Shown piece by piece: positions 1 to 64,000 of a DNA stretch of 64,000 nt. Positions within the stretch are counted from its first letter, which is position 1, and each line of letters opens with the position of its first letter. Source of the DNA: Bacteroidota bacterium (GTDB lineage Bacteria > Bacteroidota > Bacteroidia > B-17B0 > Aurantibacillaceae); NCBI GenBank assembly GCA_013298715.1, contig JAAFIQ010000004.1:1-64000 (forward strand). The letters are read 5' to 3'. The notes beneath the pieces were generated by a model. It saw nothing but the letters and a program-made list of their open reading frames with translations, made no database searches and was not told where the DNA came from. Position numbers and translations under genes: made by a program.

Positions 1-108
1 TATCTACAAAATTATTTAAACGAATTTGTGTATAAATTAAATCGAAGATATTTTAAAGATGCTATGTTTGATAGATTAACAGTCGCTTCAGTTTTTAATT
101 ATGGGTAA
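1..108 (+). mobile_element. IS1595-type transposase, C-terminal fragment
   Basis: The reading frame is open from the window edge and ends at a TAA. Its last 35 residues contain YLNEFVYKLNRRYF followed by MFDRL. This matches the usual end of DDE transposases of the IS1595 group, where a (Y/F)xxNRR stretch precedes a FDRLL-like motif. Only the 3' end lies in the window, so it cannot be told whether the rest of the gene is intact. No terminal inverted repeat was identified after it. It abuts a truncated lipoprotein gene, which suggests the element inserted there. Confidence 0.6.
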
Positions 109-127
109 GATTACGGACAATCAATAA

Positions 128-220
128 ATATATAAAAAGAAAATGGGTATTGTAAGTCAAACAATAGATACGATAAAAATATACCCTTATGAAACAAAAA
201 CAATTGAGATAAATTGGTGA
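128..220 (+). pseudogene. 3' remnant of a lipoprotein paralogue
   Basis: Translated in the frame that ends at the TGA, the stretch gives a peptide containing SQTIDTIKIYPYE and ending in IEINW. The intact gene just downstream ends with NQTIKVYPQE and ISVNW, and the two tails align residue by residue. This is therefore the last 30 or so codons of a tandem paralogue whose 5' part was lost, apparently when the IS1595-type element arrived. Its stop codon overlaps the start region of the intact copy. Confidence 0.55.
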
Positions 221-957
221 GAATATATGCTATAGTTAAACTGAGAGCAATTTACCTTCTAATAATTACGTGTTTAGTTTTTATCAGTAGCTGTAAAAAG
301 TCCGCCGAAATTAAAGTGCGTGTTTATAATACAAAACTACACGAATTTGTCCCTAATGCTGTAGTTGGATTAAACGAATTAAACTGGCATACTAACAGAG
401 ACCCATTGCTCTATGGACATAAAACGTATAAATCTAAATTGGTAGCAAAAGCCACAACAGACAATCAAGGGTGGGCAATATTTAATTATAATAAATTAAG
501 AAATAGAGATAAATTTACCTATGGGGTTTATACTATTAGTAGTTGGGATAAGTCAAAAGAAAGTCAAAACGAAAGAGGACATGAAATCTCTAAAAAATCG
601 TCAGAAATACTTATCCCAGATGGCTATTTCACCAATGATAATAGCTCTCTTAAAATTGAATATAACGACCTATTTCAGAACTCTGTAATTGGAGATAGTT
701 TAATAGTAACTTTTTTTCAAATCAACTACAATGATATTTATAGCAGTACGCCCTATTATACTTTTAACTTTCAGGAAATTTATGGCTACAATCCGTCAAA
801 TGGCGTGCCGAGTAGTAAATTTTATTCACAGCCAATAAATGATTTTGGAAACTTTTCTGTTAAAATAAAAAAAATTAAATCTGGTATTACCTCAATAACA
901 AATCAAACTATAAAAGTTTATCCTCAAGAAAATAAGATAATTTCTGTTAACTGGTAA
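217..957 (+). CDS. hypothetical lipoprotein, tandem family member
   Basis: A protein of about 246 residues with a hydrophobic N-terminal segment ending in the lipobox-like FISSC. It is therefore likely exported and lipid-anchored at that cysteine. No known domain is recognised; the rest has the look of a small beta-rich extracytoplasmic protein. No in-frame ATG precedes the lipobox. The start must be GTG at 217 or TTG at 214, both overlapping the stop of the upstream remnant, or the true 5' end has been damaged. Function is unknown. The flanking remnants show it is the surviving member of a decaying tandem array. Confidence 0.5.
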   Translation: MRIYAIVKLRAIYLLIITCLVFISSCKKSAEIKVRVYNTKLHEFVPNAVVGLNELNWHTNRDPLLYGHKTYKSKLVAKATTDNQGWAIFNYNKLRNRDKFTYGVYTISSWDKSKESQNERGHEISKKSSEILIPDGYFTNDNSSLKIEYNDLFQNSVIGDSLIVTFFQINYNDIYSSTPYYTFNFQEIYGYNPSNGVPSSKFYSQPINDFGNFSVKIKKIKSGITSITNQTIKVYPQENKIISVNW

Positions 958-969
958 ACATAGAACTAT

Positions 970-1050
970 ATTTAAGTTTATGGACAAGAAACTAAACCAA
1001 TAATAATTGACCCTAACAAGAAAGTTATAAGGTATTGAAATTAAATAGAC
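970..1050 (+). pseudogene. possible third degenerate lipoprotein remnant
   Basis: Just after the intact lipoprotein gene the DNA still reads, with stops, VYGQETKPIII. This resembles VYPQENKIIS in the intact copy, and the nucleotides also align (AAGTTTAT then CAAGAAA then TAA). No start is present. The match is short, so this is only a weak call. Confidence 0.3.
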
Positions 1051-1061
1051 AAAATTACATT

Positions 1062-3893
1062 TTACTTATTCAACATAACAAACGCACCCCAATAATATGG
1101 GTCTTTGTATTTTGTTTTTACTGATTTAATGGCTGTGTTAAAAGAGTTTTGTTTGTTTCCGGTTTTTGCATAATTGTTATAAAAGTTTATCATCAAATCC
1201 ATGGTAGCTTCATCGCTCACACTCCACAAACTCATAATAATACTTTTTGCCCCAGCAATTAAAAATGAACGTTGCAAACCATAAACACCCTCGCCTTGCT
1301 TTACGCTTCCTAAGCCAGTTTCGCAAGCGCTTAATACTACTAAATCGGTATTATCTAAATTTAAACTCAAGGCTTCAAACGAAGTTAAAATACCATTCTC
1401 GCTATTTGCCGAGGCTCGGTAATTTTCATCAAACACATTATCACAATTAGCCAATAAAACCCCACTACGTAAAAGTGGGTTATCCTTTGCCGCCGCCAAA
1501 TCTACTCCCAACACTTTATTCGATTCCATCTTACTTAAATCGGCCAAAAAATAACCGTGTGTTGCAATATGCAAAATGCTTGGTGAATTAATTTTTTTAA
1601 TTGCAACTTCAGTTGCCTGAGTACCAATTAGTGTTGTGGTTTTTACTTTTAATAAACTTAATTGCTTATTAATATTTTTCACCTCTGCCTCTGTGCCAGG
1701 TAATTGCTCTATCATTCCAGACTTCCCATAAGTGGGATTACCAACTAAAAAAGCTGAACTAGGTTTTTTAGCAACCGCTTCATTTCTTTTTACACTTAGT
1801 ATATCTTTACTGTTTCCAATAAATTGCAACGTGTATTTATCCACTATGTATTTACCCGCTGTATCTTTTAGCGAATTGACACTCAGTTGGTGGTAGGCAC
1901 CATCACAAGATAAATAAATTTTATCGTAACCTGCTAAGTGTTTATCTACGTTCTTCCAGCAATTTGTGTAGCCATTTAATTCAGGCTTTTGATTTATTAA
2001 ATTATCTCGTGTAATCGTAATATAATTATTTACAGAATCTACCAAACCTAAAGTAATTAATTTAATGTTGTTTTTTGTTATTTTAAATGCAACATAAGTC
2101 GCCCTATTTTCTTTGTTTATAGGAGAATCGCTTAGTTGCAAAATTTCTACAACACACTCATTTGCTTTTAAATTATTTTGAATAGCATCAATAGTAACTT
2201 TTTCTTTAGTTAAACTTTGCTTAAACAAATCACTTTTTTGCGATAATTCTTTTTCATAAAGTCCTACTTTTTCTTTCAAACTATCTACATTAATTTTTTC
2301 TTGTTTTATTTCTTCAATACTTAGCTGATAAGTTCTATTAAGCGCTTCATTGGTTTCTTGCCAGTTTTGGTATGTTTTCTTTAAACTTACATCACTACTG
2401 TTTGCTATGGCATTTCTAATTTTTGATGAGTTCTCCAATAAAAATCCTTTACTATTAATTAAGGTGTTACATAAATTAATTAATTGGCTGGTATCTTCTT
2501 TTGATTGAAATGTGGCATAACTATAATAATTTTGCAATCGCTTGTTAGTTTTTTCCCAGTACAATGTTTTTTCGTTATCGTTAAGCGATTTAAAAAAAGT
2601 AGTAATAAAATTTAAGGTGTTATCAATTACTGTTTTAAAATTAGCATTCGCTTCAGTATAACTCTGCCCTTGCCATTGTGCAATTGCCAAATCCTCTAAA
2701 GCCTGAATATAATTTGGATGGGTTTCTCCATAAATATCTTTTTTTGAATTACAAACACTTTTTAAAATTTCTATAGCTGTTGATGCGCTATTGTTTAATC
2801 GGTAGCAATTTCCAAGCTCTTGTTTTGAAGCCAAGGTTGCAGGATTTAATTCCCCCAATTTTTTGCTATTAATATCGCTAGCACTTTTAAGTAATTCTAA
2901 GGCCTCCCCTACTCTATTCATCTCAATATAAACTTGGGCTAAGCCTTTCTTTAAAGTTGCCAAATCAGGATGTGTTCCTAACTTTTTCTTTTTTACTTCA
3001 ATTGCATTTAAGTAAACTCTTTCCGCATCTTCATAACGTTTTTGTAGCCTGTAAACATTAGCTAAATTAATTCTCAGTTTAATAAAATTACCCGAATTTT
3101 CTTTTAACTCCTTAAAACAATATTCCAACGACTTGTTCATGTATGCCTCAGCGTCTTTTAGTTTATTCATATCTAAATACACCATAGCTAAATTATTATT
3201 TACTAAACCTATGGCTAAGGCATTACTATCGGCAAGTGTAGTTGCTAAAATTTGTTTTAAATCCTTTTCAGCCTCCAATAAGTTGCCTGTTTCTTTTTTG
3301 TAAACAGCCATGTTGTTTTGCGAAACCAAAATCAACGATTTTTTTCCGGTAAGCGAACGAAACCTAAGCGCTCTTTCGTTGTAAGGGAATGCCTTTGAGT
3401 ACATACCACGCGATTGATACATAAGCCCCAAATTGCTGAGTGTTTGTTCGTAATTAACATTACTTTTAGTAGTATCAATATTTATTTCGTAGGTTTTTTT
3501 CGCAAGTAAAAAACTTTGTTCTGCTAAATAATATTTGTTTGAAGCCAATAGCATTTCCCCGTTTTTAAGCGCCCTGTAAGCTGGTTCGGATGTAATATCA
3601 CCGTCGTTACTTCCACCAGTTACTGCACCAAGAAACATTGAGCTAAGTCCATTTCCTTTCTCATCAGCCTCAAATAAACCACTATTATCTAAAAAGCAAA
3701 TTGCATAATTAAAATTACTCTCATCATACTCCTGCCGCCTCTTCTCCCATTTATCGGTAGTTTTTTCTTTTATTTTCCTATTAATTTTTTCTTGCTTCTT
3801 ATCAAAAAATTCTTCCAGCTTAGTTTGAGATTTCAAGTTGAAACCAACTTTAACAATAAGAAAAATGAGTAGAACTAATTTAAATTTTGGCAT
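1062..3893 (-). CDS. secreted TPR-CHAT domain protein
   Basis: This 943-residue protein has an N-terminal signal peptide (about residues 1-23). Tandem tetratricopeptide repeats fill roughly residues 100-430, then comes a helical linker. The C-terminal CHAT domain (caspase-like, HetF-associated) spans about residues 620-943. The expected catalytic dyad is visible: His in HIATHG near 779 and Cys in LSACETG near 855. CHAT proteins are cysteine peptidases or their relatives, often tied to TPR sensors. The signal peptide points to the periplasm or cell surface, unlike cytosolic CHAT proteases of defence systems. It is transcribed divergently from the TPR/PorE-like genes. Substrate and role are unknown. 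Confidence 0.85.
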   Translation of the reverse strand: MPKFKLVLLIFLIVKVGFNLKSQTKLEEFFDKKQEKINRKIKEKTTDKWEKRRQEYDESNFNYAICFLDNSGLFEADEKGNGLSSMFLGAVTGGSNDGDITSEPAYRALKNGEMLLASNKYYLAEQSFLLAKKTYEINIDTTKSNVNYEQTLSNLGLMYQSRGMYSKAFPYNERALRFRSLTGKKSLILVSQNNMAVYKKETGNLLEAEKDLKQILATTLADSNALAIGLVNNNLAMVYLDMNKLKDAEAYMNKSLEYCFKELKENSGNFIKLRINLANVYRLQKRYEDAERVYLNAIEVKKKKLGTHPDLATLKKGLAQVYIEMNRVGEALELLKSASDINSKKLGELNPATLASKQELGNCYRLNNSASTAIEILKSVCNSKKDIYGETHPNYIQALEDLAIAQWQGQSYTEANANFKTVIDNTLNFITTFFKSLNDNEKTLYWEKTNKRLQNYYSYATFQSKEDTSQLINLCNTLINSKGFLLENSSKIRNAIANSSDVSLKKTYQNWQETNEALNRTYQLSIEEIKQEKINVDSLKEKVGLYEKELSQKSDLFKQSLTKEKVTIDAIQNNLKANECVVEILQLSDSPINKENRATYVAFKITKNNIKLITLGLVDSVNNYITITRDNLINQKPELNGYTNCWKNVDKHLAGYDKIYLSCDGAYHQLSVNSLKDTAGKYIVDKYTLQFIGNSKDILSVKRNEAVAKKPSSAFLVGNPTYGKSGMIEQLPGTEAEVKNINKQLSLLKVKTTTLIGTQATEVAIKKINSPSILHIATHGYFLADLSKMESNKVLGVDLAAAKDNPLLRSGVLLANCDNVFDENYRASANSENGILTSFEALSLNLDNTDLVVLSACETGLGSVKQGEGVYGLQRSFLIAGAKSIIMSLWSVSDEATMDLMINFYNNYAKTGNKQNSFNTAIKSVKTKYKDPYYWGAFVMLNK

Positions 3894-4004
3894 AGTAATT
3901 TATTTAGGTAATCAAAATTAAACATACTTTAAGAGTTTTGTTAATTAAGTAAATTTTAATAGTTCAAAATTATTTTTATATTTATTCCTTACCAAACTAT
4001 AGCA

Positions 4005-5051
4005 ATGAAGAATAAATTACTTTTATTAGCTCTTATATGTTGTGCGTATTTGAATGCACAAGATACTGTTAAGGTTGCCACTAACCTTAGCCCCGACCAA
4101 CAAGCAGAACTGGACTACAACAACGGACTTGCGGCCTTAACAAAAAAGGAATTTTTGCCCGCCGTAGATTTGTTTACAAAATGCCTTGCCGTGAAACCAA
4201 CATTTGACAAAGCTTTGAGCAATAGGGCAATAGCCTATGTACAATTAAAGAATACAGATGCTGCCATTGCAGACATTAATGCGGCTTTAAAAATCAATGC
4301 AAGCGCCGACACTTACTTTAACAAAGCCCTAATCTTTATGAATCTTAATAAAAAAGATAGTCAAAATGTAGCGTTAGATAATTGCTTAAAGCAAAACCCA
4401 AATCATGCTGAGGCTAATTATTATAAAGGTTTAAGTAATTACGAAGTTGGAGATTATGACAAGGCTATTGATTGTTATAGTAAATCAATTAGCACCAATC
4501 CAAATTACGTTTATGCCTACAACGATAGAGCCAGCGCAAAACGTGCTAAAAAGGATTATCCTGGTGCTATTACTGATTATGAAAAAGCCATTATTATTGA
4601 TTCTAAACTTACATTTGTACATAACAACTTGGGCAGCTGCTACCGATTAAATAAAAATTATGATAAAGCCGTAGCAGCCTACACAAAAGCTTTAGAAACC
4701 GATCAAAATTATTTAACAGCATTAATTAACAGAGGCGCTGCCAATTTTGACAATGGTAAATTACCAGCAGCCCAAAACGATTTTGAAGCCGTATTAAAAA
4801 AAGATCCTCAAAATTCGTTTGCTTATAATAACCTTGCCTCAATTGCCATAAAAAGCAAAGATTATAAAAAAGCAAAAGATTTGGCAGGAAAAGCAATTGA
4901 CTTGGATGCGAAAAATGGTCCGGCTTACTATAACCGTGGTATTGCCCGCCAAATGTTGCGCGAAGAAGAAGCCTCGTGCGCTGATTGGAAAAAAGCTGTT
5001 GAACTTGGTTTGGAAAATGCAAAATTATTTGTGAGTACTAATTGCGATTAA
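4005..5051 (+). CDS. exported TPR-repeat protein
   Basis: A 348-residue protein with a short signal peptide ending near LNAQ, followed by about eight to nine tetratricopeptide repeats from residue 30 to the end. Typical TPR spacing is clear, with recurring A-x-x-x-Y/F positions and NP/DP turns such as TNPNYVYAYNDRAS. TPR arrays are protein-protein scaffolds. The gene starts a same-strand run with the PorE-like gene 18 bp downstream and a beta-barrel gene after that. The three products may act together at the cell envelope, for example in T9SS or gliding-related assembly, but that is an inference from order only. Confidence 0.8.
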   Translation: MKNKLLLLALICCAYLNAQDTVKVATNLSPDQQAELDYNNGLAALTKKEFLPAVDLFTKCLAVKPTFDKALSNRAIAYVQLKNTDAAIADINAALKINASADTYFNKALIFMNLNKKDSQNVALDNCLKQNPNHAEANYYKGLSNYEVGDYDKAIDCYSKSISTNPNYVYAYNDRASAKRAKKDYPGAITDYEKAIIIDSKLTFVHNNLGSCYRLNKNYDKAVAAYTKALETDQNYLTALINRGAANFDNGKLPAAQNDFEAVLKKDPQNSFAYNNLASIAIKSKDYKKAKDLAGKAIDLDAKNGPAYYNRGIARQMLREEEASCADWKKAVELGLENAKLFVSTNCD

Positions 5052-5069
5052 TCATTAAAATTTATTGAA

Positions 5070-7211
5070 ATGAAAAAGAATTACATTACACTTTTTATAA
5101 CTCTTGTTTGTTTTTATTCAAAGGCTCAAAGCATTGAATTTGAAAAAGATAATTTTCCAGGAAAGAAGGAAGAAATGAAAGCTGCACGAAAACAACTGGA
5201 TGTTGGGATAGAATTTTATATGCAAGGTAGGCGTGAATTCGATGACTTTCAAAAACAATTTCTATCAACCAATAAACACTACCCAATAAGTAATCACGAT
5301 TATAGACTCTCAGGAATTGCCAACTTTAATGATGCCATTGCTCCTCTGAACACAGCTCAAGCATTTAACCCAAAAAATGCGCGAGTAAATTACATATTGG
5401 GTTTTATTGGTTTTGTTAAAGATCCAAATAATCCACAAACACTTACCTACATGGAAACTTCGTACCAACTCAATGCAAAAGTTGAAGAAGACATTACATA
5501 CTGGTTAGCTTGGCTTTATCAATTAAATAGTAAATGGGACCAAGCTATTGCAAAATACAATGAGTTTTTAACGGTTAAAAAATGCAACGCCAAAGAACAA
5601 GAAGATATCACTAAAAAAATTGCAGAGTGTACTAATGGAAAAAACTTTTCTGCAAACCCAGTACGCGTATTTGTAGATAATTTAGGCCCTAATATTAATT
5701 CCTATTTTCCTGAATATGGTCCTGCAATTACCGCCGATGAAGAAACCATTACCTACACAGCCCGCCGTGATAATACTACAGGAGGAAAAAAGGATGACGG
5801 CGACAATAAATTTTTTGAAGATGTTTACGTTTCTAATAAACAAGGTGGCAAATGGCAACCTGCTAAATTGTTAAGTAAAAACGTAAATACAGAGTCGCAC
5901 GATGCCGTTGCTGGTATAAGCTCAGATGGAAGTAAACTGTTTATTTACCGTGATATGGCAAAGGATGGTGGCGATGTTTATGAAACAACTTTGTTTGGGA
6001 ATGATTGGGAAGTACCAGTAAAATTGAATAAAAACATCAACACAAAATATCATGAAAACACCGTGAGTTTAAGTTTTGATGGCAGACAACTTTATTTTAT
6101 TTCTAACAAAGAAAATGGTAGCCTAGGCGGTTCAGATATTTATGTGTGTGAATTGGATGTGAAAGGCGAATGGGGTCCCGCAAAAAATTTAGGTCCAGAA
6201 ATAAATACCAAATACTCTGAAGAAGGCGTGTTTATGCACCCCGATGGCAAAACCATGTATTTTAGTAGTAAAGGGCACAATAGCATGGGTGGCTACGATG
6301 TTTACAAATCAACCTTCGAAAATGGAAAATGGAGTAAGCCAGAAAATTTAGGTTACCCGATTAATGGACCAGATGACGATGTGTTTTTTGTAATTGCTGG
6401 TAGTGGTTATCGTGGGTACTTCGCATCTGCTAAACAAGGAGGCTATGGCGACCAAGACATATATAAAATTACATTCTTAGGTCCAGAAAAACAACCCATG
6501 CTTAATGGTCAAGATCAGTTAATAGCAGCTATTGCTAGCCCTGTATCAAATTTAAAAACCGAAACTGCTCTAGAAATAAAAACGGCTAAGCTTACAATTT
6601 TAAAAGGGGTTATAACAGATGCTAAAAACAATCAACCATTAGAAGCTTCCATCGACTTGGTTGACAACGATAGAAATCAGGTAATCGCAACATTTAAATC
6701 AAATAGCAATTCGGGTAAATATTTAGTTACCTTACCTAGTGGTAAAAACTATGGCATTGCTGTTAAACGCGATGGTTATTTATTTCACTCAGAAAATTTT
6801 AATTTACCAGATAATGCCGACTACCAAGAGTTTAATAAAGATGTTGCCTTGAAGAAGATAGAAGTTGGAAGTGTAATTGTATTAAAAAATATTTTCTTTG
6901 ATTTTGACAAAGCTACCATTCGCCCAGAATCTGCAAATGAGTTAGAACGTTTAATTAAATTACTGAATGATAATCCAACAATAAAAATCGAGTTAGGTTC
7001 GCATACTGATAGCAAAGGATCGGATGAGTACAATTTAAAATTAAGTGATAACCGCTCAAAATCAGTAGTGGATTATTTGATTGGTAAAGGCATTTCGGCG
7101 GCGCGATTAGTTGCGAAAGGTTATGGCGAAACAAAACCAATAGATACCAACGAAACCGATTCAGGAAGACAAAACAACAGAAGAACAGAATTTAAGATTA
7201 CCGAAAAATAA
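5070..7211 (+). CDS. PorE-like TPR / PD40 propeller / OmpA protein
   Basis: This 713-residue exported protein has the domain order of PorE, the T9SS-associated outer-membrane protein of Porphyromonas. It has a signal peptide (about 1-20), a TPR-like helical part (about 60-185) and PD40/WD40-like propeller blades (about 200-470, motifs such as SFDGRQLYFISNKENG). A carboxypeptidase-regulatory-like beta domain follows at about 515-590. The OmpA peptidoglycan-binding domain starts near 605 with FFDFDKATIRPES and has LGSHTDSKG and NRRTEF. The N-terminus lacks an obvious lipobox, unlike PorE itself. It probably anchors an envelope complex to peptidoglycan. Many Bacteroidota carry several such paralogues, so orthology to PorE is not proven. 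Confidence 0.75.
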   Translation: MKKNYITLFITLVCFYSKAQSIEFEKDNFPGKKEEMKAARKQLDVGIEFYMQGRREFDDFQKQFLSTNKHYPISNHDYRLSGIANFNDAIAPLNTAQAFNPKNARVNYILGFIGFVKDPNNPQTLTYMETSYQLNAKVEEDITYWLAWLYQLNSKWDQAIAKYNEFLTVKKCNAKEQEDITKKIAECTNGKNFSANPVRVFVDNLGPNINSYFPEYGPAITADEETITYTARRDNTTGGKKDDGDNKFFEDVYVSNKQGGKWQPAKLLSKNVNTESHDAVAGISSDGSKLFIYRDMAKDGGDVYETTLFGNDWEVPVKLNKNINTKYHENTVSLSFDGRQLYFISNKENGSLGGSDIYVCELDVKGEWGPAKNLGPEINTKYSEEGVFMHPDGKTMYFSSKGHNSMGGYDVYKSTFENGKWSKPENLGYPINGPDDDVFFVIAGSGYRGYFASAKQGGYGDQDIYKITFLGPEKQPMLNGQDQLIAAIASPVSNLKTETALEIKTAKLTILKGVITDAKNNQPLEASIDLVDNDRNQVIATFKSNSNSGKYLVTLPSGKNYGIAVKRDGYLFHSENFNLPDNADYQEFNKDVALKKIEVGSVIVLKNIFFDFDKATIRPESANELERLIKLLNDNPTIKIELGSHTDSKGSDEYNLKLSDNRSKSVVDYLIGKGISAARLVAKGYGETKPIDTNETDSGRQNNRRTEFKITEK

Positions 7212-7249
7212 ACAAAAATAATTGCTTATATTTAATTAAAATTAACCAC

Positions 7250-7996
7250 ATGAAAAAACTAATTCTGTACGTTGTAATAGTATCAGTGCTTAAAGTAAGT
7301 GCGCAAGAATCAAAAACTTGGCGATTAGGTATTCAATGGGGCTTTCATGGCAACCAAGCACAATTTGTTGGTGGTTCAGTAAATGCAGATGGCAGATTTA
7401 CCCAAAAAGAGTTTGATGGTGCAGCGCTTTCTATTATTGGCCGTTACGATTACAACAAGCATTGGATGGCAGAAACTGGATTTGGATTTAATACCTTTGG
7501 TTTCAATTATTCTATCTCTCAAAATTATTCGTTATTAAATCCTGAAAGCAGATTTCAAGGAGTTAACACCAAATTTGCTGGCTTAGATATTCCCTTCTTG
7601 ATTTTTTATAAATTTAATCCTAATTGTAAAAATAGCAGGTGGCTTATTGGTGCTGGCTTTGCGACAAATTTTATTAAAGATAAAACCATTGACAAAAATT
7701 TTGTTGAAACTAATGAAGCAAATTTTAATTCGAATATTTTATCAAGTTCATCTTTTATAAATAACAACGCAACTGGGATGCTACGTTTGGCTGTGGGCAG
7801 AGAAAAAATATTTAAAAACGGAAGTTTTTTAAACGCAACTTTAGTTGCTAATTTAGGTCTAAATGCCTTTGCAACTTCTACTGTAAACTACACTATTGAC
7901 GGTGTAAATTACGAACATCAATTCACCAACCAAGGTAATTTTATTGGATTAAGAGTTGCTTATTTTTTTGGTTATTGGGGTAAGAAAGTGAATTAG
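7250..7996 (+). CDS. outer-membrane beta-barrel protein
   Basis: A 248-residue protein with a cleavable signal peptide (about 1-19, ending VSAQ). The rest is rich in alternating aromatic and polar residues and ends in an aromatic-rich strand (VAYFFGYWG), as in PorT/OMP_b-brl family barrels. It follows the PorE-like gene by 38 bp on the same strand and may be co-transcribed with it. No enzymatic motif is visible. PorT-like barrels of this size are common, and the exact subfamily cannot be assigned. Confidence 0.65.
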   Translation: MKKLILYVVIVSVLKVSAQESKTWRLGIQWGFHGNQAQFVGGSVNADGRFTQKEFDGAALSIIGRYDYNKHWMAETGFGFNTFGFNYSISQNYSLLNPESRFQGVNTKFAGLDIPFLIFYKFNPNCKNSRWLIGAGFATNFIKDKTIDKNFVETNEANFNSNILSSSSFINNNATGMLRLAVGREKIFKNGSFLNATLVANLGLNAFATSTVNYTIDGVNYEHQFTNQGNFIGLRVAYFFGYWGKKVN

Positions 7997-8045
7997 CTCT
8001 TACAAAATAAAAAAAGTTTTAGTATCATAAATCGATTAAGTAAAT

Positions 8046-9443
8046 TTATTGCTGCTTAGAATACGTTTCCATCAAAAACGCTTTTGCTTTCTCATAATCG
8101 TTTTCAATAATACCATCCAAAATAGCATCTTTTAAAGCATTTTTTAAATCACCAACTTTTTTACAAGGTGGTAAATTAAATAGCTGCATTATTTCTTCAC
8201 CAGTTATTGGCGGTTGCCAATTCCTCAATTTATCTTTCTCCTCAAGCTCTACTAATTTGCTTCTTACAATTTCAAAATTGTGCATATAACGTTTTACCTT
8301 GTTTGGGTTTTTGGTTGTTATATCACTTTCACATAAAATCATTAAATCATCAATGTCTTCTCCAGCCTCAAATAACAAACGTCTCACGGCACTATCCGTA
8401 ACTTCTGTTTTTGCCAAAACAATAGGGCGTAAATGCAACAATACTAATTTTTGCACGTACTTCATTTTCTCGTTCAATGGTAATCGCAAATCTGTAAATA
8501 TTTTTGGTACCATACGTGCGCCTTTATCCTCGTGGCCATGGAAGGTAAATCCTTTTCCTTCTTCAAAACGTTTGGTAGCAGGCTTTGCAATATCATGTAA
8601 AATTGCTGCCCAGCGTAACCATAAATTGCTACTTTTAGTGGCAGTATTATCAAGCACTTCCAAGGTATGATAAAAATTATCTTTGTGCGATAAGCCCTTT
8701 ACAGTATCAACACCATGCAACTTTTGCATTGCAGGAAAAATTAATTCTAAAAGACCCGTATCAAAAAGAAGTTTAAACCCTATACTTGGTTTGGGTGCTA
8801 AAATAATTTTATTCAATTCATCAGCAATGCGTTCTTTCGATACAATTTCTATACGTTCTTTATTTTTTGAAATTGCAGCCAATGATGCTGCCTCAATTTC
8901 AAAATTAAGCTGCGTTGCAAAACGTATGGCGCGCATCATACGTAAAGGGTCATCGCTGTATGTAATATCCGGACTTAAAGGTGTTCGTAAAATTTTATTT
9001 TCTAAATCTAAGAGTCCGTTAAATGGGTCTAATAATTTGCCGTAATTGTTTTTAGATAACCCAACCGCAAGCGCATTGATAGTAAAATCGCGTCTGTTTT
9101 GATCATCTTGCAAACTACCATCCTCTACAATTGGTTTGCGCGAACCGCGATTATAACTCTCTTTTCTTGCACCTACAAATTCAATTTCAATATCGTTAAA
9201 TTTAACTTGTGCGGTTCCAAAATTTTTAAAGGTGGCAATGTGTGCCTCTTCACCTAACTTTTTATTTAACAATTCTGCAAGGAGAATACCTTGGCCAATG
9301 CATACCACATCAATATCTTTGCTCGTGCGTTTTAAAAAAATATCGCGCACAAAACCGCCAATAGCATAAGCATCCATGTTTAATTCATCAGCGCACTCGC
9401 TAATCAATTTAAAAATAAAATCATCTAAAAAATCGAATTTCAC
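8046..9443 (-). CDS. cca: CCA tRNA nucleotidyltransferase / polynucleotide adenylyltransferase with HD domain
   Basis: A 465-residue class II nucleotidyltransferase. The N-terminal catalytic core shows GGFVRD (residues about 28-33) and the two metal-binding aspartates in KDIDVV, followed by RRDFTINALA and the RNA-binding head region. An HD phosphohydrolase domain follows, with ILHDIAKP near residue 284. This architecture is the usual Bacteroidota CCA-adding enzyme that builds or repairs tRNA 3' ends in the cytosol. Neither tRNA gene in this window encodes its CCA, which is consistent with a need for it. The length is normal for the family. Poly(A) polymerase is the main alternative. Confidence 0.88.
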   Translation of the reverse strand: MKFDFLDDFIFKLISECADELNMDAYAIGGFVRDIFLKRTSKDIDVVCIGQGILLAELLNKKLGEEAHIATFKNFGTAQVKFNDIEIEFVGARKESYNRGSRKPIVEDGSLQDDQNRRDFTINALAVGLSKNNYGKLLDPFNGLLDLENKILRTPLSPDITYSDDPLRMMRAIRFATQLNFEIEAASLAAISKNKERIEIVSKERIADELNKIILAPKPSIGFKLLFDTGLLELIFPAMQKLHGVDTVKGLSHKDNFYHTLEVLDNTATKSSNLWLRWAAILHDIAKPATKRFEEGKGFTFHGHEDKGARMVPKIFTDLRLPLNEKMKYVQKLVLLHLRPIVLAKTEVTDSAVRRLLFEAGEDIDDLMILCESDITTKNPNKVKRYMHNFEIVRSKLVELEEKDKLRNWQPPITGEEIMQLFNLPPCKKVGDLKNALKDAILDGIIENDYEKAKAFLMETYSKQQ

Positions 9444-9524
9444 TCTACAGAATTATTTTGGCTAAGGTATTAATTTTTTGTTTTTTGAGTTTAGATTAGT
9501 ACTAATCCAACTTAGTTTTTTATT

Positions 9525-10721
9525 TCAATCAATAACTCGCTCCATCATACACATATAAAACCCATCGTATCCGGCGCTTGGCAATAAACTATAGTCTTTA
9601 ATAAATTTAAACTCCTTATTCTCTAATAAAAATTTATCAACTTGGTTTTTATTTTCGCTTGGTAAAATGCTACAGGTGCTGTAAATTAACTTTCCACTAG
9701 CTTTCACCATTTCAGAATAACCATTTAAAATTTGAGTCTGTAGTTTTTTTGTTTTTTCAATCGTTTCTAAACTCAATTTCCATTTCGCATCTGGATTACG
9801 CTTTATTACGCCCAAGCCACTACAAGGCACATCAAGCAACACAACATCTGCTGTTTTGTGTAAGCGTTTAATAATTTTGGCATCTGATATCAATCGAGTT
9901 TCAATATTAAAGGCACCAGCACGTTTAGCACGTTTTTTTAACTCTTCTAATTTCCAAGCTTCCACATCCATACTCACGACTCTGCCTTTGTTTTGCATTA
10001 TGGCTGCTAAATGTAAACTTTTCCCTCCCCCACCAGCACATGCATCAATTACATAATCTGTGGGTTTAACTTCTGCAAACTCGCTTATCATTTGCGATCC
10101 TGTATCTTGCACTTCAAAGTTTCCTTTTAAAAACAACTCGTTTCTAAAAATATTTTCGCGTTTTACAAGTTGTAAAGCATTTGCAACACCTTCAACAGCT
10201 TCAGTTTCTATGCCACTTTCGTGCAATTTAGTTTTTAAATCCTTACAAGCAATTTTCAACGTATTAGCTCTAATTACAACATGCGCCTGTTTGTTCATGG
10301 CAATTGCTTCGGTTTGCCAATTTGTTTCTCCTATCTCTTTACTAGCCAAATCCCACAACCAATCTGGGTAAGATTGTGCAATAGGTAAATTTGTTTGCAG
10401 GAGCTCAAAATGTTGCTTTATAGCTTGAGGATTTACGTGTTTAAATTCATTCCAAGTTGGTAATTCGTACTCCTTTAAAACCAGCCAAACTGCAGTAATA
10501 AACCAATAATTTTTTGGCGATTGCGCTAGCTCTGCATACAACCTATAATATCGCACACAATCGTAAACGCCTTCTGCTACAAACCTTCTGTCTCTACTTC
10601 CCCATTTAGGATGTTGTTTAAATAATTTTTCTAATGCTTTATCGGCATAGCGGTTATTATTATACACATCGGTTAATGTTAGTGCAATAGCATCAACCAA
10701 ATTTTTAAAAATTTTCATCAA
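9525..10721 (-). CDS. RsmB-like 16S rRNA (cytosine-5) methyltransferase
   Basis: A 398-residue NOL1/NOP2/Sun-family methyltransferase. An N-terminal NusB-like helical region is followed by the Rossmann methylase core, with SAM-binding DACAGGGGKSLHLA (about residues 225-238). The two cysteines of the m5C mechanism are present in DVPCSGLG (near 300) and YSTCSILPSEN (near 350). RsmB methylates C967 of 16S rRNA in E. coli; specificity here is inferred. Two ATG codons are adjacent at the start. It lies on the same strand as the CCA enzyme, 81 bp away. Confidence 0.8.
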   Translation of the reverse strand: MMKIFKNLVDAIALTLTDVYNNNRYADKALEKLFKQHPKWGSRDRRFVAEGVYDCVRYYRLYAELAQSPKNYWFITAVWLVLKEYELPTWNEFKHVNPQAIKQHFELLQTNLPIAQSYPDWLWDLASKEIGETNWQTEAIAMNKQAHVVIRANTLKIACKDLKTKLHESGIETEAVEGVANALQLVKRENIFRNELFLKGNFEVQDTGSQMISEFAEVKPTDYVIDACAGGGGKSLHLAAIMQNKGRVVSMDVEAWKLEELKKRAKRAGAFNIETRLISDAKIIKRLHKTADVVLLDVPCSGLGVIKRNPDAKWKLSLETIEKTKKLQTQILNGYSEMVKASGKLIYSTCSILPSENKNQVDKFLLENKEFKFIKDYSLLPSAGYDGFYMCMMERVID

Positions 10722-10820
10722 CTAAAATAGCTCTAAAGGTATTAACAAATTTTAATTTCCTTTTAAATTAAGATGCCTAATTAATTAGAGAGTAGGTAAG
10801 TTAGACTTTTTATGATTGAT

Positions 10821-11060
10821 AGTTAGCTCCTATAGAGCCTTATAAATTAATTTCGTTTATTTAATACAAACATAACCCTACTAGGAGCTATTCTATACCC
10901 ATGCATTTGTTCTAAAGCAATTGCATCACTAAAAAAAATTATTGTAAGAAGCCTCGTCGAGGCTAACTTTTTATAAAAATATGAATGCTATCTCTAACAT
11001 TAGCTCCAGAGGAGCGACCTGTTTTTATAGTCTCAATCAAATAGTAGGAGTCGATTCTAC
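10821..11060. repeat. degenerate REP-like palindromic repeats
   Basis: The 446-bp gap between the RsmB-like gene and the next TPR gene holds no convincing ORF. It does contain several short imperfect palindromes of one style: TTAGCTCCTATAGAGCCT, ACTAGGAGCTATTC, AAGCCTCGTCGAGGCTAAC and TTAGCTCCAGAGGAGCGACC followed by TGTTTTTATAG. GCTCC-x-GGAGC cores with a downstream GACCTGTTT tail are widespread in Bacteroidota intergenic DNA and are thought to be REP-like or MITE remnants. They are not arranged with regular spacers, so this is not a CRISPR. Confidence 0.5.
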
Positions 11061-11167
11061 GGACGAACTAATTTAAGTTTATTATATACATTTTTTTTAA
11101 AATTCAAAACATAAAAACTAAAAAAAACAAGCTAAATTTATACTTTATTATTTAGTAAGAATTAGGT

Positions 11168-12583
11168 ATGAGCCAATTTGATGACGATGCAGAAGGGCAA
11201 GATGGTAAAGAGTTTGAAAAGAATTTAAAACGATTTGAAGATATGCTTGCCACTGGCGAGCACCATTTTTTTGACGCCGACGAAATTGAAGAAATAATTG
11301 ATTATTATCTTCAGTGGTACAACTATGATTTAGCAAAAAAAGCAATTGATTTTGGTATGGAACGCTTTCCATTTTCAACCATCATAAAAATTCGATATGC
11401 ACAGTATTTATCGAGTCAGCATTACACACACGAAGCCTTAACTATTTTAAATGAAGTTGAGCAAATAGAACAAAGTAATTTTGAACTTTATATGGCACGT
11501 GGTTATATCTACAGCCAAATGGGACTAGGAGAGCAAGCTATAGAAAATTTTAAAAATGCTTTGCCTTTAGCTGAGTATAAAGATGAAGTGTATGTGGCCT
11601 TAGGAATTGAATTTTTAAACGAAGATAAACCCGAAGACGCCTTGTACTATTTAAAAAAGGCAATTGCAGCAAATCCTAAAAACGAAGTGGCGTTAAACGA
11701 AATATCGTTGTGCTTTGATTTAACTGGAAAAAGCAACGAAGCTGTTGGTTTTTTTGAAAAATATATAGATAATTATCCATACAGCTATTACGCTTGGTTT
11801 AATTTAGGTTTGGCTTACAACAGGTTGAGCATGTTTGAAAAAGGCATTGAAGCGTATGATTTTGCAATAGCCATTAACGAACAATTTAGCTCTGCCTACT
11901 TCAACAAAGCCAATTCTTTAGCCCAACTTAATAGATTTGAAGAAGCAATTACGGTTTATAAAGAAACCTTTAAGTACGAAGATAATGAGCCAACCACCTA
12001 TTACTACATTGGCGAATGCTACGAAAATTTAGATAGATTTGAGGATGCCTTAATTAACTATAATAAGTGTGTGAAGTTAGACCCTGCTAATGCGGATGCA
12101 TGGTTAGGAATAGGGGTTGTTTTAGATGGATTAAACCGTTTAACAGAAGGAGTACACTATGTTAAAAAAGCAATAGAAATAAACCCTAATGAGCCTGAGT
12201 ATTGGTTTGTATTTGCCGAAGTGCAAGAAAAATTAGGCTTTACAGAAGAGGCAATAATGGCTTACCAACGTGTACTGGAGTTAGAGTACAACGAGGTAGA
12301 TATTTGGTTAGCCTATAGCGGAATACTGCACAAAGAAGGTTATTTTAAAGATGCCGTTGAAAATATTTTGCAAGGAATAAAAAGTTTTCCTGATGTAGCA
12401 GAATTATATTACAGATTAAGTGTATTTTTACTCGAGCGCGATAGTAGAAAAGAAGGTTTAGGATATTTAGAACAAGCATTGAATCTAGATTATCAAAAAC
12501 ACGCCGATTTGTTTTTATATTGCCCATTATTACAAAACGATACCGATGTTGTTAATTTAATAAGTTTATACAGTAAAAAATAA
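11168..12583 (+). CDS. cytoplasmic TPR-repeat protein
   Basis: A 471-residue protein without a signal peptide. The acidic N-terminus is followed by about a dozen tetratricopeptide repeats over residues 40-450, for example AYFNKANSLAQLNRFEEAI and YYYIGECYENLDRFEDALI. It is very likely a scaffold or adaptor. The stop codon is 2 bp from the start of the phosphosulfolactate synthase gene, and the rhodanese and DedA genes follow closely, so they probably share one transcript. No enzymatic domain is seen and the partner is unknown. Confidence 0.75.
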   Translation: MSQFDDDAEGQDGKEFEKNLKRFEDMLATGEHHFFDADEIEEIIDYYLQWYNYDLAKKAIDFGMERFPFSTIIKIRYAQYLSSQHYTHEALTILNEVEQIEQSNFELYMARGYIYSQMGLGEQAIENFKNALPLAEYKDEVYVALGIEFLNEDKPEDALYYLKKAIAANPKNEVALNEISLCFDLTGKSNEAVGFFEKYIDNYPYSYYAWFNLGLAYNRLSMFEKGIEAYDFAIAINEQFSSAYFNKANSLAQLNRFEEAITVYKETFKYEDNEPTTYYYIGECYENLDRFEDALINYNKCVKLDPANADAWLGIGVVLDGLNRLTEGVHYVKKAIEINPNEPEYWFVFAEVQEKLGFTEEAIMAYQRVLELEYNEVDIWLAYSGILHKEGYFKDAVENILQGIKSFPDVAELYYRLSVFLLERDSRKEGLGYLEQALNLDYQKHADLFLYCPLLQNDTDVVNLISLYSKK

Positions 12584-12585
12584 TT

Positions 12586-13377
12586 ATGCCATTACACTAT
12601 AATAATAAATTATCCTTTTTACCCGAAAGAACCGAAAAACCCCGCAGAAACGGAGTTACTATGGTAATGGATAAAGGTATAAGTTTGCGCCAAGCCGAAG
12701 ATATGATTGCAAGCAGCAGTGATTATATTGATTTTGTGAAGTTAGGATTTGGTACGTCTATCATTTCTAAAAACGTAAAAGAAAAAGTTAAACTCTACCA
12801 ACACGCAGGTATAAAAGTTTATGTTGGCGGCACCTTGTTTGAAGCCTTTGTGGTTAGAAATAAATTTGACGACTATGTAAAATACATTAGCGATTTTGGA
12901 TTAGATTCGGCAGAAGTAAGTGATGGAAGCATAACAATTGACCATGACAAAAAATGCGAATACATTGCAACCTTGGCAAAAAATTTTACGGTACTAAGCG
13001 AAGTTGGTAGTAAAGAAGAAGGTGTAATTATTCATCCGCAACGTTGGATAAAAATGATGGAAAGTGAGCTACAAGCTGGTTCATTTAAAGTAATTGCCGA
13101 GGCGCGTGAAAGTGGTACTGTAGGTATTTTTCATAAAAACGGAAGTGCGCATACCATGCTCATTAACCGCATTGTAAATAAAGTAAAACTTGAAAACATT
13201 ATTTGGGAAACCCCACAAAAAAGCCAACAAGTTTATTTTTTAAAATTATTTGGTGCCAATGTAAACGTTGGTAATATTGGTGTGGATGATGTTATACCTT
13301 TAGAAACCTTGCGTATAGGGCTACGTGGCGATACATTTTTTACATTTTTACCCGAAGAATTAAAACAACCACTATAA
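12586..13377 (+). CDS. comA: phosphosulfolactate synthase family protein
   Basis: A 263-residue TIM-barrel protein of the ComA family. Family ComA adds sulfite to phosphoenolpyruvate to give phosphosulfolactate. Family-like stretches include VTMVMDKGISL, DYIDFVKLGFG, VYVGGTLFEAF, DSAEVSDGSI, VIAEARESG and GANVNVGNIG, spread over the full expected length. In methanogens the product feeds coenzyme M. In Bacteroidota, which make no coenzyme M, a role in making sulfonated precursors such as cysteate for sulfonolipids is plausible but inferred. The gene sits directly after a TPR gene, which gives no metabolic hint. Confidence 0.82.
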   Translation: MPLHYNNKLSFLPERTEKPRRNGVTMVMDKGISLRQAEDMIASSSDYIDFVKLGFGTSIISKNVKEKVKLYQHAGIKVYVGGTLFEAFVVRNKFDDYVKYISDFGLDSAEVSDGSITIDHDKKCEYIATLAKNFTVLSEVGSKEEGVIIHPQRWIKMMESELQAGSFKVIAEARESGTVGIFHKNGSAHTMLINRIVNKVKLENIIWETPQKSQQVYFLKLFGANVNVGNIGVDDVIPLETLRIGLRGDTFFTFLPEELKQPL

Positions 13378-13392
13378 AAAATTAAGAATAAA

Positions 13393-13695
13393 ATGAAAGA
13401 GATTACAGCTAGCGAGTTAAAAAAACTGAAAGATGAAAACGCAGATTTTCAGTTGATAGATGTACGCGAAGAATACGAATACGATGAAGCAAACATTAAC
13501 GGCTTACTAATTCCGATGGGAGAAGTAATGGACAACGTTGAAAAAATTGATAAAACAAAACAAGTAGTAGTGCATTGCCGCAGCGGAAAACGCAGTGCTA
13601 CTGTTATTGGCGCTTTAGAAAGTAATTTTGGCTATACTAATTTATATAATTTAAAAGGTGGCATTTTAGCTTACCTCGAAGAGTTTGGAGGATAA
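13393..13695 (+). CDS. rhodanese-like domain protein
   Basis: A single rhodanese domain of 100 residues, cytosolic, without signal peptide. The substrate loop is HCRSGKRSA with the active-site cysteine near residue 57; the N-terminal LIDVREEYEYDEANI and the C-terminal GGILAY are both typical. Such small rhodaneses carry sulfane sulfur as a persulfide. It lies 15 bp after the ComA-family gene and 1 bp before the DedA gene. The shared sulfur theme with ComA is suggestive but not proof of a pathway link. Confidence 0.85.
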   Translation: MKEITASELKKLKDENADFQLIDVREEYEYDEANINGLLIPMGEVMDNVEKIDKTKQVVVHCRSGKRSATVIGALESNFGYTNLYNLKGGILAYLEEFGG

Positions 13696-13696
13696 T

Positions 13697-14332
13697 ATGA
13701 TTGAAATTTTTAAACACTTATGGCCTTTAAACATTGAAAATTTTCAATGGATTTTTGATCATTACGGCACAGCAATTTATGTTATTTTGTTTTTAATAAT
13801 TTTTATTGAAACGGGTTTAGTAGCAATGCCCTTTTTGCCTGGCGACTCCTTATTATTCGTTGCAGGAATATTTGCGCGTAACGGCTTATTAGATTTTGCT
13901 GCTTTATTTTTTCTGCTCTTTTTAGCGGCTGTGCTTGGCGACAATTGTAATTACTGGATTGGGCGCAAACTGGGCCTAAAAGTATTTAATATAAAGTTTA
14001 AAGGAAAACCAATTGTAAAACAAGAGTACCTAACCAAAACCGAAGAATTTTTTGGAAAGTACGGAACCAAGGCAATTATTATGGCGCGATTTGTACCCTT
14101 TGTTAGAACCTTTGCACCCTTTGCCGCAGGCGTTGGCAAAATGGATTACAAAAAATACTTTCTGTTTGATGTGTTAGGCGGCGCATTATGGATAGGAAGC
14201 TTAACAACAGCAGGTTACTTTTTAGGTGGCTTTGAAATTATCCGCAAAAAAATTGATTTAATTTGCATAGGAATTATTTTAATATCTGTATTACCTATTA
14301 TTATTGGGTATTTTAAAGGGAAGAGGAAGTAG
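13697..14332 (+). CDS. DedA family membrane protein
   Basis: A protein of about 211 residues with several transmembrane segments. The DedA/SNARE-associated hallmarks are present: MPFLPGDSLLFVAG in the N-terminal part, and ARFVPFVRTFAPFAAGVGKM followed by GGALW near the middle. DedA proteins are inner-membrane transporters, some shown to flip undecaprenyl phosphate or phospholipids. The ATG one base after the rhodanese stop is preferred over an upstream in-frame TTG that would overlap the rhodanese gene. Confidence 0.85.
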   Translation: MIEIFKHLWPLNIENFQWIFDHYGTAIYVILFLIIFIETGLVAMPFLPGDSLLFVAGIFARNGLLDFAALFFLLFLAAVLGDNCNYWIGRKLGLKVFNIKFKGKPIVKQEYLTKTEEFFGKYGTKAIIMARFVPFVRTFAPFAAGVGKMDYKKYFLFDVLGGALWIGSLTTAGYFLGGFEIIRKKIDLICIGIILISVLPIIIGYFKGKRK

Positions 14333-14375
14333 AGAAATGTGATTAGACTTATTGTTTTCAGTACTCACGCGCAAA

Positions 14376-14822
14376 ATGATAATAATATTCAATAAAAAAA
14401 TAAATAAGTCTATCTATATAGATGAATCTTTGCCGCAAGTAGATTTTGCGGTAAATGACTGGCAGGAAGACAATCCTCATCTTATAATAAAACTACAAGA
14501 CATTAATTTTTCACATCATGCATTGACTTGTGAAGATTGTTCTGCTTTTCAACAATCCTTCGGGACTGAAACTGCAGACTGGTATGTGCAATACTTAGGA
14601 AAAATTCAGAGATTAGATTTATCGACTTTAGGCAAAAATCATTCGGAGAATCAGTTAAACTGGACAATGTCATATTTTTTTTCTGGCTCTACAATTAAAT
14701 TAAATTTGGACACTGACACGATAGACTCTCTTCGAGAAAAATTAAAAATCAAAGAGGAGCTTGAAGATTATATCGGTTGTCAAAAAATTTTCGATAAAAT
14801 AAAAGCAATTGAAAGTCAATAA
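14376..14822 (+). CDS. small hypothetical protein with a UVR-like C-terminal helix pair
   Basis: A protein of about 148 residues; the ATG at this position is chosen over an upstream TTG. The C-terminal 30 residues (IDSLREKLKIKEELEDYIG, then CQKIFDKIKAIE) resemble the UVR motif of UvrB, UvrC, McsA and ClpC, a helical hairpin for protein contacts. The central part contains HHALTCEDCSAF and matches nothing I recognise. It follows DedA at the end of the run. A role as an adaptor is possible but unproven. Confidence 0.55.
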   Translation: MIIIFNKKINKSIYIDESLPQVDFAVNDWQEDNPHLIIKLQDINFSHHALTCEDCSAFQQSFGTETADWYVQYLGKIQRLDLSTLGKNHSENQLNWTMSYFFSGSTIKLNLDTDTIDSLREKLKIKEELEDYIGCQKIFDKIKAIESQ

Positions 14823-15191
14823 AATTTAACCTGTCCTATAAAGGCTAACTTCTCGCCACCTTCCTCTATTAATAATTGAAATATAATTATTTGCAGTAAA
14901 CAAAAAAGAAAAAAATTAACAGCGTAATAAAATCTGATACTTTTAAAGATTCTCCTTTTGTTTCACTTAAAAAGTTTTTGTACAAAAACTCATTTATTTC
15001 TAATATTAAACAATTTAACTTTTGAATTTCCCACTCTCAAATTCAAGCAATACTAAAAGCCTCTATTTTATTAATATTTTTTTATTTTCAAAATAATCTT
15101 TATACTTTTCAACACACCACAAAACCTATCAACACCTAGCCCTAAAAACTGCTTAAAATAGTATATTTAGCTTCGGATTTTAAATGCCCTT
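14823..15191. other. gene-free AT-rich spacer upstream of the type IIG enzyme
   Basis: No ORF with coding character and no clear terminator are visible. TATATTTA at 15162-15169 is one base off the Bacteroidota -7 consensus TAnnTTTG and lies 23 bp before the restriction enzyme start, so it may be its promoter. No TTTG is seen at the right distance upstream. Confidence 0.35.
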
Positions 15192-18155
15192 ATGACTAAA
15201 GACCAAACTAAAGTTATTATCGAAAAATTAGTAAATCGTTATGCCGAGCAGCAAAAATCATATCACGCTGCAGATTATAACGAAACTAAAACACGCCGCG
15301 ACTTCATTGACCCATTCTTTAAAGCGCTTGGTTGGGATATGGATAACGAGCAAGATGTTGCCGAACCTTACAGAGAGGTTGTGCATGAAGATAAAGTAAG
15401 GGTACAAGGAAAATTAAAATCACCTGACTATGGTTTTCGTTTGCAAGGTGCTAAAGACCGATTGTTTTTTGTTGAAGCTAAAAAACCATCGGTTGCTTTA
15501 AAGGCTAATAAAGAAGCTTCTTTTCAAGTTCGTCGCTATGGTTGGAATTCGCGAGTACCCATTTCCATTTTAACTAATTTTGAAGAGTTTATCGTTTACG
15601 ATTGCTCTAAAAAACCAAGCATTACAGATAGTGCCGTTTACTCACGCCTAAAAATAATTACTTACGACCAATTTTTACAAGAGTTCGATTTTATTTACGA
15701 TACTTTTAGCCGCGAAGCTGTTGTTAAAGGTCGTTTTGATAACTATGTAAAAAGCGACACCGCTAAAAAAGGCACGGTTACACCTGACAAAGATTTCGTA
15801 AACAGCCTCGAAGAATGGCGCCGTTTTATAGCTATTGACATTGCACGTAACAATTTAAAGTTAAACGAAGACGAACTCAACTTTGCTGTTCAATTAATCA
15901 TCGACCGTTTAATTTTCCTTCGCTTTTGCGAAGACCGCGGTGTTGAACCCTACGGACAATTAAAAAGCGCCGTTGCCAAAGGCAGTGCTTACGAGCAATT
16001 ACACGACATATTTTTAACGGCCGACAATAAATACAACTCAGGCTTATTTGATTTTGATAAAGATAAAATTACTCAGGGCTTAAAGGTTACCAATAAAGTC
16101 ATTAAAGGCATTATTGACGATATGTACTACCCATTAAGCCAGTACGACTTTAAAGCCTTGCCGGTAGAAGTATTAGGTAACGCTTACGAACAATTCCTTG
16201 GTAAAGTAATTCGTATCAATAAAGCGCACCATGCCGTTATTGAAGAAAAACCCGAAGTACGCAAAGCAGGTGGCGTGTTTTATACCCCGCAGTATATTGT
16301 AGATTATATTGTTGAAAATACAGTAGGTAAATTAATTGCAGGTAAAACACCAAAAGAAATTGAAAAAATTAAAATTGTTGACCCTGCCTGTGGCTCCGGT
16401 TCATTCTTATTAGGCGCTTTCGATTACTTATTGAAATTCCACCAAAACTATTATCATCAAAACCCGCCATCAGCAAAAAGTGGCATTATTACACCTAGTG
16501 GCACATTAAGCACTGCCGAAAAAAAGAAAATATTACTCAACAATATTTACGGGGTTGATTTAGATGCCAATGCTGTAGAGGTAAGTAAATTGAGTTTGTT
16601 GTTAAAATGCATGGAAGGCGAAACCGAAGCCAGCATTAAGCAACAAATAACCATGTTTAATGAGCGTGTGTTGCCAGATTTAGATAATAACATTAAAGAT
16701 GGAAACAGTTTAATAGATACAGATATTTACGATAGTGAATTAGATTTTGGCGAAGAGAAAAAAATAAAACCTTTCTCATGGGAAAAGGCTTTTCCAGAAG
16801 TTTTTAATCGTAATGTTAAAGAAGATAAAAGTTTATTATATAAAGCTCAGTATAACAAAGTAAAAAAACTAGATGATGATACAAATGATTTAATTAATAT
16901 GTTATCTGTTTCTGAACCAAAATCTTTTTATGGCAAAAATAACGGAGGTTTTGATATTGTAATTGGAAATCCGCCTTATGTAAAAGTTACAGATACTGAG
17001 ATATTTAATTATTTTCAAAATAAATATTTGTATCAAGATTATCAACAAGATTTATATTTATTATTTTTAGAACGATACAGCCATTTGCTAGTAAAAGGTG
17101 GCTTACTTGGAATTATTATCCCAAATACATGGTTGCAATCTATTAAATTTAGAAATATTAGAAAATATTTAATTGCTAATTATTTTTGGGATAAAATATT
17201 GCATAATAAAGACCATGTATTTGAAGCCATTGTGGATACTCATGTTTTAATATTTCAAAAAAACAAAATACTCAAAAACAAAGAAATCATAATTGATGTT
17301 TCTTTAAAAAAAGACATTAGTAACTACCAAACAATTAATCAATACGAACTTCCTGATGACGGAGAAGTTATAAATATTATTTCAAAAGACACAGATAAAA
17401 AAACATTCGATAAAATAAAAAGTAAATCAACTTTTATAAAAGATATTTCTAAAGTATATAATGGAGTGAAGCCATTTGAGAAAGGAAAAGGGTTTCCTGC
17501 TCAAACAGAAAAAATTTTAGAAGAAAAACCTTATGTAATTGAAAATAATGATAAACCAAAAGGAAAAAACTGGCTTCCATTATTAAGAGGTAGTTTAATA
17601 AATCGTTATCTTAATCTATGGGAAAACAATAGTTGGATACAATATGGAGAATGGTTAGCGGCACCAAGAAATCCAGAGATATTTAAAGCAACTGAAAAAA
17701 TAGTTATTCGTCAAACTGGAGATAGTATTATTGCTACAGTAATAAGTAAGGATATTATTTGTAGAAATAATTTACACATTGTTATCTCTGAAAAATTAAA
17801 TCATAAATTATTATTGGGCATTATAAATTCTAAGCTAACTAATTTTTATTATTATCAAATAAACCCAGAAAAAGGTGAGGCTCTTGCTGAAGTTAAGAAA
17901 ACACACGTAGAACAATTACCAATCCCATTATTTAAGAGAGACGACATAAAATCTCATGATGAAATAATTAAACATGTAGATTTGCTGTTACAACTCAACG
18001 AAGAATTAAAAGAGGTAAAACTTCAAACAAAAATTGATCAGATAAAACAACGCATTGAACACGCTGAAGATAAAATAAATAAATTAGTTTATGAGTTGTA
18101 TGATTTAACTCCTGAAGAAATTGCAATAATTGAACACACAGTATCCCCCTCTTAG
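15192..18155 (+). CDS. type IIG restriction-modification enzyme (Eco57I/TaqI-like methylase)
   Basis: A 987-residue fusion typical of single-chain restriction-modification enzymes. An N-terminal PD-(D/E)xK nuclease shows SPDYGFRL then FFVEAKKPS near residue 95. A helical connector follows. The N6-adenine methylase core carries SAM motif I DPACGSGSFLLG near 396 and the catalytic NPPY in IVIGNPPYVK near 592. The C-terminal third resembles the TaqI-like target recognition domain and ends in a coiled coil. It should both methylate and cut DNA at one site, so no partner subunit is needed. The last codons run into the palindrome cluster, giving the ending TVSPS. Codon use and position suggest an acquired defence gene. 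Confidence 0.88.
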   Translation: MTKDQTKVIIEKLVNRYAEQQKSYHAADYNETKTRRDFIDPFFKALGWDMDNEQDVAEPYREVVHEDKVRVQGKLKSPDYGFRLQGAKDRLFFVEAKKPSVALKANKEASFQVRRYGWNSRVPISILTNFEEFIVYDCSKKPSITDSAVYSRLKIITYDQFLQEFDFIYDTFSREAVVKGRFDNYVKSDTAKKGTVTPDKDFVNSLEEWRRFIAIDIARNNLKLNEDELNFAVQLIIDRLIFLRFCEDRGVEPYGQLKSAVAKGSAYEQLHDIFLTADNKYNSGLFDFDKDKITQGLKVTNKVIKGIIDDMYYPLSQYDFKALPVEVLGNAYEQFLGKVIRINKAHHAVIEEKPEVRKAGGVFYTPQYIVDYIVENTVGKLIAGKTPKEIEKIKIVDPACGSGSFLLGAFDYLLKFHQNYYHQNPPSAKSGIITPSGTLSTAEKKKILLNNIYGVDLDANAVEVSKLSLLLKCMEGETEASIKQQITMFNERVLPDLDNNIKDGNSLIDTDIYDSELDFGEEKKIKPFSWEKAFPEVFNRNVKEDKSLLYKAQYNKVKKLDDDTNDLINMLSVSEPKSFYGKNNGGFDIVIGNPPYVKVTDTEIFNYFQNKYLYQDYQQDLYLLFLERYSHLLVKGGLLGIIIPNTWLQSIKFRNIRKYLIANYFWDKILHNKDHVFEAIVDTHVLIFQKNKILKNKEIIIDVSLKKDISNYQTINQYELPDDGEVINIISKDTDKKTFDKIKSKSTFIKDISKVYNGVKPFEKGKGFPAQTEKILEEKPYVIENNDKPKGKNWLPLLRGSLINRYLNLWENNSWIQYGEWLAAPRNPEIFKATEKIVIRQTGDSIIATVISKDIICRNNLHIVISEKLNHKLLLGIINSKLTNFYYYQINPEKGEALAEVKKTHVEQLPIPLFKRDDIKSHDEIIKHVDLLLQLNEELKEVKLQTKIDQIKQRIEHAEDKINKLVYELYDLTPEEIAIIEHTVSPS

Positions 18156-18241
18156 AGGGGGTGTCCGTAGGACGGGGGAGGAAATAAGCAACAAGTAAAT
18201 TTCCTCCCCCTGCCCCCTCTAGGAGGGGGATAAGCTGTGTG
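18135..18241. repeat. nested palindrome cluster (C/G-run repeat) before the DUF559 gene
   Basis: The segment is strikingly GC-rich and almost entirely self-complementary. CCCCCTC/GAGGGGG pairs at each end. GGGGGAGGAAAT pairs with ATTTCCTCCCCC across the middle. The outermost arms CACACAG-TA-TCCCCCTC and GAGGGGGATA-AG-CTGTGTG are themselves inverted. It overlaps the 3' end of the type IIG gene and lies 37 bp before the DUF559 gene. It may act as a terminator for the upstream gene, or mark an insertion boundary. Confidence 0.6.
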
Positions 18242-18277
18242 CCAAAAGAAAACAGAAAAGACGGAAGAAAAAATTGA

Positions 18278-18679
18278 ATGAATAAAAACGAAACATATAA
18301 TCACTATAACAAAAACCTTCAACCTTTTGCCAGCGAAAACCGCAAACAAATGACCAAGGCCGAAGCATGTTTGTGGAAATATGTTTTAAAAGCAAAAATG
18401 AAAGGTTATACATTTAACCGTCAACGCCCTGTTTTAAACTACATAGCGGATTTTATGTGTAAAGAATTAAAATTAATTATAGAAGTAGATGGTATAACAC
18501 ACACATTTGAAAAAGTAATTGAAAATGATAAAATAAGGCAAACTAAACTTGAAGAGTATGGATTTACTGTCATTCGTTTTACAGATAACGACGTGTTAAG
18601 TAATATTGAAAGTGTAAGAAGAAGTATTTTGGTTACTCTTGAAAACTTAAAAGCAACTAATGGAGCCAACAGAAATTAA
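18278..18679 (+). CDS. DUF559 family (Vsr-like) endonuclease
   Basis: A 133-residue protein of the DUF559 family, a PD-(D/E)xK-fold group related to very-short-patch repair endonucleases. Diagnostic segments are MTKAEACLWKYV, FNRQRPVLNYIADFMC, the acidic active-site strand LKLIIEVDGITH, and the C-terminal EYGFTVIRFTDNDVL. The biochemical role of the family is not settled. It lies between a type IIG enzyme and an unrecognised gene whose start overlaps its last 20 bases. Vsr proteins commonly accompany DNA methylases. Confidence 0.8.
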   Translation: MNKNETYNHYNKNLQPFASENRKQMTKAEACLWKYVLKAKMKGYTFNRQRPVLNYIADFMCKELKLIIEVDGITHTFEKVIENDKIRQTKLEEYGFTVIRFTDNDVLSNIESVRRSILVTLENLKATNGANRN

Positions 18680-19043
18680 AATACAAGAAGCTTTACAAAA
18701 TGCTAATGAGTGGATAGCTTTTTTAGCTACTCGCCCCGATGCGGAGTTGGCTCGCCGTTTAGATACCAATGGATGGCAGTACCAAATTGCCTATAAAAAT
18801 AAGGATGAGAAGCTGTGTGAGTTTATGAATATTATGCGCCGTATATTAGTAGAAGCCCGCATTTATAAAGATGAACATCAAATTCCTGACGAAATTTCTG
18901 AAATAAGCTTAGAAGTTTCGCAAATGGAACACGTCCTTGCCCAAGAAGAAGTTCGTCACGAAGTGATTGAATCTTTCCAACCTCAAAGAATTTCTAAACC
19001 AAAAATTCAGGAAGATAACAGCAGTCAAATGAGTTTGTTTTAA
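18660..19043 (+). CDS. hypothetical protein next to the restriction enzyme
   Basis: A 127-residue, mostly helical, charged protein without signal peptide or recognised domain. Its start overlaps the DUF559 gene by 20 bp, suggesting translational coupling. Visible features are a Trp/Arg-containing N-terminal half (NEWIAFLATRPDAELARRL), an acidic helix, and a C-terminus ending in SSQMSLF. That ending resembles the short C-terminal peptides by which some DNA-repair proteins bind the beta clamp (QxxLF-like). Whether it helps the restriction enzyme or DUF559 protein is unknown. Confidence 0.5.
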   Translation: MEPTEIKIQEALQNANEWIAFLATRPDAELARRLDTNGWQYQIAYKNKDEKLCEFMNIMRRILVEARIYKDEHQIPDEISEISLEVSQMEHVLAQEEVRHEVIESFQPQRISKPKIQEDNSSQMSLF

Positions 19044-19166
19044 AACCAAATTGGTTTTGTAATCTTTATAGGTTTACTCTGCATAATAAAAATACTTCTC
19101 ATCTAACTGTATTGAGTTAACCTAAAAATCCAAAATATAATCAAATATTTTTCGTATCTTTAAATT

Positions 19167-19697
19167 GTGGCAAAACAATCAACAAAATATCATTTAGGAG
19201 TTGAGATTGATAAGTTGACAAATAGTATTGTTAATAAAATTTCAGGTGATAGTTTTCCAACGGATGTTCATCCAATTTCAAAAGCGGATTTAAAAATTGT
19301 CTCGAAAAAAAATGGTTGGCTTTTTAATTGGGCAAGCGAATATAAACTTAAAGATAGACAAGTTTTTAAGTTAACAATTCGTAACAACCCTGAAATTATA
19401 CAAGGACTTTTGAGCATAAGCGACTATGGCGACCACTTTTATTTACACCTCATAGAAAGTTCTCCTTTCAATATTGGAAAGAATAAGATTTATGAAGGGG
19501 TGCCTGGTAATTTATTTGCATTCACTTGTAAGACCTCTTGGGATAAAGGTTATCAAGGCTTTGTATCATTCACAACTAAAACAAAATTAGTTGAACATTA
19601 TCAAAAAACTTTAGGAGCTACTCATATTGGCGGGCATAAAATGGTGATATTCCCTCAAGAAGGTTTGAAACTAATAAAAAAATATTTTCCAATTTAA
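19167..19697 (+). CDS. hypothetical protein, first of a small two-gene unit
   Basis: A 176-residue soluble protein starting at GTG. No domain is recognised. It begins with a basic KQSTKYH and ends with GGHKMVIFPQEGLKLIKKYF. The last part (GFVSFTTKTKLVEHYQKTLGA then THIGG) recalls the acceptor-binding half of GNAT-fold proteins, but the acetyl-CoA P-loop is not evident. The 61-residue gene starts 10 bp after its stop. A stand-alone toxin-antitoxin-like role is possible given the setting beside restriction genes, but this is a guess. Confidence 0.5.
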   Translation: MAKQSTKYHLGVEIDKLTNSIVNKISGDSFPTDVHPISKADLKIVSKKNGWLFNWASEYKLKDRQVFKLTIRNNPEIIQGLLSISDYGDHFYLHLIESSPFNIGKNKIYEGVPGNLFAFTCKTSWDKGYQGFVSFTTKTKLVEHYQKTLGATHIGGHKMVIFPQEGLKLIKKYFPI

Positions 19698-19707
19698 AAT
19701 AAAAACA

Positions 19708-19893
19708 ATGGGATACATTAAAGAACCAGAAGGTATTGATTTCGTAGTTGATTCAACCCCTTTAACCAAAGAAGATAGAAAAAAAATAAGCGAAGTTATC
19801 GCATTTTATAAAGCAACTGGAAGAAAAATTCTTTTAGCAAAGCCAGTTAAAAGACATACTAAAACAACTAAAAGTAAGAAAGTAATTGCCTAA
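19708..19893 (+). CDS. small basic hypothetical protein, second of the pair
   Basis: A 61-residue protein with an N-terminal part containing GYIKEPEGIDFVVDSTPLT and a Lys/Thr/Arg-rich tail. I recognise similar short proteins as recurrent in Bacteroidota but know no function. It follows the 176-residue gene by 10 bp, so the two are likely co-transcribed. The basic tail could bind nucleic acid. Either a small regulator or the antidote of the upstream protein is conceivable. Confidence 0.5.
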   Translation: MGYIKEPEGIDFVVDSTPLTKEDRKKISEVIAFYKATGRKILLAKPVKRHTKTTKSKKVIA

Positions 19894-20143
19894 GTAAATC
19901 AACTTTATAATTTCTCAAAATTTTCCTTCTTGCGAAATATCAAAAAAATTCTTTATATAAAATCATTCACTTACATATATTAAACCATTTTATTTTTTCA
20001 CTCCTCCAATCCAAAAAAATCTCAATTATTTTTTAAAAAATTCAACAACCGCTACAAGCATTGATTTTATTGATATTTCCCGCATTTCAAAATTCGATTT
20101 TTTATATTTCACTTCCCAAAAAAATATTTTTTCTCAAAAAATA

Positions 20144-20176
20144 TTTGGAAATGTAATTTTTATTGCATTATCTTTG
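20144..20176 (+). promoter_or_regulatory. promoter of the methionine operon
   Basis: A Bacteroidota-type promoter: TTTG at 20144-20147, 21 bp, then TATCTTTG (TAnnTTTG) at 20169-20176. Transcription would start near 20183, shortly before the riboswitch. The roughly 250 bp before it, back to the 61-residue gene, are very AT-rich and show no gene. Confidence 0.65.
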
Positions 20177-20199
20177 TACCAGAATTAATTACAAAGTGT

Positions 20200-20332
20200 A
20201 GTTAATTTATTAAGATGCGACGAGAGAATAGGCTCTATAACTCGCAAGCAACCAACTAAAAGCCCGATAAAAAGGGTTGGAAAACAGGTGCTAAATCCTA
20301 CCTCTGATGAGAGTAAGAGGAAAAATAAATTA
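20200..20332 (+). ncRNA. SAM riboswitch (S-box-like, SAM-I family)
   Basis: The leader contains the S-box core elements in order: an internal stem with GCAAGCAACC, a variable hairpin (CCAACT...GGGTTGG), GGTGCTAAATCCTACC and GATGAGAG. A perfect 8-bp closing stem pairs AATTTATT (20204-20211) with AATAAATT (20324-20331). Known S-box RNAs bind S-adenosylmethionine and shut down methionine genes. Here the three downstream genes make homocysteine from aspartate semialdehyde, which fits. The closing stem ends 6 nt before the ATG of a short leader ORF, so ligand binding could also control that ORF's translation. Confidence 0.85.
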
Positions 20333-20337
20333 GAAAA

Positions 20338-20451
20338 ATGAAAACTACAACAAATCAAAAATCAAATCAAAGAAAAGCTCACCAGGCTTCTTTATTTCTA
20401 ATCCAAGCACTTGGCTACAACTGTATGTGTTGTTGCTGTAGTATGTGCTAG
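20338..20451 (+). CDS. Cys/Met-rich leader peptide
   Basis: A 37-codon ORF opens with ATG 6 nt after the riboswitch closing stem. Its first half is polar and basic; its last nine residues are CMCCCCSMC, six cysteines and two methionines, directly before the TAG stop. A run of regulatory codons at the end of a short ORF is the classic form of a ribosome-mediated attenuator. Polycysteine upstream ORFs sensing cysteine are established in mycobacteria. Here the peptide precedes genes that fix sulfur into homocysteine, so stalling at Cys or Met codons could sense charged tRNA-Cys or tRNA-Met. A secreted or metal-binding peptide is the main alternative; no signal peptide is seen. Confidence 0.6.
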   Translation: MKTTTNQKSNQRKAHQASLFLIQALGYNCMCCCCSMC

Positions 20452-20530
20452 GGTTTCTTCCATTTTTTTGGCTTTTATAATCTTAGCACGTTAATGCGCG
20501 TAATTTCTTATGCCCTTAAAAGCCCTATTC
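20445..20530 (+). promoter_or_regulatory. possible attenuator: alternative hairpins after the leader peptide
   Basis: The end of the leader ORF, GTGCTA (20445-20450), can pair with TAGCAC (20484-20489). Overlapping segments can instead pair as TAGGG with CCCTA and as GGCTTTTA (about 20470) with TAAAAGCC (about 20517). These pairings compete, as expected if a ribosome paused on the Cys codons decides between structures. No strong U-run follows, so control would be by translation or a Rho-like mechanism. The pairings were found by eye and no folding energy was computed. Confidence 0.35.
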
Positions 20531-20560
20531 CATTTTTCATTAATCAAAAAAAATTAATTT

Positions 20561-20782
20561 ATGCAATCAAAAATTAAAACATATAACACCAACCTTCTAC
20601 AAAACAAAGAATTTTCAAATTCATTGCAGTTAGAGGCAACTCTTGTTAATCAAATAAAAGGCGGTCATTCCCCATACTACCTTACAAAAGAAAAAGGCAA
20701 ACGCTTAGTAGCAACTGTTAATCTACTTACCAAATCAGAATTAAACATTCTTAACACAAGCGGCTTCACAACAAATAACTAA
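20561..20782 (+). CDS. small hypothetical protein in the met leader
   Basis: A 73-residue ORF between the leader peptide and the sulfhydrylase gene. It has no recognised domain, no signal peptide and no Cys; its middle reads LEATLVNQIKGGH. It could be a second regulatory small protein, or a chance ORF in a long AT-rich leader. The position, 44 bp before metY and in the same direction, is the only functional hint. Confidence 0.4.
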   Translation: MQSKIKTYNTNLLQNKEFSNSLQLEATLVNQIKGGHSPYYLTKEKGKRLVATVNLLTKSELNILNTSGFTTNN

Positions 20783-20793
20783 AAAATCAATAA

Positions 20794-22173
<1,380 letters not shown>

Positions 22174-22180
22174 AATAAAA

Positions 22181-23239
22181 ATGGAACAATTGCTATTTAA
22201 AAGTAATCACGTATTTCAATTAGAGAGTGGGCAAACTTTGCCCGCTCTTCAGTTGGCTTACCATACTTACGGAAAATTAAACAAAGATAAATCGAACGTG
22301 GTGTGGGTTTGCCATGCACTAACTGCAAATAGCAATGTGTTTGAGTGGTGGCCTGATTTGTTTGGTGAGAACGATTTATTTAATCCAAATGATCATTTCA
22401 TTGTTTGTGTAAACAATTTAGGTTCTTGCTACGGCAGTACTGGTGCGCTTTCTATTAATCCATACAACAATCAACCGTGGTATTCTTATTTCCCAAACAT
22501 TACTATTAAAGATATGGCCAATGCCTTGGATTTGTTACGAATTAAGTTAGGCATAGAAAAAATTCACACCATTATTGGTGGTTCGCAAGGTGCACAAATA
22601 GTTTTAGAGTGGAATGTAAAGCAACCTAATTTATTTCAACACACTATAATTACAGCAACCAATGCCGTGCATTCCGCTTGGGGCATAGCATTTAACGAAA
22701 GCCAGCGCTTAGCAATAAAAGCAGATAGAACCTATTATGCACACACCCCTGATGGTGGAAAAAAAGGATTAGCTGCTGCAAGAAGTATTGCTTTGCTGAG
22801 TTACAGAAATTACAACACTTACAACACTTCTCAAACAGAAACTGCAAGCGATAAAACAGACAATTTTAATGCAGCAAGCTACCAACGCTATCAGGGCGAA
22901 AAATTAGTGAATCGCTTTGATGCTTATACGTATGTAGTGCTTGCAAACGCAATGGATTCGCACAACTTAGGCAGAGGAAGTATTTCTATTGAAAATGCCT
23001 TGCAGCAAATTACTGCAAATACCTTGGTAATAGGCATTAGTAGCGATTTGTTATTTCCTGTTCACGAACAAAAATTTATTGCACAACATGTTAAAAAAAG
23101 CGAGTACCACGAAATTGATTCGCTTTATGGACACGATGGCTTTTTAATAGAAACTAAAAAAATTGCAGAAGTTATAAAACAATTTTATAGCAACGTAAAC
23201 TTAACTAACAAAACAACTAATAATTTAATTGAAGCATAA
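22181..23239 (+). CDS. metX: homoserine O-acetyltransferase
   Basis: A 352-residue alpha/beta-hydrolase-fold acyltransferase. The nucleophile serine is in GGSQGAQIVLEW near residue 133. NLGSCYGSTGALSINP is the family substrate loop, and GHDGFLIETKK carries the catalytic His near 314. MetX activates homoserine with acetyl-CoA, supplying the substrate of the adjacent sulfhydrylase. The first codons follow metY closely and the stop lies one base before the start of homoserine dehydrogenase. Confidence 0.92.
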   Translation: MEQLLFKSNHVFQLESGQTLPALQLAYHTYGKLNKDKSNVVWVCHALTANSNVFEWWPDLFGENDLFNPNDHFIVCVNNLGSCYGSTGALSINPYNNQPWYSYFPNITIKDMANALDLLRIKLGIEKIHTIIGGSQGAQIVLEWNVKQPNLFQHTIITATNAVHSAWGIAFNESQRLAIKADRTYYAHTPDGGKKGLAAARSIALLSYRNYNTYNTSQTETASDKTDNFNAASYQRYQGEKLVNRFDAYTYVVLANAMDSHNLGRGSISIENALQQITANTLVIGISSDLLFPVHEQKFIAQHVKKSEYHEIDSLYGHDGFLIETKKIAEVIKQFYSNVNLTNKTTNNLIEA

Positions 23240-23240
23240 T

Positions 23241-24491
23241 ATGAGTAAAATTTTAAATATAGGATTGTTTGGCTTTGGCTGCGTAGGGCAAGGTCTTTAC
23301 CATGTGCTAAATAATAGCACAGGTTTTAAAGCCAACATAACAAAAATTGGTGTAAAAGATAAAAGCAAAAAAAGAAGTGTAAATGCAAACCTAATTACTT
23401 TTGATAAATGGGAGATTTTAAACGACCCAACTATTGATGTAATTGTAGAATTAATTGATGATGCTGAAGAAGCATTTAGCATTGTGAGTGAAGCCCTAAA
23501 AAGAAAAAAACACGTGGTAACAGCAAATAAAAAAATGTTGGCATACAATTTACAAGCACTCTACAAATTACAACAAGAAAATAACGTTTCTTTACTTTAC
23601 GAAGCATCGGCCTGTGGCAGTATACCTATTATTAGAAGTTTAGAAGAATATTTTGATAACGAAGAGTTAAAAAAAGTTTCGGGCATTTTTAACGGAACAA
23701 CAAATTACATACTTACAAAAACAATAAACGAAAAATTATCTTACGTAGATGCTTTAAAACAGGCACAAGATAAGGGGTTTGCAGAATCAGATCCAACAAA
23801 CGATGTAGAAGGATTTGACCCAAAATTTAAAGCAATTATAATTGCCTTGCATGCATTTGGAATTATTATCAATCAAAAAGATGTATTTAATTTAGGAATT
23901 ACGGCATTAAGCAATGAGGATATAAACTATGCCGCCGAAAAAAAATTAAAAATAAAATTAACTCCAGTTATTCAACGACTAGCGAACAATAAAGTTACAG
24001 CCTTTGTAATTCCACAATTTGTAAAACAAACAAATCAATTATTTAATGTTGAGAATGAGTTTAATGGTATAATTGTAGAAGGAGAATTTTCGGGCGAACA
24101 ATTTTTACAAGGAAGAGGTGCCGGTAGCTACCCAACTGGAGCGGCTGTGTTATCAGATATTTCAGCACTTTCGCACGGTTACAAGTACGAATTTAAAAAA
24201 CACTTACAGCAACAGGCAGAAGGATATACAAATGATGTTGTATTTGAAATTTATCTCCGTTACAATTCAACCCAAGAATTAAAACACTTTAATTTTTTAG
24301 AAATAAAAGAACATTACAAAGCAAATACGTATAACTTTATAATAGGAAAAATTAATTTACAAAGTTTAATTGAGGCAGAACATTCAATTAAATCAAATAA
24401 AATATTTATTGCTTTGGTGAGTGATGAAGTGCGTCTACATAACTCAATAAAAGAATTGGTGATAGAGGAAAGTTTGGAAGAAATAAACTAG
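23241..24491 (+). CDS. hom: homoserine dehydrogenase
   Basis: A protein of about 416 residues. The NAD(P)-binding GLFGFGCVGQGL lies at the N-terminus, VVTANKKML follows, and the homoserine dehydrogenase signature region FNGTTNYIL then AESDPTNDVEGFDPKFK is intact. No ACT regulatory domain follows, only a divergent tail of about 80 residues, so feedback control may come from the riboswitch. It makes homoserine from aspartate semialdehyde. The ATG one base after the metX stop is preferred to an overlapping in-frame TTG. This is probably a methionine-dedicated paralogue of the threonine enzyme. Confidence 0.9.
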   Translation: MSKILNIGLFGFGCVGQGLYHVLNNSTGFKANITKIGVKDKSKKRSVNANLITFDKWEILNDPTIDVIVELIDDAEEAFSIVSEALKRKKHVVTANKKMLAYNLQALYKLQQENNVSLLYEASACGSIPIIRSLEEYFDNEELKKVSGIFNGTTNYILTKTINEKLSYVDALKQAQDKGFAESDPTNDVEGFDPKFKAIIIALHAFGIIINQKDVFNLGITALSNEDINYAAEKKLKIKLTPVIQRLANNKVTAFVIPQFVKQTNQLFNVENEFNGIIVEGEFSGEQFLQGRGAGSYPTGAAVLSDISALSHGYKYEFKKHLQQQAEGYTNDVVFEIYLRYNSTQELKHFNFLEIKEHYKANTYNFIIGKINLQSLIEAEHSIKSNKIFIALVSDEVRLHNSIKELVIEESLEEIN

Positions 24492-24532
24492 AAGCTAGGG
24501 TTGTTTTTCTTTACTTTTATACCATATGTTTC

Positions 24533-24785
24533 TAATTAGGGTTCACTCAAAAACGCAAATATACCAACTGATAAGAGATGTAAGGGTTAAATCCATTTTT
24601 ATGTGCAAAGTTTTTTGAACTCTTTTGAGAAAATCCATACAGAGAAAAATAGAGTTTTATTTGCGTTTTTGGCTTGATAAAAATTAGCTGACTCGTCGTT
24701 AGCTCAGCTCGAAGTATTTCTATACATCTTCACTTCGCTGCCTCGATTCAGTTAATTTTTATACATTTTGAGTGAACCCTAATTA
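24533..24785. mobile_element. MITE-like element, copy 1
   Basis: A 253-bp non-coding unit bounded by perfect 20-bp terminal inverted repeats beginning TAATTAGGGTTCACTC. Inside are a second inverted pair (AGCTGACTCGTCGTTAGCTC on one side, the CTTCACTTCGCTGCC segment on the other) and TTTGCGTTTTTGG. A nearly identical copy lies at 49279-49530 in the opposite orientation. The length, long inverted ends, internal symmetry and lack of ORFs fit a miniature inverted-repeat transposable element. No matching transposase is in the window. A TA-rich target duplication merges with the ends. It fills most of the gap after homoserine dehydrogenase. Confidence 0.75.
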
Positions 24786-24962
24786 TTTGCAACTAATTCC
24801 CGACAGACAATAATCTTTGGTGCAGAGTAACTTTCTGAAAAGAATTCATTGAATGGAAACTAATTCAACTAAAAAAATTTGAAATCAATTTTATTTTTTG
24901 TAAATTTATACTACTCCCCAAATGAAAAAAGCACAAATAAAAATCATTCAAAAAAATAAAGT

Positions 24963-25922
24963 ATGAAAACACTTTTACTCCAAATCAGTTTAATTATCTT
25001 TTCATCAATTACAAATGCACAAAGCTGGTGCCCAGCAGGTGCTGAGTGGCATTACCGACATTCTTCTGCAAACAGTAATGGGTTTGTAAAACTTAAACAA
25101 ACTAATACAGTTACTTTACAAGGCACATCGTGTCAACAAATTACACAAACATTCAGTGTTTTTAATAGCCTGATAAGTTCCAGCCCAACAACTTATTCAA
25201 ACGCCATTTTCACAACGTTTAGTAATAATGTGGTTTATTACTATACTGCATAGCCACCTAATTATTTTGATACCCTCTATAATTTTGGAGCTACAATTGG
25301 TAACAAATGGAAAATGCCTAATAGCACCTCTACCTTATGCGTTAACCCTATGATTACTGTAGTTGATACAGGGCATAAACTTATACAATCTGTAAATTTA
25401 AAATGGCTGAAAATTTCTTTTCCAACAGTAACATCACCAACATCTGCTATTGTTTTTAAAACCGATACAATTTTTGAACGCTTAGGAAGTGTAAATTATT
25501 ATTTAATTGACGAGAATAGTTATTGCCCAGCTCAAACGTATGATGCTGGTAGAACAGGTTCTTTAAGATGTTACAGCGATAATCAAATCATAAATTATAA
25601 AAGAGTAAGCACCACCTGCGATTACATTTTTATTCCAGGCCCTCCAAGTAGTTTAAATTCATACTTAATTAACACACTCGATGTTAAAGTCTTTCCAAAT
25701 CCAACAGCGGAAAAGCTAATCATGCTCCTCGAAAATAATACTAAACAAAAATATCAAATCAGTTTACAAAACAACCTAGGCCAAATTGTTTCACAAAAAC
25801 AGTTTGAACCAACTAGTAATGAATTAGAACTTGATGTAAAAGATTTACCAAAAGGCATTTATTTTCTAAAACTTACATCAGCGAATAACCAAAGTTTCAC
25901 GCAAAAAATTATTAAAGAATAG
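24963..25922 (+). pseudogene. T9SS-sorted secreted protein, interrupted by an in-frame TAG
   Basis: One continuous frame encodes a signal peptide (ending TNAQ), a Cys-containing extracellular region, and a C-terminal T9SS type A sorting domain (VKVFPNPTAEKL, then LPKGIYFLKL, ending KIIKE). A single TAG at 25251-25253 splits it after 96 codons. The frame resumes at once with PPNYFDTLYNFG and no length change. This looks like a recent nonsense mutation, since the downstream part is undamaged. Suppression or a sequencing error is possible. No enzymatic domain is recognised. Confidence 0.75.
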
Positions 25923-25929
25923 AGTTTAA

Positions 25930-26742
25930 TTACTTTTTCCCCAGAACCGCCTCCGTGGCTTTACGCACACTGCCGTGTTTTAATAATAATTCTTTTGCCA
26001 ATTCGTAATTAGTTTCGTTAATATTTCGCATCAGCATTTGTGTGCCTCTATCTACCAATTTATTATTGCTTAATTGCATATCTACCATTTTATTTCCTTT
26101 TACTCTCCCAAGTTGTATCATAACAGAGGTAGAAATCATGTTTAATACTAACTTTTGCGCGGTGCCACTTTTCATGCGGGTACTGCCTGTAACAAACTCT
26201 GGTCCAACAACTACTTCAACTGGAAATTTTGCGGCTTTTGCAATTGCAGAATCAGCATTGCAAACAATACATCCTGTTGTAATTCCGTTTTGATTACACG
26301 TATTTAATCCGCCCAAAACATAAGGCGTGCTGCCCGATGCAGCAATACCAATAACAACATCGCTTGTAGTAATGTTGTGTTGTATTAAATCTTCCCAAGC
26401 TTGGTTTAAATCATCTTCGGCAAACTCAACCGATTTTCGTATGGCTTCATCGCCACCAGCAATTAGGCCTACAACTTTGCCATGCTCAATGCCATAAGTT
26501 GGCGGGCATTCACTAGCATCTACAATTCCTAATCGTCCGCTGGTGCCTGCTCCTATATAAAATAGTCTGCCACCCTGCTTCATCTTTTCTGAAATAACAG
26601 AAATTAAAACCGCAATTTTTGGCAATTCCTTTTCAATGGCATTTGGTACTTTTTTATCTTCGTTATTTATGTTGGTTAATAGCTCTATAACCGACATTTT
26701 TTCTAAACTATCGTATAAAGAATCTGCTTCTGTTTGTTTCAT
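25930..26742 (-). CDS. murQ: N-acetylmuramic acid 6-phosphate etherase
   Basis: A 270-residue SIS-domain protein. The sugar-phosphate loop is IGAGTSGRLGIVDASECPPT, followed by the MurQ-specific GIAASGSTPYVLGGL and VTGSTRMKSGTAQKLVLNM. MurQ cleaves the lactyl ether of MurNAc-6-phosphate to give GlcNAc-6-phosphate in peptidoglycan recycling, in the cytosol. It is slightly shorter than the E. coli enzyme. No transporter or MurNAc kinase gene is next to it. It is on the same strand as the prolyl isomerase cluster but separated from it by a terminator. Confidence 0.93.
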   Translation of the reverse strand: MKQTEADSLYDSLEKMSVIELLTNINNEDKKVPNAIEKELPKIAVLISVISEKMKQGGRLFYIGAGTSGRLGIVDASECPPTYGIEHGKVVGLIAGGDEAIRKSVEFAEDDLNQAWEDLIQHNITTSDVVIGIAASGSTPYVLGGLNTCNQNGITTGCIVCNADSAIAKAAKFPVEVVVGPEFVTGSTRMKSGTAQKLVLNMISTSVMIQLGRVKGNKMVDMQLSNNKLVDRGTQMLMRNINETNYELAKELLLKHGSVRKATEAVLGKK

Positions 26743-26787
26743 TCTAATTCAATTAAGTTAATTGCTCAAAAAATATCTTCTAATAAA

Positions 26788-26820
26788 AATGCCGATATTT
26801 TTTTCAAACATCGGCATTTC
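26788..26820 (-). terminator. hairpin terminator after the prolyl isomerase cluster
   Basis: On the minus strand a 10-bp stem (AAATGCCGAT paired with ATCGGCATTT) with an A-rich loop is followed by a short T-rich run. It lies just after the stop of the cyclophilin-FKBP gene and before murQ. Confidence 0.7.
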
Positions 26821-26841
26821 TAATTTTATAATAGCATTCGT

Positions 26842-27927
26842 TTAATTAATTTTTATTAACTCCACTTCAAAAATTAAATCGCTTTTTGGAGGAATAGCCC
26901 CTGGGTAACCTTGCTCACCATAAGCTAAATGGTAAGGAATATAAAATTTACTTTTACCGCCTTCTTTCATTAATTGCAAGCCTTCTGTCCAGCCTCTAAT
27001 TACTTGGTTTAATCCAAAATCAATTGGTTGACCACGTTGCACACTGCTATCAAACACTTTCCCGTCTAAAAACGTACCTGTGTAGTGTACTTTTACATTA
27101 CTTGTTGCGCTTGGTGTAGCACCAGTTCCTTCTTTAATAACAATATAACGTAAACCACTTGATGTAGTATTAGTAAATGCAGCCATAGCTTTTTCAGCCT
27201 CTAAACGCGCTTTAGCTTCTTGCTCTGCTTTCTTTTTCTCAATATTAACTTGCGCTTCGGTAAACATTTTTGCGCCATCAAAACTTTCAGCTTCTTTTCC
27301 TTTACGTAAAATTGTTACTTTTTGCATCACTTGGTCTTGATTAGGTAAATCACTTCCATTTCTGGGAGAACTTACAATTGAATCAACAGTTTCAATTCCT
27401 TGCACAACAATACCAAACGGATTGTAGCTTAATGGTAAACCATAATCTTTGTGCATAATAAAAAACTGACTGCCATTTGTGTTTGGTCCTGAATTAGCCA
27501 TTGCTAAAACACCACGCTTGTAAGCTCTTTTGCCAATTTCGTTTGTTGGGTCTAACTCATCGTTAAATTTATAACCAGGGTCGCCAGTGCCATTACCTAA
27601 TGGACATCCGCCTTGTATCATAAAGCCAGGTATTACGCGGTGAAATTTTAATCCATCGTAGTAAGGCACGTTTTCAGCTTTTCTGCTATTTTTCATTTTA
27701 CCTTCAGCCAAAGCTACGAAGTTTGATACAGTAAGCGGCGCTTGTTTGTGCTCTAATAAAGCGTAAATAGTTCCACGATTTGTTTCTATTTTGGCATAAA
27801 TGCCATCTGCTTGTTTTTCTAAAAATTCTTTATCCATTTTACTAAGTTTAGTTTTTGATTTTTTTTGTGAATAAGAAACATTACATAAAGTAGTAATTGC
27901 ACTTAATATTAAAATTAGTTTTTTCAT
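26842..27927 (-). CDS. exported cyclophilin-FKBP double prolyl isomerase
   Basis: A 361-residue protein with a signal peptide (about 1-20), a cyclophilin domain (about 40-205; FHRVIPGFMIQGG, then NTNGSQFFIM), a charged helical linker (about 210-245), and an FKBP domain (about 250-361; VKVHYTGTFLDGKVFDSS, then IPYHLAYGEQG). Both are peptidyl-prolyl cis-trans isomerases of different folds joined in one chain. It is the last gene of a four-gene minus-strand cluster of such enzymes and should help fold secreted or outer-membrane proteins in the periplasm. Confidence 0.9.
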   Translation of the reverse strand: MKKLILILSAITTLCNVSYSQKKSKTKLSKMDKEFLEKQADGIYAKIETNRGTIYALLEHKQAPLTVSNFVALAEGKMKNSRKAENVPYYDGLKFHRVIPGFMIQGGCPLGNGTGDPGYKFNDELDPTNEIGKRAYKRGVLAMANSGPNTNGSQFFIMHKDYGLPLSYNPFGIVVQGIETVDSIVSSPRNGSDLPNQDQVMQKVTILRKGKEAESFDGAKMFTEAQVNIEKKKAEQEAKARLEAEKAMAAFTNTTSSGLRYIVIKEGTGATPSATSNVKVHYTGTFLDGKVFDSSVQRGQPIDFGLNQVIRGWTEGLQLMKEGGKSKFYIPYHLAYGEQGYPGAIPPKSDLIFEVELIKIN

Positions 27928-27972
27928 TTTATTTCTTTTTTTTGATCTTCACTAACAAATAGTTTGCCAAAA

Positions 27973-28935
27973 TTAATGGTTATGTCCATCGCCAGCGCTA
28001 TGGCCTTGTGGCATTTGCATTTGACCCATATCAGGTGCTGGTTTAAAATCAATTAATTCTACTTCAAATACCAACGTTGAAAACGGTGGAATTGGTCCTT
28101 GATTTTGAGCACCGTAACCCATGCTTGAAGGGATAATTAATTTTGCTTTACTGCCTTTGCTCATGTATTGTATACCTTTTGTCCAACCTGGAATAACTTG
28201 TGTTAAAGGAAAGCTTGCAGGCTCACCACGATCAACAGAACTATCAAATTTTGTTCCATCTAATAAGGTACCTGTATAATGCACTTTAACCTCATCCGTT
28301 ACTTTTGGGTGTTGCCCGTTTCCTTTTTTGCTTTCAATAAAAATTATTCCACTCGAATCTGGCTTGGTAGTAATTTTATTATCAGCTAAGTATTTTTCTA
28401 ATTTAACCATCTCTTCAGCTTGAGCGGCTTGCATTTTTGCTGCATACTCCTCTTGCATTTGTTTTTGCTTTTCTTCAACTTGCTTTTTGTCAAGAATATC
28501 TTTCATAACAATGGTTGCTTTAATAAAGCTTCCTGATGCAATTCCTTTTGGTAACTCGTTCATTTTTTGAGTTTTTAAGAAAAATGAATCAGCAGGAACA
28601 ATAAACGACGCACTATCTCCTTTCGCCATCATCATCATACCCTCTTCTAAACTACCAACAAAGGTGCTTTTTTCTAACATAAATTGCACTTCGCCGCTAC
28701 CATTTGGACTTTGTGTTTTTGAATCGTAAAGTACCGAATCGTTTTTTTGCGTTGCAATTTTAAACGTAAATACTATACCATTGCCCAGTTGCGCTTTTGG
28801 TGCACTTTCATTTTGTTTGTAGAACTTGTAATGTAGTCCGTTTTCTGTTTTAGTAAAGCCGTCAAAATCTGAACCGCTATCACAAGATGTTATTGCCATT
28901 GCGGCAACTGCTAATAAGTAAATTGATTTCTTCAT
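27973..28935 (-). CDS. FKBP-type prolyl isomerase lipoprotein, two FKBP-like domains
   Basis: A 320-residue predicted lipoprotein (lipobox AITSC near residue 18). A degenerate FKBP-like domain occupies about 25-150. A charged helix follows (KKQVEEKQKQMQEEY), then a well-conserved FKBP domain at about 195-295 (VKVHYTGTLLDGTKFDSS, then IPSSMGYGAQ). The C-terminus ends in a His-rich tail (HSAGDGHNH). It lies 2 bp after the preceding FKBP gene. It is probably an envelope folding factor; the His tail could bind metal. Confidence 0.88.
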   Translation of the reverse strand: MKKSIYLLAVAAMAITSCDSGSDFDGFTKTENGLHYKFYKQNESAPKAQLGNGIVFTFKIATQKNDSVLYDSKTQSPNGSGEVQFMLEKSTFVGSLEEGMMMMAKGDSASFIVPADSFFLKTQKMNELPKGIASGSFIKATIVMKDILDKKQVEEKQKQMQEEYAAKMQAAQAEEMVKLEKYLADNKITTKPDSSGIIFIESKKGNGQHPKVTDEVKVHYTGTLLDGTKFDSSVDRGEPASFPLTQVIPGWTKGIQYMSKGSKAKLIIPSSMGYGAQNQGPIPPFSTLVFEVELIDFKPAPDMGQMQMPQGHSAGDGHNH

Positions 28936-28937
28936 TT

Positions 28938-29804
28938 TTATTTTATTGATATTTCGTAAAGCATTGGTGTAAAAGGTGGTATGTTTAAAAACACATTCCC
29001 ATTTTGCCCAAATGCGAGGCGTGAAGGTAATATAATTTTTGCATTTTGGTGCAATTTTAATTTGCTAATTACCAAATTTAATCCTTTTATAAGTTGGTCG
29101 GGGGTACCTACTTTTAATTTAAAGTTTGTAGGAGAATAATCAATTATGCGCCCATTAAGAAAGCCTCCTTTATAGGTTAAACTTAGCGTATCGCCAATTT
29201 TAAGATTATTTTGTGAGTCTGATTTTGGTTTTTCAACCCAATAAAAACCAACACTATCTCTTGCTTCCAATGCCTTCTTTTCACCCCCAAAAAAATTAGT
29301 TATTTCTTGAATTTCTTTGTTGCTGTTCGTTAGCAGGGCATTTTGGTAATCTTGTTCTGATAAAAATGCTAACACTTTAAGATTTACTTTGACTACACTG
29401 TCCTTTGCGCTAAAAAATGGAATTTTATCACTACTAAAATTTTGTTTGTAAAAAATTGTGCAAGGAATAAGTAACTCTAAACTATCGCCAACATTTGCGT
29501 TCAAGCATTGTTTAGAAATAAAATTTAATTCATCTTTGCCCCTAGCCTCTAATAAGAGAATACTATTTGTGTTATTATAATTATCAAAAAAAACAGAATC
29601 TGCTTGTGTTTTAAAACTTATATTAAGTTTAATTATAGTTAAGTTAGATGCATTATTTACCGCGTCGTTTTCGAAAGCAATTAATTTATACCAATAGCCA
29701 TTTTCAGAGAAATTATAAGCGCTTTTTGTTTTGTGACCACAGCTTAAAAAAAATAAAATAAAAAAAATTACACCAAAAAATAATTTACAAAATTTCAACA
29801 TCAT
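28938..29804 (-). CDS. divergent FKBP-like lipoprotein
   Basis: A 288-residue predicted lipoprotein (lipobox FFLSC near residue 22). The C-terminal half keeps an FKBP pattern (LSLTYKGGFLNGRIIDYS, then ILPSRLAFGQNG, then FTPMLYEISI), while the N-terminal half looks like a second degenerate FKBP unit. Active-site aromatic residues are poorly conserved, so it may be a chaperone or binding protein rather than an enzyme. Its start overlaps the end of the upstream GldI-like gene by 20 bp. Confidence 0.75.
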   Translation of the reverse strand: MMLKFCKLFFGVIFFILFFLSCGHKTKSAYNFSENGYWYKLIAFENDAVNNASNLTIIKLNISFKTQADSVFFDNYNNTNSILLLEARGKDELNFISKQCLNANVGDSLELLIPCTIFYKQNFSSDKIPFFSAKDSVVKVNLKVLAFLSEQDYQNALLTNSNKEIQEITNFFGGEKKALEARDSVGFYWVEKPKSDSQNNLKIGDTLSLTYKGGFLNGRIIDYSPTNFKLKVGTPDQLIKGLNLVISKLKLHQNAKIILPSRLAFGQNGNVFLNIPPFTPMLYEISIK

Positions 29805-30315
29805 AAATTATTGGCATTTGAGGTGGAATTTTTTTAAAATCGCCAAGCAGGCCATGTGCAAGGTGCGATGGGATAATGATGTATGCTTTATCGCCCCTTT
29901 TTAAAAGCTGAACACCACGGTGTATGCCACTTTCTAAATTTTCTTCACCAACTTTAAAGGTTTTTATTCCATCTGTATCAGAGCTATAACAAACATCGCC
30001 CGTAAGCAAACTCACGGTGTATTTCATTTTAATTACTTGCCCTGCTTTTACACTATCGCCTTTGATGCTTGGTTTGTAAACAAAATACCGTATACCCAGC
30101 TTTGTATTTGTAAATGGCTGTTTATGCGCTTTTACATAGTAATCAATTTCATCGCTTTCTTTTTTTAAGAGTTGTTGGTTGGCATTTACAAATTGTTCTT
30201 TAATTTTTTGTTGATCTTTTTGGGTAATTTTAGGTTTAATATCCTGATTGGAAGGAACGGGTTCCCCACAACCAAAAAGGGAGATGCAAAAAAATAAAAT
30301 AACTATAACACGCAT
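29785..30315 (-). CDS. FKBP-type prolyl isomerase lipoprotein, GldI-like
   Basis: A 176-residue lipoprotein with lipobox SLFGC near residue 16 and one FKBP domain (about 70-176; QVIKMKYTVSLLTG, then IIPSHLAHGLLG, then MPIIYDVEIL). Size and layout match GldI, the gliding-associated FKBP lipoprotein of Flavobacterium. Because several FKBP lipoproteins occur side by side here, assigning GldI to this one is tentative. It starts the cluster and is transcribed divergently from nth. Confidence 0.75.
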   Translation of the reverse strand: MRVIVILFFCISLFGCGEPVPSNQDIKPKITQKDQQKIKEQFVNANQQLLKKESDEIDYYVKAHKQPFTNTKLGIRYFVYKPSIKGDSVKAGQVIKMKYTVSLLTGDVCYSSDTDGIKTFKVGEENLESGIHRGVQLLKRGDKAYIIIPSHLAHGLLGDFKKIPPQMPIIYDVEIL

Positions 30316-30364
30316 ACAGTTTGCAAAGTTACTAATTTGAGATACATTTGAGTAGTTATTTTAA

Positions 30365-31132
30365 GTGAAAAAAGAAGAACGTTATAAATTTGTTTTAGAC
30401 TATTTTGAAAAAAATGTTGGAAATGCTGAAACCGAACTGCATTATACCAACCCTTATGAGTTAATTGTAGCGGTGAGCCTAAGTGCACAATGCACAGATA
30501 AGCGCGTAAATTTAACCACACCAAAATTATTTAAAGATTTTCCAACAGCCGAAAGTATGGCCAATACTAGCCCAGAGGTTATTTTTAATTATATTAGAAG
30601 TATTAGTTACCCCAACAATAAAGCTAAAAACCTGGTAGGCATGGCAAAAATGTTGGTAAACGATTTTAAAAATGTTGTGCCTAGCGAGGTAGATGAATTG
30701 GTGAAATTGCCCGGAGTAGGAAGGAAAACAGCCAACGTAATAGCTTCGGTTATATTTAATAAGCCAACAATGGCCGTAGATACACACGTTTTTAGAGTTA
30801 GTAACAGAATAGGTTTAACCACAAATGCAAAAACGCCTTTACAAAGCGAATTACAATTAATAAAATTTATTCCGGTTGAAGTTGTGCCCAAAGCGCACCA
30901 TTGGCTAATTTTGCATGGCAGATATACCTGCTTGGCACGTACGCCAAAATGCACAGCTTGTGGATTAATAAGCGTTTGTAACTATTTTACTAAACAAAAT
31001 AAGAGCAAATCTGTTAGTAAACCAGAAATCAAAGTCTCTAGCAATAAAGCTCCTAACAATTTAAAAAACAAAACACATGGCAAAAAAAGTAGTAAAAAAA
31101 GCGGTGAAAAAATCTCCAAAAAAAGCAACTAA
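30365..31132 (+). CDS. nth: endonuclease III with an added Lys-rich tail
   Basis: A 255-residue base-excision repair glycosylase/AP lyase starting at GTG. The helix-hairpin-helix LPGVGRKTANV holds the catalytic Lys (near 121) and AVDTHVFRV the catalytic Asp (near 139). The [4Fe-4S] loop is CLARTPKCTACGLISVC near 189. The core ends around residue 210. A further 45 residues are rich in Lys, Ser and Asn. The final 56 bp are shared, in another frame, with the start of the peroxiredoxin gene. It removes oxidised pyrimidines, which pairs sensibly with a peroxide-reducing neighbour. Confidence 0.92.
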   Translation: MKKEERYKFVLDYFEKNVGNAETELHYTNPYELIVAVSLSAQCTDKRVNLTTPKLFKDFPTAESMANTSPEVIFNYIRSISYPNNKAKNLVGMAKMLVNDFKNVVPSEVDELVKLPGVGRKTANVIASVIFNKPTMAVDTHVFRVSNRIGLTTNAKTPLQSELQLIKFIPVEVVPKAHHWLILHGRYTCLARTPKCTACGLISVCNYFTKQNKSKSVSKPEIKVSSNKAPNNLKNKTHGKKSSKKSGEKISKKSN

Positions 31133-31832
31133 AAAAGAAAAAAAAAGCGCTCCTAAAAAAGCAGCAAAAAAAGTTGCTAAAAAAGCTTTGAAAAAGGTGG
31201 TTAAAAAAATTACGGTTAACAAGAAAAAAACAGTTGCAAAAAAAGCTGTTAAAAAAGTAACCCCTGCTAGCAAAGCAAAAAAAGTTGTAAAACCTGTTGT
31301 AAAAAAGGCATTAGCTCCTAAAAAAGCAGCTGCTAAAGCTTCTAAGGTTGAAACTCCAAAATTTGTAGCACATAGTACGCGCATACAAGCTGGTGATATT
31401 GCGCCACATTTTGAAGGAAAAGACCAGAACGGTAACTTAGTTAGTAAAACCGATTTGGCAGGAAAAACAATTATTTTATACTTTTACCCCAAAGATGATA
31501 CCCCAGGATGCACAGCCACAGCCTGTAGTTTAAGGGATGAATACCAACATTTAAGTAATAGCAATTATGCGGTGGTTGGTGTAAGTGCTGATGATGAAAA
31601 ATCGCATTCAAAATTTGCCTCGAAATACAGTTTACCTTTCCCTTTAATTGCTGATACTGACCACAGAGTAATGAAAGCTTACGATGTATGGGGACAAAAA
31701 ATGTTTATGGGCAGAATTTTTGATGGGGTTATACGCACAACTTTTGTAATAAATAATAATGGAATTATAGACCAAGTTATAAAAAGTGTTGATACAGCAA
31801 ACCATGCAAAACAAATTTTAGGAACTGAATAA
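31077..31832 (+). CDS. bcp: peroxiredoxin (BCP/PrxQ) with a histone-H1-like Lys/Ala-rich N-terminus
   Basis: A 251-residue protein in two parts. Residues 1 to about 95 are almost wholly Lys, Ala, Val and Pro in KKAxKKA-type repeats, like the C-terminal domain of histone H1 or the bacterial Hc1 proteins. Residues about 100-251 are a complete PrxQ thiol peroxidase, with peroxidatic and resolving cysteines in DTPGCTATACSLRDEY (about 145 and 150). The basic domain should bind DNA and could place peroxide defence on the nucleoid. Usual PrxQ is about 150 residues. An internal start near residue 100 would give a normal enzyme, but the coding character of the tail and the lack of an ATG there favour the fusion. 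Confidence 0.85.
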   Translation: MAKKVVKKAVKKSPKKATKKEKKSAPKKAAKKVAKKALKKVVKKITVNKKKTVAKKAVKKVTPASKAKKVVKPVVKKALAPKKAAAKASKVETPKFVAHSTRIQAGDIAPHFEGKDQNGNLVSKTDLAGKTIILYFYPKDDTPGCTATACSLRDEYQHLSNSNYAVVGVSADDEKSHSKFASKYSLPFPLIADTDHRVMKAYDVWGQKMFMGRIFDGVIRTTFVINNNGIIDQVIKSVDTANHAKQILGTE

Positions 31833-31837
31833 TTTTT

Positions 31838-31867
31838 TTGGTAATTAAAAAATATTAATTAAATTTG
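31838..31867 (+). promoter_or_regulatory. promoter of tRNA-Asp
   Basis: TTTG at 31838-31841 and TAAATTTG at 31860-31867, 18 bp apart, fit the Bacteroidota consensus. Start would be near 31875, about 20 bp before the tRNA. Confidence 0.6.
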
Positions 31868-31893
31868 CACTCCCAAATTAACTTTCGGGAAAC

Positions 31894-31967
31894 GGATTGG
31901 TAGTTCAGCTGGTTAGAATGCCGCCCTGTCACGGCGGAGGTCGCGGGTTCGAGTCCCGTCCAGTCCG
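31894..31967 (+). tRNA. tRNA-Asp (GTC)
   Basis: A complete 74-nt cloverleaf. The acceptor GGATTGG pairs with CCAGTCC and the anticodon stem is CCGCC/GGCGG around loop CTGTCAC with anticodon GTC. The T arm is GCGGG-TTCGAGT-CCCGT and the discriminator is G. The 3' CCA is not encoded. A terminator follows at once, and beyond it begins the restriction island. Confidence 0.95.
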
Positions 31968-31969
31968 CA

Positions 31970-31998
31970 AAAAGCTCTCAGAAATGAGGGCTTTTTTG
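31970..31998 (+). terminator. terminator after tRNA-Asp
   Basis: GCTCTCA, loop GAAA, TGAGGGC with flanking A-run and T-run (AAAA...TTTTTT) forms a Rho-independent terminator directly after the tRNA. Confidence 0.8.
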
Positions 31999-32008
31999 TT
32001 TTATACTA

Positions 32009-32122
32009 TTTACAGTTTATTGCATATCACGTTTATCAAGAAATTATATTTATGTTGGTTTAACTTCAAACCTCGATGAACGTTTGCGAAGGCATAATTT
32101 AGGTTACGAAAAAAGTACGAAA
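32009..32122 (+). pseudogene. broken GIY-YIG endonuclease gene, left copy of a direct repeat
   Basis: Read in frame, the segment encodes YIYVGLTSNLDERLRRHN, the GIY-YIG nuclease core with its downstream Arg. The expected ATG has become CTA and the frame runs into unrelated sequence after about 45 codons (KSYAPFKLL is still family-like). A copy with about nine mismatches in 114 positions, in the same orientation, lies at 43965-44078 on the far side of the type I restriction island. GIY-YIG genes of this size are common, often incomplete, in Bacteroidota. Confidence 0.75.
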
Positions 32123-32175
32123 TCTTATGCGCCTTTTAAATTGTTACACCGAGCAATGTTTAAATATACATCTAC

Positions 32176-32868
32176 CTATGCCAATAGATTCTCAAGCTTA
32201 TTCTTCCATTTTTGCCAATCGGGCATTTCTTTTGTTTGAAGATCGATGAATTTTTGAGTATGATCGTGGTGGATGAGATGGCAAAGTTCATGAATGACCA
32301 CATATTCAATACATTGCTTTGAGGCTTTTATTAATTCAGGGTTTAATATGATTTTCCCTTTACTAGTGCAGCTACCCCAACGCGTTTTCATTTCTTGAAT
32401 AAATAATCCTTTGGGTTCAGCGTTGTACTTTTTAAACCGTTGAAGGTGAGGTTCTGCTATTTCTGCAAACTTTTCTTTTGCTTTCACTCTATACCAATCT
32501 TTTAAGAGTTGTTTTACGTTTTTCTTATCCTTTGTTATAACTTCAATAAAACGCCCTTTGTACTTAACATCATTCTTTTTGCCAATTGAAATTTTTAATT
32601 GGTAGTGTCTACCTAGATAAAGATGCGATTCGCCACTAACATATTTACGAGCTGGCGTTTTAGGGTAAAAGCCTAAGAAGAAATTTTGTTGTTTAATAAT
32701 CCAAGGTGCTTTTATTCTTACCTTTTCATTTATTTTATCTAAAGGAGTGTTAAGTGGAGCTTTTACTATAACTTCCATATCAGGAGTTATAGTAATCCCT
32801 AGAGATTTTCTATCAACAAAGGTTAACGTAAATTCTATTTTTTTAGAACCAAATTGAATGTATTGCAT
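32176..32868 (-). CDS. YgjP-like metallopeptidase of the type I restriction locus
   Basis: A protein of about 230 residues of the YgjP/DUF45 (SprT-like) group. The zinc site is HELCHLIHHDHTQKF, with HExxH and a third His. KTRWGSCTSKGKIILNPELI is the other family hallmark. The gene is often found beside hsdR, with unknown purpose. The start used here is the ATG one base after the hsdR stop codon; a longer form would overlap hsdR by 32 bp. Tight spacing implies co-translation with HsdR, so it may process or protect the restriction complex. Confidence 0.85.
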   Translation of the reverse strand: MQYIQFGSKKIEFTLTFVDRKSLGITITPDMEVIVKAPLNTPLDKINEKVRIKAPWIIKQQNFFLGFYPKTPARKYVSGESHLYLGRHYQLKISIGKKNDVKYKGRFIEVITKDKKNVKQLLKDWYRVKAKEKFAEIAEPHLQRFKKYNAEPKGLFIQEMKTRWGSCTSKGKIILNPELIKASKQCIEYVVIHELCHLIHHDHTQKFIDLQTKEMPDWQKWKNKLENLLA

Positions 32869-32869
32869 T

Positions 32870-35800
32870 TTACTTATATCTGATTTTAGCAACATCCACA
32901 ATTCTTTCGGAAATACTATCTATTTCCTCAAAACTAATAGAAATAGCGTATTTATCTCTTACTTCATCAATAAGATAATCGCCAATTAAGTGTATCATTT
33001 TTTTTGCAACATCTACCTTTGTTTGCCAATCAACTATTAAATGCTTTTGGATTATTTCATCGGCGGTTATTGCAATATCCGCGCTTATTATTTTTAAAGT
33101 TTCAGCATCTTTAAATTTATCCGTTAAAGCTTCTTTAGTAATTCCATAAAACGCTTTAGCAATTTCTTTATGCTCTAATGAAGCTGGAACGTCTGAATCT
33201 GTTCGGGTTAAAACAGATTCCATAATGTCTTTAACTTTATTCAAATATTCTGTTTCACTAATTCTTTGTTCTTCATATGCTTTGATTGTTTCTTTAAGCA
33301 TCTCTGAAAACTTTTTGTAAAATGCTGGATCTTCCTCCATTTTTTCGGAAATATGTTTTGCTGTTCTTGAGGCTATTTTATCCGCTTTTGCTGATTCCCC
33401 AAGCGTCTTTTCAACTTCTTCCTGAAACTTTTCTTTATCAAAAATATTAACCAATTCGGTAATTGTTTTTACTTCATCCGTTTGTATATGTGTATCGATT
33501 AGCTTTTGAATTTGCCCTTCATATTGCTTATAGTCAATTGCATCTGAATATCGCTGTACAACTGCACCTCTTAGCTTCATAAAGAATGCTATATCTTCTT
33601 TATGGCGGTTAATTAATTTCTCTTCTGTTTGGTTATGAAACTCAAAGGAGGATAAAGCCATTTTTAAGATACGAGCAAAATTTGCCAGCTTATCATAAAA
33701 CAACACTCTTATGGCTTCATCTCTTAATAATTGTTGATAGGCTTCTGCATCCTTTTTATTAGTAATGGTTTTAAAAATATCCCAAACCTCAGAATGAGCT
33801 TGTAGTAATTTTTTAAGTTCATCGTTGATATAGGTCAAAGTCCCATTTAAATCATTTGCATCAAACTCATTAAATGACGAATACAATTCTAATGCTTCAT
33901 CTAAGGCTCCTAAAACACCATAATAGTCAATTATGTAACCATAATCTTTATCAGGATAAATACGATTAACACGAGCAATTGCTTGTAATAATGTATGCCC
34001 TTGTAACTTTCTTGTTAAATAGAGCACCGTATTTTTAGGTTCGTCAAAACCGGTTAACAATTTATCTACAACAATTATTATTTCTGGATCTTTTTGATGT
34101 TTGAAACGACTAATAATATTTTTCTCATAACGTTTTGTTGTTCCGTGTTCATCCATCATTTTTTTCCAAAACGATTTTACTCTGTTGGATGTTTCTCCAT
34201 AAGCACTTTCTTCGCCTTCTCGGTCATCGGGTGCAGAAATAATTACTTCTGAATTAACAATTCCTATTTCATCTAAAAAGTTTTTGTACTTAATGGCTGC
34301 TTCTTTTGATTGACAAACCAATTGCCCTTTAAACGGCGTTTTACCCTGAAAATTATCTCTGTAATGATGACTTATATCCCAAGAAATTGCATAAATTTTT
34401 TGTTCGGCACTATTTAATTGATCAGCTCTACTAAATTTCTTTTTTAAATCGGCTTTCTGGTAAGGCGTTAATGGTTCAGAGACCATGTTAAAGAAATTAT
34501 CAATTGGCTTTTCGTTTACTTGTTGAAAGGCGTGACGCCCTTCGTATAATAGTGGAACAACCGCCTTGTCTTTTACTGCTTTATCAACGGTATATCTATC
34601 AATTTCCCCACCAAATTTATCAGAGGTTTTTTTATCCTTTTTAAATAAAGGTGTCCCTGTAAAAGCAATAAAGCAAGCATTTGGCAACGTTTTTTGCATT
34701 TCAATATTAAACGTGCCATGTTGTGTTCTATGCCCCTCATCTACCAGCACAAAAATATTTGAACTCTCTAATACATTTGGTAATTTCTTGATAGCAGTTT
34801 CAAATTTATTAATGATGGTTGTTACTACTGCATCACTTTTACTTTGTAGTAAATCCACTAAACGTTGCCCTGTGGTAGCATTTTCGACAAACATGCCGCA
34901 TTTGCGAAATGTGCCGGTTATTTGTTCATCCAAATCCGTTCTATCGGTTACTAAAATAATTTTTGGATTTAAAATACTTTTCTCTAATGCAATAGCTTGC
35001 GCCAACATTACCATTGTTAAAGATTTACCAGAACCCTGCGTATGCCATATTACACCACCTATTCTTTTCATGGTACCATCGAGACCCTCAGGCACCATGT
35101 TAGTAATACGCTGCATGGCTTTTTTAATAGCAAAGTACTGCTGATACCTAGCAATCTTTTTTTCACCATCATCAAATAAAACAAAGTTGAATGCAAAATC
35201 TAATAAGCGTTCAGGGCTGCACAAACCAAATAAATACTCGTCTTGCAATGTTGGCATTACATGTTCTTTTTCCAGCGCATCAAAATAATTTTTAACGTAC
35301 TTAAATCGTGTGGCAAACAAATGATTTTTTTGTTCAACGCTTAAAGGGGTATTTTTTAGCACATCGATTTTATGCTTAAAAGCCTTTTCTTCGTCTGTAG
35401 TAGAAAACTTCTCTTCCCAATGCGCCCAAAATTTTTCGAGAGTTCCATTAGAAGCATAAGCGGCTTCGTTAGTAGCAATACTTAAAATACTTTGAGCATA
35501 CACATATAAATTTCTAATACCATCTTCTTGCTGGTTTCTTAAATGCTGAGAAATAGCCTGTTTTAATGGCTCTTTCGTATCGGGGCGTTTACACTCGATG
35601 ATGCAAAATGGAATGCCATTAACAAATAAAACAATATCTGGGCGGTACTGGTCTTTACTTGTACTGCGCATCATGGCGAATTCTTCAGTGACATGAAAAA
35701 CATTATTCCCGATGTTTTTCCAATCAATGTACTGTAGCGTAAAACTTTTTTTATCACCATCAATGCTTTGCTCTAATGCCTTACCAAGCGTTATCAAATT

Positions 35801-36097
35801 GTAAGCTGTTTCGCAAGCAGCAATATAACCTTCGTTCATCGGTAATTCTTTTAATGCCTGAATACCAGCTTCAATATTAGCATCGCTAAAAATGGCAGTT
35901 TTGCTTGAAGAAACTTTAATGCTGTTAATCTCTCGTAATTGTTTACGCAACACATCGCCCAACAAAGCATTGCTGGTTTTATTGCCACGTAATTGCAAAG
36001 CTTCTTCTTGGTTTAAATACGTATAACCCAATTTTTGCAATAATTGCAAAGCCGGTATTTGGCTAATGTGGTCTTCTATGAATGATGGTGTTTCCAT
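32870..36097 (-). CDS. hsdR: type I restriction enzyme, motor/nuclease subunit R
   Basis: A 1075-residue HsdR. The N-terminal nuclease shows RPDIVLFVNGIPFCIIECKRP near 168, followed by the SF2 helicase core: Walker A TQGSGKS near 354, VTDRTDLDEQ, DEGHRTQHG near 453, FTGTPLF, and DKLLTGFDEPK with QAIARVNR in the second RecA lobe. A helical C-terminal region for HsdM contact closes the protein. With HsdM and HsdS it translocates and cuts unmethylated DNA. It is separated from hsdS by two extra genes and a 304-bp gap, so it probably has its own promoter. Confidence 0.95.
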   Translation of the reverse strand: METPSFIEDHISQIPALQLLQKLGYTYLNQEEALQLRGNKTSNALLGDVLRKQLREINSIKVSSSKTAIFSDANIEAGIQALKELPMNEGYIAACETAYNLITLGKALEQSIDGDKKSFTLQYIDWKNIGNNVFHVTEEFAMMRSTSKDQYRPDIVLFVNGIPFCIIECKRPDTKEPLKQAISQHLRNQQEDGIRNLYVYAQSILSIATNEAAYASNGTLEKFWAHWEEKFSTTDEEKAFKHKIDVLKNTPLSVEQKNHLFATRFKYVKNYFDALEKEHVMPTLQDEYLFGLCSPERLLDFAFNFVLFDDGEKKIARYQQYFAIKKAMQRITNMVPEGLDGTMKRIGGVIWHTQGSGKSLTMVMLAQAIALEKSILNPKIILVTDRTDLDEQITGTFRKCGMFVENATTGQRLVDLLQSKSDAVVTTIINKFETAIKKLPNVLESSNIFVLVDEGHRTQHGTFNIEMQKTLPNACFIAFTGTPLFKKDKKTSDKFGGEIDRYTVDKAVKDKAVVPLLYEGRHAFQQVNEKPIDNFFNMVSEPLTPYQKADLKKKFSRADQLNSAEQKIYAISWDISHHYRDNFQGKTPFKGQLVCQSKEAAIKYKNFLDEIGIVNSEVIISAPDDREGEESAYGETSNRVKSFWKKMMDEHGTTKRYEKNIISRFKHQKDPEIIIVVDKLLTGFDEPKNTVLYLTRKLQGHTLLQAIARVNRIYPDKDYGYIIDYYGVLGALDEALELYSSFNEFDANDLNGTLTYINDELKKLLQAHSEVWDIFKTITNKKDAEAYQQLLRDEAIRVLFYDKLANFARILKMALSSFEFHNQTEEKLINRHKEDIAFFMKLRGAVVQRYSDAIDYKQYEGQIQKLIDTHIQTDEVKTITELVNIFDKEKFQEEVEKTLGESAKADKIASRTAKHISEKMEEDPAFYKKFSEMLKETIKAYEEQRISETEYLNKVKDIMESVLTRTDSDVPASLEHKEIAKAFYGITKEALTDKFKDAETLKIISADIAITADEIIQKHLIVDWQTKVDVAKKMIHLIGDYLIDEVRDKYAISISFEEIDSISERIVDVAKIRYK

Positions 36098-36288
36098 TTT
36101 CTTTAAATTATTTTACGGAGAAATCTACGTTCGTTACAGTGAATTAAAACCAAGTAAGAGTAAATTGTAATTAATTGATATTCAAATAAATGACTATTAT
36201 TTAAACCTGTGCCTTTAACAGCTAAATGCAATTTATGGAGAATCCTTTTGTGTTTTAATAACATTATATTATTAATTATTATGTTAAA

Positions 36289-36305
36289 ATATATACTGTA
36301 TATAT
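36289..36305. promoter_or_regulatory. perfect AT-rich palindrome (possible operator)
   Basis: ATATATACTGTATATAT is a 17-nt palindrome around a central T. It lies in the 304-bp gap between hsdR and the next minus-strand gene, just upstream of a plus-strand -7 box (TATATTTG, 36317-36324). It could be the operator of the small transcript proposed here, or of hsdR; in AT-rich DNA it could also be chance. Confidence 0.35.
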
Positions 36306-36330
36306 AATTAATAGTTTATATTTGTATCGC

Positions 36331-36403
36331 TCATCTTACCATACTCGGAAGAAGGAGTTTCGAGGCTCGATACATCACGATATGTACCGAGCCTTGCGGT
36401 TTT
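36331..36403 (+). ncRNA. candidate small RNA with terminator hairpin
   Basis: TATATTTG (36317-36324) would start a plus-strand transcript near 36331. That transcript runs through an unstructured 30-nt part containing GGAAGAAGGAG, then a long hairpin (36363-36394), AGGCTCG-A-TACAT against ATGTA-C-CGAGCCT with one mismatch, followed by GCGGTTTT. No ORF is present. All neighbouring genes lie on the minus strand, so this unit is independent. A clear -33 TTTG is lacking, which lowers confidence. The alternative is a terminator for the minus-strand gene that ends at 36402, but no T-run follows the stem on that strand. Confidence 0.4.
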
Positions 36404-36944
36404 AATACACCTCGGGTAATCTGTTTTTCATTTTTTTCTTTATGCTTTTTGGCGCCCATTCTTTATTTAAATGATACGCGGTGAGTAAATAATAATCTGT
36501 AGTAGAGTTTTGAGGTTCTAATACTACCACATATTCTTGTTCTAAATCATATACATAGGTTCGTATTACATCCTTTCGCTTTTTTTGATCCCGTTCTATT
36601 ACACTAAATATCTCAACATTGTCTATTTTATTTTTATCGAGATGAAAGCGTACCCAATGAAGTCGCATGGCTCTATCCTTTTCAAAAATCCTTTTTTTAA
36701 TCATATTACCCTTTTCATCAGTTTCTTCAATTTCTTCTTTGATAAGGTGATTAAAAAGAGTATCCATAGATGGCTGTCCATCTATTTTAAGAGGGCGAAT
36801 TATCTTTTCTAAGAATTTTAAATTTGCATTTTCCTGAATATCTCTATTAAATATGCTTCTTAAACTTTCTGTTCTTGCATATTCAGTAAGGTGCATTATC
36901 TCTAATAGCTTAGCATATTTTATAATTAAATTAGTAGCAGACAT
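36402..36944 (-). CDS. hypothetical protein, possible RelE/barnase-fold toxin
   Basis: A 180-residue soluble protein. The C-terminal segment (EYVVVLEPQ, then DYYLLTAYHLNKEW) resembles the end of the barnase/EndoU/ColicinE5-D/RelE-like nuclease group (PBECR types), where such a Y-x-hydrophobic-T-A-Y strand closes the fold; catalytic residues cannot be fixed by eye. The N-terminal half is helical and charged. It starts 5 bp after the DUF3800 gene, so the two form a unit inside the restriction operon. A toxin or accessory nuclease is an inference. Confidence 0.45.
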   Translation of the reverse strand: MSATNLIIKYAKLLEIMHLTEYARTESLRSIFNRDIQENANLKFLEKIIRPLKIDGQPSMDTLFNHLIKEEIEETDEKGNMIKKRIFEKDRAMRLHWVRFHLDKNKIDNVEIFSVIERDQKKRKDVIRTYVYDLEQEYVVVLEPQNSTTDYYLLTAYHLNKEWAPKSIKKKMKNRLPEVY

Positions 36945-36949
36945 AAGGA

Positions 36950-37621
36950 TTATTTAAGATCAATAAAAAACAAATTAAACTTATCGGCTACTTTAGCAGT
37001 AGATTGAGTAATAGGAACTTTACAATGACTTTCGATTTTTTCTATTAATTTGTTTTTAGCTATTACTTTATTTTCATTCCTTAATTTGTAGTTAATTGCC
37101 CCCATTATTAAATCGGTCAATTGCATTAAATAACTTTCGTGCGATTTGATAAATTGAAAACTTCTTATAGAGGCATTCCATTGCAACACTTCTTTTAGTT
37201 TAGTTAATTTTCTGTTGCTAACGGTATCTTTAACATCAAAATATATATTGTAGTTGTATGCCATATTTATTTTATGATGCAATAATTGATAGTACATTCT
37301 AAAGTAAAAATCGTTGTAGGTAAACCCTTCACGATTTGCATCAATATGTGTTTTATCAATAATTACAGCTCTAAAGTTTATATCATTAGAAAAAAAGTAA
37401 TCTATTAAATCGGCATAAAACGGATATTGAGATGCAGAAACGCTAGACCATTTAATTTCTCCTTTTACCTTATGCTTAGCTCTTAACATTTTTATGTGTT
37501 GCTTATGTTGCTTTAGTTGGTTATAAGCCGAACTGACATAGGCTATTAGCATATAAGGCTTGCCATCGTTTTGAAGATGGGTACTTTCATCACAATAAAA
37601 ATTAAATGTTTTATTCATCAT
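36950..37621 (-). CDS. DUF3800 domain protein (RNase H-like fold)
   Basis: A 223-residue protein with the DUF3800 layout. The N-terminal strand is FNFYCDEST with the first acidic residue; AVIIDKTHID and YNIYFDVKDTV carry further acidic residues; SYLMQLTDLIMGAINYKLR is the C-terminal D-containing helix. The family is considered a probable RNase H-like nuclease and is frequent in phage-defence islands. It lies about 50 bp after hsdS and 5 bp before the possible toxin gene. Insertion of such a pair between hsdS and hsdR is typical cargo placement in type I loci. Confidence 0.75.
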   Translation of the reverse strand: MMNKTFNFYCDESTHLQNDGKPYMLIAYVSSAYNQLKQHKQHIKMLRAKHKVKGEIKWSSVSASQYPFYADLIDYFFSNDINFRAVIIDKTHIDANREGFTYNDFYFRMYYQLLHHKINMAYNYNIYFDVKDTVSNRKLTKLKEVLQWNASIRSFQFIKSHESYLMQLTDLIMGAINYKLRNENKVIAKNKLIEKIESHCKVPITQSTAKVADKFNLFFIDLK

Positions 37622-37669
37622 TTTACTATTTTTTAAACCATTTTTGCTGATATCGAAAATATGGTTTGT

Positions 37670-38932
37670 TTACTTTATTTTTAATCTCTTTTTACCTGTT
37701 AATAATACCTGCATCAACCCCTTTTTTTGTTCTTTTAAATAATTTAATTTGTTTTGAAGTAATTCAATTTCCTTGTCAGCAATTTGAAGAATAGAAACAA
37801 TTTTAGTTTGTTCCTCAAAAGAAGGATATGGAATTTTTACCAAGCAATAATCATCGTAACTAATTTGTTTTCCATCACGAATTCCAATAACCGAAGAAGC
37901 TAAACGACCAATTAATTCATATGATTTATAATACTGTTTATAAAATTCATCATTGATTTTTTTCTTTGGTTTAAGTACAATATATGCTGGGCTTACAATG
38001 CCTCTGTAATATGAATATTCAATGCCTCCTTGAAATGAACGAAGACTAATCACAAAATCGCCAGGCTCAACTAATTTATAGCCTGCCGTTGTTCCTTCGG
38101 GCATTGTAACTCTGCCTTCAAGCATACTTCTTGGTATTATTCCTTTATCTTGTGTAGCAGAAAGTAATTCTTCATTTTCAAAACCTTTTTTTGTAAAACT
38201 TTCAAAAACCTCTCCTGCTCCGGATTTCTTCCACTTCTCCTTTTCAAAACCTTTTAATCTTTTTTTACCGGTAAGCAATTGTTGCATGAGCCATTTTTTA
38301 CGTTGCTCTTTTTGGGTAATGAGTTGTGTGGTTTTTTGTATGGCTTTATCCCAAGTGCTTAATAAATTGGCAATTGCGGTTTGTTCACTGAGAGGAGGAA
38401 CAGGAAGTTTGAGTAACCCATATTCCTCTGCATTGATTCCCGGTTGCCCGCTTCTCATAGACACTGTTTTAACCCAATCCCAATATGGTTTTGATAAAGT
38501 ACAATATTTCAAATGTTTAGATAATAATACTTTTTCATCTGTACGAAATCGAATTAAGAAACCCGCAAAAACTAATATGCCGTCACTTTCTTTATATAAA
38601 TACGTTTTGCCAACTGTAGCACCAGTTCTTGCGAATAAAATATCACCTTTTTGTAAAATGAATTTATTTGAATTCACATCATTAACAGAAGGCTTTTTTA
38701 TTGCAGAATAATTGCCTTCATCATCAATATCTGTTATTCTAATATAAGTCGGTAAGTCATTCGAATAATCAACAGCCGCAGCATTTATACCATATTCACC
38801 TTTTATAAGACAACATTCCCTTAGAGTTTTAACCTCCCAATCAATTGGAATTAAGCCAAGCGTAGAAGTTTTATATCCAGTAGGTACACTTCGACTTCGC
38901 TCAGTGCTGGTTTTATTATTTTGTTTAGCCAT
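37670..38932 (-). CDS. hsdS: type I restriction enzyme, specificity subunit S (two recognition domains)
   Basis: About 420 residues with two target recognition domains, each ending in a conserved helix. The first ends EQRKKWLMQQLLTGKKRLK and the second EQKKGLMQVLLTGKKRLK, an internal repeat usual for HsdS. It chooses the DNA site for HsdM and HsdR. An ATG 21 bp upstream (38953) lies inside the stem of a perfect hairpin, so the internal ATG giving MAKQNN is preferred. Codons 8-20 or so (STERSRSVPTG) derive from a genome-type palindromic repeat (CACTTCGACTTCGCTCAGTG) inserted in frame before the first domain. Confidence 0.9.
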   Translation of the reverse strand: MAKQNNKTSTERSRSVPTGYKTSTLGLIPIDWEVKTLRECCLIKGEYGINAAAVDYSNDLPTYIRITDIDDEGNYSAIKKPSVNDVNSNKFILQKGDILFARTGATVGKTYLYKESDGILVFAGFLIRFRTDEKVLLSKHLKYCTLSKPYWDWVKTVSMRSGQPGINAEEYGLLKLPVPPLSEQTAIANLLSTWDKAIQKTTQLITQKEQRKKWLMQQLLTGKKRLKGFEKEKWKKSGAGEVFESFTKKGFENEELLSATQDKGIIPRSMLEGRVTMPEGTTAGYKLVEPGDFVISLRSFQGGIEYSYYRGIVSPAYIVLKPKKKINDEFYKQYYKSYELIGRLASSVIGIRDGKQISYDDYCLVKIPYPSFEEQTKIVSILQIADKEIELLQNKLNYLKEQKKGLMQVLLTGKKRLKIK

Positions 38933-38946
38933 TATTTTTCTTTTAA

Positions 38947-38978
38947 ATACCATATCGAGGATATGCTCGATATGGTAT
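38947..38978. promoter_or_regulatory. perfect 13-bp hairpin in front of hsdS
   Basis: ATACCATATCGAG and CTCGATATGGTAT pair perfectly around the 6-nt loop GATATG. The hairpin fills the gap between the AbiEii-like stop and hsdS. No T-run follows, so it is more likely an RNA processing or translational control element, or an operator, than a strong terminator. Its CTCGATA core recurs in the hairpin at 36363-36394. Confidence 0.6.
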
Positions 38979-38986
38979 AAGCATTA

Positions 38987-39751
38987 TTAAAGATTAAATG
39001 ATTTTTTTATTTGTTCTAAAACTTTTTCCGGTTCTATTGCTCCAAATCCCATTTCTTTAAAAATGGCTTTATCGGGCAAATCGCCAGTAATAGCATTTAC
39101 AAAGCCTTGTAACTGTTTTTTAATGCTTTCTGGCAATTCAAACACATCATTTTGGGCTAGCATAACTGTTAAACGAAACACATCACCTTTATGTTTTCGG
39201 AGTTGTTTGAAATCTTCTTTACTACCATTAGCAATACGCTCGGCAATTTCCAAATAGGCTTTTGCTTTCAAACAAATTAAGGCTTCGGTATTAGCTCTAT
39301 GTAATCCATTTTCCAATACACTTTGTTTTAGCATATAATGATAAAAATCCTCGTTTAACAAAATGGCGGATAAGCTACTTAAATCATCATCTACGGGAAT
39401 AGGAGTTAAGTGCGCTTGTTCGTCAAAATCAATTAAATCAGGGTTTCGTGCAAAAAGCTCTATTTGAAATGGAAATTCTACATTTTCAGGTTTCATAAAA
39501 CGGTAGTACTTACGTTCATCTTCACTTTTTTCCTTACGCTCGTAATTTCCATCTTGTATAAATTTCCAAAATTGTTTTACAAAATCAGCATTCAAAGCTT
39601 CTACTACCAAAATTATATCTATGTCCTTAGTAGCACGAGGTACGAAGCCCGCTTCATCAATAATCATATCACAAGCAGTACCGCCAATTATTACATAATT
39701 ATCAGGGTATGCTTCAAAGTATTTTTTAAATATATCTAATCCTCTTACCAT
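38987..39751 (-). CDS. AbiEii-like nucleotidyltransferase toxin
   Basis: A 254-residue DNA-polymerase-beta-like nucleotidyltransferase. The GGTACDMI motif (near 23) and the metal-binding aspartates of TKDIDIIL (near 43) are intact, with a helical C-terminal half. It is the AbiEii/type IV toxin kind, which transfers nucleotides and stops growth when unleashed. Its start overlaps the HTH partner gene by 7 bp, as in AbiE operons. It probably guards the restriction island against loss or acts as abortive infection. Confidence 0.75.
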   Translation of the reverse strand: MVRGLDIFKKYFEAYPDNYVIIGGTACDMIIDEAGFVPRATKDIDIILVVEALNADFVKQFWKFIQDGNYERKEKSEDERKYYRFMKPENVEFPFQIELFARNPDLIDFDEQAHLTPIPVDDDLSSLSAILLNEDFYHYMLKQSVLENGLHRANTEALICLKAKAYLEIAERIANGSKEDFKQLRKHKGDVFRLTVMLAQNDVFELPESIKKQLQGFVNAITGDLPDKAIFKEMGFGAIEPEKVLEQIKKSFNL

Positions 39752-40761
39752 ATTGTTTTATCTATTATTTGTTCAAGAGCCATTTCTATTCGTTCATCGT
39801 GAGTTTCCTTTAAACTTAAATACAAAGAAAGTGGGTCAACTACAGACATTTCATGAATACCTAATTCGGCTAATATTGATGGGTTATATTTCCATACTTC
39901 CAAACAATACTTTCCTTGGTATTCATTTGCATTTATTAGAGCATTATTTTTTTGTAATTCATAAAATTTATTTTTTTCAATCGCATAATATTGTTGTCTA
40001 CTAGGGTTCATATCAGTGTATTCCGGCAATGCGGATGTATTTGAATAAAATAAAAAGATGTCTTTTGGTTTTTCATCAACAAATACTTTTTTTATGACTG
40101 GGCTTATCAATAATTTTCGCTGTTCCAAATCGCGCCACAATTCATGTTTATTAAGTTTAAAATGAATGAATTTTTCTTTTTCGCCATGTACATCAACTAC
40201 CTCAAATTCTTTCAAAAAATCTATTGCCATTGTAATTGCCATAGGTGTATATCCTAGATTTTTAGCTATGTTTTTGAAAGAAAAATTTTCAAGACTTAAA
40301 TCTTTCTTATCATTTAATATATGATATATAACTATAAATTGAGCTGAAGGTGATAAGCTGGTGAATTTGCTTCCAATAAATACACGAGGCTGTCTTTCAT
40401 TAAAATCAATAAATAAACCTGGTAAATACATTTGTTTATCTGGGATAATGAAGTGAATTCCTTTTTCTATTAATCGTTTACGATTATAAGACTGCAATTC
40501 TTGCATTGTGAGTATTACTTCTTTTTCAAATGCCTTCCTGATTAGCTCAAAATGTTTTCCAATTTGAAGTACACTAAACTCCTGTTCGTGTTTCAGTTCA
40601 GCCACTAAAAATTCCTTTCCCATTATACTTGCTTCATGCAACTTATAAGTTTCGCCTATAAACATTGGTAAACTACCTATGCTTTCTTTAGCTATAGCTT
40701 TTAAGTGGGCATCCTTGCCCAGAGTTTTAAGTATGTATTTATCTAAGTGTTTCATTTGCAT
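39745..40761 (-). CDS. AbiEi-like winged-helix regulator / antitoxin
   Basis: A 338-residue protein. A winged helix-turn-helix is visible at about 165-200 (FKNIAKNLGYTPMAITMAID), with a long beta-rich remainder before the AbiEii-like toxin gene. Known AbiEi antitoxins repress their own operon by binding inverted repeats. Here an 11-bp inverted repeat overlaps the promoter 19 bp before the start. Two close ATG codons (MQMKH) exist. It could alternatively be a plain regulator of the restriction genes. Confidence 0.65.
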   Translation of the reverse strand: MQMKHLDKYILKTLGKDAHLKAIAKESIGSLPMFIGETYKLHEASIMGKEFLVAELKHEQEFSVLQIGKHFELIRKAFEKEVILTMQELQSYNRKRLIEKGIHFIIPDKQMYLPGLFIDFNERQPRVFIGSKFTSLSPSAQFIVIYHILNDKKDLSLENFSFKNIAKNLGYTPMAITMAIDFLKEFEVVDVHGEKEKFIHFKLNKHELWRDLEQRKLLISPVIKKVFVDEKPKDIFLFYSNTSALPEYTDMNPSRQQYYAIEKNKFYELQKNNALINANEYQGKYCLEVWKYNPSILAELGIHEMSVVDPLSLYLSLKETHDERIEMALEQIIDKTIW

Positions 40762-40779
40762 ATTGATAAAGTTGTTTTT

Positions 40780-40808
40780 GCACGATAAAGCTTATTACTT
40801 TATTGTGC
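40780..40808 (-). promoter_or_regulatory. operator of the AbiE-like pair
   Basis: GCACGATAAAG and CTTTATTGTGC form an 11-bp inverted repeat (one G-T position) around a 7-bp spacer. It begins at the last base of the -7 box and covers the expected start of transcription, the right place for repression by the AbiEi-like protein. Confidence 0.6.
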
Positions 40809-40838
40809 AAATATAGCTTTATTATTTTGAATATCAAA
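40808..40838 (-). promoter_or_regulatory. internal promoter of the AbiE-like pair
   Basis: On the minus strand TTTG (40835-40838), 19 bp, TATATTTG (40808-40815) matches the Bacteroidota consensus exactly. The -33 box overlaps the last codons of the metallophosphoesterase gene, so the pair can be expressed apart from the main restriction operon. Confidence 0.7.
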
Positions 40839-41592
40839 CATTTATGATTTTATTAGGGTTAAACAACAAGTGCTCATTATTTTTAACATAACCTAATTGA
40901 TTAGTAATCAATTTAGTGCCTCCAATTTCAAAATCGGGGGTATTTTGGTGGTGGTGACCATATATCCAATAGTTAATATTCGATGTTTCAATCAGATCAA
41001 AGAGTTCAACAGTAAAAGCATCACTCAAGGCACTTCCTTTATATTGTTCCGGATAATTCATAAATGTTGGAACATGATGCGAGACAACTATTAAATTTTC
41101 GGAAGTATTGTCAAGTAATTCTTGTTTGATAAAAGAAAGGCTTTCTTCATGTAACTGATTAAAATGATTAGATGAAAAGCGATTGCCGTTAAACTTAATC
41201 ACTTGAAAATCGCTCATTCCTCTTTCTATTTGCCACTGATGCTCAAGGCTGATTTTTGACCAAAGAGTAGAGAAAATCAAATTAGTATTTCCATGCTTAA
41301 TAGATGTATTATTTACTAAGAATACATTATCTCTAATTTGTTCATTAAGCATACCGCTTCTTTTTGCGGCATCATAATAATAGTACTCATGATTACCCGG
41401 TAACCAATAGGTTGTTTTAAAATTATCGGAAACATAATCAAAGAAATCATTATGCTTATCCATTATAGCAAATGGTACAATATCACCAGCCAACAATAAA
41501 ACATCGCCCTTTGGTAATAAAGGGTTTACTTTAAGGAATTCCTTGTTTTGAGGAAATTCTAGATGAAGATCTGATGCATATTGTAATACCAT
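40834..41592 (-). CDS. metallophosphoesterase in the restriction operon
   Basis: A 252-residue calcineurin-like phosphoesterase. All five metal-binding blocks are seen: SDLHLEF, LLLAGDIVPF, WLPGNHEYY, VVSHHVP and YGHHHQN. It may hydrolyse a nucleotide or nucleic-acid phosphodiester; the substrate cannot be told. The ATG lies one base after the hsdM stop, so translation is coupled to the methylase. This makes it a real part of the locus rather than a neighbour. Similar enzymes occur in other defence operons, but a role in type I systems is not established. Confidence 0.85.
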   Translation of the reverse strand: MVLQYASDLHLEFPQNKEFLKVNPLLPKGDVLLLAGDIVPFAIMDKHNDFFDYVSDNFKTTYWLPGNHEYYYYDAAKRSGMLNEQIRDNVFLVNNTSIKHGNTNLIFSTLWSKISLEHQWQIERGMSDFQVIKFNGNRFSSNHFNQLHEESLSFIKQELLDNTSENLIVVSHHVPTFMNYPEQYKGSALSDAFTVELFDLIETSNINYWIYGHHHQNTPDFEIGGTKLITNQLGYVKNNEHLLFNPNKIINV

Positions 41593-41593
41593 T

Positions 41594-43156
41594 TTAAGCT
41601 CCTAATTCTTTTAAATAGTTATCCATTTCTGTTTGAACTTTTTTAAGTTCTGTTTCTAGTTTTACTATTTCTTTTTGAACTGCTTTAATGTCAACTTCAG
41701 CTTCTTCCTCAAACGTATCAACATAACGAGGAATATTTAAATTGAATTCATTTTCTGCTATCTCTTCAAAAGTTGCAACGTAACTATACTTTTCTTCTAT
41801 TACACCGGCACCCAATTCGCCTTTATTAAATTTGCGGTAAGTATCAACTATCTTATCTATGTCAGCGCTTCGCAACTTATTTTGATTTTTTCCACTTTCG
41901 TATTGTTGACTCGCATCAATAAATAATACATTTTTATTTTTTCCTTTTCCTCTGTTAAATATTAATATGGCCGCAGGAATACCAGTACCAAAAAATAAAT
42001 TAGCAGGCAATCCAATAACTGCTTCTAAAATATTTTCTTCAATAGTTTTTTGTCTAATTTTTCCTTCGCTACTTCCACGAAATAAAACACCGTGTGGAAT
42101 AACAACACCTACTTTTCCTTTTCCTTCATAAGTTGTTTCAATCATGTGAGAGATAAATGCCCAATCGCCTTTACTTTTTGGTGGAATACCTCTCCAAAAA
42201 CGATTGTATTTATCGGTTTCAGGATCAAAACTTTTTGCTGTTTTATTTTCCTCCTTGTCATCTACTTTTCCCCATTTATCAAGCGAAAACGGAGGATTTG
42301 CAACAACAGTATCAAACTTCATCAAGGCATCACCTTCTTTTAATTTCGGATTACGAATGGTATCTCCCCAACGAATAATAGCATTATCGAAACCATGCAA
42401 AAACATATTCATAACTGCTAATGCCCACGTGCTACCATTCGCCTCTTGTCCATATAAAGAAAAATTATCAGAACCAACTTCCTTTCCGGCTTTTATTAAT
42501 AATGAACCTGAACCGCAAGTTGGATCGGAAATTCTTGCTCCGGGCTTACTTTTTGTTAGTTTAGCTAGTAAAGTAGATACTTCACTAGGTGTGTAGAATT
42601 CTCCAGCTTTCTTGCCGGCATCACTAGCGAAATTTGAGATTAGATATTCATAAGCATCCCCAATAATATCATTCTTTTCTAAATGAGAAGGAGTTAAATC
42701 TAAAGTACTGAAGTCTATTAATAGATTTTTTAAACGCGTGTTTTTATCTTTTGCATCACCTAAGTTGCTGCTATTAAAACTAATATTACGGAAAATACCA
42801 CTGCCGTCTTCGCTACTTAATTTCTCACGATTTGCTTCTTCTAAATCCGTTAAAGCAATGTCAATCAATTCACCAAGATTACTTTCGTTACGGTGTTCGT
42901 ATAAATACTCGAAAGTACTGTTTTCAGGAACCACAAAGCGTTCTAAACTCATAGCTCTTGCTGCGCGTTCCTTATCTCCTTTGTATTTTTCAAGATGTTT
43001 TTGATAAATATCTTTATGCACATCACTTACATATTTTAAAAATAACATCGTTAAAATGTAATCTTTGTATTGACTAGGATCGATAATGCCACGGAAGGTA
43101 TCGCATGCTTTCCAAACGATTTGGTTAATGTCTTTTTGAGTGATTTTATTTGCCAT
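41594..43156 (-). CDS. hsdM: type I restriction enzyme, methylase subunit M
   Basis: A 520-residue N6-adenine methylase. The N-terminal helical HsdM_N domain begins ITQKDINQIVWKACDTFRG. SAM motif I is SDPTCGSGSLLIKAG near 212, catalytic NPPF is in VVANPPFSLDKWG near 287, and a C-terminal coiled coil binds HsdS. It modifies host DNA and is required for restriction by HsdR. It follows the half-HsdS gene by 8 bp in the same operon. Confidence 0.95.
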   Translation of the reverse strand: MANKITQKDINQIVWKACDTFRGIIDPSQYKDYILTMLFLKYVSDVHKDIYQKHLEKYKGDKERAARAMSLERFVVPENSTFEYLYEHRNESNLGELIDIALTDLEEANREKLSSEDGSGIFRNISFNSSNLGDAKDKNTRLKNLLIDFSTLDLTPSHLEKNDIIGDAYEYLISNFASDAGKKAGEFYTPSEVSTLLAKLTKSKPGARISDPTCGSGSLLIKAGKEVGSDNFSLYGQEANGSTWALAVMNMFLHGFDNAIIRWGDTIRNPKLKEGDALMKFDTVVANPPFSLDKWGKVDDKEENKTAKSFDPETDKYNRFWRGIPPKSKGDWAFISHMIETTYEGKGKVGVVIPHGVLFRGSSEGKIRQKTIEENILEAVIGLPANLFFGTGIPAAILIFNRGKGKNKNVLFIDASQQYESGKNQNKLRSADIDKIVDTYRKFNKGELGAGVIEEKYSYVATFEEIAENEFNLNIPRYVDTFEEEAEVDIKAVQKEIVKLETELKKVQTEMDNYLKELGA

Positions 43157-43164
43157 TTTATTTT

Positions 43165-43731
43165 TTAGTTTAATGAGGTTAGTAATAATTGTTGAACGTA
43201 TTGTTCTTTTAAATCAGCTAATTGCTTTTGAATACTTTGTTCTAATTTTTTTAATGCGTTTATTTTTAAAATCGAATTTTGCTTATCAATATTAGGGATA
43301 AGTATTTCCATTTCTGATAAAGTAACTTTTGATATTGATTGTACTGCTGAACCAATAGCATTGTTTTTTAACCATAGCTGAGTTGTTGGGTGATTAATAT
43401 ACCATGAAAGAAATTCCGGTGTTATTTTTTTTGTCCATTCAGGTTTAATGCGAATAACCATAAATGTTGATGATGCGACACATAAACCATTTCTTTCTTC
43501 ATAAACGGTTGCGAAATTTTTATTGCCTTTAGCAGCAATTAAAATGTCCCCATGCTGTAGAAGATGCCTCTCTGTTTGATTTGTTAATTGAAGCTCAGGA
43601 ATTAATGAAGTGTTTAGTTGACCATTTTCATTAAAATGTTTCCCTTGTAAATAAACAATACTACCAAAGGAATCAGGCTTTGTGTAAATTCCGGATTGGA
43701 TGAATGCGATATTTTGAAGTGTTGTTTTCAA
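43165..43731 (-). CDS. half-sized type I specificity subunit (single recognition domain)
   Basis: A 188-residue HsdS-like protein with one target recognition domain (about 1-145, GDILIAAKGNKNFATVYEE) and one conserved helix (about 150-185, KLEQSIQKQLADLKEQYVQQ). Full HsdS has two such units; half subunits can dimerise to recognise a palindromic split site. It is the first gene of the operon, before hsdM. A complete hsdS is also present further down, so the locus may make two specificities, or this may be a switching reservoir. Alignment to the other S subunit by eye shows little identity in the recognition part. Confidence 0.85.
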   Translation of the reverse strand: MKTTLQNIAFIQSGIYTKPDSFGSIVYLQGKHFNENGQLNTSLIPELQLTNQTERHLLQHGDILIAAKGNKNFATVYEERNGLCVASSTFMVIRIKPEWTKKITPEFLSWYINHPTTQLWLKNNAIGSAVQSISKVTLSEMEILIPNIDKQNSILKINALKKLEQSIQKQLADLKEQYVQQLLLTSLN

Positions 43732-43753
43732 TTTATTTCGAGTAATTCATCTA

Positions 43754-43780
43754 CAAATATACTCAAAATCGAAACAAGAA
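43754..43780 (-). promoter_or_regulatory. promoter of the type I restriction operon
   Basis: On the minus strand TATATTTG (43754-43761) fits the -7 consensus and lies 22 bp before the half-HsdS start. About 20 bp further up is a weaker TTG. A GAGTA/TACTC inverted pair encloses the -7 box. Confidence 0.5.
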
Positions 43781-43961
43781 GCAATTTATTTTTAAGTACA
43801 CCGATTACAAAATGAATACTTACTAGTTAAAGTACTGAAATACAAAATTATAGAATTTAAACCAAACAATAAAAACTATCGTCACTTTTATGTATATATT
43901 AGATTTGTAATCCAGTAGTTTAAAGAAACTTATTTAGCGAAAGAGAACTTTTTTCTTTATA

Positions 43962-44120
43962 ATGTTTACAGTTTATTGCATATCAAGTTTATCAAGAAAT
44001 TATATTTATGTTGGCTTAACATCAAACCCAGATGAGCGTTTGCGACGGCATAATTTAGGTTACGAAAAAACTAGGAAACAACATTTGCTCTTTAATGTTT
44101 TAAGTAAACAGAGATTGTAA
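43962..44120 (+). pseudogene. truncated GIY-YIG endonuclease gene, right copy of the direct repeat
   Basis: A 52-codon ORF with an intact ATG, beginning MFTVYCISSLS and containing YIYVGLTSNPDERLRRHN. It diverges into unrelated residues after GYEK and stops, so the nuclease lacks its C-terminal half (normal length is about 80-95). The first 114 bp of coding sequence match the left copy at 32009-32122 closely. It lies between the restriction operon promoter and a toxin-antitoxin pair. Confidence 0.7.
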
Positions 44121-44134
44121 AAGCGCACAAAAAG

Positions 44135-44461
44135 CTATAAACCGTTTAAAAACGCTGAAGAAGCAAAATGATTGTTTGTAATATGTTTTATGATATAGCG
44201 GTTATCTTTTTTGTTAAAGAAAACATACCATGCCGTTCGTTTATTAACCCTATAAACTGAATAATGGACGCCATACTTTAATAATCGCTTTGGTGTTTTT
44301 TTGTACTGAATATTTGGAAGTTCGTTATAAATAAATGAGTATATTTTTTCAACGTACTTTAGTGCATCATCTTCAAATCCAAAATATTCGTTATCATAAA
44401 GTGTGTCAACTACATCTGATAAAAATAACTTAACCGTTTTACTGATTACTATTTCGGCCAA
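44135..44461 (-). CDS. RelE/ParE-family toxin
   Basis: A 108-residue protein in the RelE/ParE size range. The helical N-terminus is SKTVKLFLSDVVDTLYDNEYF; the beta-sheet core is LLKYGVHYSVYRV then TAWYVFFNKKDNRYIIKHI, ending with NNH. The start chosen is a TTG inside the last codons of the antitoxin gene (13-bp overlap), since no ATG is near. An upstream in-frame ATG would overlap most of the antitoxin gene. It probably inhibits translation or gyrase until bound by its partner. Confidence 0.65.
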   Translation of the reverse strand: MAEIVISKTVKLFLSDVVDTLYDNEYFGFEDDALKYVEKIYSFIYNELPNIQYKKTPKRLLKYGVHYSVYRVNKRTAWYVFFNKKDNRYIIKHITNNHFASSAFLNGL

Positions 44462-44673
44462 TTTTTTCTTTTTATATGGTTTATTACATGCTGTTTGGAT
44501 TCTTCTAATGTTTCTCCTTCTCTCCACTCTTTTTCAAACTCATCTTCTTCAATTGCACCGACGCTTTCTAATAGAGGCTGTACAAGATCTTTGTGCTTTT
44601 TGTAATCTATTAAAACAGATTTAATATTGCCATTAGCTGTTTTGTTTATTTGTATGCCTGCTATACGAGCCAT
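44449..44673 (-). CDS. antitoxin of the RelE/ParE-like pair
   Basis: A 74-residue acidic protein beginning MARIAGIQINKTANGNI, with a predicted helical C-terminal half (EEDEFEKEWREGETLEESK) suited to wrapping a toxin. It is translated first and overlaps the toxin start, the usual type II arrangement. No standard DNA-binding motif is recognised; the N-terminal strand may form a ribbon. Confidence 0.65.
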   Translation of the reverse strand: MARIAGIQINKTANGNIKSVLIDYKKHKDLVQPLLESVGAIEEDEFEKEWREGETLEESKQHVINHIKRKNWPK

Positions 44674-44786
44674 TTGTATGAGTTATAATTTTAAATATAA
44701 AGATACAAAATATTTGTTTCTAAAACTTACTTGTTTCGCACTGAAACCAAAATTTATTCCTTTAATTTGTATGAAAAGTAATTCGT

Positions 44787-45308
44787 TTGAACTTTGAAGA
44801 GTTATATAACACCCACAAGAATTTAGTATTTAATCTTGCTTTACAGTATGTTCAAAATACCGAAGATGCCGAAGATATTACACAAGATGTTTTCGTTACG
44901 GTGCATCAATCTTTACAAAATTTCAAACACGAGTCATCCCTTTCTACTTGGCTTTACCGCATTACAATAAATAAATCGTTAGATTTTATAAAAGCAAAAA
45001 AACGTAAAAAACGATTTGGTTTTATTGTTTCGTTTTTTAATAAAGATAACGAAGAGTTGACTTACGATTTCCCTCATTTTAATCACCCTGGAGTGCAGCT
45101 AGAAGATAAAGAAGCCTTAATGAACTTATTTAAACACATTAACGCTTTACCCGAAAATCAAAAGACAGCCTTAATATTGCATAAAATTGAACAAAAAACT
45201 CAAATTGAAGTTGCCGAAATTATGGAAATAAGCCCGAAAGCCGTTGAATCGCTTATACAACGTGCAAAAACAAATTTATCAAAAAAAATAAATAAGAACG
45301 AAGGATAA
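44787..45308 (+). CDS. ECF-type RNA polymerase sigma factor
   Basis: A 173-residue sigma-70 family protein with region 2 (HKNLVFNLALQYVQNTEDAEDITQDVFV, given here in parts: LALQYVQNTEDAEDITQ and STWLYRITINKSLDF) and region 4 (LPENQKTALILHKIEQKTQ, then EISPKAVESLIQRAK). It starts at TTG. The following genes, a small membrane protein and a CnrX/CpxP-like sensor, match the sigma/anti-sigma/sensor layout of metal-responsive operons. It probably drives the MbnP/MbnH genes below it. Confidence 0.88.
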   Translation: MNFEELYNTHKNLVFNLALQYVQNTEDAEDITQDVFVTVHQSLQNFKHESSLSTWLYRITINKSLDFIKAKKRKKRFGFIVSFFNKDNEELTYDFPHFNHPGVQLEDKEALMNLFKHINALPENQKTALILHKIEQKTQIEVAEIMEISPKAVESLIQRAKTNLSKKINKNEG

Positions 45309-45344
45309 CGTAAATAAAATCGTCTAACTAATTAATACCAAAAA

Positions 45345-45596
45345 ATGAACCTTGAAGACTTAAATAAAATTAAACCTGTTGAAGCACCGCCCTTTTTGCT
45401 AACACGCATTCAGCAAAGCATTAAAAACGCAAACGAACATTTTGTTTCAAATAAAATAGTTTGGCTAAGCGCTTTATCCTTTAGCTGTGTGGTAATTATA
45501 AGTGCTAGTGCCGTATTTTACAACACCTCACCTTCATCAACTACCCAAATAATTGCACATTCATTAAACTTAAACCCTACCAACAACTTATACTAA
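45345..45596 (+). CDS. small single-span membrane protein, candidate anti-sigma factor
   Basis: An 83-residue protein with about 35 cytoplasmic residues (MNLEDLNKIKPVEAPPFLL start), one transmembrane segment (about 41-60) and a short outer tail. This size and position resemble minimal anti-sigma or CnrY-like proteins that hold an ECF factor at the membrane. The final A of its TAA stop is the first base of the next ATG (ATGA-type overlap). Sequence similarity to known anti-sigma factors is not evident, so the call rests on context. Confidence 0.55.
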   Translation: MNLEDLNKIKPVEAPPFLLTRIQQSIKNANEHFVSNKIVWLSALSFSCVVIISASAVFYNTSPSSTTQIIAHSLNLNPTNNLY

Positions 45597-46042
45597 TGAA
45601 CAAAGTAAAATTATTAACTTGGCTTTGTTGCGGATTATTACTCATAAACCTTGGTTTGGTTTGGTTTATCTTTTCACACAAACCAAATGGCGGAAGACAC
45701 GACAAACCAAAAGACACAGTTATAAAAAAATTAGGATTTGATGCTCAACAAATTGTAGCCTACGAAAAATTTATTGATTGGCATAGAAGTGAAATAAGAA
45801 GAAGTGAAGGTAATATAGTAGAAATTAAAAACAAGTTATATTCCACCTTATCAAATGATTCTGCTCAAAATCAAAAAGATTCACTTATTACTGAAATAGG
45901 AAAATTACAAACTGCAATAGAAAACATACATTACAAACATTTTCAAGATATAAAACAAATCTGCAAGCCAAATCAAATAAAAGCATTTGAAGAGTTAACT
46001 TCAGAAATTGCACTACTTTTCTCAAAAAAACATCCTAAATAA
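45596..46042 (+). CDS. periplasmic metal-sensor-like protein (CnrX/CpxP/Spy-like)
   Basis: A 148-residue protein with one N-terminal membrane anchor (about 5-25) and a helical periplasmic domain. The domain is rich in charged heptads (YEKFIDWHRSEIRRSEG, then FQDIKQICKPNQIKAFEEL), as in the LTxxQ/heavy-metal-resistance group. Such proteins bind metal outside and signal to an anti-sigma factor. It lies in the sigma to MbnP run and would be the input module. Confidence 0.65.
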   Translation: MNKVKLLTWLCCGLLLINLGLVWFIFSHKPNGGRHDKPKDTVIKKLGFDAQQIVAYEKFIDWHRSEIRRSEGNIVEIKNKLYSTLSNDSAQNQKDSLITEIGKLQTAIENIHYKHFQDIKQICKPNQIKAFEELTSEIALLFSKKHPK

Positions 46043-46043
46043 A

Positions 46044-46736
46044 ATGCAAATTTTAAAATATAATTGGTTCTTCTATTTTGTACTTATGCTTAATTATCTG
46101 AAAGCACAAACCAACAGCACTATTCAATTCTATTTCACATATAATTCTAAGCCACTAACAATAAGTGATTCCACATTGCCTCTGCTTGATTCGAATGGAT
46201 TACAAATTAGTAACTTAAAATTTTATTGCTCAAACATTCAATTTCTAAAAAATAAAAAAGTAATTGTAGAAGAAAAAAATAGTTTTCATTTGGTAGATGC
46301 TTCTAATTCATCTTCTCAAAAAATTAATGTTGCTATTACGTCTAAACTTTTATTTGATGAATTAAAATTCAATTTAGGCATTGATAGTATTGCCAATGTA
46401 TCTGGTGCGCTTGGTGGCGATTTAGACCAAACCAAAGGTATGTACTGGACTTGGCAAAGCGGCTACATTAATTTTAAAATTGAAGGGAAAAGTAAACAAT
46501 GTAACTCAAGAAACAACGAATTTCAATTTCACCTAGGAGGTTACACACAACCAAATTATTGTTTAGAGACGCTTATTTTTTCACTTGCAGATAAGTCTCT
46601 CATTGACATAAATGTAGATGTTAAAAAAATAATTGACCAACTAAAATTACAAGAACAAACTAAAATTATGTCGCCCAGTAAAGATGCGGTTTTGCTCTCA
46701 AAAAAAATTAGCACTTGTTTTGAAATATTGAAGTGA
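46044..46736 (+). CDS. MbnP-like copper-binding secreted protein
   Basis: About 230 residues with a signal peptide ending LKAQ. The core shows LGIDSIANVSGALGGDLDQ then GMYWTWQSGYINFKIEG, and FQFHLGGYTQPNY, the sequence style of the MbnP family. In methanotrophs MbnP binds copper through a kynurenine that the diheme enzyme MbnH makes from a tryptophan. The Trp-rich motif and the adjacent MbnH-like gene (4-bp overlap) support the same partnership here. The ATG is preferred over an upstream TTG overlapping the sensor gene. Confidence 0.8.
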   Translation: MQILKYNWFFYFVLMLNYLKAQTNSTIQFYFTYNSKPLTISDSTLPLLDSNGLQISNLKFYCSNIQFLKNKKVIVEEKNSFHLVDASNSSSQKINVAITSKLLFDELKFNLGIDSIANVSGALGGDLDQTKGMYWTWQSGYINFKIEGKSKQCNSRNNEFQFHLGGYTQPNYCLETLIFSLADKSLIDINVDVKKIIDQLKLQEQTKIMSPSKDAVLLSKKISTCFEILK

Positions 46737-47767
46737 TGCAAAAAAAGATTATTATAATTTTCTGTATCAGTATATTCCTTCTTGCTTTTCATTATACTGA
46801 GAATGTAACATTTTTTGTTCCGAAAAACTGGCCACAACCTGTTTACGATTTTACTAAAAATCCATTAACAAAAAATAAAATAGAATTAGGGCGTGCTTTG
46901 TTTTACGATCCGCTTCTCTCTAGAAACAATACAATTTCTTGCGCTAGCTGCCATTCGCAATACTCTGCATTTACACATAGTGATCATGCCTTGAGCCATG
47001 GAATAGATGACAGCATTGGTAATAGAAACTCACTAGCATTAATGAATTTAGCTTGGCAAAAATTATTTATGTGGGATGGCGCTGTTAATCATTTAGATGT
47101 GCAAGCCCTTGCCCCTATTCATAATAAATTAGAAATGGACGAAAACATAGCAAACGTTGTTACTAAATTACAAAACTTAAAGCTCTACAAATTCTTATTT
47201 TACAAAGCTTACAACGATTCTAATATTACTGGAGAAAGAACATTAAAAGCGCTTTCTCAGTTTATGTTAACCCTTGTTTCTAGCAATAGCAAGTACGACA
47301 GTGTAATGCGCAAACAAACTCAATTTACAAAACAAGAAGGAAATGGATATACACTTTTCAAAAAAAACTGCGCCAGTTGCCATACAGAGCCTTTGTTTAC
47401 AAACAATCAATTTATGAATAATGGTTTGCCTCTTGATTCAGCGTTAAACGATTATGGAAGATATACTGTTACAAAAAACGCAAACGATTCGCTAAAATTT
47501 AAAGTGCCAACACTCCGCAACATTGAATTTTCTCACCCATACATGCACGATGGACGCTTTAAAAAACTTTCTCACGTTTTAAACCATTATACCAAAGGAG
47601 TAGTTAAAAATAAAACGTTGGGTATAGAGTTACAAAATGAAGTAAATCTGAGCTCTAACGAAAAGGTTGATATTATTGCCTTTTTATTAACCTTAAGTGA
47701 CAAAAAATTTCTTTTTAATCCAGAATTTTCTTACCCAAAAAATAGTTTTCAAACTGCGAAGGATTAG
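46733..47767 (+). CDS. MbnH-like diheme cytochrome c peroxidase
   Basis: A 344-residue protein of the bacterial diheme cytochrome c peroxidase/MauG family, with an N-terminal signal or anchor. Two heme-binding motifs are present, CASCHSQ near 63 and CASCHTE near 214, plus the conserved LGRALFYDPLLS and VPTLRNIEFSHPYMHDGR. MbnH members oxidise a Trp of MbnP rather than reduce peroxide. The overlap with the MbnP-like gene favours this role over general peroxidase or methylamine function. Confidence 0.85.
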   Translation: MMQKKIIIIFCISIFLLAFHYTENVTFFVPKNWPQPVYDFTKNPLTKNKIELGRALFYDPLLSRNNTISCASCHSQYSAFTHSDHALSHGIDDSIGNRNSLALMNLAWQKLFMWDGAVNHLDVQALAPIHNKLEMDENIANVVTKLQNLKLYKFLFYKAYNDSNITGERTLKALSQFMLTLVSSNSKYDSVMRKQTQFTKQEGNGYTLFKKNCASCHTEPLFTNNQFMNNGLPLDSALNDYGRYTVTKNANDSLKFKVPTLRNIEFSHPYMHDGRFKKLSHVLNHYTKGVVKNKTLGIELQNEVNLSSNEKVDIIAFLLTLSDKKFLFNPEFSYPKNSFQTAKD

Positions 47768-47831
47768 CAAAAAGCCGACGTCTAATTATAAATAGCAAAT
47801 TAAAGTATTAACATTAAAATAAAATAAACCT

Positions 47832-49199
47832 ATGAAGCAACAATTAATTTTTTCAGCACTTGTATTAGGAAGTGCGTTTGGTAAAGCCCAGCTTAGTCCT
47901 GCAATTACCTCTTGGCTAAAAAACACAACAACAACAGGCTCCTATTATGTTTCAGGTAATTCTACTGCAGTTTCTAATAGCATATTAGTTAACTGTCAGT
48001 CCGTGCAATATTCAGCCAACAATGTTTACATTACTACTGCTGGCGTACCTGCTTATCCTACTGGGCCATTTTTAGATGGTAATCCAAGTCAAGCAACAAA
48101 TCAAAATGCAATTTTTAAATTCCCGTTAACCCCAGTCCAAAATACAGGATCGTTAACTGCAACAACCGGAGGTAATATTGGTGTGTTTATAAATGGCGTT
48201 GCTTTATTTGATTACCGCGATGGCGTTGCTTGGAATGCAACAACCAATGCCTTGTGCGGTGGGCCAGGTAATCCTGCTTGTCCGGGCGGACCAAACGCAA
48301 ATTTACCTTGGAATAGAGATGCAATATTAGCAGAAAAAGGAGGCTTCGATTGTTCTAAAGGGCATCCTGCAATGGGCAATTACCATCACCATCAAAATCC
48401 TTCGGCATTTAAGTTAGATTTAGCGGTTACCTCAACCATTTGTAATTTATACGATGCCAATGGTTTGTATGCCATTAATGCCACACAGCACTCACCACTG
48501 ATAGGTTATGCGTATGATGGGTTTCCAATTTATGGTGCATATGCGTATCAAAACACCAATGGTACAGGTGGAATTGTTAGAATGAAATCAAGTTATCAAT
48601 TAAGAAGTATTACCACTCGCACATCTTCACCTACTGGCGCAACTGTTACTGCTGGTCCGCCAGTGAGCACAACCTATCCATTAGGATATTTTAGAGAAGA
48701 TTATGAATTTATTAGTAATTCAGCTCCAGATTATTTGGATTTACATAACGGACGTTTTTGTGTTACACCTGAATACCCAAATGGAATCTATTGTTATTTT
48801 GCAACCGTTGATGCCAATTGGAATTCGGCGTACCCTTATGTTGTAGGGCCAACATTTTATGGTGTATACGCAAACAGAAAAGTAACTTCAATAACTGAAA
48901 CTGTTACTTCTTATACAACTACTGTTGGCATGAGGAATAACCCTAATCAAGAAATAAACGTTGGTATTTTTCCTAACCCAACAAGTGATTTAATAGCCAT
49001 TCAAATTGATGGATTAAATAAAGAAAACTTATCAGTAGAATTATACGATGTAGTTGGTAAATTAATTCAAAAAACCACTTTAAATCAAGGTGCAAGCATT
49101 GCTTACTTTGATACCAAAACCTTATATGCTGGAACATACACAGTGCGTGTAGTTGGAGCAAATGGTGTTACTAATAAAAAAGTGGTAGTAGCAAAATAA
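47832..49199 (+). CDS. secreted YHYH-domain protein with T9SS sorting signal
   Basis: A 455-residue protein. It has a signal peptide (ending FGKAQ) and a YHYH domain with HPAMGNYHHHQNP and IGYAYDGFPIYGAY (about 180-245). It ends in a T9SS type A sorting domain (VGIFPNPTSDLIAIQIDG, ending KKVVVAK). YHYH proteins are often found with copper-related genes, and the clustered His residues could bind metal. It is separated from the MbnH-like gene by 64 bp and may belong to the same regulon. Confidence 0.85.
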   Translation: MKQQLIFSALVLGSAFGKAQLSPAITSWLKNTTTTGSYYVSGNSTAVSNSILVNCQSVQYSANNVYITTAGVPAYPTGPFLDGNPSQATNQNAIFKFPLTPVQNTGSLTATTGGNIGVFINGVALFDYRDGVAWNATTNALCGGPGNPACPGGPNANLPWNRDAILAEKGGFDCSKGHPAMGNYHHHQNPSAFKLDLAVTSTICNLYDANGLYAINATQHSPLIGYAYDGFPIYGAYAYQNTNGTGGIVRMKSSYQLRSITTRTSSPTGATVTAGPPVSTTYPLGYFREDYEFISNSAPDYLDLHNGRFCVTPEYPNGIYCYFATVDANWNSAYPYVVGPTFYGVYANRKVTSITETVTSYTTTVGMRNNPNQEINVGIFPNPTSDLIAIQIDGLNKENLSVELYDVVGKLIQKTTLNQGASIAYFDTKTLYAGTYTVRVVGANGVTNKKVVVAK

Positions 49200-49278
49200 T
49201 GTTTCTGTCTAAAAACTCCATCGTTACATTCTCCCTTTAATCCTAAACAGACAGTTCAAAAAAAGAAATGTTTGTGAT

Positions 49279-49530
49279 TAATTAGGGTTCACTCGAAATG
49301 TATAAAAATTAACTGAATCAAGGCAGCGAAGTGAAGATGTATATAAATACTTCGAACTGAGCTAACGACGAGTCAGTTAATTTTTATCAAGCTAAAAACG
49401 CAAATGAAACTTAGTTTTATCGGTAAGGATTTTCCTTAAAAAGTCCAAAAAGGTTTGCAATTAAAAAGAGATTTAACCCTCCGATCTCCTGTCAATTGGC
49501 ATGTTTGCGTTTTTGAGTGAACCCTAATTA
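49279..49530. mobile_element. MITE-like element, copy 2 (inverted relative to copy 1)
   Basis: A 252-bp non-coding unit with the same ends (TAATTAGGGTTCACTC and its complement) as the element at 24533-24785. When reversed, copy 1 matches it closely through the half containing CTGAATC, AGGCAGCGAAGTGAAGATG, GAGCTAACGACGAGTCAG and TAATTTTTATCAAGC; the other half is more divergent. Ends are nearly perfect (one mismatch in 20), so the copy looks fairly young. It lies after the YHYH gene. Confidence 0.75.
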
Positions 49531-49649
49531 ACTGGAAGGATTTTTTTAAAAATGATTTGTAAGAAATCCTAACAATTACTAAATCGGCCTTAACCATATT
49601 AAGACAGTTAGTTCGTTGATAAAATCGACCTATACTTTCTAAATACGGA

Positions 49650-49823
49650 TAAAAATACTTCGAAATGAGCTAACTACGCGTGTGTTAATTTTTATCTAGT
49701 CAAAATCGTGTAAAAAACTCTTTTTTATTTCTCTGGATTTTAAGATTTCCTCTTAAAAAGAGATTTAACCCTCAAATCTACTATTATTTAACCTATTTGC
49801 GTATTTAAGTAAACCCGAAATTA
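49650..49823. mobile_element. MITE-like element, degenerate copy 3
   Basis: The same order of blocks as copy 2 is still readable with many changes: AATACTTCGAAATGAGCTAA, TAATTTTTATCTAG, AAAAAGAGATTTAACCCTC, TTTGCG and the decayed end AAGTAAACCCGAAATTA. The left end is not recognisable. With copy 2 it fills the 692-bp gap before the chitinase-like gene; no other gene is seen there. Confidence 0.55.
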
Positions 49824-49891
49824 GCAAGTTTAGGTGGAAGATGTAAAATACATAGAGCCTTTTATGAGGTGCTGAAGTGAGCTAATTAATT

Positions 49892-51688
49892 TTATTTCTG
49901 AACAACTATTTTTCTATTCCTTATTGTATCATCAACCAAAAATAATTTTAAAAAATAAATTCCGTTTCCTAATTCTTTAACTGGCACTAAAGCATTCTCT
50001 GAATTTACGCTTATTTCCTTAACTAATTTACCGCTGTAATCATACAAAACAACTTGCTTAATTAATTTATCAGAACTTACACTAAACTGATTTGAACTTG
50101 GATTAGGATAAACATTTACAAAATTTTCTATTGCTGAATTATACTGCAATTGTGTTATTACAACCGTATTTGTTGGCGCAACGCAACTTTTAATTGCCTT
50201 AAATCCAAAAGTGGTGGTAGCATTATCGCTCTTAAAGCGTAAGGTTAAATTAGTGGCCGTAGAGGTTACGGTTCCTGGAGAATTTGTTCCAGTGTATGCA
50301 CCAATTAAAGGAGAATTTATACTTGCGCCATTATACAACCAAAGCGAATCGTAGTTAAGCTCAACACCAAAACTCTTGAATTGTAACTGCACCATGCTTC
50401 CTGTAGGGGCAGATAATGTAAAGGCGTAAGTTTCATTGTCGTAGTAATTGCGCGTTGGTCCTCCCATATCAAACAAACTATCATTGCAAACAATTGGTGC
50501 ACAGTTACTAAATTTATCTTTTATTAAATTCCAATAACCTGTTAATCCATCATCATACCCAAGCGCCCACATGCCTATGCCTGCAATGCCACGTTGATTT
50601 ACCATATCGTATTTTCTTCCCAAACTATAAACATCATCTATAAAACACTGACGCCATTGCCCTCCTGTTTGGTAAGCGTAGTAAGGACTATAACAATTAC
50701 CTTCCCAAAACTTATTTGAGGTGGAATACGTTGTGGGATTACTCGAAACATAATCAATAGTGCGCGATGTATTATAAGTATTAGTAGTTGCAGGTATTAC
50801 ATTAGAGGTTACACCCCACTCCCTCCCGTAATAAGGCAAACCCATTACCAACTTGTTTGCAGGTGCGCCTTGTTTCATGTAGTAAGAAATGCTTTTTCCA
50901 ACAGTGTAATTATAACTCGTTTGAAAATTATAAAGCGGCGAGGTTGGTCCCGCTTGTGAACTGCCACCGTAGTAATAATCGTAACCCATTATTGTATAAA
51001 AGTTTACACTTGGGTTTAATGCCGGAATATTAAAAACAGAGCTCCACTCAACTGCATACAAACAAATAGAAAGTTGATAATTTGGGTTTGCGGTGTTTAA
51101 AGCAGTCCTTAAATTTGTTATAAATGTTACAAATGGCGCTTTATCAGAAGCTCCCATTCCTTCAAAATCAATATTTACACCATTACCTTGGCGTGTGTTT
51201 AATAAAGATACGATGTTGTTTATAAATGTTGTTTGCGCAGAGGGTGTGGCCCAAAATGTACTGTGTCCGCTAAACATGGTAGCACAAATATGAATTTTTG
51301 TACCATTGTTTTTTGCAACTGTTACAACACTTGCTGTATTCCAGGCAAAAGAGGCATTAGTATTATTGCCTGTTGTGCTAGAAACAGTGTAATCAAAATA
51401 ACACAAATCGCTTAACAAATTCCATTGGTAATTAGTGTAAGCTGAACCCATCCAATAAGGATGCCAGCCAAATATTTTTTTATTCAAAACGCAAGTCGCT
51501 GTTGGAGAAGCTAGTTTATTTAAGTTGTAATCCTTCTTGTTGTAATTATCAAATTCTGCATCTGTAATCATATTCAACTTCGAGTAAAACTCGCTTTGTT
51601 CTTGCACAGTTGATTTATAATTTGTTGGCTGAGCTTTTATAACATTGGCAACCAAGAAGGCAATAAAGAGGTATAAACTAAACTTCAT
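49892..51688 (-). CDS. secreted GH18 chitinase-like enzyme with CUB-like and T9SS domains
   Basis: A 598-residue protein with a signal peptide (about 1-19), a glycoside hydrolase family 18 barrel (about 75-395), a CUB-like beta domain (about 405-505; RNYYDNETYAFTLSAP, then YDSLWLYNG), and a T9SS sorting domain (VNVYPNPSSNQFSV, ending KIVVQK). The GH18 active-site strand reads NGVNIDFEGMG near 172. The proton-donor Glu and the preceding Asp are kept, while the two upstream Asp of DGxDxDxE are Asn. It may cleave chitin, peptidoglycan or another beta-1,4-GlcNAc polymer, or be a weak or binding-only form. Confidence 0.85.
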   Translation of the reverse strand: MKFSLYLFIAFLVANVIKAQPTNYKSTVQEQSEFYSKLNMITDAEFDNYNKKDYNLNKLASPTATCVLNKKIFGWHPYWMGSAYTNYQWNLLSDLCYFDYTVSSTTGNNTNASFAWNTASVVTVAKNNGTKIHICATMFSGHSTFWATPSAQTTFINNIVSLLNTRQGNGVNIDFEGMGASDKAPFVTFITNLRTALNTANPNYQLSICLYAVEWSSVFNIPALNPSVNFYTIMGYDYYYGGSSQAGPTSPLYNFQTSYNYTVGKSISYYMKQGAPANKLVMGLPYYGREWGVTSNVIPATTNTYNTSRTIDYVSSNPTTYSTSNKFWEGNCYSPYYAYQTGGQWRQCFIDDVYSLGRKYDMVNQRGIAGIGMWALGYDDGLTGYWNLIKDKFSNCAPIVCNDSLFDMGGPTRNYYDNETYAFTLSAPTGSMVQLQFKSFGVELNYDSLWLYNGASINSPLIGAYTGTNSPGTVTSTATNLTLRFKSDNATTTFGFKAIKSCVAPTNTVVITQLQYNSAIENFVNVYPNPSSNQFSVSSDKLIKQVVLYDYSGKLVKEISVNSENALVPVKELGNGIYFLKLFLVDDTIRNRKIVVQK

Positions 51689-51771
51689 AATGTAAAAATA
51701 ATAAATATAAACGGCTTAAAAAGGAGGAATTATAGCCTCAAAATACATTTTTCATTTATTTATTGCTTTAA

Positions 51772-51803
51772 TTTGCATGAATTACGAAAAAATTTTATAT
51801 TTG
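51772..51803 (+). promoter_or_regulatory. promoter of rpsO
   Basis: TTTG (51772-51775), 20 bp, TATATTTG (51796-51803) matches the Bacteroidota promoter consensus and lies just before the ribosomal protein gene. Confidence 0.75.
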
Positions 51804-51823
51804 CACCCTAAAATTAAATTACA

Positions 51824-52093
51824 ATGTATTTAACATCACAAGTAAAAAAAGATATTTTTAAAAAGCATGGTGGAAACGAGAAGAACACAGGAAGTTCAGA
51901 GTCGCAAGTTGCTTTATTTACATTACGTATTGATCATTTAACTGAGCATTTAAAAAGTAATAAAAAAGATTTTGGTACACAACGTGCTTTATTAAATTTA
52001 GTTGGTAAACGCCGTGCATTACTAGATTATTTAAAGAAAAACGACTTAGCACGCTACCGTGCAATTATTAAAACATTAGATATTCGTAAATAA
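51824..52093 (+). CDS. rpsO: 30S ribosomal protein S15
   Basis: An 89-residue S15, full length. The typical GGNEKNTGSSESQVALFTLRI, HLKSNKKDFGTQRALLNLVG and RRALLDYLKKNDLARY stretches are present (read in parts). S15 binds 16S rRNA early in 30S assembly. It is followed by its own strong terminator and then pnp, the widely conserved rpsO-pnp order. Confidence 0.97.
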   Translation: MYLTSQVKKDIFKKHGGNEKNTGSSESQVALFTLRIDHLTEHLKSNKKDFGTQRALLNLVGKRRALLDYLKKNDLARYRAIIKTLDIRK

Positions 52094-52120
52094 TTTATTA
52101 CGGATGATGTATTAAAAGGG

Positions 52121-52153
52121 GGCATTCTGAACACAATTCAGAATGCCTTTTTT
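52121..52153 (+). terminator. terminator after rpsO
   Basis: GGCATTCTGAA, loop CACAA, TTCAGAATGCC, then a run of seven T: a perfect 11-bp Rho-independent terminator. Confidence 0.93.
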
Positions 52154-52188
52154 ATAACCTACAAATCAAACAAATAAAATATAAATCC

Positions 52189-52207
52189 ATCTCGAAAACG
52201 TCGAGAT
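52189..52207 (+). promoter_or_regulatory. hairpin in the pnp leader
   Basis: ATCTCGA, loop AAACG, TCGAGAT is a perfect 7-bp hairpin ending 15 nt before the pnp ATG. In E. coli, PNPase controls its own messenger through a leader stem cut by RNase III; this stem could serve a similar purpose, though it is much shorter. Confidence 0.4.
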
Positions 52208-52222
52208 ACAAAACAAAAAAAC

Positions 52223-54370
52223 ATGTCACAAATAGGAACAACACATAGTTTTGATTCTGGCAACGGCCAACTCATTACTCTAGAAACAGGAAAATTAGCA
52301 AAGCAAGCAGATGGCGCTGTAGTTGTAAAATCAGGTAACACAATGATTTTGGCAACTGTAGTTAGTAATAAAGATGCTAAAGAAGGAATTGATTTTTTAC
52401 CTTTAACGGTAGATTATCAAGAAAAATATGCTGCCGCAGGCCGCTTCCCTGGCGGATTTTTTAAACGCGAAGCAAAATTATCAGATTATGAAGTATTAAT
52501 TTCAAGGATTGTTGACAGAGCTTTGCGCCCACAGTTTCCTGAAGATTACCACTCTGATACACAAATAATGTTATCATTAATTTCTGCAGATAAAGAAATT
52601 ATGCCAGATGCTTTGGTTGGCTTAGCTGCCAGTGCTGCAATTGCGGTAAGCGATATTCCAATTAATGCATTAGTAAGCGAAGTACGTGTTGCTAAAATTG
52701 ATGGGAAATTAATCCTTAATCCAACAAAATCGCAATCAGCGTTAAGCACCATTGATATGATAGTAGCTGCCAACGAACGTGATATTGCCATGGTAGAAGG
52801 AGAAATGAAAGAAGCAAGCGAAGCAGAAATGTTAGAAGCCATTCAATTTGCACACGAAGGCATTAAAAAACAAATTGCTGCAATTAAAGAATTTGCAGAA
52901 AAAGCAGGCTTAAAAACAAAACGCGAGTACAACCACGAAACCAATGATGAGGAACTGCGCACAAAAGTTCATAAAGAAACGTACGAAGCCGTTTATGCAG
53001 CAGCTAAAAAATTAGAGGCAAACAAACATAAGCGTAAAGATAATTTTAAAGCGCCTTTTGAAGAGTTTAAAAAACAATTTACAGAAGAAGAATATAAAGC
53101 TAAAGAAGCTTTAATGAAAAAATATTATCACGAAGTGGAGTACAATGCCGTACGCCGTTTAGCAATTGATGAAAAAGTACGTATTGATGGTCGTAAAACT
53201 ACAGATATTCGTGCTATTTGGGCAGAAGTTAATTATTTGCCTTCGCCACACGGAAGCGCTGTGTTTACACGTGGAGAAACACAATCGTTAACAACGGTAA
53301 CCTTAGGCACACCTGTTGATGCACTAAAAATTGATGGCGCATTTAACCAAGGCGAAGAAAAATTTTTATTACACTATAACTTCCCTGGTTTTAGTACAGG
53401 CGAAGCAAAACCTAACCGCGGACCCGGACGCAGAGAAGTAGGTCATGGTAATTTAGCCTTACGTGCTTTAAAACCAATGGTACCAATGGATACAGGTTAT
53501 ACTATTCGTATTGTGAGTGATATTTTAGAAAGTAATGGCTCTAGCTCTATGGCTACCGTATGTGCAGGCACATTGGCATTGATGGATGCTGGTGTGAAGA
53601 TTAAAAAACCAGTAGCAGGTATTGCAATGGGCTTAATTACAGATGATAAAGGCAACTATGCTATTTTATCAGATATATTGGGCGATGAAGATCATTTAGG
53701 TGATATGGATTTTAAAGTATGTGGTACTAAAGATGGTATTACTGCCGTGCAAATGGATTTAAAAGTAAATGGCTTACCTTTTGAAGTAATGTCGCAAGCC
53801 TTAGAACAAGCTAAAAATGGGCGTTTACACATCATGAACGAAATGTTGAAAGCAATTGATACACCACGTGAAGATTATAAAGAGCATGCACCACGTTTTG
53901 AGAAAATTGTTATACCTGGAGAATTTATTGGGGCTGTAATAGGACCTGGAGGTAAAGTAATTCAAGAAATGCAAAAATCTACCAACACAACTATTGTAAT
54001 TTCAGAGGTTGATAAAACTGGTGTAGTAGAAATTTTTGGAACAAGTGCTACCGATACTAAAGCCGCAATGGCGCGTATTAAAGCAATTGTAGCCGTACCT
54101 GAAATTGGTGATATTTACGATGCAAAAGTAAAATCAATTATGCCGTACGGTGCATTTGTAGAAATTATGCCTGGTAAAGACGGTTTGTTGCACGTAAGTG
54201 AATACGACTGGAAACGCACAGATACCTTAGAAGGTTTAGTAAAAGAAGGTGATATTGTACAAGTAAAATACGTTGGCGATGACCCAAAAACTAAAAAAAT
54301 AAAATTAAGCCGTAAAGCTTTATTACCAAAACCAGAAGGCTTTGTTGAGAAAAGCGAAAACAAAGGTTAA
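52223..54370 (+). CDS. pnp: polyribonucleotide nucleotidyltransferase
   Basis: A 715-residue PNPase with all domains: first RNase PH core, helical linker, and second RNase PH core with [15 protein letters not shown] and the phosphate-site [19 protein letters not shown] domain ([18 protein letters not shown]) and a C-terminal S1 domain ([17 protein letters not shown]) follow. It degrades RNA 3' to 5' with phosphate and is a partner of the RNA degradosome. Length and motifs are normal. Confidence 0.97.
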
Positions 54371-54381
54371 TTAACTAAATT

Positions 54382-54413
54382 AAAAAAGCCTCGCAGAAAT
54401 GTGAGGCTTTTTT
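54382..54413 (+). terminator. terminator after pnp
   Basis: AAAAAAGCCTCGCA, loop GAAA, TGTGAGGCTTTTTT forms a Rho-independent hairpin with T-run right after the stop codon. Confidence 0.9.
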
Positions 54414-54559
54414 GTACTTGCTAAAATGTATCGTATCGATAATCCTGGTTTATTTACAACTCTTTTTTCAGTATGATTCAACTCCAAACTTTGTAAAAAA
54501 ACATCAATCAATTTAAATTAAAAAATGATTAACTTTGATATAAATGAAAAACTATTAGT

Positions 54560-54754
54560 ATGAAAGGAATTAATTTTATCACCAATAATAAAAACGAAAA
54601 AATTGCCGTACAAATAGATTTAAAGACAATTGAAAAACATCATGAGGCCATTGAAGATTTGTTAGATGGCATTATTGCAGAAGCTAGAAAAGACGAAGAA
54701 AAAATACCGTTATCAAAGGTGATTAAAAACTTAAAAAAAATCGGTAAATTATAA
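54560..54754 (+). CDS. antitoxin of a RelE-type pair
   Basis: A 64-residue acidic protein with a small N-terminal strand (MKGINFITNNKNEKIAVQID) and a helical C-terminal part (AIEDLLDGIIAEARKDEEK). Its stop overlaps the toxin ATG by one base (TAATG). This is the usual size and order for type II antitoxins that mask RelE toxins. The DNA-binding part is not recognised. Confidence 0.75.
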   Translation: MKGINFITNNKNEKIAVQIDLKTIEKHHEAIEDLLDGIIAEARKDEEKIPLSKVIKNLKKIGKL

Positions 54755-55014
54755 TGAATAATTACCAAGTTGTATTATCAAAAACAGCAGAAAAAGAACT
54801 CTATAAATTACCTACGCAGGTAATACTTAAAATAATAGAAACACTTAAAACCTTGGAAATAAATCCGCGACCAAATGGTTGTAAAAAATTAAAAGGCTTT
54901 AAAAATTTATGGAGAGTGCGGGTTGGGAATTATCGGATTATTTATTCGATTGACGATGTTATACTCCTAGTAGACGTAAGAGAAATAGGAGATAGAAAAG
55001 ATGTTTATAAGTAA
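54754..55014 (+). CDS. RelE-family mRNA interferase toxin
   Basis: An 86-residue RelE/YafQ-fold toxin. It has YQVVLSKTAEKELYKLP, the strand GCKKLKGFKNLWRVRVGNYR with the usual basic residues, and a final VDVREIGDRKDVY. RelE toxins cleave ribosome-bound mRNA under stress. The gene is translationally coupled to the antitoxin. All family landmarks are in place, so it is probably active. Confidence 0.85.
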   Translation: MNNYQVVLSKTAEKELYKLPTQVILKIIETLKTLEINPRPNGCKKLKGFKNLWRVRVGNYRIIYSIDDVILLVDVREIGDRKDVYK

Positions 55015-55132
55015 CATATTAAACTCTAATTTATTTGAAGTCCGTTTCATAAATCTAAAGTTTATCATCATACTTGGATATTATACAAAAATTGAACCAT
55101 AACTTAATAAGTTTCTTTTTGTGCTATATCCC

Positions 55133-55498
55133 TCAACTATGAAAAACCCTTGAAGCAACAATAACACCATTATCAATCACCAAAACTTCGCCAACGTATA
55201 AATCTTCTTCACCACTTACTTTACGCACATACTCCATAAAAACTTGCTCCTCGCTAGCAGTTAATTTTACAACATCGTAATACAAACTCGGTAAACGGGT
55301 AAATGCATCTTGCCACCAACTTTCTAACGCTTCTTTTCCAACAATTAGCCCATTTGTTTCGGGTCTATTAATTTTTAACTTAGGGCTATAATGTTTAGCT
55401 TTTGGGTGATACAGCGCCAATAGATTCGTGAGATCCTTTCCGTTAAACGCTCTAAACCATTTATGAGCAATTAATTTGTTCTTTTCAATTTTATTCAT
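55133..55498 (-). CDS. SnoaL/NTF2-like family protein
   Basis: A 121-residue protein of the NTF2-like (SnoaL) fold. It shows AHKWFRAFNGKDLTNLLALY at the N-terminus and a central ALESWWQDAFTRLPSL, with a strand-rich end. The fold hosts small-molecule isomerases and cyclases as well as non-catalytic binding proteins, so the function is open. It is a lone minus-strand gene between the RelE pair and fabD. Confidence 0.7.
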   Translation of the reverse strand: MNKIEKNKLIAHKWFRAFNGKDLTNLLALYHPKAKHYSPKLKINRPETNGLIVGKEALESWWQDAFTRLPSLYYDVVKLTASEEQVFMEYVRKVSGEEDLYVGEVLVIDNGVIVASRVFHS

Positions 55499-55640
55499 TC
55501 TTACAATACTAAACTATTTTAAAAATTTTATTTATCCAAAAGTGGCTATTTTCTAACAATAAGTGGTTAAATAAACGCTGCGGTAAAACTAGTTTTCTAA
55601 AAATTAATAACTTAACTTTAAGTTCTATTTTAGAAATTAA

Positions 55641-56525
55641 ATGAAAAAAGCATATATCTTTCCTGGGCAAGGTTCCCAATTTAGTGGTATGGGCAAAGAC
55701 TTGTACGAAAACAACGCAAACGCTAAAAATTTATTTGAACAAGCCAATGATATTTTAGGTTTTAAAATAACCGATACCATGTTTGCTGGCAGCGATGAAG
55801 AACTAAAACAAACTAAAATAACACAACCTGCAATTTTTTTGCATTCTGTAATTCTCGCATCTACCCTACCCGATTTTAATCCTGATATGGTTGCAGGTCA
55901 CTCTCTCGGAGAATTTTCAGCCTTAGTTGCTAACAAAACTTTGAGCTTTGAATCGGCCTTGCAATTGGTTTACAAACGAGCCTTAGCCATGCAAAAAGCT
56001 TGCGAAATTAACCCAAGCACAATGGCCGCAATTTTAAATTTAGAAGATAAAATTGTTGAAGATATTTGCGCAGAAATTACAACAGCTGGCAATATTATAG
56101 TTGCAGCAAATTACAATTGCCCGGGTCAGTTAGTAATATCAGGCAGTACAGAAGGTATTAACATTGCCTGCGAAAAATTAAAAGCCGCTGGTGCCAAACG
56201 TGCATTGGTGTTACCTGTTGGCGGTGCTTTTCATTCACCTTTAATGGAACCTGCAAAAATTGAATTAGAAGCTGCCATTAATGCAACAGCTTTTAATAAT
56301 CCTATTTGCCCAGTTTATCAAAACGTAACGGCAAATGCGGTTTCAAACCCAAATGAGATTAAACAAAATTTAATAGCACAGCTCACCGCACCAGTTAAGT
56401 GGACGCAAAGTATACTCCAAATGACGGCAGATGGCGCTACACATTATGTTGAAGTTGGTCCTGGCAAAGTGTTACAAGGCTTGGTTAAAAAAATTAGTCC
56501 GGCAGTGGAGGCAGTTGGCGCATAA
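55641..56525 (+). CDS. fabD: malonyl-CoA:ACP transacylase
   Basis: A 294-residue FabD. FPGQGSQFSGMGKDLY is at the N-terminus, the nucleophile Ser in GHSLGEFSALV near 92, the catalytic His in GGAFHSPLM near 200, and VEVGPGKVLQGL near the C-terminus. It moves malonyl from CoA to acyl carrier protein for fatty-acid synthesis. The length is normal. A beta-barrel gene follows by 9 bp. Confidence 0.95.
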   Translation: MKKAYIFPGQGSQFSGMGKDLYENNANAKNLFEQANDILGFKITDTMFAGSDEELKQTKITQPAIFLHSVILASTLPDFNPDMVAGHSLGEFSALVANKTLSFESALQLVYKRALAMQKACEINPSTMAAILNLEDKIVEDICAEITTAGNIIVAANYNCPGQLVISGSTEGINIACEKLKAAGAKRALVLPVGGAFHSPLMEPAKIELEAAINATAFNNPICPVYQNVTANAVSNPNEIKQNLIAQLTAPVKWTQSILQMTADGATHYVEVGPGKVLQGLVKKISPAVEAVGA

Positions 56526-56534
56526 AAGAAGAAT

Positions 56535-57263
56535 ATGAAAAAAATCATTTTTATAATTTTAGTATTGACATTAAGCCTTAACGGATTTTCGCAATTTTTA
56601 AGAGGTTTTGGCGTATTTGGTGCGCTCACACAATCAGTACATAAGTACAAAAATTATGATGCAACAAAAAAAGTAGATTCGGTTTTTGTTCCTCAATACT
56701 ACTACCCTCAAAATCATATCTCACGCGAATATTTTAGCTGGGGAGCAGGTATATTTGCAGAATTTGGAAGAGGAGATAATGGAAGGTGGCAAACCGAATT
56801 AGAGTATGCAAAAAAAGGTGCCAACGAAAAAGAAATTACAAATCAGTGGTTAGGGACAAGAGCAAATAATTTTTCGGCAAATAAATACACTTACATACAA
56901 TGGAATAATTATTTAAAATTTTTTGGCCTGTTTGGTTTACCCAGTAATATGTACTTAATGCCAGGTATACGTTTAGAATATTTGCTAAATAAAAGCACTC
57001 CCGTTTTTTCGGCCTACAGTTCTGAACTTCCAAGGATTTGGTACAGCGGTAATGTTGGCTTAGGATATCAATTTCCAATATATAAAAATTTTTGGGGAGT
57101 AGTTGAGTACCATTACAATCCAGACTTATATAATTTAAAAGTTAAAGATAATGTTAGGATTAGAAACAGAACATTTGAAACACGCTTTGGAATAATGTGG
57201 CGACCAAAACGCAGAAGTATTGATGATTGCAACACACCACGCTACAAAGGACCAGCTTATTAA
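56535..57263 (+). CDS. hypothetical outer-membrane beta-barrel protein
   Basis: A 242-residue protein with a signal peptide (ending NGFSQ) and alternating aromatic strands throughout (FSANKYTYIQWNNYLKFFG, YSGNVGLGYQF). It ends with a strongly basic tail (MWRPKRRSIDD). It looks like a PorT-type outer-membrane barrel with unknown function. It lies between fabD and alanine dehydrogenase, all on one strand. Confidence 0.6.
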   Translation: MKKIIFIILVLTLSLNGFSQFLRGFGVFGALTQSVHKYKNYDATKKVDSVFVPQYYYPQNHISREYFSWGAGIFAEFGRGDNGRWQTELEYAKKGANEKEITNQWLGTRANNFSANKYTYIQWNNYLKFFGLFGLPSNMYLMPGIRLEYLLNKSTPVFSAYSSELPRIWYSGNVGLGYQFPIYKNFWGVVEYHYNPDLYNLKVKDNVRIRNRTFETRFGIMWRPKRRSIDDCNTPRYKGPAY

Positions 57264-57283
57264 TTCTATTATAAAATTTTATT

Positions 57284-58501
57284 ATGGTAATGACAAAAGA
57301 CGTTTTATTCTCTCTTACAAAAGGCGCATTTGCGCCACAAGAAGAGATGTTGGAAGTGGCACGTAAAAAAGGAAAATTATATATTGGCATCCCTAAAGAA
57401 ATTGCCTTTCAAGAAACACGTGTGGCACTGGTACCAGATGCTGTAGCTTTACTAATTAATAACGGACACCGTGTGGTAATTGAAGCAGGCGCAGGAAAAG
57501 CTGCTAATTTTGATGATACCGATTATAGCGAGGCAGGTGCAGAAATTGTATTTACACCAAACGATGTGTATAAAGCCGATGTTATTTTTAAAATTGCGCC
57601 TCCAACTATTGAAGAGATTGAGCTGATGCAACACAAACAAACATTGTTTAGTGCCTTGCAATTAACTGTACAACCTCAAGACTTTTTAAAGAAATTAATT
57701 TCAAAAAAATTAAATTGCATAGCATATGATTTAATTTTAGATGAGGCAGGTATTTTCCCTGTAATACGGGCTATGGGCGAAATTGCAGGTGGTGCAAGTA
57801 TTTTAATCGCTGCTGAATTATTGAGTAACGTAAATAATGGCGTTGGCTCTATATTAGGTGGGATAAGTGGCATATCGCCAACCGAAGTTGTGATTATTGG
57901 TGCTGGTACGGTTGGAGAGTTTGCGGCTCGCGCTGCCATTGGTTTAGGAGCTACCGTAAAAGTATTTGATAATTCTACCTCACGCTTAAGAAGATTACAA
58001 AATCAATTAGGCTCACGCATTTTTACTTCTGTTATTGTTCCAAAAGTTTTAGAAAAACATTTAAAAACAGCCGATGTAGCTATAGGCGCATTACGTGCTA
58101 GCAAAGGAAGAACACCTTGCATTGTAACTGAAAATATGGTGGCCGAAATGAAAACTGGTAGTGTAATTGTGGATGTAAGTATTGACCAAGGAGGCGTTTT
58201 TGAAACATCGCAAGTTACAAATCATACCAAACCTGTATTTAGAAAACATGGTGTAATACATTATTGTGTGCCAAACATAAACAGCCGTGTGGCACGCACT
58301 GCAAGCTATGCGTTTAGCAATATATTCTCTCAAATTATTTTAAACATGGGCGATGAAGGTGGCTTTGATAGTATTGTTCGCAAGGACGCAGGTTTACGAA
58401 ATGGCGTATACATTTATAACGGAATTTTAACCAATCAGTTTTTGGGTGAAGCCTTTAGTTTACCGTTTAAAGATATTAACTTATTAATGGCAGCAATTTA
58501 G
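57284..58501 (+). CDS. ald: alanine dehydrogenase
   Basis: A 405-residue member of the alanine dehydrogenase/transhydrogenase family. It has GIPKEIAFQETRVALVPDAV (about 32-51), the NAD-binding EVVIIGAGTVGEFAARAA near 205, and NINSRVARTASYAFSN in the C-terminal part. It converts pyruvate and ammonia to alanine with NADH. It has about 30 extra residues before the usual N-terminus, a common feature in Bacteroidota copies. A divergent transhydrogenase alpha subunit is less likely. Confidence 0.88.
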   Translation: MVMTKDVLFSLTKGAFAPQEEMLEVARKKGKLYIGIPKEIAFQETRVALVPDAVALLINNGHRVVIEAGAGKAANFDDTDYSEAGAEIVFTPNDVYKADVIFKIAPPTIEEIELMQHKQTLFSALQLTVQPQDFLKKLISKKLNCIAYDLILDEAGIFPVIRAMGEIAGGASILIAAELLSNVNNGVGSILGGISGISPTEVVIIGAGTVGEFAARAAIGLGATVKVFDNSTSRLRRLQNQLGSRIFTSVIVPKVLEKHLKTADVAIGALRASKGRTPCIVTENMVAEMKTGSVIVDVSIDQGGVFETSQVTNHTKPVFRKHGVIHYCVPNINSRVARTASYAFSNIFSQIILNMGDEGGFDSIVRKDAGLRNGVYIYNGILTNQFLGEAFSLPFKDINLLMAAI

Positions 58502-58503
58502 AT

Positions 58504-58833
58504 TTACTTTCGCTCGTACTGGCAACAAGCAGGCAAATTAGAGTAAGCGTAATCATCAGCCGTAAATTTTTCATTGTCGTAACCAGCATTAGCAATGGCT
58601 TGTAATACCTTGTTGGTGCTTACAACCGATGTATCCAATTTTATTTTAATGAGTTTTGAATCCTGGTTCCAGCTGGCAGAATTTACACCATTTATTTTGC
58701 AAGCTTTTTCAATTGTAGCTTTGCATTTGTCGCAATTACCCCATACCTGAGCAGTGTATTCAATTTCTTTAACCTCTGGTTTACAGGCAATAAAGACAAC
58801 AGCGAGGAAAATCAAAAAATATTTTAAATTCAT
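58504..58833 (-). CDS. HMA-domain lipoprotein (metal-binding)
   Basis: A 109-residue protein with a short signal and lipobox VFIAC near residue 17, followed by a heavy-metal-associated domain. Metal-site GNCDKCKATIEKAC has the CxxC pair, and NAGYDNEKF closes the ferredoxin-like fold. A C-terminal ACCQY adds two cysteines. It could bind copper or another soft metal outside the cytoplasm. Its start overlaps the end of the deacetylase gene by 4 bp. Confidence 0.75.
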   Translation of the reverse strand: MNLKYFLIFLAVVFIACKPEVKEIEYTAQVWGNCDKCKATIEKACKINGVNSASWNQDSKLIKIKLDTSVVSTNKVLQAIANAGYDNEKFTADDYAYSNLPACCQYERK

Positions 58834-59447
58834 AACGATTTAAATGTATAATTCAAATTTTTAAAATGACTTAAAAAATTTGGTAATGCAAACTTAAGGT
58901 TTTCTTCGGCTTTAATGTTATCATGAAACAGAACAATGCTGCCTTCTTTAGTATTTTTAACAACATTGTTTAAGCATTGCTCCGGCGTAATTTTTTCATA
59001 ATCATAACTAATTACATCCCAAAAAACTACTTTATAATTATTTTTTTGCAATGCTTTGTATTGGCTCCGTTTTAGTTTTCCATAAGGTGGTCTAAATAAA
59101 TTATTTTTCACCAACTCTTTACATTGCACCACCTCACTCATATAATCAGCTACAGTTGTACTAAATCCTTTGGTATGAAACATTGTATGATTTGCAACTG
59201 TATGCCCTTCATGTTTTATCTTCTCAAAAATAGTATTGTTCTTTAAAATATTAGAGCCTACACAAAAAAAAGTTGCCTTGGCATCGTATTGTTTAAGTGT
59301 ATCCAATACCCATTCTGTGAGGCTGGGTATTGGTCCATCATCAAAGGTTAAATAAATTTCTTTATTGTTGGTATTTACTTTCCACAAAGCTTTGGGGTAC
59401 AATTTTTGTAATACCCCTTTTGGTTGTATTAAAAGCAAATTCCTCAC
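58830..59447 (-). CDS. polysaccharide deacetylase family protein
   Basis: A 205-residue NodB-homology domain. It has TFDDGPIPSLTEWVLD with the metal-binding Asp, VANHTMFH with the His pair, FRPPYGKLKRSQ, and VLFHDNIKAE near the end. The enzyme should remove N- or O-acetyl groups from GlcNAc-type polymers such as peptidoglycan. No clear signal peptide is visible. It lies 5 bp after the large DUF2723 gene. Confidence 0.85.
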   Translation of the reverse strand: MRNLLLIQPKGVLQKLYPKALWKVNTNNKEIYLTFDDGPIPSLTEWVLDTLKQYDAKATFFCVGSNILKNNTIFEKIKHEGHTVANHTMFHTKGFSTTVADYMSEVVQCKELVKNNLFRPPYGKLKRSQYKALQKNNYKVVFWDVISYDYEKITPEQCLNNVVKNTKEGSIVLFHDNIKAEENLKFALPNFLSHFKNLNYTFKSL

Positions 59448-59452
59448 GCAAA

Positions 59453-62400
59453 CTAATTCTGCCCTGGCCCAATATTTGTTGGCATTTGCGGTTGCTCAGG
59501 CATTAATTCTTCAGGAGGCACAATTGATGATAAACGTTGCATAAATTCTTTACTTAACGCATCTTGATTTTGTTGCTGAGTTAAACCTGTTAAACGTTTT
59601 AATATCTCTTTAGCTTGATCCATTTCCCTTCCATAAGCCATCCTCCGATTTGGTTTTTGGTCGTTATAAATTTTTAAATCGCCTTCAAAAATATCAAACA
59701 ATTTCTTTGCCAACGCATTTGCTTTGTCAGTTTGTTTTAACTCGTAATAAGCCGCACAAATAGTAAAGATTGTTGCATCATAAGGTATGTTTTCGTCTGG
59801 CATTACCGCTAAACATTTATCTAATACTTCAATTGCTTTTTTATTTTTGCCTTCGTTCATTAAGGCTGTGGCCAAAATGCTCATTTGCATACGTAAATTA
59901 CCAGTCATGCGGGTACAGGTTTCATCCAAGTTTACGCCTGGTTTATCCATTCCGCCCCAAGCAAAATCTTGCATCATATGTTTGTACATTACTTCGGTAT
60001 TCACACGTCCTCCGGCTGCTTCTTCGCTCTCTGTTTGCTTTATTGGTACAAAACGGTAGGCTAATCCTTCTAACTGAAAGTATTTTTTCAACCCAACGTA
60101 AGCATCATCACCAGTTGTTACTGCAAAATATATTGGGCGTTTCCAATTATTATGTTGAATTAAATCCAATACCATAATATCATTTTTCATAATTACGTTT
60201 CTGCCTCCTAAATCCCACTGAATGCGCTTAGCCAAACGTGCCGTATCCTTTACACTTATAACTTTATTTTTCATAACGGCCATACTATCTACATTTACAT
60301 AAAGTGTGCGTGCAGGGAATAAATCAACTAATTCGCCGCCACCTACTTCATATTTATTATTTACATCATCGCTTAATAACTGATCCATAGCGGCTTTTAA
60401 CGATACAGGCTTATTGTCTTGTGCAGATAAATAAGCGTATCCTAATTTTTCAGCTTCTAATTTACGTTCATCTATTGTAAACGGTACCGCCTCGCTTAGG
60501 TAGGCTTTACGGCGCATTTGGCGGATGTACCAATCGGTTTGTAATAAACTTAAATTTACAACGCGCACATCTGTTCTTATACCTTCTACCTCCTGAGCAT
60601 ACCAAAGCGGGAAGGTGTCATTATCACCATTGGTAAATAAAATAGCATTTGGCGCACAACTTTGTAAATAGTTTACCGCACAATCGCGCGATAAAGTACG
60701 TTTAGAACGATCGTGGTCATTCCAACCTTCTTTGGCCATTATTGCTGGTATAACCAAACTTAAAGCTGTAGAGCCTAAAGCAAGACCAACTCCATTTGAT
60801 TTTTTAAGTGCATTACCTAAAACATCAAAAATAAACAACACGCCAAAACCAATCCAAATTGCAAAGGCGTAAAAACTGCCTGCGTAGGCATAATCACGTT
60901 CGCGCGGTTGGTAAGGTGTTTGATTTAAGTAAAACACAATTGCCAAACCAGTAAAAATAAAAACGCAAAATACAACCCAAGCGCCTGCTTTATCTCGTTT
61001 GTAATGATAAATAAGCCCAAGCAATCCGAGTAAAAATGGCAAGGCATAAAAATGGTTTGCAGCAAAATTTTTCTTATCGCGGTGTATAACTTTTGATGTA
61101 TCGCTATCCAATCTTAAATCATCAAAAAATTTAATACCTGTAACCCAGTTGCCTTCCATAGAATTTTTAAGCAAACCTTGCACATCGTTCTGTCTTCCAA
61201 CAAAATTCCAAAAGAAATAGCGCCAATACATATAGTTAATTTGATAACTAAACATGTACTTCAAATTCGCCATCATAGTTGGGACTTCAATTGTTTCGGG
61301 ACCTTCTCGTCCCTCTACACTTATATTTTTATGATGCTTAGCTACATCTCCCCAATACTTATAGGCGCTTTCATGATGACCTTGTCCGCTCCACATACGA
61401 GGGAAAAGCGTACAAAAACGTTTGTCGTAAACAGGCTTCGATTTTTTACGAGCATCTACAATTCTGTACTTTCCAGTGGCTTCATCTCTCGCCCAAATAA
61501 TAGTTCCATCACCAAAATCATTTTTAGACATTGTTGGGGCGTTATAATACTGTCCGTAAAGCACTGGCCAATCGCCATATTGTTCACGTAACAAATAGGA
61601 TAACATATTAGGTGCGTTTTCTGGATCGTTTTCATCCATTGGTGTGTTTGCTTGCGAACGAATTACCAAAACAAAAAATGATGAGAAACCAATTAAGATA
61701 GTAGCTAAACTCAAAAAGATTGTATTTAACATTAAGGTTTTTGTTTTAAAGTAGTGAATTGCATAAATACCACTAGCAAAGAAAATTATTCTAAACAAAG
61801 CATCGCTACCTGTTTGGTAAGACGCTACAACAAAAAAGGCGAATACAATCGTTGAAATAAATCCAAATTTGTAATGCTTTTCTTTTTTTGTTGCTGTATA
61901 AACTATTAACCCTGTTGTTGCGGCTAAGAGTAAAATAAAAAATATTATCGTTCCTGAATTAAAACCTAGGCTTAATTTATTTGTAAAAAACACTTCGTAA
62001 TCACTTAAAAATTTTACAGTTTTAGTAATTAATAAATTTTGTACAAAGGCCAAAACACCAACTGAGGCAATACCTGCAATAATAAAGCCTTTCCAAGAAA
62101 ATTTATATTTTTTGAAATAAATTACAAAACCAATTGCAGGAATTACGAGTAAATTTAATAAGTGAACACCAATTGATAAACCAACTAAATAGCAAATTAA
62201 AACTATCCAACGTAAGGCAGATGTAGGATTTATTGAATCCTCTTCGTCCCATTTTAAAATTGCCCAAAAAACAATTGCTGTAAAGAAAGAAGACATGGCG
62301 TATACCTCACCCTCAACAGCGCTAAACCAAAACGAATCAGAAAACGTATAAGCTAAACCGCCAATTGCGCCTGCACCAAGCACTGCAAACTGTTGTGCCT

Positions 62401-62749
62401 TGGTTAACGTAGTAGTGGATTTAGAAATGGTTTTTAAAGCTAAACGGTTAATAGTCCAAACTAAAAATAAGATGGTAAACGAACTACTCAAAGCGCTCAT
62501 AATGTTTATCATCATGGCTGCTGCGGCTGGGTCACTGCCACCAAACATGGCAAAAAATCTTCCAATGATTAAGAAAAATGGTGCACCAGGTGGATGCCCA
62601 ACTTCCAATTTATAAGCACAGGCGATATACTCACCGCAATCCCAAAATGAGGCAGTAGGTTCAATAGTTGAGCAGTAAGTAAAAGTGGCTATTGCACAAA
62701 TAATCCAGCCAACAATGTTGTTTAAGTTTTTAAATTCTTTTGTCATCAT
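59453..62749 (-). CDS. DUF2723 family membrane protein (glycosyltransferase-like)
   Basis: A 1098-residue polytopic membrane protein. The DUF2723 domain occupies the first ~550 residues (TIEPTASFWDCGEYIACAYK, then VGHPPGAPFFLIIGRFFAMF), with about a dozen membrane segments. A periplasmic region with TNGDNDTFPLWYAQEVEGIR and a TPR-like C-terminal tail (AIEVLDKCLAVMPDENIPYD) follow. The family is related to the GT-C glycosyltransferases such as protein O-mannosyltransferases and is nearly universal in Bacteroidota. It probably takes part in O-glycosylation of exported proteins. Confidence 0.85.
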   Translation of the reverse strand: MMTKEFKNLNNIVGWIICAIATFTYCSTIEPTASFWDCGEYIACAYKLEVGHPPGAPFFLIIGRFFAMFGGSDPAAAAMMINIMSALSSSFTILFLVWTINRLALKTISKSTTTLTKAQQFAVLGAGAIGGLAYTFSDSFWFSAVEGEVYAMSSFFTAIVFWAILKWDEEDSINPTSALRWIVLICYLVGLSIGVHLLNLLVIPAIGFVIYFKKYKFSWKGFIIAGIASVGVLAFVQNLLITKTVKFLSDYEVFFTNKLSLGFNSGTIIFFILLLAATTGLIVYTATKKEKHYKFGFISTIVFAFFVVASYQTGSDALFRIIFFASGIYAIHYFKTKTLMLNTIFLSLATILIGFSSFFVLVIRSQANTPMDENDPENAPNMLSYLLREQYGDWPVLYGQYYNAPTMSKNDFGDGTIIWARDEATGKYRIVDARKKSKPVYDKRFCTLFPRMWSGQGHHESAYKYWGDVAKHHKNISVEGREGPETIEVPTMMANLKYMFSYQINYMYWRYFFWNFVGRQNDVQGLLKNSMEGNWVTGIKFFDDLRLDSDTSKVIHRDKKNFAANHFYALPFLLGLLGLIYHYKRDKAGAWVVFCVFIFTGLAIVFYLNQTPYQPRERDYAYAGSFYAFAIWIGFGVLFIFDVLGNALKKSNGVGLALGSTALSLVIPAIMAKEGWNDHDRSKRTLSRDCAVNYLQSCAPNAILFTNGDNDTFPLWYAQEVEGIRTDVRVVNLSLLQTDWYIRQMRRKAYLSEAVPFTIDERKLEAEKLGYAYLSAQDNKPVSLKAAMDQLLSDDVNNKYEVGGGELVDLFPARTLYVNVDSMAVMKNKVISVKDTARLAKRIQWDLGGRNVIMKNDIMVLDLIQHNNWKRPIYFAVTTGDDAYVGLKKYFQLEGLAYRFVPIKQTESEEAAGGRVNTEVMYKHMMQDFAWGGMDKPGVNLDETCTRMTGNLRMQMSILATALMNEGKNKKAIEVLDKCLAVMPDENIPYDATIFTICAAYYELKQTDKANALAKKLFDIFEGDLKIYNDQKPNRRMAYGREMDQAKEILKRLTGLTQQQNQDALSKEFMQRLSSIVPPEELMPEQPQMPTNIGPGQN

Positions 62750-62812
62750 AATTTAGTGTTGCGAAGTTAATCTTTTCTCTAGATTAATTTGAACGATTTT
62801 TTTTAAAATTTA

Positions 62813-62842
62813 TTTGTAGACAAAAAATTATTATTATCTTTG
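62813..62842 (+). promoter_or_regulatory. promoter of tRNA-Gln
   Basis: TTTG (62813-62816), 18 bp, TATCTTTG (62835-62842) fits the Bacteroidota consensus and precedes the tRNA by 27 bp. Confidence 0.65.
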
Positions 62843-62869
62843 CATCCTCGATTTGAGTTCTTTTAACAA

Positions 62870-62940
62870 TGCCCGATCGTCTAATGGCAGGACTTCAGTT
62901 TTTGGTTCTGACTATGTTGGTTCGAATCCAGCTCGGGCAA
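62870..62940 (+). tRNA. tRNA-Gln (TTG)
   Basis: A 71-nt cloverleaf. The acceptor TGCCCGA pairs with TCGGGCA, the D stem is GTC/GAC, and the anticodon loop TTTTGGT carries anticodon TTG. The T arm contains GGTTCGAATCC and the discriminator is A. CCA is not encoded. A terminator follows. Confidence 0.93.
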
Positions 62941-62960
62941 CAAAATTTAGATTGAGAATT

Positions 62961-62993
62961 AAAAAAGCCTTGTTTTTGCAAGGCTTTTTTTTT
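62961..62993 (+). terminator. terminator after tRNA-Gln
   Basis: AAAAAAGCCTTG, loop TTTTTG, CAAGGCTTTTTT and more T: a strong Rho-independent terminator, symmetric enough to work in both directions and so also between the tRNA and the gene on the other strand. Confidence 0.88.
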
Positions 62994-63066
62994 GATTTTT
63001 TGGCGATAGAGTCTCAATAAAAAAAGCCACAATAAATCGGAGCTTTTAATACTAATTTTTACCAGT

Positions 63067-64000
63067 TTATTTTGTAACTATAATTTTCTTAACAATAGCT
63101 TGGTTGTTTACAACTACCTTAATAAAATAAACCCCTTCAGGCTTATCAGTTAAATTAAGTTTAACCACATTATTACTTACATTTTCAAGTTTATTGTCTC
63201 CAATAACTTGCCCAATTGCGTTATACGTTATTACATTACACTTAACGGTTTCATTAAAAGTAAATGCAATATTAAATTCGCCATTATTGGGATTAGGGAA
63301 AATGTCTACGTTCGATTCTAATTTGTTAGTATTTTCATTAATACCCACAATAGGGCGGCAACTTACAAGCGGGACATAAGCCATACGCACTTTTGAATTT
63401 CGGTGTTTTTTCAGTGTTTTCCAACTGTTAGAACCTGTAAATACCCAAGCAGATGAATCGTTAATGGTTGTATAACGTGTTGATGTAAAAATTTTAATTG
63501 AATCTAAAGGTGAGTTAAATGGTGTAGTTACCCCAACATAAAAACCATTCGCTCCAATTGCAACAGGATTACTTAGTACAAATTTAAACGGAATAATTTT
63601 AGTTGCCATAATTGTATAGGTTGGCGATCCTAAAAATTTAATCGTTGTTGTTTTGGTGCTGGCTGCAATCTTACCTAAACTATCCGTTCGGTCTGTCATA
63701 AATGCCTGAGGACCTGATGTGGCATTACCTCCATAAATTTTACAAGTAATAGGAGTGGCCAAAGTACCAGCAGTTGCCTTAGTACCAAGACTATCGAAGA
63801 GTACAATAACTGCATGTACTTGCGGTGTAGGAGTATCGCTGTATGAATTTGGAGAAATGTATTGTGCAAATTCTTTATCGCCATAACAATTTGTACCGGT
63901 AAAGAAGCCTGGATTGCCAGATTGACAACCTATTACAGCTTGATCATTCATGGCATTGTATGATCTCAATGTATCCGTCGTTAAAAATATTTTGGCTGTA
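63067..64000 (-). CDS. T9SS-sorted secreted protein, 5' end outside the window
   Basis: The frame is open to the window edge, so the start and signal peptide are missing and about 311 codons are seen. The visible part has a beta-rich region with a Cys near each end and a C-terminal T9SS type A sorting domain (VDIFPNPNNGEFNIAFTF, then PEGVYFIKVVVNNQ, ending KIIVTK). No catalytic motif is recognised. It is exported and attached to the cell surface or released, role unknown. Confidence 0.75.
   Translation of the reverse strand, partial: TAKIFLTTDTLRSYNAMNDQAVIGCQSGNPGFFTGTNCYGDKEFAQYISPNSYSDTPTPQVHAVIVLFDSLGTKATAGTLATPITCKIYGGNATSGPQAFMTDRTDSLGKIAASTKTTTIKFLGSPTYTIMATKIIPFKFVLSNPVAIGANGFYVGVTTPFNSPLDSIKIFTSTRYTTINDSSAWVFTGSNSWKTLKKHRNSKVRMAYVPLVSCRPIVGINENTNKLESNVDIFPNPNNGEFNIAFTFNETVKCNVITYNAIGQVIGDNKLENVSNNVVKLNLTDKPEGVYFIKVVVNNQAIVKKIIVTK

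Follow-up and report, generated by a model that had tools for sequence, protein, structure and literature searches.

Canestrari et al. reportedly described, in 2020, polycysteine upstream open reading frames (uORFs) of mycobacteria that are leaderless by the title of that work. Such uORFs and the actinobacterial cysteine leader peptides of PMC1262725 resemble the locus analysed here in being short ORFs with a Cys run near the stop codon, in lying upstream of sulfur amino acid genes and, mostly, in having no clear terminator. Control of a short leader ORF by a riboswitch, with the leader in turn setting expression of the next gene, has been described for the B12 riboswitches of metE and ppe2 in M. 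tuberculosis (PMC11260477); the available text of that paper mentions no amino acid codon run, so the leader ORF there is probably not a second sensor. Upstream of cysS in Rhodobacterales, uORFC-8-2 combines a Cys-codon leader ORF with alternative folds (PMC8632094, in the part available), and the tandem attenuators of Salmonella mgtCBR are short ORFs in one long leader that control transcription behind them (PMC3641672, likewise). Closer to the present organism, the accessible portion of a flavobacterial transcriptome study gives clues for leader-peptide attenuation before amino acid operons generally (PMC9723704), and short ORFs reminiscent of leader peptides are mentioned for Bacteroides in the part of PMC7366714 at hand. 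Each element on its own has a precedent, in Cys-run leaders, in Cys attenuators and in a leader ORF under riboswitch control, and most descriptions treat riboswitches and leader peptides as separate solutions. Here the aptamer appears to give its output through the start of a codon-sensing peptide.

A Cys/Met leader ORF begins directly behind a SAM riboswitch

The window, the whole stretch of 64,000 nucleotides of Bacteroidota DNA that was analysed, carries on its + strand a SAM riboswitch aptamer (S box, RF00162) at 20204..20331. The Rfam match scores 65.1 bits (E 6.9e-13) against a gathering threshold of 44.4 bits, which places it in the SAM-I class, and its P1 strands, the first and last 8 bases of the aptamer, consist of A-U pairs only. 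The ATG of a 37-codon ORF at 20338 follows 6 nt past the last aptamer base (20331). This leader ORF (20338..20451, + strand) encodes MKTTTNQKSNQRKAHQASLFLIQALGYNCMCCCCSMC, stops at TAG (20449-20451) and is conserved in relatives; its Cys/Met codon run, C29 to C37 (CMCCCCSMC), occupies 20422..20448 on the same strand and is evident from the sequence and from column conservation among 20 leaders of the genus.

Upstream of the aptamer, a putative −7 box, TATCTTTG (20169..20176, + strand), fits TAnnTTTG, the consensus that the available part of PMC9723704 gives for Bacteroidota promoters, and is likely the −7 element. All 20 genus leaders have TAnnTTTG in the 80 nt before the aptamer, and for this reason aptamer and leader ORF are probably on one transcript; a sigma-70 scan of the window returned no + strand promoter. 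With this promoter-like element ahead of it and the 128-nt aptamer in between, the leader ORF is probably not leaderless.

Downstream, also on the + strand, lie metY (O-acetylhomoserine sulfhydrylase, 20827..22173; TIGR01326, 652.5 bits against a cut-off of 495.1), a metX-like gene (homoserine O-acetyltransferase, 22181..23239; TIGR01392, 340.5 bits, below the cut-off of 500) and hom (homoserine dehydrogenase, 23229..24491; NF004976, 333.8 bits against a cut-off of 205, for 23244-24491). The best MetX-model matches of the metX-like product are all below their cut-offs, and Pfam assigns it to the alpha/beta hydrolases. By the ORF list, hom starts at a TTG at 23229 or at an ATG at 23241 or later. 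An earlier note made from the sequence had placed a 37-codon ORF ending in CMCCCCSMC 6 nt after a SAM riboswitch and upstream of metY-metX-hom; the Rfam match, the ORF list and the family matches confirm this arrangement.

That note had not mentioned a second small ORF, of 73 codons (20561..20782, + strand, from the ORF list), which begins 109 nt after the leader stop, lies between leader and metY, and has no Pfam or NCBIfam match. In most relatives from the genus, the leader is followed by a similar ORF of 72-80 codons (NLL..., KGGH.P.Y..., NLLT), even where metX rather than metY comes next. By eye, a small hairpin of variable sequence sits just 5′ of this second ORF in many leaders of the genus, namely L029, L030, L035, L039, L044, L060, L066 and L070.

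Set beside the described systems, the window ORF has a Cys run near its stop, as the mycobacterial polycysteine ORFs do, but differs from the mycobacterial and actinobacterial Cys leaders in the SAM aptamer directly before its start, the Met codons in its run, the metY-metX-hom genes behind it and its Bacteroidota host; it also differs from the mycobacterial ORFs, leaderless by title, in that it is probably not leaderless. The M. tuberculosis riboswitches respond to B12 rather than SAM. For uORFC-8-2, the accessible part of PMC8632094 describes no riboswitch, and its terminator stem with a U run is missing in the window. The mgtCBR leader, as presented in the available text of PMC3641672, has two ORFs, no SAM aptamer and other genes behind it. 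With S-box (SAM-I) RF00162 riboswitches the window shares the aptamer, and its output appears to be the start of the leader ORF. A SAM riboswitch joined to a Cys/Met leader was not found in the one open-access collection searched, which is weak evidence of novelty since most subscription papers lay outside that search. The earlier note knew of no such system in Bacteroidota; we also found none for that phylum, but a riboswitch-controlled leader ORF as such has been described in another (PMC11260477, in the part available).

The leader ORF is largely confined to one type of SAM riboswitch upstream of metY and metX

Loci were gathered by RF00162 searches of the window's genome and 60 relatives (56 of the 60 relatives matched) and of 295 genomes of the class (210 matched), and by a MetY search of the same 295 genomes at E ≤ 1e-100 (65 matched). 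From the class RF00162 search, the loci examined were the metY leaders, the top 30 by score and 8 further ones that we picked. Leaders of metY genes from the class MetY search were added, as were named metY loci, the best 80 of at least 591 confirmed. Rfam served to confirm the riboswitches; of the 80 named loci, all were scanned for motifs and 40 given to Rfam, with 38 matches. The 181 riboswitches counted (L107 was dropped as the same riboswitch as L116) comprise 77 upstream of metY or metX, 83 upstream of other named targets and 21 without a recognised target. A leader was scored when an ATG lay within 25 nt of P1 and the last 14 codons of its ORF held at least 3 Cys, or at least 4 Cys plus Met. 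Structures were analysed for 63 leaders; one of these, L060, was entered by name and also satisfies the rule. All counts describe the loci collected, not the class as a whole, and Fisher and t values assume independence, which related genomes do not have, so that their p-values are too small.

The pair of a SAM aptamer and, a few nucleotides on, the start codon of a short ORF ending in Cys/Met codons proved to be conserved before metY or metX. A leader ORF follows 54 of the 77 SAM riboswitches upstream of these two genes and 0 of the 83 upstream of other named genes, which rejects the idea that it is a general feature of SAM riboswitches; among the 21 without a recognised target, 9 have one. 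Divided by P1 type, the leader occurs behind 59 of 77 riboswitches with an NTTTAT type P1 versus 1 of 93 with a CTTAT type, and terminator-like hairpins within 220 nt show the reverse distribution (14/77 versus 75/93). Within the genus, 20 of 21 riboswitches with the window's P1 type carry the leader, versus 0 of 38 with the other type. The distance from P1 to the ATG is 0-16 nt (median 10) in the 63 leaders, whose ORFs have 28 to 53 codons.

The earlier note had made its proposal depend on conservation, and this holds: across the genus, relatives retain the ORF, its terminal Cys codons (with TGT and TGC interchanging) and its spacing from the riboswitch, and the same features turn up in 12 families of the class (f1, f2, f15, f29, f31, f35, f39, f40, f41, f48, f49 and f54). 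Of the 38 named loci, 21 have a leader, the carriers including Pedobacter (five), Mucilaginibacter (three), Sphingobacterium (two), Pontibacter and Dyadobacter, the last with two Cys and two Met only. Further carriers are uncultured Cyclobacteriaceae, Cytophagales, Saprospiraceae, Lewinella, Bacteroidales and other Bacteroidetes genomes.

The rule was failed by 23 of the 77 metY/metX riboswitches. These include two Algoriphagus loci, Emticicia, three f15 genomes (G129, G160, G297), G319, two Cytophagales genomes and an Ignavibacteriae locus, as well as Spirosoma, which has a short ORF with one Cys-Met pair, and G076, with two Cys. Others have a CTTAT or GTTAT type P1, for example Niabella and Flavisolibacter, and their leaders show a hairpin with a U run. 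Also failing are the serial leaders L256 and L261 and the Met-Arg rich L262. Two misses do contain a run: L200 has CCCC further from the stop, and Bernardetia (L192) has a polycysteine ORF, but no ATG lies 25 nt or less from where the Rfam match stops. The leader can be lost or replaced.

The end of the leader peptide is conserved as a Cys/Met codon run

Counted from the end in the 20 genus leaders, codons six, five and four encode Cys in 19, 18 and 18 cases, with both TGT and TGC in use, the penultimate codon is Met in 16 and the last Cys in 17. Across the 63 leaders, Cys makes up 44% of the last 12 residues versus 0.8% of the rest. Met, which the earlier note had mentioned in passing, is enriched as well (14.7% versus 2.2%), and in a few leaders Met runs take the place of Cys runs (L232, AMSMRMRMHMHLPTC; L145, MRMRMPMSCFSYMCA; also L227 and L262). 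In six alignable leaders the first 27 codons vary almost freely, with 164 nonsynonymous versus 23 synonymous codon-pair differences; over the last 12 codons there are 29 nonsynonymous versus 13 synonymous differences, and changes fall at third positions 33 times versus 15 and 15 at the other two. The leader has what is expected of an attenuator, codons for the end products of the pathway (Cys and Met) in a short ORF, here as a conserved run. Such a pattern, judged from the sequences, points to a codon sensor for the two sulfur amino acids rather than to a working protein.

metY leaders without a SAM riboswitch resemble attenuators

The class MetY search also yielded 24 metY leaders without an Rfam SAM riboswitch, and about half of these contain short mixed Cys/Met ORFs, often in tandem and before terminator-like hairpins. 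For closer analysis we used 17 riboswitch-free-type leaders, chosen because a Cys/Met ORF had already been seen in them (12 of the 24 class metY leaders plus 5 named ones; L123, with a DCCCGWR ORF, was left out). In this chosen set, 23 of 27 Cys/Met ORFs have a terminator-like hairpin behind them, and in 16 of these 23 the sequence after the first Cys pairs with the 5′ arm of the terminator at p ≤ 0.05 (mean z −2.59), as an antiterminator would. The metY leaders without a direct riboswitch look like classical attenuators. Cys/Met-codon sensing recurs at metY in this group, and the window is the version with the aptamer directly on the leader start.

Predicted folds place a hairpin at or just past the leader stop

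When the window transcript was folded with a ribosome stalled in the run, a hairpin of 13 pairs, H1, was predicted (20443-20455 with 20479-20491; 20443..20491, + strand), whose 5′ arm spans the final Met and Cys codons together with the stop. With a ribosome over the stop, as at termination, the predicted fold instead pairs 20470-20477 with 20517-20524 (20470..20524, + strand), which excludes H1. The part of the window's leader after the stop is more stable than shuffled sequence (z −6.1), and the same stretch is more stable than shuffles across the 63 leaders (mean z −1.50). A stop-adjacent hairpin can fold in the stalled state in 53 of the 63, and in these 53 its mean probability is 0.81 when stalled, 0.65 when untranslated and 0.05 once a ribosome occupies the stop. 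It is halved in the untranslated state in only 10 of the 53; for the window it is 0.96 untranslated versus 0.99 stalled, and because these are nearly equal, folding alone leaves unexplained how SAM would shut H1 off.

Several other regularities were sought and rejected. Inclusion of the stop codon in a stem is barely more regular than in shuffles (1.48 versus 1.31 paired nt; at least 2 paired in 32/63), and for that reason we limit the claim to a hairpin at or just past the stop. Pairing of the P1 3′ strand with the leader region is not beyond chance (mean z 0.06), and a hairpin inside the coding end is weak against synonymous shuffles (mean z −0.78). The consensus fold of the 13 divergent genus leaders amounts to almost nothing (−1.19 kcal/mol), versus −27.56 kcal/mol with several hairpins for the 7 close ones.

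Scanning 20100-20830 for terminators gave 0 terminator-like sites, and the only candidate flagged in the window is a weak hairpin (−7.6 kcal/mol) that overlaps the Cys codons and has a U run behind it. The SAM-I family also has translational platforms, so a missing terminator does not exclude the window riboswitch from it. No one terminator common to all 63 leaders was found. In 18 of the 63 leaders there are 20 candidate terminators, for 3 of which a full three-state logic is predicted (L114, L018 and L024), two of them in close relatives. The terminator of L114, with six U behind it, has a predicted probability of 0.85 untranslated, 0.02 stalled and 0.98 with a ribosome at the stop; with another end point and pair set these values become 0.55, 0.02 and 0.90. 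As modelled, L114 would fit the expected logic, being off at high SAM, off at plentiful cysteine and on when both are short. The window's genome encodes Rho, and the accessible part of PMC1262725 proposes a Rho-dependent output for actinobacterial Cys leaders. The output step may be Rho-dependent or translational, and it may differ between lineages.

A SAM-gated leader peptide as a proposed expression platform

The explanation that we favour, with a probability of roughly 0.6, is a leader-peptide attenuator gated by SAM. With SAM bound, the A-U-rich P1 would close beside the AUG and keep the ribosome off, the P1 3′ strand and the short A-rich stretch after it occupying the ribosome landing place; according to the available part of PMC9976891, Bacteroidia ribosomes do not use Shine-Dalgarno pairing. 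The expression platform would then be the leader's start codon rather than a terminator. At low SAM the leader would be translated, and a shortage of Cys-tRNA or Met-tRNA would make the ribosome slow or stall on the Cys/Met codons at its end. A stall early in the run would free the stop region for H1, and a ribosome at the stop would cover it; through these alternative folds, low SAM together with a short supply of Cys- or Met-tRNA would increase read-through into metY-metX-hom. That the final step is transcription read-through is our best guess, which we prefer because leaders lacking a riboswitch seem constructed for it, and it may differ between lineages. The earlier note had proposed that a SAM sensor and a Cys/Met-tRNA sensor are joined in one transcript. 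We infer the same, since the ORF occupies the place at which most of the other SAM riboswitches collected have a terminator and since riboswitch-free leaders of the same gene resemble Cys/Met attenuators.

Two other readings keep the SAM gate and change what follows it. Gating of the leader by SAM could act on the translation or stability of the next ORF, by coupling or reinitiation. Such a translational output would agree with the lack of a terminator in the window scan, with three-state terminators in just 3 of 20 candidates and with the M. tuberculosis ppe2 riboswitch, which, in the available text of PMC11260477, controls a leader ORF whose translation the next gene needs. We nevertheless think it unlikely, as the same-gene leaders without a riboswitch have terminators, L114, L018 and L024 predict terminator control and 109 nt separate the window leader's stop from the next ORF. 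A reversed response to cysteine appears improbable to us. Here H1 would be the off element and metY would be made at low SAM and sufficient cysteine, sparing sulfide for cysteine when it is short. This would make biochemical sense for a sulfide-using enzyme, and H1 in the window does form in the untranslated as well as the stalled state and disappears only when the ribosome has reached the stop; Met codons in the sensor, however, would shut methionine synthesis during methionine starvation, and the related attenuators as well as L114 predict the usual polarity.

The remaining readings separate the leader from the riboswitch or from attenuation. Serial leaders in which an attenuator is followed by a riboswitch (L256 and L261) show that the two can coexist, and the aptamer might act otherwise, with the Cys/Met leader merely lying downstream as an independent sensor; against such independence, which we consider quite improbable, the start codon follows P1 by 0-16 nt in 63 leaders and riboswitches with the ORF mostly lack a terminator. 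Cys/Met-rich peptide ends could bind metals, and the leader could be a functional Cys-rich small protein, binding metal or sulfur, under SAM control. Very little speaks for this when the first 27 codons drift, the window ORF has no Pfam or NCBIfam match, Met runs substitute for Cys runs and similar runs occur in attenuator-like leaders. Finally, for a chance ORF behind the riboswitch speaks that 18 of 5000 dinucleotide shuffles of the window's leader alone give an ATG ORF equally close to P1 whose last 14 codons include at least 3 Cys; leaders with at least 3 Cys, however, follow 57 of 80 metY-type riboswitches against 0.35 expected from shuffles, and conservation leads us to reject chance, to which we give next to no credence.

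SAM-gated attenuation by a leader peptide, extended beyond the window, would amount to a new expression platform, a generalisation to which we give about even odds: in much of Bacteroidia, a SAM-I aptamer would control the start codon of an amino-acid-sensing leader peptide and so compute "SAM low AND Cys/Met-tRNA short" before metY-metX-hom, and at the same gene other lineages would rely on tandem Cys/Met attenuators or on an attenuator placed in series with a riboswitch. If true, this is a two-input gate for sulfur amino acids in a group without Shine-Dalgarno pairing. Because named isolates of Pedobacter, Mucilaginibacter and Pontibacter have the arrangement, it is directly testable.

Further leaders and riboswitches in the collected loci

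Apparent tandem Cys/Met attenuators, with one or two ORFs that mostly precede terminators and with no SAM riboswitch, were seen in the metY leaders L117, L119, L124-L127, L136 and L155-L158. Upstream of metY in Balneola (L256) and in a Bacteroidetes genome (L261), an attenuator is followed in series by a separate SAM riboswitch. Cys/Met ORFs also occur in a Gemmatimonadetes metY leader (L253, IFMCMCMCIPPARG), without a terminator by the rule used, and in a Prevotellaceae metY leader (L252, MAMYMCCMCYPVHAG), with one.

The other SAM riboswitch of the window's genome (L002) lacks a Cys/Met leader ORF and is followed by an ordinary terminator hairpin plus U run. In L002 (G000, C23) and L065 (G036), such a terminator-type SAM riboswitch is followed by an ORF of 440-441 codons (MVKKENQNIEFKESW...) instead of metH. 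A second NTTTAT type SAM riboswitch, L043 (G026, C34), precedes a 495-codon non-methionine ORF and has no Cys run. Matches to SAM-II (RF01726) barely over threshold lie near metY on the opposite strand in L155 (43-149, − strand) and L160 (475-577, − strand).
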